In this document: in pieces, positions 1 through 21,199 of the stretch | Layout of the letters: each line of letters starts with the position of its first letter | How positions within the stretch are numbered: position 1 is the first letter of the stretch | Virus record (IMG/VR): IMGVR_UViG_3300034121_002485 | Location: 1 to 21,199 of that record | Direction: 5' to 3' (one strand) | DNA length: 21,199 bases | Source of the DNA: a virus | Position numbers and translations under genes: made by a program | The notes under the pieces: model-generated | Told to the model about the DNA's origin: nothing | Databases searched by the model: none | The model's input: the letters and a program-made list of their open reading frames with translations, nothing else

Positions 1-1
1 G

Positions 2-3000
2 ACAGATGAATATGATAGACTTACTCAAGCTGTATCCTCTTCTTATTTAACAGCTGTTGCATCTACTACATCTATTACTATTCAAGGATTTATTGAGAGA
101 ATTAGAGACTCCTCTAATGATATTCAGTCAACGTCTATTCGTGATAATCTATTAAAACTGAATGATAACCTTGACAATATTATAGCTGTCACCAAGGCAT
201 TAGGCGCTACAACTGTATCTGCCAATGCCTTTGGAAATAGAATTAGTGATATTCTAGCAAATCCAAAAATCATGTCATACCTTGCAACCGTTAAGGCTAG
301 AATAGTTGCATATACTTCTCAAACAATTGCAAAAGGCTCTGCTATTAAGGCGCAAGCAGATAGGATTCAAGGTCTTACACCATTGCCTGACCAAGCTATA
401 TTAACTCAAGCCCTAATTCAATCAGAACTATCTAAGGTATCTCGTCAGCTCACTGCAAAGTTTATAGATAGCACAAATCTACTTGACTTAACCAACATAA
501 CTGGCTTACTTACTAAACCTATTGTTCCAAATCGAACTACTGGAATTAAATTTAGACTCATTAGCAAGGATCAGGTGAGCATAAAGATAACACAGTTTAA
601 TGATCAAGGCGTTCAGCTTGATGATAAGGGCGCGGCTGTTCAAGTAGATGAACTTATTGCTATTGAAAATAGTCCAGTTCTACAGCGGAAAACTATATTT
701 AAGGACAGGCTAGGCTTAGCCATTGAGGGTATAGCTCAATATGTAGAAGGCCAATCATCAAATCCACCACGAGAGGATTCAGACTATCGAGTCCTAAGCG
801 GTCTACTCTATAATGGTATTTCAGGAAATAGCTATCGAGGTCTTTATACAAAATTAGGTAAACCAATCAACCTCCTATTTACGCTTGAGGAACGCGGTCT
901 TACTGTCAACCCAAATGCGATAGATCCTATATTCAATGGAATAAAAGACGCGCCGACTAGTGTTAGGGAGGACGACGTAACCTACTATATTAATAATCAA
1001 GCTGCATACGAAAGCTTTTATGATAAGCTACCAGAAGAATATCCAAAGCGAATTAAAAGAGAGCGCGATGTGGTATATGCGGCCCAAATAGCACCAGCCT
1101 TAACCCGATTAAGACTATTGGCTCGTCGTGAGGCAGCTGACACTCTAAGAAAAGTATCGGATTCAGCACTAAAACTTGCAAGGCCAACTTCATATACCTC
1201 AGCTCCAGGCAGCCAAACCTTATCACAAGGTACATTCACTTATTCAACACTAGATACTGTTCTCTCTGACGATCTTCTTTACTATACTCGATCAAAGTCA
1301 GAGCTTGACACGCTAATTACGGATTGCGATTTTGAATTGGCTCGGCTTGATGTGCTAATCAAGGAAAACTCAATGGACGAGGCTATTATAAAGCAAAAGA
1401 TCCTGGCAATTCCATGCTTTAAAAAGGCCGGTGATGCAGCTGCTCTTGCAAATATTGAAGATTCTGCAAATGCTGCAGCAGGTCAACCAGATTGCGAAAA
1501 AAAGGCTCGTAAAAAGCTGGGTATTGATCCTTTATACTTACGTACCCTATCCGCTACCGACTCTTCTCTACCTGACCTAACATCGCAATGCTATTGGAAG
1601 GAATTTGCAAAGGCCCTAAACAAGGTATGTATTCTACCTTTTCCCGACATATCAGTTCCTGGTGCTAACCTAATTTTTAGGTATTGGCCAATTAACTGTA
1701 TACTACCAATACCGTTTGGGCTGGTTTTACTACCAATTCCACCAAGATGGAAGCCATTATTTGTTCTACCGACTCCGCTCGGTACACTAGTGTGTATGCT
1801 AACAATGCCGCTTGCACCAATTGGAATTCCGCTACCATCTCTGTACCTCTTCTTTTTTGCAATTGACGGCAATAAGTACCTAGCCTTTGCAACTAATCCA
1901 CCTTTGCTCTATGCGCCTATCCAAAATCTAAAATTTGGGTTTGAACAGGATAATTCAGCACTGTCTCTTAATCCATTAGGTCTTAATCCGCTAAATCCAT
2001 ATAAGGGTCAACCGATAAAGGGTTCGTTAACTGTTCCATTAGCAGTCTCTGCTCCAGTAGCTAAAGCTACTCGGCTTGCATCAATTGCTGCAATGGTTGC
2101 CGCTGGTGAAATTTCAATCTCTAACCTAGCTGGTGTTAAGCTGCCGGTTGATATAACCCTACCTGATCTACTTACTACTCTACTTAGTGAGACCGAGATG
2201 ATGCTTGGAATTGCAAACGCTCCGCCATCTAATGACTTTAAGCGGCAAATGACAGGCTTTAAAACTACCGTTAATCGTCAGCTTGATAAGCTTGGCGAAA
2301 TGCAGACAGGCGCAATTGTTTCAATAAAAGAGTCTCTATCCAAGGCCCGGGAGGCAGCTGAAGAGCAGGCATATGGTGAAAAGGATAATTCCAAGCGCCG
2401 AACTGAGCGCAAAAAGGCCAGAAATCTAAATATTACGTCTCTTCAGGACAAGATAGATGCTGCAATCAAGTCAGTCAATGACCATATTGATAATATCAAG
2501 TTTGGAACCATTCGATATCCAAAGGATCCAACTAAATTTAACCCGGAATTACCGTCGGCTCTTACTGCCATTTTTGATGTAATAGAGCTCGCTGCAATTG
2601 GCGATTTTAAAATAGACCCACGTGCAACTAGCCTAAATGCCCAATTAATAAACATACTTGGAATGATTGATGTCAAGAAGCTATCAAGCAAGACCCAATT
2701 TAATCTGGATGACAGTAAGGACCTAGCAGATTTTAAAGATGCCCTTAAGAAACTTGCAGGCCAGGCAGTAGGTTTCCTAAAAGGCAATAAATTTGACTCC
2801 AATACTTCAGCTGCAAAGAATAAAGAAGAGGCTCAGGCTATTGCTGACTCAGCCAAAACTGTACAGGATACTCTAAAAAAGGCTCTATCCCTAACTGCTA
2901 TTGCACTATCTGTACCAATCGGTCTAAATATCTTTGACTTGGCTAAAAAGTGTTGTGAAGTACAGGCTAAAAACATATTTACTGGTATACCATTACCTTT

Positions 3001-4360
3001 AACTCTTGCATTTACGCTAATCACCTCACTAATTGAGAGTCTAGTTGATGCAATTGATCCAAAGGCAATACTTAATTCAATTGGAATACCAGGTTTGCCT
3101 AATACACCATCTAATATTGTTAGCCTAAATACTGTTACCCAGGTCTTGGAAGGAATTCTTGATTCTCTGCCTAATGTGCCAATACCGGATCCAGCAGGCC
3201 TAACTGCTCTAGTTACTGCCCTAATCATACCAATCTTAAGTATTATCTCTTTTCCAAAAGCGCCAACCCCTATTCACCTACCATCTATTCCACTAATAAT
3301 TCCACTCGACCCAATCCTAAAGCCTCTAATTAAAGCCCTACTTGCCAAGCTAATTGAAGCAATATTTAGACTACTTGATCAAGCCTCTAATGTTCTAGCC
3401 AAAGCCACTGCAACTGAAACATCAACCCTGTCACAACAGAGTTCAACAACATCAGCTGCCAACCTAAATACTGCAACTGGCGGAGGAGTTTTTGGCGGAA
3501 ACTCCGAAGACAATATTAAATTTCTTAATGAGGTTTTTACTACTGCTTGTGGTGAAGGCATAACCGCATCCTTATCGCTTGAGTCTAGACTTACATCAAC
3601 TAGTCTAATTAACTCGGCCAAGACTGCTGAGCCTGCACAGGATACAATAGAGACAACTACCACTGCCTCATCAACTGTTGCTCTTACTGTGACTCTACCG
3701 GATGGAAAAGTCTTTAGGTTACCAAAGATTCCATTTATTTCGCTAGATCTAATGGGATACTTTCATCTACTTACTGGAGCAGACCTAATTGAGCTTGTCA
3801 GAGGCCTATTTAACATGCTATTTGATCAAATTATCAATCCGATTTCACAAATCATCTCAATTATCTCATTGATATCAACCTCAGCCAATACTCTAAGCTA
3901 TACTACAATTGAGGCAGCAATACCTCAAATATCAATAATCAAGCTTATTCTGTTGACAATTGATTCGTTGATTCCACCGGGCTTTAAGATCAGACCTGTT
4001 AATCTAGAGGCAATGAAGGTTATACTAGCCGTTGCAATTCCTGCGCTCGAGTTTGCGGAACCAGTTCTTAAGCAGATTGCATGGATTGGTAGCCTTGCCC
4101 TATGTGCAATAGGTATTGCACCACTATATAGCACAGTATCAATTGCTCGACTGTTTCATCCAATTATGAATCAGGATGATTTACCTCCTTGGGAAAGACT
4201 GACTCATAAAAACCCACTGTTTTCAATATTTCTAGATGAAATTGCATGGAGGGGTTCAATTTATTCAACTGGATCACTTATATTCCAGTCAAAGATGCCA
4301 GCGGTCCTACCATACACGCCGCTATTACCAATCGTTCATATATCGCCACATCTAGCCTAA
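2..4360 (+). CDS. Giant hydrophobic proline-rich protein, probable virion structural protein (5' partial)
   Basis: The frame is open from base 2 without a stop, so the gene begins before the window; at least 1452 residues remain. The ATG at 272 is internal, because the 90 codons before it have the same Ser/Thr/Asn/Ile-rich character. I do not recognise the family. What can be seen: a largely helical, charged first third; a Cys-containing, very hydrophobic proline-rich block at about residues 556-632 (nt 1669-1900); a charged Lys/Glu-rich helical stretch near residues 780-830; a second hydrophobic Pro/Ile/Leu block at about 1064-1130; a Thr/Ser/Gly-rich linker near 1135-1165; and a hydrophobic last 200 residues. 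No signal peptide or enzyme motif is visible. The size and segments that could enter membranes suggest a baseplate, tail or ejection protein, but this is a guess from composition. An AT-rich inverted repeat (TAATAAG / CTTATTA, 4358-4378) spans its stop codon. Confidence 0.7.
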   Translation, partial: TDEYDRLTQAVSSSYLTAVASTTSITIQGFIERIRDSSNDIQSTSIRDNLLKLNDNLDNIIAVTKALGATTVSANAFGNRISDILANPKIMSYLATVKARIVAYTSQTIAKGSAIKAQADRIQGLTPLPDQAILTQALIQSELSKVSRQLTAKFIDSTNLLDLTNITGLLTKPIVPNRTTGIKFRLISKDQVSIKITQFNDQGVQLDDKGAAVQVDELIAIENSPVLQRKTIFKDRLGLAIEGIAQYVEGQSSNPPREDSDYRVLSGLLYNGISGNSYRGLYTKLGKPINLLFTLEERGLTVNPNAIDPIFNGIKDAPTSVREDDVTYYINNQAAYESFYDKLPEEYPKRIKRERDVVYAAQIAPALTRLRLLARREAADTLRKVSDSALKLARPTSYTSAPGSQTLSQGTFTYSTLDTVLSDDLLYYTRSKSELDTLITDCDFELARLDVLIKENSMDEAIIKQKILAIPCFKKAGDAAALANIEDSANAAAGQPDCEKKARKKLGIDPLYLRTLSATDSSLPDLTSQCYWKEFAKALNKVCILPFPDISVPGANLIFRYWPINCILPIPFGLVLLPIPPRWKPLFVLPTPLGTLVCMLTMPLAPIGIPLPSLYLFFFAIDGNKYLAFATNPPLLYAPIQNLKFGFEQDNSALSLNPLGLNPLNPYKGQPIKGSLTVPLAVSAPVAKATRLASIAAMVAAGEISISNLAGVKLPVDITLPDLLTTLLSETEMMLGIANAPPSNDFKRQMTGFKTTVNRQLDKLGEMQTGAIVSIKESLSKAREAAEEQAYGEKDNSKRRTERKKARNLNITSLQDKIDAAIKSVNDHIDNIKFGTIRYPKDPTKFNPELPSALTAIFDVIELAAIGDFKIDPRATSLNAQLINILGMIDVKKLSSKTQFNLDDSKDLADFKDALKKLAGQAVGFLKGNKFDSNTSAAKNKEEAQAIADSAKTVQDTLKKALSLTAIALSVPIGLNIFDLAKKCCEVQAKNIFTGIPLPLTLAFTLITSLIESLVDAIDPKAILNSIGIPGLPNTPSNIVSLNTVTQVLEGILDSLPNVPIPDPAGLTALVTALIIPILSIISFPKAPTPIHLPSIPLIIPLDPILKPLIKALLAKLIEAIFRLLDQASNVLAKATATETSTLSQQSSTTSAANLNTATGGGVFGGNSEDNIKFLNEVFTTACGEGITASLSLESRLTSTSLINSAKTAEPAQDTIETTTTASSTVALTVTLPDGKVFRLPKIPFISLDLMGYFHLLTGADLIELVRGLFNMLFDQIINPISQIISIISLISTSANTLSYTTIEAAIPQISIIKLILLTIDSLIPPGFKIRPVNLEAMKVILAVAIPALEFAEPVLKQIAWIGSLALCAIGIAPLYSTVSIARLFHPIMNQDDLPPWERLTHKNPLFSIFLDEIAWRGSIYSTGSLIFQSKMPAVLPYTPLLPIVHISPHLA

Positions 4361-4399
4361 TAAGTTTAAATCTTATTAAAACCTGTTGAAAAATCTCTG

Positions 4400-4405
4400 T
4401 ATAAT
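4400..4405 (+). promoter_or_regulatory. Possible -10 element upstream of the S1-like gene
   Basis: TATAAT lies 25 nt before the ATG at 4431 in the 70-nt gap after the giant protein gene. No -35 hexamer sits at the usual 16-18 nt; a TTGAAA at 4386-4391 is only 8 nt upstream. A similar TATAATCTA precedes the gp32 gene. Because the genome is AT-rich, this is only a candidate. Confidence 0.22.
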
Positions 4406-4430
4406 TTAGTAAGTTTTAACAGAAAAATAG

Positions 4431-5612
4431 ATGCAAACCTTAAGCGTATCACCTGCAATTTTCGATTGGGCAAATCACGGCTCAACATTAAAGTATAATG
4501 ATCGAGTTTCAATGTCCGACTACGATAAAAAAGTTGGCGCCAAGATTCTATGTAAGGAATCTTATGCTCAAGAGTTATACAATCTCTATACGGGTCACGA
4601 TGGAGCCCTAACGGCAACCGCAAAGGACTTTTCACAAGGTCAATTATGTACAGTTCTTGCAAAGTCAATTGATTTTGAGAACAAGGTAATTATTACTGAA
4701 GAGAAATTCTCAAAATCAACAATCTTTGTGCCTTTCCGGGAATTTACCGAAGACCCAGCCCTTCTCATTCATAACGAGGACCTGCACGAGTTTAGAGTAA
4801 CCATCACAAAGGCAGACGACGGAGACTATTATGGTTCCGAGAAGAAGTGCGCAGCTCTAACCTATAGAGATAACCTAAACGACTTTATGAAGACTGACAA
4901 ATGGTTCTACGTAAAGGTTGTGAGTCTAGTTAAAGGTGGATACCTTGCTCTATACAAAGGTACGGTTAAGTGCTTTTTGCCAGGTTCACATGCTGCAGCT
5001 AACGTAATCAGAGACTTCAATGATTACCTCAATACCGAGATTCCGGTAATGATTGAGAATTTTGATCAAGCCAACGATCTGTTTATTGTTTCCTATAAGA
5101 AATACATTAAGCACACTCTGCCGCAAAAGGTTTATGAACTTGAGTTCGGTAAGGAATATGTAGGTACTCTAACCAATAACCCATACGATTTCGGTATATT
5201 CGTTGAGTTTCAAAACTATTACACTGGCCTTCTCCATAAGACCGAATTCCAAAACTATGCTGAGTATTGCAAGGGTAAGAAATCCGGCGATCAAATTTCA
5301 GTGTACATCAAGGATATTACAGTTAAGAAAGGCGAACCAAGAATTGTTTTGACTGACTCACTCGATAAGGTTGATCAGGACAAGATCACATGGCAGTCAA
5401 TCAAGACCCGAATTGAGGGTCATGTCCTAGACTTTACACTCGACAAAGAAGATTTCCATGTTGAGATTGAATTGCCTGATACCGGTAATATATTTAGAAC
5501 GGATGTGAGCCATCTTAAAGGCCGTATCCGAATTCCTAATGAAGGACAGGTGAAAATCGTGAGAGTCGATACAATCCGCAAAAATATTAAATTAGATTTC
5601 CTAAACGTCTAG
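4431..5612 (+). CDS. Ribosomal protein S1-like multi-OB RNA-binding protein
   Basis: This 393-residue protein is probably an RNA-binding protein built from S1/OB modules. The clearest one is at about residues 239-310: GKEYVGTLTN, then a DFGIFVEF core, then TGLLHKTEF, then GDQISVYIKDI and a closing RIVLTD, which is the classic S1 order (start strand, G(I/V)FV, GLLH, G-D-V-V strand, I-LS). A weaker module is at about 159-225 (GGYLALYKGTVKCFLPGS), and two degenerate OB-like stretches lie near 70-140 and 320-392. Bacterial S1 has four to six repeats over about 550 residues, so this is shorter. The start at 4431 has an A-rich leader and no Shine-Dalgarno; ATG 4512 is a weaker alternative. It is followed by the nucleotide reductase genes. 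Likely roles are helping translation of phage mRNA or acting as an RNA chaperone; neither is shown by the sequence. Confidence 0.8.
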   Translation: MQTLSVSPAIFDWANHGSTLKYNDRVSMSDYDKKVGAKILCKESYAQELYNLYTGHDGALTATAKDFSQGQLCTVLAKSIDFENKVIITEEKFSKSTIFVPFREFTEDPALLIHNEDLHEFRVTITKADDGDYYGSEKKCAALTYRDNLNDFMKTDKWFYVKVVSLVKGGYLALYKGTVKCFLPGSHAAANVIRDFNDYLNTEIPVMIENFDQANDLFIVSYKKYIKHTLPQKVYELEFGKEYVGTLTNNPYDFGIFVEFQNYYTGLLHKTEFQNYAEYCKGKKSGDQISVYIKDITVKKGEPRIVLTDSLDKVDQDKITWQSIKTRIEGHVLDFTLDKEDFHVEIELPDTGNIFRTDVSHLKGRIRIPNEGQVKIVRVDTIRKNIKLDFLNV

Positions 5613-5630
5613 CCCAGACAGTACCGCTTT

Positions 5631-5639
5631 AATAAATAA
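5631..5639 (+). promoter_or_regulatory. AATAAATAA motif, candidate phage late-type promoter element
   Basis: This 9-mer recurs in front of several genes in the window and resembles the T4 late core TATAAATA. Here it lies just after the S1-like gene and 153 nt before nrdB, or 5 nt before the ATG of a small ORF at 5645. The latter spacing is too short for a normal leader, so this copy would serve nrdB or be chance. Confidence 0.3.
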
Positions 5640-5644
5640 CAAAG

Positions 5645-5788
5645 ATGTATGAGTCACCAACCTATCAAATAGTTTACCGGCCAAGAGTTAGTCATAATTT
5701 AATCCTCATAACGGACTCCGCTAACAGTCGGTTTAACTCCAGCACTCGTACCTCATTTTCTAACAACCTTAAAATTTATTTAAAGTAA
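5645..5788 (+). CDS. Possible small ORF, 47 residues, unknown
   Basis: An ATG-started frame of 47 codons fills most of the 180-nt gap between the S1-like gene and nrdB and stops 4 nt before the nrdB start. The tight fit, typical of this genome, is the main support. The predicted peptide begins [15 protein letters not shown] and is rich in Ser, Asn and Arg. It has no recognisable domain, signal or membrane segment. An AATAAATAA motif ends 5 nt upstream, so a transcript starting from that motif would lack the start codon. It may equally be an untranslated leader of nrdB. Confidence 0.33.
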
Positions 5789-5792
5789 AAGT

Positions 5793-6752
5793 ATGGAACC
5801 TATCTTAATAGAGAATCCTAATAGATTCGTTGTCTTTCCTATCCAGCACCATGACCTATGGGCATTTTATAAAGAGTCAGAAGCAAGCTTTTGGACAGCT
5901 GAAGAAATCGATCTAGCTGCAGATCTAGTTGATTGGCGAACCCGGTTAACTGATGATGAGCGGCATTTTGTTAAGCATGTACTTGCATTCTTTGCGGCCA
6001 GCGATGGTATCGTAAACGAGAACCTTGCAGAAAATTTTGTAAAGGAGGTTCAATACCCTGAGGCAAAATTCTTTTATGGATTTCAAATCATGATGGAGAA
6101 TATCCATTCTGAGACCTATTCACTGCTTATTGATTCATATATCACTGATCCAGAAGAAAAGATGAATCTATTTAGGGCTATTGATACAATTCCAGCTATT
6201 GCCAAAAAGGCTGACTGGGCTCTAAAATGGATTAAAAGCTCAACATTTCAGGAGAGGCTTATTGCCTTTGCTGCAGTTGAAGGAATATTCTTTTCAGGCT
6301 CTTTTTGTTCAATTTTTTGGTTAAAAAAGAGAGGCTTAATGCCTGGACTAAGTTTCTCAAATGAACTTATCTCTAGGGATGAAGGCTCCCACACGGATTT
6401 TGCAGTTCACATACATAACAACCATATCGTAAACAAGGTATCCCCTGAAAGAATTAAGGAGATTATACTTTCAGCACTGGAGATTGAGAAGGAATTCATT
6501 ACTGAAGCTTTACCAGTTAAATTAATCGGCATGAATTCCGATCTAATGAAGCAGTATCTTGAATTTGTTACTGACCGTCTCCTACATGATCTTGGTTGCG
6601 AAAAGGTTTTTAATTCGCAAAATCCATTTGACTTCATGGTTAATATTGCCCTGCCTGGAAAAACAAACTTCTTTGAAAAGAGGGTTGGCGAATACCAAAA
6701 GGCAGGCGTTAAGACCGGCGATTCAGATTTTTCTACTGACGCTGATTTTTAA
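5793..6752 (+). CDS. nrdB: Class Ia ribonucleotide reductase, small (radical) subunit
   Basis: NrdB (R2) holds the di-iron centre and tyrosyl radical that NrdA uses to turn ribonucleoside diphosphates into deoxyribonucleotides. At 319 residues it is close to the core length of the family. The iron ligands are visible: D71 ([12 protein letters not shown]), E102 and H105 ([10 protein letters not shown]), E163 ([10 protein letters not shown]), E197 and H200 (RDEGSH). The radical tyrosine is Y109. The C-terminal tail ends FSTDADF, the peptide that docks on the large subunit, and [11 protein letters not shown] precedes it. From memory of mammalian R2, whole blocks match closely ([20 protein letters not shown], GFQIxMENIHSE, [12 protein letters not shown]), so it belongs to the eukaryote-like branch of class Ia, not the E. 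coli/T4 branch. nrdA starts 31 nt downstream, so the two are probably co-transcribed. All catalytic residues are intact. Confidence 0.97.
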
Positions 6753-6783
6753 CTAACCCTAAAAAACAAATTCGGACATTTTT

Positions 6784-9195
6784 ATGAAAGTAATAAAACG
6801 TGATGGCCACGCAGAGACCCTGCGTCTCGATAAGATAACAAACCGGATTAAGAAACAGACTTATGGTCTTGATACGGATCATGTTGATGCCCTAGAAGTT
6901 GCAACCAAGGTTGTGTCTGGTATATATGACGGAATTAGTACTGAACAGCTTGATAGCCTAGCCTCTGAAACAGCGGCTGCTCTAGCATACATTCATCCAG
7001 ACTATTCTATTTTATCTGCCCGGATTGCAATCACCAGGTTACATAAGACAACTAATAAATCATTTACTGATACAATCGATCAACTATATAACTACATTGA
7101 TCCAAAGACCGGTAATAATGCTGGGCTTATCTCTGATGAAACCTATGCTGCTGTCCAGGCCAATGCTAATGTATTAAATGAGTCAATGATTCATGACCGA
7201 GATCTTAATTTTGACTACTTTGGGTTTAAGACACTTGAACGTAGTTATCTGCTAAAGACTCATGGTCAACCTGCCGAAACCCCTCAGCACCTCTACATGA
7301 GAGTAGCCGTTGGTATTTGGGGTACTGATATTGCAAATGTTCTTAAGACATATGATCTCTTGTCTACTCTTAAGATGACTCATGCAACACCAACCCTATT
7401 TAATGCAGGTACCAAGCGGCCACAACTATCATCATGTTTCTTGCTAACCATGCAGGAGGACTCAATCGCCGGCATCTACAAGACCTTATCTGATGTTGCT
7501 GCAATCTCACAAAATGCAGGTGGAATTGGCTTGTCTGTTTCAAATATCCGCGCAACTGGATCGTATATTCGTGGAACCAACGGAACGTCTAATGGTATTG
7601 TACCGATGCTCAAGGTGTTTAATGAAACTGCTAGATATGTTGATCAAGGCGGCGGAAAGCGTAAAGGCTCATTTGCCATCTATATTGAACCATGGCATGC
7701 AGACGTAGAGGATTTTCTAGAACTACGTAAAAACCACGGTAAAGAAGAGCGTCGTGCCCGTGATCTTTTCTTGGCTCTATGGACTCCTGACCTCTTTATG
7801 AAACGGGTTGATGAAGATGGAGACTGGACACTATTTTGCCCAGCTGAAATTGATTGCGAACTTTGGGAAATGTATGGAGAGGAGTTTGATACCAATTACA
7901 CACGCCTTGAGGCTGAAGGTAAAGGTCGCAAAACCATGAAGGCAAGATTACTATGGCAAAAAATACTAGAGGCTCAGGTTGAGACAGGTACACCGTATAT
8001 TCTATTTAAAGATGCGGCAAATATTAAATCTAACCAAAAGAACCTAGGTACAATCAAGTCGTCTAACTTGTGTACTGAGATCATAGAATATACATCAAAG
8101 GACGAGCAGGCTGTATGTAATCTAGCTTCAATTCCAGTAAATCAATTTGTGCAGGTTGGCAAGCGTTCAGGTAAACTACGTAAGCCAATTTGTGAATATG
8201 ATTATCAGGCTCTATATGATGTTGCATACCAGACAACACTAAACCTAAATAAGGTAATTGATGTTAACTTCTATCCAACCGTTGAGACCAAGACCTCTAA
8301 CCTAAAGCACAGACCTATTGGCATAGGCATACAGGGCTTAGCTGATGCATTTGCAATCATGGGCCTTGAATTTACAAGCCCTGAGGCTAAGGCTCTAAAT
8401 GCTGATATATTTGAGACTATTTACTATGCATCAATGCAAGCATCGGTTGACCTAGCTGAAAAGGATGGAGCTTACCAATCGTATGAAGGTTCTCCACTAA
8501 GCCAGGGCCAATTTCAATTTAACCTTTGGGGAGTAGATGAATCTGAACTGTCAGGTCGATGGAATTGGGCAGAACTTCGTGCTAAGTTACTAAAGTTTGG
8601 CGCTCGTAATTCTCTGCTACTTGCACCAATGCCAACTGCCTCTACTGCCCAGATAATGGGTAACAATGAAGCATTTGAGCCATTTACATCTAATATTGGA
8701 ACACGCCGAACCCTAGCCGGTGAATTTATTGTAATTAACAAACACCTAGTTAAGGACCTGGTTGAGCTGGGTCTCTGGTCAGAGTCAATGCGAAACCGAA
8801 TCATTGCAGAAAAAGGTTCTGTGCAAAATATTGCTGAAATTCCAGCTGAGATTAGAGCAGTTTACAAGACCGTTTGGGAAATTAAACAAAAGGACCTAAT
8901 TGATATGGCAGCAGATCGAGGTAAGTTTATATGCCAGTCTCAATCACTTAATATCTTTATTCGTGATGTAAACACTGCCAAGCTAACCTCTGCACATTTT
9001 CATGCATGGCGTAGTGGTCTAAAAACTGGCATGTACTATCTTAGAACCGAAGCAGCATCTTCTGCTATTGCGTCATTAGGCCTTGACCTGAGTGCAGTAA
9101 AGCCTGAGCCAAAAATTATAAGCTCTCAACAGAGCATGGACGATCTGGTATGCTCTCTAGATAATCCAGAAGACTGTATTGCCTGTAGCTCATAG
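6784..9195 (+). CDS. nrdA: Class Ia ribonucleotide reductase, large (catalytic) subunit
   Basis: NrdA (R1) binds substrate and allosteric nucleotides and reduces NDPs to dNDPs with NrdB. The 803 residues are normal length for the family. An ATP-cone opens the protein (KVIKRDGHAE at the N-terminus, through about residue 90), so activity regulation by ATP/dATP is likely. Catalytic residues: redox pair C218 (PQLSSCF) and C445 (EQAVCNLASI), thiyl-radical C430 with N428 and E432 (SNLCTEI), and radical-transfer pair Y751-Y752 (GMYYLRTEA). The tail C798-x-x-C801 (CIACSS) matches the swinging-arm cysteines used for re-reduction by thioredoxin or glutaredoxin; its arrangement resembles mammalian R1. 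No intein or intron interrupts the gene, although this is a common insertion site in phages. A strong terminator follows 27 nt after the stop. Confidence 0.97.
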   Translation: MKVIKRDGHAETLRLDKITNRIKKQTYGLDTDHVDALEVATKVVSGIYDGISTEQLDSLASETAAALAYIHPDYSILSARIAITRLHKTTNKSFTDTIDQLYNYIDPKTGNNAGLISDETYAAVQANANVLNESMIHDRDLNFDYFGFKTLERSYLLKTHGQPAETPQHLYMRVAVGIWGTDIANVLKTYDLLSTLKMTHATPTLFNAGTKRPQLSSCFLLTMQEDSIAGIYKTLSDVAAISQNAGGIGLSVSNIRATGSYIRGTNGTSNGIVPMLKVFNETARYVDQGGGKRKGSFAIYIEPWHADVEDFLELRKNHGKEERRARDLFLALWTPDLFMKRVDEDGDWTLFCPAEIDCELWEMYGEEFDTNYTRLEAEGKGRKTMKARLLWQKILEAQVETGTPYILFKDAANIKSNQKNLGTIKSSNLCTEIIEYTSKDEQAVCNLASIPVNQFVQVGKRSGKLRKPICEYDYQALYDVAYQTTLNLNKVIDVNFYPTVETKTSNLKHRPIGIGIQGLADAFAIMGLEFTSPEAKALNADIFETIYYASMQASVDLAEKDGAYQSYEGSPLSQGQFQFNLWGVDESELSGRWNWAELRAKLLKFGARNSLLLAPMPTASTAQIMGNNEAFEPFTSNIGTRRTLAGEFIVINKHLVKDLVELGLWSESMRNRIIAEKGSVQNIAEIPAEIRAVYKTVWEIKQKDLIDMAADRGKFICQSQSLNIFIRDVNTAKLTSAHFHAWRSGLKTGMYYLRTEAASSAIASLGLDLSAVKPEPKIISSQQSMDDLVCSLDNPEDCIACSS

Positions 9196-9221
9196 CTAAA
9201 AGGTTATCACCGGTAATATAG

Positions 9222-9246
9222 AAGGGGGTTTGTAGCCCCCTTTTTT
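9222..9246 (+). terminator. Rho-independent terminator after nrdA
   Basis: A 7-bp stem AAGGGGG / CCCCCTT with a 7-nt loop runs straight into six T residues. It is the most GC-rich hairpin in the window and ends the S1-nrdB-nrdA unit. Its T-tract is followed at once by the AATAAATAA motif, so termination and a new start are placed back to back. Confidence 0.88.
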
Positions 9247-9255
9247 AATAAATAA
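9247..9255 (+). promoter_or_regulatory. AATAAATAA motif upstream of the Pro/Ala-rich gene
   Basis: The 9-mer lies directly after the nrdA terminator and 26 nt before the ATG at 9282. That spacing fits a T4-late-like -10 box with a short leader, and is similar to the copies before the tail sheath and HAD genes. No other promoter-like element is seen in this gap. Confidence 0.45.
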
Positions 9256-9281
9256 ACCCAAGTAAAAAATCTACATTTGAA

Positions 9282-9842
9282 ATGGTGAAAATATTAGAAT
9301 TCAAAGAATTTAAGACCCGACTTAGAGCTGTATACGAAGATGAAGTTACGCCAGATGCAGCAGATGCTCCTGCTCCACCGGCTGCAGCTCCACCGCCACC
9401 ACCTGCAATGCCTGCTCCAGATTTAGGAGCTGGAGTCCCACCTGCTATGCCTCCAGACCCAAATGCCCCGCCTGCTGCTGCGGCAGGTCCAACCGAAATG
9501 AAATTTGTTTTTATCAAGGACGCAGTTAAAAAACCTTGGCATGGACATCACGATTCTGAATCAGGTGGCACTAAGCGACTTGTGCAATATTCAGTTACTA
9601 AAGAAGAGCTCGAAAAATGGCTTGAGGTTCATGAGTTTGAGGCTGAATCTGAGCTTGTTATGGCTGCTCTAGCCGGTAAGCGAACAATGCCACTTGATGT
9701 TTACAAAAAGTTTAAAGCTGAGGTAAAAGACGGTTCCCTTGGGTCCGACCGAGGTACTACTGATATTAAATTCGATACTGACTCAGAGCTTGATCAGCCT
9801 TCTACATCAGATCTTGATATTGTTTTCCTAAAGTCTAAGTAA
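9282..9842 (+). CDS. Unknown protein with a long Pro/Ala-rich linker
   Basis: This 186-residue protein has three parts. A basic N-terminal peptide (MVKILEFKEFKTRL) is followed by a low-complexity Ala/Pro-rich segment at about residues 24-68, which includes a run of five prolines. A compact charged domain of about 118 residues then ends with an acidic, Ser/Asp-rich tail. The C-terminal domain is not recognised. The linker suggests a tethered or structural protein. The N-terminus is only loosely like the capsid-targeting peptides of the next gene. The stop overlaps the next start as TAATG, so translation is probably coupled. It follows a terminator and an AATAAATAA motif, which would make it the first gene of a late unit. 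A large antisense frame across it is only the mirror of the biased Ala/Pro codons. Confidence 0.75.
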   Translation: MVKILEFKEFKTRLRAVYEDEVTPDAADAPAPPAAAPPPPPAMPAPDLGAGVPPAMPPDPNAPPAAAAGPTEMKFVFIKDAVKKPWHGHHDSESGGTKRLVQYSVTKEELEKWLEVHEFEAESELVMAALAGKRTMPLDVYKKFKAEVKDGSLGSDRGTTDIKFDTDSELDQPSTSDLDIVFLKSK

Positions 9843-10465
9843 TGAAAGCCTTTGAAAATTTTATAACTGAGTCAAAAGTTGACGCTGCCTCTAGCGCAAT
9901 TGCATCTGATATTGTAAATGTGATTAAGAGATTGAGTGGCCAGGCTAAAATGAACCTAACTCTCGAATATCGCAGTTTAGCTAATGCAATCATTCACTTA
10001 AATGTGATTCGTGGTGAACTACCAGCTGGTTCAGCTGGCTGGGAAGAGATAAACTATAAACGTCACGGCTTTTCTCTAGACTCTAGTGCATACATACAGC
10101 CTGATGGTCAAATTGGAATAAATGTTGACCTCTATATTAGACCAACCTCTGAACCTGCATGCTACTCTCAACTTGAATATGATATGACAGATTCAATTCG
10201 TCATGAAATAGAGCACAGGTTTCATACAGACAAGTCTCAACCTGCTCAACGTCATGCACATAAGGACACATATCGATATTTCCTATTACCGGATGAGATT
10301 CCATCAATGGTTTCAGGCCTGTCACTCTCAGCTAAACGCGAGGGTATTGCATTTTCCGCTGCTGTTGCCAATTACTTGACACCATTTGTTGAGTCAGGCT
10401 TTATCACAGTTGACCAATTTGACCATATCTCACAGGTTTGGTCAGACTGGGCCAATTCTCACTAG
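9842..10465 (+). CDS. Putative HExxH zinc metalloprotease-like protein with capsid-targeting-like N-terminus
   Basis: The 207-residue protein carries H121-E-I-E-H125 in a helix-like context (DSIRHEIEHRFH), the HExxH signature of zincin metallopeptidases. A third zinc ligand is not certain; H128 or an acidic residue in the LPDEIPSMVSGL region about 45 residues later are candidates. The N-terminus, MKAFENFITES, resembles the T4 internal-protein capsid-targeting peptide (from memory MKTYQEFIAEA), and I-T-E followed by S fits the (I/L)-x-E cleavage rule of the gp21 prohead protease. If so, the protein is packed into the head, trimmed there and ejected with the DNA. The start overlaps the stop of the preceding gene by one base, which suggests coupled expression. 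No signal peptide or membrane segment is visible. Catalytic activity is inferred from the motif alone. Confidence 0.68.
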   Translation: MKAFENFITESKVDAASSAIASDIVNVIKRLSGQAKMNLTLEYRSLANAIIHLNVIRGELPAGSAGWEEINYKRHGFSLDSSAYIQPDGQIGINVDLYIRPTSEPACYSQLEYDMTDSIRHEIEHRFHTDKSQPAQRHAHKDTYRYFLLPDEIPSMVSGLSLSAKREGIAFSAAVANYLTPFVESGFITVDQFDHISQVWSDWANSH

Positions 10466-10493
10466 CCCATTATTTCACTAACCTGCTGCCTTA

Positions 10494-10518
10494 TGCTATC
10501 TCAATAGCAAAGTTTTAA
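10494..10518 (+). terminator. Possible weak terminator before gp32
   Basis: A short stem TGCTAT / ATAGCA with loop CTCA is followed by a T-rich stretch (AGTTTTAATTTT). It lies 29 nt after the stop of the HExxH gene, in the 134-nt gap before gp32. The stem is short and the T-run interrupted, so function is uncertain. Confidence 0.3.
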
Positions 10519-10564
10519 TTTTCCCTTACCTTTTACAAACCTAATCCCAAAAATGTAGTAAAAT

Positions 10565-10570
10565 TATAAT
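10565..10570 (+). promoter_or_regulatory. Possible -10 element upstream of gp32
   Basis: TATAATCTATAAAC lies about 30 nt before the gp32 ATG at 10600, in a non-coding AT-rich leader. No -35 box stands at the usual distance. A separate promoter for gp32 is plausible because T4 controls this gene on its own, and the A-rich leader (10575-10586) could hold an operator, but no T4-like pseudoknot was recognised. Confidence 0.25.
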
Positions 10571-10599
10571 CTATAAACAAAAAATTCTTATCGAAAGAC

Positions 10600-11634
10600 A
10601 TGGAAGATCTCTTTAACTTAAACACTGACTATTTTACCGGAAAAGCCGGTAATGCTGCCCGTAGGGTAGACGAAAACATGTATAATCCTGGGCCAGACCA
10701 AGGCCAGAATGGTATTTACAAATCCGTTATCCGATTTATTCCTTGGGCCGGCGACCCAACCAAGAGCAAGTACAAAAAGTATGCTGCTAAACTTGTTAAC
10801 CCATTAACTAACGAACGACTCCTAATTGATTGCCCATCTACAAATGGCGCCTCTTCAATTTTATGGTCACTTGATCTTGAGCTTAAAAAACTCAAAAACG
10901 AAGAGCCAGCAATCGTTGAAGAAATTCAAAAGTATTTTAACCGGTACTACAACTACTATTCTTGCGTTTACATCAAAAAGGATCCGCAGTTTCCAACGCT
11001 TGAAGGCCAAATCAAGATCTACTCTTATGGCTATACAATTGATAATCTTATTCAGCAAGAGCTCAATCCGGAAGCGGAACTTGTAACAACCCAAACAATC
11101 AATCCATTCTCGTTAACTGCAGGTAAGGATTTTGTCCTGGTGATTAAGCGCAAGACCAAAGCATGGCGAGACTTTAGCTCAAGCAAGTTTATGAGCGAAG
11201 TTAGTCCACTTATTATTACACATGGCGATAAAGAGATTCCAATCTCGCATGATCCGAAGGTAATGAACTTTGCCAGTGAGTATCTTAAAAAGAACTCTCC
11301 GGACATGAGCCCTTACTTTTACAAGGAATGGACCGATCATGAGTATGAGAAAGTTGCAGAGTATATCAAGGCAATTATTCCATACAAGCAAATCATTGAT
11401 ACTCTGGTTAGCGGCTCAAAGGATGAGAGAATGAAGCAACACTTTAGAAATACTCAACCGGTTGCCCGGACCACTGCTCCAGCTGGTGAATCTCTTGAAT
11501 TTACGCCAGCTCCACAGTCCAAGAGCCAATCAATTAGCTTAGAAGACGATTTTATGCCGACTACTCCAGCTGCTAAACCAGCAATGGCAGCCAAAACACA
11601 AGATAGTCTAGACGATCTTTTTGCAGACCTTTAA
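10600..11634 (+). CDS. 32: Single-stranded DNA-binding protein, T4 gp32-like
   Basis: gp32 coats single-stranded DNA in replication and recombination and contacts polymerase, helicase loader and recombinase through its acidic tail. The 344 residues compare with 301 in T4. Shared blocks with T4 gp32 (from memory): SVIRFIPWAGD (T4 AVIRFLP), a Tyr-rich YYNYYSCVYIKKDPQFPTLEG strand pair (T4 YWANILVVKDPAAPENEG), then NPFSLTAGKDFVLVIKRK and SSSKF (T4 CPWEGANFVLKVK, DESKF). The C-terminus is Pro/Ala/Ser-rich and ends in an acidic DSLDDLFADL, matching T4 LDDLLNDL. The zinc site of T4 (H64, C77, C87, C90) appears lost: only C78 aligns, and the second CxxC is absent. It opens a unit with RNase H downstream, as in T4 where the two also lie close. 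Confidence 0.9.
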   Translation: MEDLFNLNTDYFTGKAGNAARRVDENMYNPGPDQGQNGIYKSVIRFIPWAGDPTKSKYKKYAAKLVNPLTNERLLIDCPSTNGASSILWSLDLELKKLKNEEPAIVEEIQKYFNRYYNYYSCVYIKKDPQFPTLEGQIKIYSYGYTIDNLIQQELNPEAELVTTQTINPFSLTAGKDFVLVIKRKTKAWRDFSSSKFMSEVSPLIITHGDKEIPISHDPKVMNFASEYLKKNSPDMSPYFYKEWTDHEYEKVAEYIKAIIPYKQIIDTLVSGSKDERMKQHFRNTQPVARTTAPAGESLEFTPAPQSKSQSISLEDDFMPTTPAAKPAMAAKTQDSLDDLFADL

Positions 11635-11654
11635 ACAAAATCCCCCAAATAGAA

Positions 11655-11939
11655 ATGGAAACACAACCAATTGAATCAACCGAACCTGTTGCTAATGCAG
11701 CTGTAACTACTCTTCTTGGTACAATCTCATATGAAAACCGTGAAGATTATGAAGAATTCTTAAAGGGCCTCAGTATAGAGCACGCAGCAGTAGTTCTCAT
11801 CTCAGCGGCTAATTTTGCTCAGTCAAAGGGTATATTTTCTCTAGACGAGGCCGAGCTCATCGCAGGTGCAATCAAGCGCCTAACAACAAAGCCGGAAGAG
11901 CCAGTCCAATTTGATCTAGACGAAACCCCACAAGACTAA
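11655..11939 (+). CDS. Unknown small acidic protein between gp32 and RNase H
   Basis: A 94-residue protein begins 20 nt after gp32, and its stop overlaps the RNase H start as TAATG, so it belongs to the replication unit. An acidic, disordered-looking N-terminus leads to a helical core (about residues 28-76) containing a hydrophobic AAVVLISAANFA stretch too short and mixed to be a sure membrane segment, then an acidic tail. In T4 this neighbourhood holds the helicase loader gp59, the late-transcription co-activator gp33 and dsbA. I could not match this protein to any of them by eye. A co-activator or loader replacement is a position-based guess only. Confidence 0.72.
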   Translation: METQPIESTEPVANAAVTTLLGTISYENREDYEEFLKGLSIEHAAVVLISAANFAQSKGIFSLDEAELIAGAIKRLTTKPEEPVQFDLDETPQD

Positions 11940-13048
11940 TGAATATTGTCATCGACGGAAATGCTTTCCTAAACGTTGCAACAAGTATTGTCAAGAATAT
12001 CTTAGCCAACGATAAGCGCGTCGGTGAGAAGTACTACGTGTCTGATCTACTAGACGATACGTTTATTCTTAAACAGGCAAGCAAAGATGCATTCAAGTCT
12101 TTTTCACTAAATTACTTGGGCAGCATCTTTGCCCCTTTTAAAGAGAATATTTCTTCAGTATTCTTTGTATTTGACTCTAAGAGCTGGCGAAAAAAGTTCA
12201 TTAAGGAACACTTTCAAGAGCACGGCGAAGGCGACTTTAGCTATAAAGGCCAGCGAAAATACGACGATAAGATCTATCTATTTTTTGACTATTTTCAAAC
12301 TGAGATCCTGCCAGTACTATCTGATGAATATGGCGTCCTAGCAAATAGAGTCCAAGGAGCTGAAGGCGATGATCTAATTGCATACATTTGCGAAAATCTA
12401 AAAGAGGATATTTGTATTTGGTCAGTTGACAAAGACCTAACTCAGCTGCTTGAAAGTAAGGATCGTAAGGTTATTCTTCTTATGCCAAAGATGATGACTA
12501 AGTACAAAAAGATCTATACAACAGATGATTTCTCGGCAGAGCCGGTAATTCAAGAAGCTGATCTTTTTAACTTTGACCTGTCTGCGATTGATAATTCAAC
12601 TCTAGGTAATGTGATAGACGATCTCTTAAAAAAGGATTATCAGCACTTTCGGATAGACCCAACGCTTGACATCTTAACCAAGATAATTGCCGGTGATCAA
12701 TCTGATAATATACCAAGGGCGCATCCCAAGCTAACTGCATCTAAAGTTACTAAAGTGATTGACCAAATTCGGGAATCAAGCATATGGGCTGAGATTAAAC
12801 CTAATATTGATGCAAATGACGCAGAGTTCACAAACTATCTTAATGAGGTAATATGTGATACGCTAAAAGTAAATGACCCAGGTGAAACCCTAACGATCCG
12901 GACAAACCTATTGCGTAATCGTACAATAATCAGGCTTAGTACTCTATGCTTTCCGCCTGAGATAACTGATGCAATTTCTAAATCAGTCAAACTTGAAAAC
13001 CGTAGACGATTCAACTATTTCAAATTCAAAAAAAACTATAAAAGTTAA
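11939..13048 (+). CDS. rnh: RNase H / FEN-1-type 5'-3' nuclease, T4 Rnh-like
   Basis: T4 RNase H removes RNA primers and adjacent DNA from lagging-strand fragments. This 369-residue protein (T4: 305) shows the FEN/PIN metal-binding pattern: D6 in MNIVIDGNAF, D79 in FVFDSKSWRKK, the SYKGQRK arch region, E142-G-D144-D145 in VQGAEGDDLIA, D164 and D166 in WSVDKDLTQLL, and D253/D256 in AGDQSDNIP, which begins the helix-3-turn-helix DNA-binding motif. All expected acidic residues are present, so the enzyme should be active. An insert of about 100 residues between D166 and D253 (KYKKIYTTDD onward) accounts for some of the extra length. It starts on the stop codon of the preceding gene and lies 2 nt before the co-chaperonin gene. 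It probably acts with gp32, which binds RNase H in T4. Confidence 0.9.
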   Translation: MNIVIDGNAFLNVATSIVKNILANDKRVGEKYYVSDLLDDTFILKQASKDAFKSFSLNYLGSIFAPFKENISSVFFVFDSKSWRKKFIKEHFQEHGEGDFSYKGQRKYDDKIYLFFDYFQTEILPVLSDEYGVLANRVQGAEGDDLIAYICENLKEDICIWSVDKDLTQLLESKDRKVILLMPKMMTKYKKIYTTDDFSAEPVIQEADLFNFDLSAIDNSTLGNVIDDLLKKDYQHFRIDPTLDILTKIIAGDQSDNIPRAHPKLTASKVTKVIDQIRESSIWAEIKPNIDANDAEFTNYLNEVICDTLKVNDPGETLTIRTNLLRNRTIIRLSTLCFPPEITDAISKSVKLENRRRFNYFKFKKNYKS

Positions 13049-13050
13049 AA

Positions 13051-13374
13051 ATGGAAAATCCTGAATTCATGCCCTTATTTGAAAGGGTTCTTATTAAACC
13101 TGACAGCATTGAGACAAAAACTGAAACCGGTATTATTCTACCAGTCGAAGCCCGTAAAAGACCTAATTCCGGCACAGTTGTTGCACTAGGACACATGGTT
13201 TCAAAAAATAGCGAGTGTCCAGTTAAGCCAGGCGATCAAATCCTTTACCTACGCTATTCTGGTATGGACGTAAAAGTAGATGGCGTACTGCATCATTTGG
13301 TTATGGCAAACGATCTAGTTGCGGTAATAAATAAAAACTCCGGAACTACAATCGAAATCTCAGACTATGCTTAA
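13051..13374 (+). CDS. GroES-like co-chaperonin (T4 gp31 analogue)
   Basis: The 107-residue protein closely follows bacterial Cpn10: PLFERVLIKPD at the start, the mobile-loop region IETKTETGIILPVEA that docks on GroEL, SGTVVALG, VKPGDQILYLRYSGMDVKVDG, and a closing LVMANDLVAVI. T4 gp31 has the same fold and job, swapping for GroES so that host GroEL can fold the capsid protein gp23, but it barely resembles GroES in sequence. This one resembles bacterial GroES much more, which suggests capture from a bacterial host. The gene sits between RNase H (2 nt upstream) and the HAD gene, whose start lies inside its last codons (8-nt overlap). Confidence 0.92.
   Translation: MENPEFMPLFERVLIKPDSIETKTETGIILPVEARKRPNSGTVVALGHMVSKNSECPVKPGDQILYLRYSGMDVKVDGVLHHLVMANDLVAVINKNSGTTIEISDYA
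13326..13334 (+). promoter_or_regulatory. AATAAATAA motif inside the end of the GroES gene, before the HAD gene
   Basis: The 9-mer lies 32 nt before the ATG at 13367. It overlaps coding sequence (Val-Ile-Asn-Lys codons), so chance is possible. The spacing to a downstream gene with a capsid-targeting-like N-terminus matches the other copies. Confidence 0.3.
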
Positions 13375-13954
13375 AAACTTTTCCCAATTCCTAAACGAGA
13401 GTCAGTCTACTGAACCTGTCCGAATCTTTTGCGATTTGGATGGCGTACTGGTAGATTTTAATCGAGGCTTTAAAAACCTTGATGCAAATAAGGACAAGCT
13501 ATCGCCATCGGAATACGAGGAAAAGTACAGCAAGGAAAAGATGTGGCAAATAATCGATGACGAAGGCGAGTCATTTTGGGCCAACCTAAAATGGATGAAG
13601 GACGGTAGAGAGCTATGGGATTATCTTTCCCAGCATAACCCAATTATCCTAAGCTCGCCCAGTCGTAGTAAAAGCTCAACACTTGGTAAAATGAAATGGA
13701 TTCGTCGTAATCTTGGTATCATGCAAGACAGTCCAACCAAGTCATCTAAAAATTGGGACCAGGAAAGTCGAGTTATCTTGAGTCAATATAAATACAAGTT
13801 TGCCAATTCGGAAAATGACATACTAGTTGATGATACTCAGTCTAAACTTGATAAGTGGGCCAATGCTGGTGGTACCGGCGTGCTACATAACGATTCAACT
13901 GATACAATTCGTGTGCTAGAAGATATACTATCATCAAAAGGTTCTCGGACCTAA
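13367..13954 (+). CDS. HAD-fold 5'(3')-deoxyribonucleotidase-like protein with capsid-targeting-like N-terminus
   Basis: This 195-residue protein has the HAD phosphatase motifs: nucleophile D23 and acid/base D25 in FCDLDGVLVDF (motif I), ILSSPS with following lysines (motifs II/III), and D155-D156 in ILVDDTQSKLDKW (motif IV), then the GGTGVLH end typical of the 5'(3')-deoxyribonucleotidase group. The likely reaction is removal of phosphate from a deoxynucleoside monophosphate; the substrate is not shown by the sequence. The first 12 residues, MLKNFSQFLNES, look like an added targeting peptide: the same pattern as the HExxH protein (MKAFENFITES), with L-N-E before S fitting gp21-type cleavage. 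The catalytic domain begins only at about residue 17. The start overlaps the co-chaperonin stop as ATGCTTAA. Confidence 0.8.
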   Translation: MLKNFSQFLNESQSTEPVRIFCDLDGVLVDFNRGFKNLDANKDKLSPSEYEEKYSKEKMWQIIDDEGESFWANLKWMKDGRELWDYLSQHNPIILSSPSRSKSSTLGKMKWIRRNLGIMQDSPTKSSKNWDQESRVILSQYKYKFANSENDILVDDTQSKLDKWANAGGTGVLHNDSTDTIRVLEDILSSKGSRT

Positions 13955-13998
13955 ACCGAGTGGTGGAGTGCTGGCTTTTACTGGCCGGCCCTAAAAAG

Positions 13999-14024
13999 AA
14001 AAAGGACTCATTAGAGTCCTTTTC
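13999..14024. terminator. Bidirectional terminator between convergent genes
   Basis: A 10-bp stem AAAAGGACTC / GAGTCCTTTT with loop ATTA gives a T-tract on both strands (TTTTCTTGTTTT on plus, TTTTTCTTTTTAG on minus). It lies between the HAD gene and the oppositely oriented tail sheath gene and would stop both. Confidence 0.85.
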
Positions 14025-14048
14025 TTGTTTTATTAGGCTTCTATTTTA

Positions 14049-17000
14049 TTAGAAGGACGGAGTAAATCCGGTAGAGTTAGAGGCTAATTGACCGCCTGCT
14101 CTAGTGATCGTGATACGGTTAATGAACTTGTGAATTCCGCGTGGGAAATCAACAATAATATCAACAACACCAGCATTATTTTCAAGGACTTCAGTTCCAT
14201 TATTGCTGTCATCAAATATAACATCTGCGCTAGCAATACCTCTTGCATCTTGAACTGCTGCTAAGTAGTTCTTGATAAGGGTTTTAACCCGCATACGCGT
14301 AGTTACATCGTTAAAATCAAATAGGAAGTTAAGCAAAATCCTTTCAATATCTCTTTCGATTGTTACAAGAGCTTCACGAACGTGGATATTGTTTAGGGCA
14401 GACCTAACTCTTTGGTAACCTGTGTTGTTTGAAAACACCATTACTCCAAATCCTCTACGTCTAACAATTAGGTTGAAACCAGCTGGTTCTAGGAAATCGC
14501 GATCCTCATTTGTCAAATCATATTCAACACCAGAGATTTCGCCATCTGTTAAGATACCTCGTCTACCTCCAACAATTGAGAATGTGTTTCCGCTAGTGTA
14601 CTTCTTCATGAAAGCATTTCCAACGTACATTGCTGGCGGAATTGACTTATTCTTTCCGTTTTCAAAAATAATGATATTTGGCATAAAGTATGCAGAATAG
14701 GTAGAGATAGCAATACCATTCTTATCACCAGATGCAAATCCATTAGTGAATGCAGGATTTGAGTTTAGGTCTCCTCCAGTTGAGATTGCCTCAGCTGATA
14801 CAAGTCTAGTAGTTAAGTCGATAAAGCTTGGATCAACATTACGTTCGTATTGAGCAAATGATGGTGCATTACATATGGCTAGAGCCTTTCCGTGATTTGC
14901 TGCAAGCTGAACAATCTGACTCTTAGCATTGGGATCAATTTGACCTTCAAACGAGTCAATGATATATCGGAAATCAACTGTTTCATTATCTGCTAGTGTT
15001 GCTCCAAGATTACTACCCTCCATAACAAAATCTAGGATATCGTTTTGACGAGAATAGGTGCCATTTGGATATAGTTCAGAATCAGTAAGATTCATCATTG
15101 GCAACATAAGACCCTTTAGGCTATCTACGAAATTCTTGATACCTTTTACAACTTCAACTGTCGCTAGACCCTCTCCAATAAACTCAATACCCAAGTTATT
15201 CGGATCATAAGATGAGTCAACTGTTATTGTATACTTTAGGGTATTAACTTGGTCTCCATCAAACGGAACTGTTGCTTTTTGAGCATACACTGACTTAATT
15301 CTAAGCAAGCGACCCCTTTCTAATGGATTATCAAGGCCGTCAGTTTTAATCTTGGCACGAATGAATTGACCAGGCTTAAAGAACTCATCAATTGCAGCTC
15401 GACTTAATATATTAAAGTATTGCGTTCCTCTGTTTGTAGTAGTTGGCTCATTGTAGTTGTATCCAAAGCCTGCATTATTTACTGAACTTTCTCCACGTGC
15501 CGGATTACCGTATAGGGATGGATGAATCTCAAATGTGATCTTGTTTGGCGAAAAATACTGCCAACTAATAAACTGATTCTCATCCGCTAAATCAAATGAA
15601 TGAGTGAACTTATCAGCATTATTCTTTACAATCCATATATAATCGTTAACTTCTTCAAATGGTGCAATATTTACTTGATCAGTCTGCGAAACGTCAGAAT
15701 AGGCTTTAAATACCAAATACTTAACAGACGGTCCCATTTGCATTTGGGTCTTAATCTCCCCATCTGTTCCTAAATAGTGTATATTTGGATCTTCTGGGTC
15801 ATCGTATTGAATTAAGTCTCCAACTGAGATGAATCCTTTAGTATAGGCTTCGTACATCTTACTGCCCTCAACCGCAATGATATTGCTAATGTCAGGATTA
15901 TCATCAACGTATACATCTCCTATTGCATATATTGGAGAGTATGTAGTTGTTAAAAAGTAGAACTCTGAACTTGCCGGTTTTGAGTATGATAGCACATCTA
16001 CTAGCCCAACTGGATTAGTCGAATAATTCCCAGGCTCGCCAATTCCATCGTCTACTATGTATTGAGCTCGTTCATCATCTGAGACATTTAGCTCATTGAA
16101 TCCATGGCCTACTAGGTCAATTCGCTGCGTTGCAATGCCTTCACCAGCACTTCCGCTATCAAAAGAGGCCTCAGTAAGGTCGATTTTATCAATCTTCTTG
16201 TAGTCAAGGGCACAGTGTACACCGATTTGAGCAAACCTACGATTAAAGATTGAATCAATTGCTGCGGTATTGCCAGTTAGATCCATAAAGTCCGGGATAA
16301 TGCTACCTTGAACCTTAGCTAATAGAGTTACCTCTTTTAGAGCAACAAAATCGCTGATTCTAGCCTCCCTAATACCTGACTCAGTAAAATAAAGTTTATA
16401 GATTGGGTCTTTTGCTAGGGACAAGTAGTCAGTCCACTTTCCTTCAACAACTATTAGCTCAACAAAATAGTTTGCAATAATATCGTCAACATTAAGAAAT
16501 TCTGGAACCTCAACCTTATCGCCAAGTAGACGATAGTAGTCCTTAACTGAGATATCATAGCCAGTCGTGTCAGCTACTCTTGCCCAAACGGTAATGTCCT
16601 TACGTGAGAGGTTGGTAATAGTTATGATCTTGTTAGCATCCTTGTCGGCATTTCCATAATTTGTAGGATCAAGTATATAGTTATCTCCCAATTTAATGTT
16701 TTTGTACTTATTAACTGCATCGGAATCTGCATACCACAACTTTTGAGTATTATAGAAATTAGACATTGCGTCAGTATACGAGTTTGAGCTCCAAACTGAA
16801 TTGTTTGATGCTGATTCCGTGTTGAATGTACCGAATGCTGCGGTATCCTCGTCCGTAACAGGTAAAACGTTTAGTGCAAAGACTGGCCCCTGACGCAGAC
16901 CAACATCAATTGTTCTGTGAAAGTAGCTTCCATTTTTTTCTAGCTTTGTATCAATTTCACCATATACGGCATTTAGAGTTCTAGTATCGTTAACCAGAAC

Positions 17001-17144
17001 CACTGAGTTGATAGGCCCCTTTTTGCTTGAACCAATCACAAGTCGTCCAGTTGAAATAGGGAGAGCCAGGTTGGTGCTTTCATCTACCTCAATAGTGTAG
17101 ACACCACTTGACTTGAACCTGTTCAAATTTAATTTTTCTGCCAT
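14049..17144 (-). CDS. 18: Contractile tail sheath protein, gp18-like, oversized
   Basis: The sheath protein polymerises round the tail tube and contracts to drive it into the host. The C-terminal 150 residues carry the usual sheath signature: GFNLIVRRRGFGVMVFSNNT, IHVREALVTIERDIERILLNFLFDFND, then RVKTLIKNYLAAVQDARGI and a final VDFPRGIHKFINRITITR. The N-terminus (SSGVYTIEVDESTN, ALPISTGRLVIGSSKKGP, then a clause like GPVFALNVLP) fits the sheath insertion domain. At 1031 residues it is much longer than T4 gp18 (659). The extra length lies in the middle (about residues 200-700), the surface-exposed domains in T4. It is the only minus-strand gene here, so it is expressed separately from the replication genes, from a leader with two AATAAATAA motifs. 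Confidence 0.9.
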   Translation of the reverse strand: MAEKLNLNRFKSSGVYTIEVDESTNLALPISTGRLVIGSSKKGPINSVVLVNDTRTLNAVYGEIDTKLEKNGSYFHRTIDVGLRQGPVFALNVLPVTDEDTAAFGTFNTESASNNSVWSSNSYTDAMSNFYNTQKLWYADSDAVNKYKNIKLGDNYILDPTNYGNADKDANKIITITNLSRKDITVWARVADTTGYDISVKDYYRLLGDKVEVPEFLNVDDIIANYFVELIVVEGKWTDYLSLAKDPIYKLYFTESGIREARISDFVALKEVTLLAKVQGSIIPDFMDLTGNTAAIDSIFNRRFAQIGVHCALDYKKIDKIDLTEASFDSGSAGEGIATQRIDLVGHGFNELNVSDDERAQYIVDDGIGEPGNYSTNPVGLVDVLSYSKPASSEFYFLTTTYSPIYAIGDVYVDDNPDISNIIAVEGSKMYEAYTKGFISVGDLIQYDDPEDPNIHYLGTDGEIKTQMQMGPSVKYLVFKAYSDVSQTDQVNIAPFEEVNDYIWIVKNNADKFTHSFDLADENQFISWQYFSPNKITFEIHPSLYGNPARGESSVNNAGFGYNYNEPTTTNRGTQYFNILSRAAIDEFFKPGQFIRAKIKTDGLDNPLERGRLLRIKSVYAQKATVPFDGDQVNTLKYTITVDSSYDPNNLGIEFIGEGLATVEVVKGIKNFVDSLKGLMLPMMNLTDSELYPNGTYSRQNDILDFVMEGSNLGATLADNETVDFRYIIDSFEGQIDPNAKSQIVQLAANHGKALAICNAPSFAQYERNVDPSFIDLTTRLVSAEAISTGGDLNSNPAFTNGFASGDKNGIAISTYSAYFMPNIIIFENGKNKSIPPAMYVGNAFMKKYTSGNTFSIVGGRRGILTDGEISGVEYDLTNEDRDFLEPAGFNLIVRRRGFGVMVFSNNTGYQRVRSALNNIHVREALVTIERDIERILLNFLFDFNDVTTRMRVKTLIKNYLAAVQDARGIASADVIFDDSNNGTEVLENNAGVVDIIVDFPRGIHKFINRITITRAGGQLASNSTGFTPSF

Positions 17145-17165
17145 CGCGTGCTATTATTTTTGAAG

Positions 17166-17174
17166 TTATTTATT
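17166..17174 (-). promoter_or_regulatory. AATAAATAA motif upstream of tail sheath
   Basis: Read on the minus strand, GATAAATAAATAAC spans 17178-17165 and contains the 9-mer, 21 nt before the sheath start. Position and sequence resemble a T4 late promoter (TATAAATA) in front of a gene that is late in T4. It is the best of the copies. Confidence 0.5.
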
Positions 17175-17231
17175 TATCAGCCCATTCCCAAAACTGCGAT
17201 TTTACGCACTTTGGTATAGTACTGCTTATTG

Positions 17232-17240
17232 TTATTTATT
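17232..17240 (-). promoter_or_regulatory. Second AATAAATAA motif in the sheath leader
   Basis: A second minus-strand copy (GAATAAATAAC, 17241-17231) lies about 87 nt before the sheath ATG in the 164-nt divergent gap. It may be a second start site for the sheath. The rest of the gap holds a short hairpin, CCTAAA / TTTAGG (17258-17272), in the leader of the plus-strand gene and no ORF. Confidence 0.35.
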
Positions 17241-17308
17241 CAGGCCAGCTTGCTAAACCTAAACTTTTTAGGCTTTCTGGGTAAAAGAATCAGTAAACTA
17301 GAAAATTT

Positions 17309-17776
17309 ATGGCAAACACTGATAATATCTGCTCAAACCTCGAAATTGTTGACAACTATGTTGAAGGTACTGATACTCTAACTCAAATTATGGAGATTCA
17401 AGCCGACACCCAGAAGAACGTATACGGTTACGACTTTGACTCAATGTCTCTACGCGATCTTATGACATTTTGGCACATGAATAACCACAGTCTAATTGAC
17501 GAAATTCATGAAGCAACCGATGCACTTGGCGGAGTCAAGGACGGATCAGGCTCAGCAATTTGGAAACGCTGGAAGAAAGATTTTACAAAGTTTGATGGCA
17601 TGAAGTTCTCAGACCTCTCTAAATCAGATCAATTGGAGTGTAAGTTTGAAATCATTGATATGCTACACTTTTTTATGAACTATGCTATCTCCGTTGGCAT
17701 GGATGGCCGTGAGATGTACAATATGTACATGGCCAAGAACGCGGAGAATCGTGCACGTCAGGAGAGAGGCTATTAG
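17309..17776 (+). CDS. 56: dCTP/dUTP pyrophosphatase, T4 gp56-like (all-alpha NTP-PPase)
   Basis: gp56 of T4 hydrolyses dCTP and dUTP to the monophosphates, which removes dCTP and feeds dTMP and hydroxymethyl-dCMP synthesis. The 155 residues (T4: 171) show the paired metal motifs of the dimeric dUTPase/MazG fold: E65-x-x-E68 (IDEIHEATDAL) and E114-x-x-D117 (FEIIDMLHF). The intervening WKRWKK and the end block MAKNAENRARQERGY match, from memory, T4 gp56 (WKKWK, LKNAENFARQDNGY), so the gp56 group is favoured over host MazG. The gene is first in the plus-strand unit leading to DNA polymerase, 29 nt ahead of it. Whether this phage modifies its cytosines cannot be told from the window; no hydroxymethylase is present. 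Confidence 0.85.
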   Translation: MANTDNICSNLEIVDNYVEGTDTLTQIMEIQADTQKNVYGYDFDSMSLRDLMTFWHMNNHSLIDEIHEATDALGGVKDGSGSAIWKRWKKDFTKFDGMKFSDLSKSDQLECKFEIIDMLHFFMNYAISVGMDGREMYNMYMAKNAENRARQERGY

Positions 17777-17805
17777 AGTATATTAACCCCATAGCAATTT
17801 TCTAA

Positions 17806-19197
17806 ATGATAGTAAGCACAGAATTTAACAGTGATGATTCAACACTAGTCATCTCGTATTACGATGAAGACGGTAATATCGCATTTATCAAAAAACCAAT
17901 CCAGCAGCAGGATCTCTTTAACTGGGTACTAACTCCTACCCCAACTGAGTTTCGTAATTGGGATAATCGATTCCTTAAAAAGGCTCCAAACCGTTGGCTA
18001 AGCCGATTTCGCCTTGAAGAGCTTACTCAGTCCAGGCTTAGTCAAGACGAGCTTGACCGAATCTACTCTGATCTTAGCCCAAAGAAGTATTATCTTGATA
18101 TTGAGATCCAGCTTACATCAAGTGATTTCCCAGATCCAGCCAAGGCTCTAATGCCAGTTAACCTCATAACCTTTGTGAATGAGGATAATGTGTGTTTTGT
18201 AATGTCTACCATGAAGAACCTAGAAGCACATGTTGTTTCTCAAATGGAATCTGAGGTTAACGATTACTTTAAAGCCCATGGTCAGGCATTCACAATCAAG
18301 TATCTTTTCTTTGAAAAGGAAGAGGACCTAATGAAGACCTTCTTTCACAAAGTCTTGCCAAAAATCTCCTTCCTAACTGGCTGGAACGTTATTGGCTTTG
18401 ACTGGATCTACTTGATTAATCGATGCAAGCGTCTAAATATTGAGCCAATGGAAACAATGCCTTGTCAAAAGACGATTGGCCAATCCAAAATGCCAATTCA
18501 CATGGGACTGCTTGACTACATGGAAGTCTTTATGAACACCAAGCCGTATAAAGTGGTTGAGAACTACAAGCTTGATTACATTGCCAATCTTGTGCTAGGT
18601 ACACGAAAGCTGCACCAAGCCTATGCAACCATGATGGAAGCCCAGCAAGATATTGAAAACTTTGTCAAGTACAATATCATTGATACAATCTTAGTTAAAC
18701 TCATTGAGGATAAACTCGGCCTGCTTGATGTTGCATTTGCAATCTCTAAGTTTGCGCGAGTTGATGTATCTAAAGTATTTAGTGCAGTATTCATTACTGA
18801 GACTCTAATGTGTCGTGAGTTTCTTGAGCGTGGCCGCTTTATGGCAAGCGATCGTCGTGAAATTGAGAAAGAGGCAACCTACGATGGTGCATACGTTGCA
18901 AAGCCAGAACCTGGTTATTACAAATACGTTTCATGCTTTGACTTTGCATCAATGTATCCAAATATTCAAATTCAGTTTAATATTTCGCCAGATGCGTATA
19001 TTGGAAAAATTAAGCCCGATACGCAAAAGACTCCCGAAACTATTATAACCAAGAACGATACAATATTTACCAAGCAATTTGATTCGGCTGCTCGAACTAT
19101 CTTAACTCGTCTGTATAATGGTCGAGTTGATACAAAGAATGAAATGAAGCGTCTTGAAGAGCAGCTAGATGGTGAAAAAGCTAATAAAACTAATTAA
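17806..19197 (+). CDS. 43A: Family B DNA polymerase, N-terminal part only (split gp43A)
   Basis: The 463 residues cover the N-terminal domain, the 3'-5' exonuclease and the first part of the palm of a T4 gp43-type replicative polymerase (about 900 residues in T4). Exo I is D98-I-E100 (YYLDIEIQL), Exo II N194 and D199 (GWNVIGFDW), Exo III Y289 and D293 (YNIIDTIL), so proofreading should be active. Motif A is present with catalytic D379 (CFDFASMYPNIQ). The frame then stops after a Lys/Glu-rich helix (TKNEMKRLEEQL), where the fingers begin, before motif B (KxxxNSxYG) and motif C (DTDS). Neither of the two genes that follow, in any frame, restores them. Split gp43A/gp43B polymerases are known in some T4-related Aeromonas phages, so the rest is expected elsewhere in the genome. 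A truncated, dead copy is the alternative, but the reading frame shows no decay. Confidence 0.88.
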   Translation: MIVSTEFNSDDSTLVISYYDEDGNIAFIKKPIQQQDLFNWVLTPTPTEFRNWDNRFLKKAPNRWLSRFRLEELTQSRLSQDELDRIYSDLSPKKYYLDIEIQLTSSDFPDPAKALMPVNLITFVNEDNVCFVMSTMKNLEAHVVSQMESEVNDYFKAHGQAFTIKYLFFEKEEDLMKTFFHKVLPKISFLTGWNVIGFDWIYLINRCKRLNIEPMETMPCQKTIGQSKMPIHMGLLDYMEVFMNTKPYKVVENYKLDYIANLVLGTRKLHQAYATMMEAQQDIENFVKYNIIDTILVKLIEDKLGLLDVAFAISKFARVDVSKVFSAVFITETLMCREFLERGRFMASDRREIEKEATYDGAYVAKPEPGYYKYVSCFDFASMYPNIQIQFNISPDAYIGKIKPDTQKTPETIITKNDTIFTKQFDSAARTILTRLYNGRVDTKNEMKRLEEQLDGEKANKTN

Positions 19198-19204
19198 GAA
19201 ACTT

Positions 19205-19813
19205 ATGCAAGGTTACGATATCGATACTCTAGTATCAATAAAGAACAGTTTTCAAGGAAATAACTTCCAGTGGGTTAAAACCAATGACCGTGCTAAACTT
19301 GGCCAGGTTGTTAGAGTTAATGATGTTATCCCTAGCGGCAGAGGATTTATTGCTCAACTGTCTGATGGTTCCAGGATTTCTACTGATCAATTAACCAGCA
19401 ATCTAATGATGCTAATGGATGATCAACCGGCTCTATCAATGGCTGAAATTATGTCAATCAATATTCTACCTAGCCTGTCTGACGAAATGGATCTTGCGCC
19501 AGGCTTACCTGACGAATTTAAGGATGATATTGCTCGACCTGCGCAAGTTAGAGCTGAACCCACAACAAAATCGGCTCAGTCTGACCCAGCTGATCTATTT
19601 GGCATGTTTTCTCTTGAACAGACTGACTTACCACTATCTGTTTCAATTAAGTTGCCTGCTCGTAATCTGCTAAAGATGATGTACTCAAACTCCCAGAACA
19701 AGGAAGAGTTCCTAAATAAGTTAGCTGTCTATATAAATAGTAATGTAACAACCGACTCTATCAAGTCTTCAATGAAGAAGTCACTAGACCCGGATAAAAA
19801 GAAGAAAGTTTAA
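19205..19813 (+). CDS. Unknown protein at the polymerase split point
   Basis: From ATG 19205 the protein has 202 residues. ATG 19169 in the same frame would add MVKKLIKLIKKL and overlap the polymerase by 29 nt. I prefer 19205 because it lies 8 nt after the polymerase stop with the A-rich leader usual here. No family is recognised. An N-terminal beta-rich part (GQVVRVNDVIPSGRGFIAQLSDGSRIS) looks like a small SH3/OB-type barrel. A Pro/Ala/Asp-rich middle (about residues 100-130) looks disordered, and a Lys-rich helix closes the protein (DPDKKKKV). It has no homing-endonuclease motif (GIY-YIG, LAGLIDADG or HNH) and no polymerase motif B or C. The stop overlaps the next start as TAATG. It could be a polymerase accessory or linking factor, from position only. 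Confidence 0.7.
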   Translation: MQGYDIDTLVSIKNSFQGNNFQWVKTNDRAKLGQVVRVNDVIPSGRGFIAQLSDGSRISTDQLTSNLMMLMDDQPALSMAEIMSINILPSLSDEMDLAPGLPDEFKDDIARPAQVRAEPTTKSAQSDPADLFGMFSLEQTDLPLSVSIKLPARNLLKMMYSNSQNKEEFLNKLAVYINSNVTTDSIKSSMKKSLDPDKKKKV

Positions 19814-20397
19814 TGCTACCCCAGTCCAAGATAACTCGCACAGTTTCCCCAATCTTAAATGGTGAATTTGAGGTAATTTCTCTAACTAGAGATTCGGACC
19901 GGGCTGATCGATTATCGAGTAATGCAAACTATATTGCAATTATTCCATTTGAGAAAACATCAGATGACCGAATCAAGTCAATTTATGGGGTACGCTTTGA
20001 GAATCATGTAACCGGCCAAGCTGATACAACCCTAGTTATTGATGCAGTAGATTCATCTCGTGATCAAACTACTTATGATACCGTTTGTCGAGCCCTAATT
20101 GAAGAGGCCGGTATTAATCTAGAGGAGGCTGGTATCAATGAAGACGATATTTTTTACCTGGGTAACATTAGTACCTGCATTCCAGTTAATGCCAAGTTTA
20201 AATGTTATGCAGTTGACCTGAGCCGGATTGCAAATCCTGACTCCCCAATTGAGTTTGCTAGAACTCTATCCAAGTCCAAATTTGAAAAGGACTCATCTGA
20301 GATTGTTAAGCTAGGGTTTCACCAAGTTGTTAACGGCGACTTCTCGGATGCAACTATTCTGGCCAGTGCCTTTTTATTAGTTTCCTATTTCAACTGA
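19813..20397 (+). CDS. Nudix-like protein with an altered Nudix box
   Basis: Nudix proteins cleave nucleoside diphosphates linked to other groups. In this 194-residue protein a beta strand (NYIAIIPFE) and a strand-loop (YGVRFENH) precede a box-like helix, Q85-x7-R93-A-L-I-E97-E98-A-G-I101. The consensus is G-x5-E-x7-R-E-U-x-E-E-x-G-U, so the first Glu is Gln and the Glu after Arg is Ala, while the metal-binding E-E pair remains. The strand FYLGNIS and CYAVDL follow as in the fold. The segment EEAGIN is repeated at once (20101-20121 and 20122-20142), a 21-nt tandem duplication extending this helix. Activity may be lost or changed. The start overlaps the stop of the preceding gene, and uvsX follows after 53 nt. 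A non-enzymatic Nudix-fold regulator is possible. Confidence 0.6.
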   Translation: MLPQSKITRTVSPILNGEFEVISLTRDSDRADRLSSNANYIAIIPFEKTSDDRIKSIYGVRFENHVTGQADTTLVIDAVDSSRDQTTYDTVCRALIEEAGINLEEAGINEDDIFYLGNISTCIPVNAKFKCYAVDLSRIANPDSPIEFARTLSKSKFEKDSSEIVKLGFHQVVNGDFSDATILASAFLLVSYFN

Positions 20398-20450
20398 AAC
20401 TAGGCTCGATCTCAGTGTACAAGACTACTGAAATCTAACTCTAATAACCT

Positions 20451-21199
20451 ATGGCAAAAACGCTAGATGCATTTGCAAAATTCAATGACATTCTCGAGAA
20501 AAAGGTAAAATCCAAGATCGAGATTCGTGGCTTCTCCGATATTGAGGAGTATATTCCAACTGGTAACTACCTCCTAAATGCCCAAATGTCGGGTTCCTTA
20601 TTTGGAGGCTATCCAAACACTCGTAGTATTGGTATTGCCGGTGATTCCGGAGCCGGTAAAACTTTTCTATGCCTAAATGCAGTAAGGGAATTACAGGCAA
20701 AGGGCTACATGGTAATCTATATTGATACAGAAGGTGCAATTGACTCCTCTGACTATGTTAAATTTGGAGTTGACCTTACTAAGCTTAAATATTTACGAAT
20801 GGGTCTCATTAGCGAGGTCAAATTTTTTGTAAATGATCTGCTTGAGACAATTAAAGAGAATCCAGGCCTTAAGATTGCAATGTTTGTTGATTCAGTCGGC
20901 ATGCTTGATACAGACAAGAGTAAATCTGACATGGAAAAGGGCAAAAATGCCGGCGATATGGGTCTTCGGGCCAAGGAAATGCGTGCACTCTTTAAGAGTT
21001 TTACGCTTGACCTCTCTAATTACAAAATTCCATTTATTTTCACAAACCACACATATGCTTCAATGGACCAGTACACCCCAAAAGGCATGTCTGGTGGTGG
21101 TGGACCGGAATTCTCAGCATCAATCATTTTAATGCTGAGCAAGGGTACTCTACGTGATGAGGCCAAGACTACAACCGGTATTATCGTCAGGTCCAAGAC
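20451..21199 (+). CDS. uvsX: UvsX RecA-like recombinase (3' partial)
   Basis: UvsX forms filaments on single-stranded DNA, displacing gp32, and drives strand invasion for recombination-dependent replication. The first 249 residues are present and the gene runs off the window end. Walker A is GDSGAGKT at residues 64-71, more canonical than the T4 form (from memory, GPSKSFKS). The catalytic glutamate is E94 in YIDTEGAID. Walker B is at MFVDSVGML. The DNA-binding L1/L2 region follows as NHTYASMDQYTPKGMSGGGGPEF, matching the T4 UvsX arrangement (NHTYE...GGGTGP). The start at 20451 follows a 53-nt gap with no clear promoter or Shine-Dalgarno. With gp32, RNase H and polymerase on the same strand, it completes a T4-like replication and recombination set. 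Confidence 0.95.
   Translation, partial: MAKTLDAFAKFNDILEKKVKSKIEIRGFSDIEEYIPTGNYLLNAQMSGSLFGGYPNTRSIGIAGDSGAGKTFLCLNAVRELQAKGYMVIYIDTEGAIDSSDYVKFGVDLTKLKYLRMGLISEVKFFVNDLLETIKENPGLKIAMFVDSVGMLDTDKSKSDMEKGKNAGDMGLRAKEMRALFKSFTLDLSNYKIPFIFTNHTYASMDQYTPKGMSGGGGPEFSASIILMLSKGTLRDEAKTTTGIIVRSK

What the first reader, a model, noticed from the sequence alone, without database searches (positions are those of the whole stretch)
17806..20397. DNA polymerase gp43 is split after motif A, before the fingers
The frame has intact Exo I-III and motif A (D379) but ends at residue 463 without motif B (KxxxNSxYG), motif C (DTDS) or the thumb. The next two genes are not the missing half. Split gp43A/gp43B is known in T4-related Aeromonas phages, and a two-ORF polymerase in Rhodothermus phage RM378. 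Here two unrelated genes sit straight after the break, and uvsX follows, so gp43B would have to be at a distance. This would be an unusual replisome arrangement.
Basis: partly seen in the sequence, partly recalled or inferred. Interest (0 to 1): 0.78.

Follow-up and report, generated by a model that had tools for sequence, protein, structure and literature searches.

The report
Two-gene phage DNA polymerase, halves apart
This virus encodes only the front half of its DNA-copying enzyme here; in its relatives the back half is an intact gene about 38-54 kb away, so the enzyme's active site must be assembled from two separate proteins, a stable arrangement shared by a whole lineage of large phages.

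Summary
The 463-aa frame at 17806-19197 is the N-terminal half of a T4-type family B DNA polymerase (gp43A). All 46 close relatives found stop (TAA) at the equivalent codon, 457-468 aa. The missing half (gp43B: motif B, motif C, thumb) was found in the long related records. It lies downstream on the same strand, 38-49 kb away in the window's clade and 4-54 kb away across the wider lineage. Huge phages (LR7565xx, Lak) also carry split halves, mostly >100 kb apart on opposite strands. Permuted ~270-kb records place gp43B at the same distance, and longer genomes hold exactly two complementary PolB pieces and no PolA or PolIII. The break is at the tip of the fingers, not before them: gp43A keeps the first fingers helix (R440/K444, matching RB69 R482/K486) and gp43B begins 21-36 residues before motif B. 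Dividing palm and fingers between chains implies obligate non-covalent assembly (inferred, not shown). Split gp43 with the same breakpoint is known from Aeromonas and Acinetobacter T4-like phages, halves 0-3 kb apart. New here: the dispersal, and a deep, fully split clade. Verdict: new variant of a known kind.

The parts
17806..19197 (+). gp43A: N-terminal domain, 3'-5' exonuclease, palm part 1 (motif A) and first fingers helix of a T4-type family B DNA polymerase, 463 aa
18097..18105 (+). Exo I (D98, E100), proofreading site
   Evidence: invariant columns; coordinates
18385..18402 (+). Exo II (N194, D199)
   Evidence: D199 invariant and N194 invariant or nearly invariant
18670..18684 (+). Exo III (Y289, D293)
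   Evidence: invariant columns
18940..18942 (+). Motif A catalytic aspartate D379 (equivalent of RB69 D411)
   Evidence: invariant; aligned to RB69
19087..19191 (+). First fingers helix (residues 428-462) with R440 and K444 (equivalents of dNTP-contacting RB69 R482 and K486)
   Evidence: helix in AF2 model; R440 invariant, K444 invariant or nearly invariant; alignment to RB69
19195..19197 (+). TAA stop that defines the break, at the fingers tip
   Evidence: stop at the homologous position in all 46 relatives and in distant ones
19205..19813 (+). Conserved gene of unknown function after gp43A, 202 aa from the conserved start (the mechanical ORF starts at 19169); not gp43B
   Evidence: no Pfam or PHROG match; syntenic in relatives
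19813..20397 (+). Second conserved gene after gp43A, 194 aa, possibly Nudix-like by eye (..CRALIEEAG..); not gp43B
   Evidence: no Pfam or PHROG match; syntenic in relatives
20451..21199 (+). uvsX recombinase, cut by the end of the record
   Evidence: phrog_97, E 1.7e-49

Best explanation
The gene is gp43A of an obligately two-subunit family B replicative polymerase. gp43A brings the N-terminal and proofreading exonuclease domains, the motif A strand of the palm and the first fingers helix. A separately encoded gp43B, expected roughly 40-50 kb downstream on the same strand, brings the second fingers helix (motif B), the rest of the palm (motif C, DTDS) and the thumb. The two fold together without covalent joining: the antiparallel helices of the fingers and the palm sheet are completed between chains, so metal-binding aspartates (D379 on A, DTDS on B) and dNTP contacts (R440/K444 on A, K20/N24 on B) come together only in the heterodimer. 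Shown: both genes exist in the lineage, are complementary, intact, under purifying selection and co-inherited. Inferred: physical assembly, activity, and that the window's own phage carries gp43B.
For: gp43B is present in the long records of the window's clade. Pfam PF00136 is covered once and without a hole: A covers about 16-145, B about 133/144-450. phrog_262 is likewise divided at about column 497. No other polymerase was found in seven long genomes. The ~270-kb records are cut at different points yet hold A and B 43.1-43.3 kb apart in each, as circular permutations of one genome would, so B's position is not an assembly artefact. A dN/dS 0.03, B 0.10 where dS is not saturated. A and B distance matrices correlate at r = 0.99 (expected also from shared genome descent). 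AF2 of A alone gives a confident N-terminal and exonuclease part, but the motif A palm segment 351-393 at pLDDT about 34; B alone is uncertain at 12-50 and 152-202; both match RB69 gp43. No intein fragment fits at the ends and no Rfam intron was found. Precedent: split 43A/43B of Aeromonas phage 25 co-purify and have polymerase activity (Petrov et al. 2010 as cited in PMC2988022).
Against: No complex was modelled or assayed, so assembly is inferred. The window's own gp43B has not been seen because the record is a fragment. Low confidence in the single-chain models may partly reflect shallow alignments. The dN/dS values come from few pairs. In a few long records of the 51%-identity group and in L213 and L230 (G034, G035, G038, G049) no gp43B was found; those records may be fragments.
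Confidence: 0.9

Rival explanations
1. The halves are joined after translation by a split intein, giving one covalent polymerase.
For: Split inteins do break gp43B a second time at motif C (DTD|S) in LR756500 and in the Lak phages, with clear C-terminal intein motifs (VYDIEVDDTHTFFANDILAHN|S) on the last piece. A PolB split intein is reported in phage MIJ3 (PMC6892783).
Against: At the fingers-tip break gp43A ends a few residues after the fingers helix without an intein N-part, and gp43B starts 21-36 residues before motif B, inside helix sequence. There is no room for an intein.
Confidence: 0.02
2. Sequencing or assembly error, or a decaying pseudogene.
For: None found beyond the truncated look of the frame.
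Against: The same stop in 46 relatives from many samples; gp43B equally uniform across about 90 loci; low dN/dS.
Confidence: 0.01
3. gp43A works on its own as a proofreading or repair exonuclease while replication relies on something else, such as the host polymerase.
For: gp43A has a complete exonuclease site and its N-terminal and exonuclease parts are modelled with confidence alone.
Against: Motif A and the fingers residues are as conserved as the exonuclease site; gp43B is kept with motifs B and C; no other phage polymerase was found.
Confidence: 0.05
4. The two halves are joined at the RNA level, by trans-splicing or ribosome bypassing.
For: Group I introns in gene 43 are known in Aeromonas phage 25 (PMC2993671).
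Against: The halves are 4-54 kb apart, and on opposite strands >100 kb apart in LR756504, LR745206 and LR756502; gp43B has its own start; no Rfam intron at either end.
Confidence: 0.02

Closest known systems
Split gp43A/gp43B of T4-like Aeromonas phages 25 and 44RR and Acinetobacter phage Acj9
   Same: Same family B polymerase, same break (phrog_262 about 496-498), no intein at the break; for phage 25 the halves are reported to co-purify and polymerise (PMC2988022).
   Different: Halves are adjacent or within about 3 kb and these phages lie inside otherwise unsplit Straboviridae. In the window's lineage the halves are 4-54 kb apart and no unsplit member was seen.
Two-ORF polymerase of Rhodothermus phage RM378
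   Same: Dispersed two-gene family B polymerase, about 57 kb apart on one strand.
   Different: The break is at the exonuclease/polymerase boundary (phrog_262 336|379) and the polymerase domain is in one chain; in the window's lineage the polymerase active site itself is divided.
Lak megaphages, LR7565xx huge phages, Sphingomonas phage PAU, Chryseobacterium phage MA9V-2
   Same: Same clade and same break.
   Different: Halves 2-4 kb apart in PAU and MA9V-2, >100 kb apart on opposite strands in several megaphages; gp43B is broken once more by a split intein in Lak and LR756500.
Pseudomonas jumbo phage MIJ3 split PolB (PMC6892783)
   Same: PolB in two ORFs.
   Different: Reported there as a split intein with an HNH ORF in between, thus rejoined covalently.
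RB69/T4 gp43
   Same: Fold, domain order and motifs.
   Different: One chain; roughly 35 residues at the RB69 fingers tip have no counterpart.

Membership tests
T4-type family B DNA polymerase (gp43) | Exo I-III residues | tested here: met
   D98/E100, N194/D199, Y289/D293
T4-type family B DNA polymerase (gp43) | Motif A | tested here: met
   D379 invariant
T4-type family B DNA polymerase (gp43) | Motifs B and C and thumb | tested here: met
   Not in the window; met by gp43B of relatives
T4-type family B DNA polymerase (gp43) | Single polypeptide chain | tested here: not met
   All relatives found are split
Split gp43A/gp43B (Aeromonas/Acinetobacter kind) | Break at the fingers tip, phrog_262 about 497 | tested here: met
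Split gp43A/gp43B (Aeromonas/Acinetobacter kind) | Halves next to each other or with a few genes between | tested here: not met
   37.7-49.1 kb in the window's clade
Split gp43A/gp43B (Aeromonas/Acinetobacter kind) | Halves bind and are active together | not testable with these tools
   known for phage 25 from the literature only (PMC2988022)
RM378-type two-ORF polymerase | Break between exonuclease and polymerase domains | tested here: not met
   RM378 336|379 against about 497 here
Split-intein PolB (MIJ3, Lak gp43B) | Intein fragments at the break | tested here: not met
   absent at the gp43A end and gp43B start; present at motif C in Lak and LR756500

The most novel reading that the evidence does not exclude
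The separation is functional: gp43A (with gp32, uvsX and a DnaB-like helicase) and gp43B (with uvsW and primase, next to head genes) are expressed from different modules, so that polymerase assembly is timed or limited by the supply of one half, or halves can be exchanged at the fork.
Probability: 0.15. Interest if true: 0.8.

Novelty: new variant of a known kind. Interest (0 to 1): 0.6.

Why it matters
Replicative polymerases are almost always one catalytic chain. A large phage lineage, including Lak megaphages, appears to have kept a polymerase whose active site is divided between two distant genes. It gives a natural split point in a family B polymerase (useful for building split enzymes), makes the question of how and why catalytic cores fragment testable, and corrects annotation: each half alone is often labelled simply 'DNA polymerase' or left hypothetical.

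Tried and rejected
Frameshift or sequencing error: rejected by 46 relatives with the same stop. gp43B in the next two genes: rejected, no polymerase match. Intein or intron at the break: none. A second complete polymerase: none of family A, B or III in seven long genomes. One single origin for all split gp43 genes: rejected under the model used (AU p 2.5e-44), though one gain with later fusions cannot be excluded and long branches (PAU, MA9V-2, L230, V6Aob) make some placements unsure. Modelling A with B together was not possible (only single chains accepted, two jobs). A first tree run failed because motif-based trimming dropped the outgroup rows and was repeated. Fetching fixed coordinates of Aeromonas phages 25 and 44RR missed gene 43 at first; the right stretches were taken later. 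Literature searches for 'gp43A', 'gp43B', 'split DNA polymerase', Lak, PAU, RM378 found no report of the dispersed arrangement in this lineage, but the library holds only open-licence papers.

Full report
OBSERVATION. The frame 17806-19197 encodes 463 aa. It matches the PolB exonuclease domain and the first 143 of 453 positions of PF00136, phrog_262 (T4-type gp43) up to position 493 of 856, and nearly all of phrog_2062. Exo I-III and motif A are present and conserved. The window is the complete IMG/VR record (21,199 nt) and contains no other PolB piece.

NOT AN ERROR. A scan of viral contigs with the protein gave 46 loci 69-88% identical. Every one ends in TAA at 457-468 aa, counted for those complete at the start. 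A wider scan with a profile of relatives returned 80 loci, and all gp43A frames inspected there that are not cut by a contig end stop at the same place.

THE MISSING HALF. phrog_262 was run on 29 records, 17 phage records and 25 further viral records. The long records of the window's clade have a second frame covering about columns 495-839. The distance from the end of gp43A to the start of gp43B is 37.7-49.1 kb in that clade, 36-54 kb in somewhat more distant relatives, and 4-17 kb in others; in these viral records B is always downstream on the same strand. Records G010, G011, G012 and G020 (270-271 kb) start at different points but give the same distance, 43.1-43.3 kb, as circular permutations of one complete genome would. 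In seven long genomes PF00136 finds exactly two pieces, meeting at about column 140, and PolA and PolIII models find nothing. In four records (G034, G035, G038, G049) no gp43B was found; they may be fragments. The window lacks gp43B because it is a 21-kb fragment.

WHERE THE BREAK IS. Aligned with RB69 gp43, gp43A runs to about residue 496 and a little beyond, and includes the first fingers helix with R440 and K444, the equivalents of RB69 R482 and K486 (the roles of these RB69 residues are from general knowledge). gp43B starts 21-36 residues before motif B across about 90 loci, leaving aside frames whose mechanical start lies further upstream or that are cut by a contig end, and aligns to RB69 from about 536-556. 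The break is therefore at the tip of the fingers, between motif A and motif B, and the polymerase active site is divided: motif A on A, motif C (DTDS) on B, with dNTP contacts on both.

STRUCTURE. AF2 of gp43A (32 sequences) has mean pLDDT 83.7, with the motif A palm segment 351-393 near 34 and a single helix at 428-462. gp43B (22 sequences) has mean 70.4, with low stretches at 12-50 and 152-202. Both find RB69 gp43 as the best solved structure. This is consistent with palm and fingers that need the partner, but shallow alignments could also lower confidence; a complex could not be modelled here.

SELECTION AND DESCENT. dN/dS is about 0.03 for A and 0.10 for B where dS is not saturated. A and B distances over 16 genomes correlate at r = 0.99, as expected for co-inherited parts. 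In a tree of the A region, 37 split rows (the window's clade, other viral contigs, LR7565xx, Lak, PAU, MA9V-2) form one clade at 100/100 with no unsplit member, while split Aeromonas 25/44RR and Acj9 sit within unsplit Straboviridae. Holding all split rows together is rejected (p-AU 2.5e-44). The same site seems to have been broken more than once, though one gain with later fusions is not excluded and some long branches are unsure.

NEIGHBOURHOODS. gp43A lies with an NTP pyrophosphohydrolase-like gene, two conserved genes of unknown function and uvsX, followed in relative L038 by a DnaB-like helicase and SbcCD-like genes. gp43B in L152 lies downstream of a uvsW-like helicase and directly before a DNA primase that overlaps its end, next to head-closure and portal genes. 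No homing endonuclease was identified among the scanned neighbours in this clade, and no Rfam intron was found.

COMPARISON WITH THE KNOWN. Split 43A/43B is known from Aeromonas phages, where the halves of phage 25 co-purify and polymerise (PMC2988022), and is annotated in Acj9. PHROGs holds separate families for the two halves (phrog_2062, phrog_1918). RM378 is dispersed but cut at the exonuclease/polymerase boundary. What is added here is a deep, wholly split clade with halves usually far apart, and the demonstration that the window belongs to it.

A SECOND BREAK. In LR756500 and in Lak phages gp43B is interrupted again at motif C by what reads as a split intein, so their polymerase would need three genes: one non-covalent join and one protein-splicing join.

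LIMITS. No assay, no complex model; the window's own gp43B is unseen; the literature searched is open-licence only.

Noticed in passing
L127 1284-4684; L132, L133, L134 (LR756500 and Lak-A2, Lak-C1, Lak-B2): gp43B is broken a second time at motif C (DTD|S) by what looks like a split intein, giving a three-gene polymerase; in Lak-C1 the first piece ends right after DTDS.
   Followed up: partly
L318 598-1341 and matching weak hits in many records: A separate protein of about 250 aa with a DEDD-type 3'-5' exonuclease look, distinct from gp43A, about 20 kb upstream of it.
   Followed up: partly
Lak-B2 (MK250021) 510670-522827 against Lak-A2 (MK250019): In Lak-B2 the gp43B pieces lie about 7 kb upstream of gp43A on the same strand; in Lak-A2 they are about 220 kb away on the opposite strand, so gene order is not stable among Lak phages.
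   Followed up: no
window 19205-19813 and 19813-20397: Two genes without family match that stay next to gp43A across the clade; the second has a Nudix-like stretch by eye.
   Followed up: partly
window 4431-5612: Protein with an S1 RNA-binding domain (PF00575) upstream of the ribonucleotide reductase genes.
   Followed up: no
window 272-4360: A 1362-aa frame with no PHROG match and long hydrophobic, proline-rich stretches.
   Followed up: no
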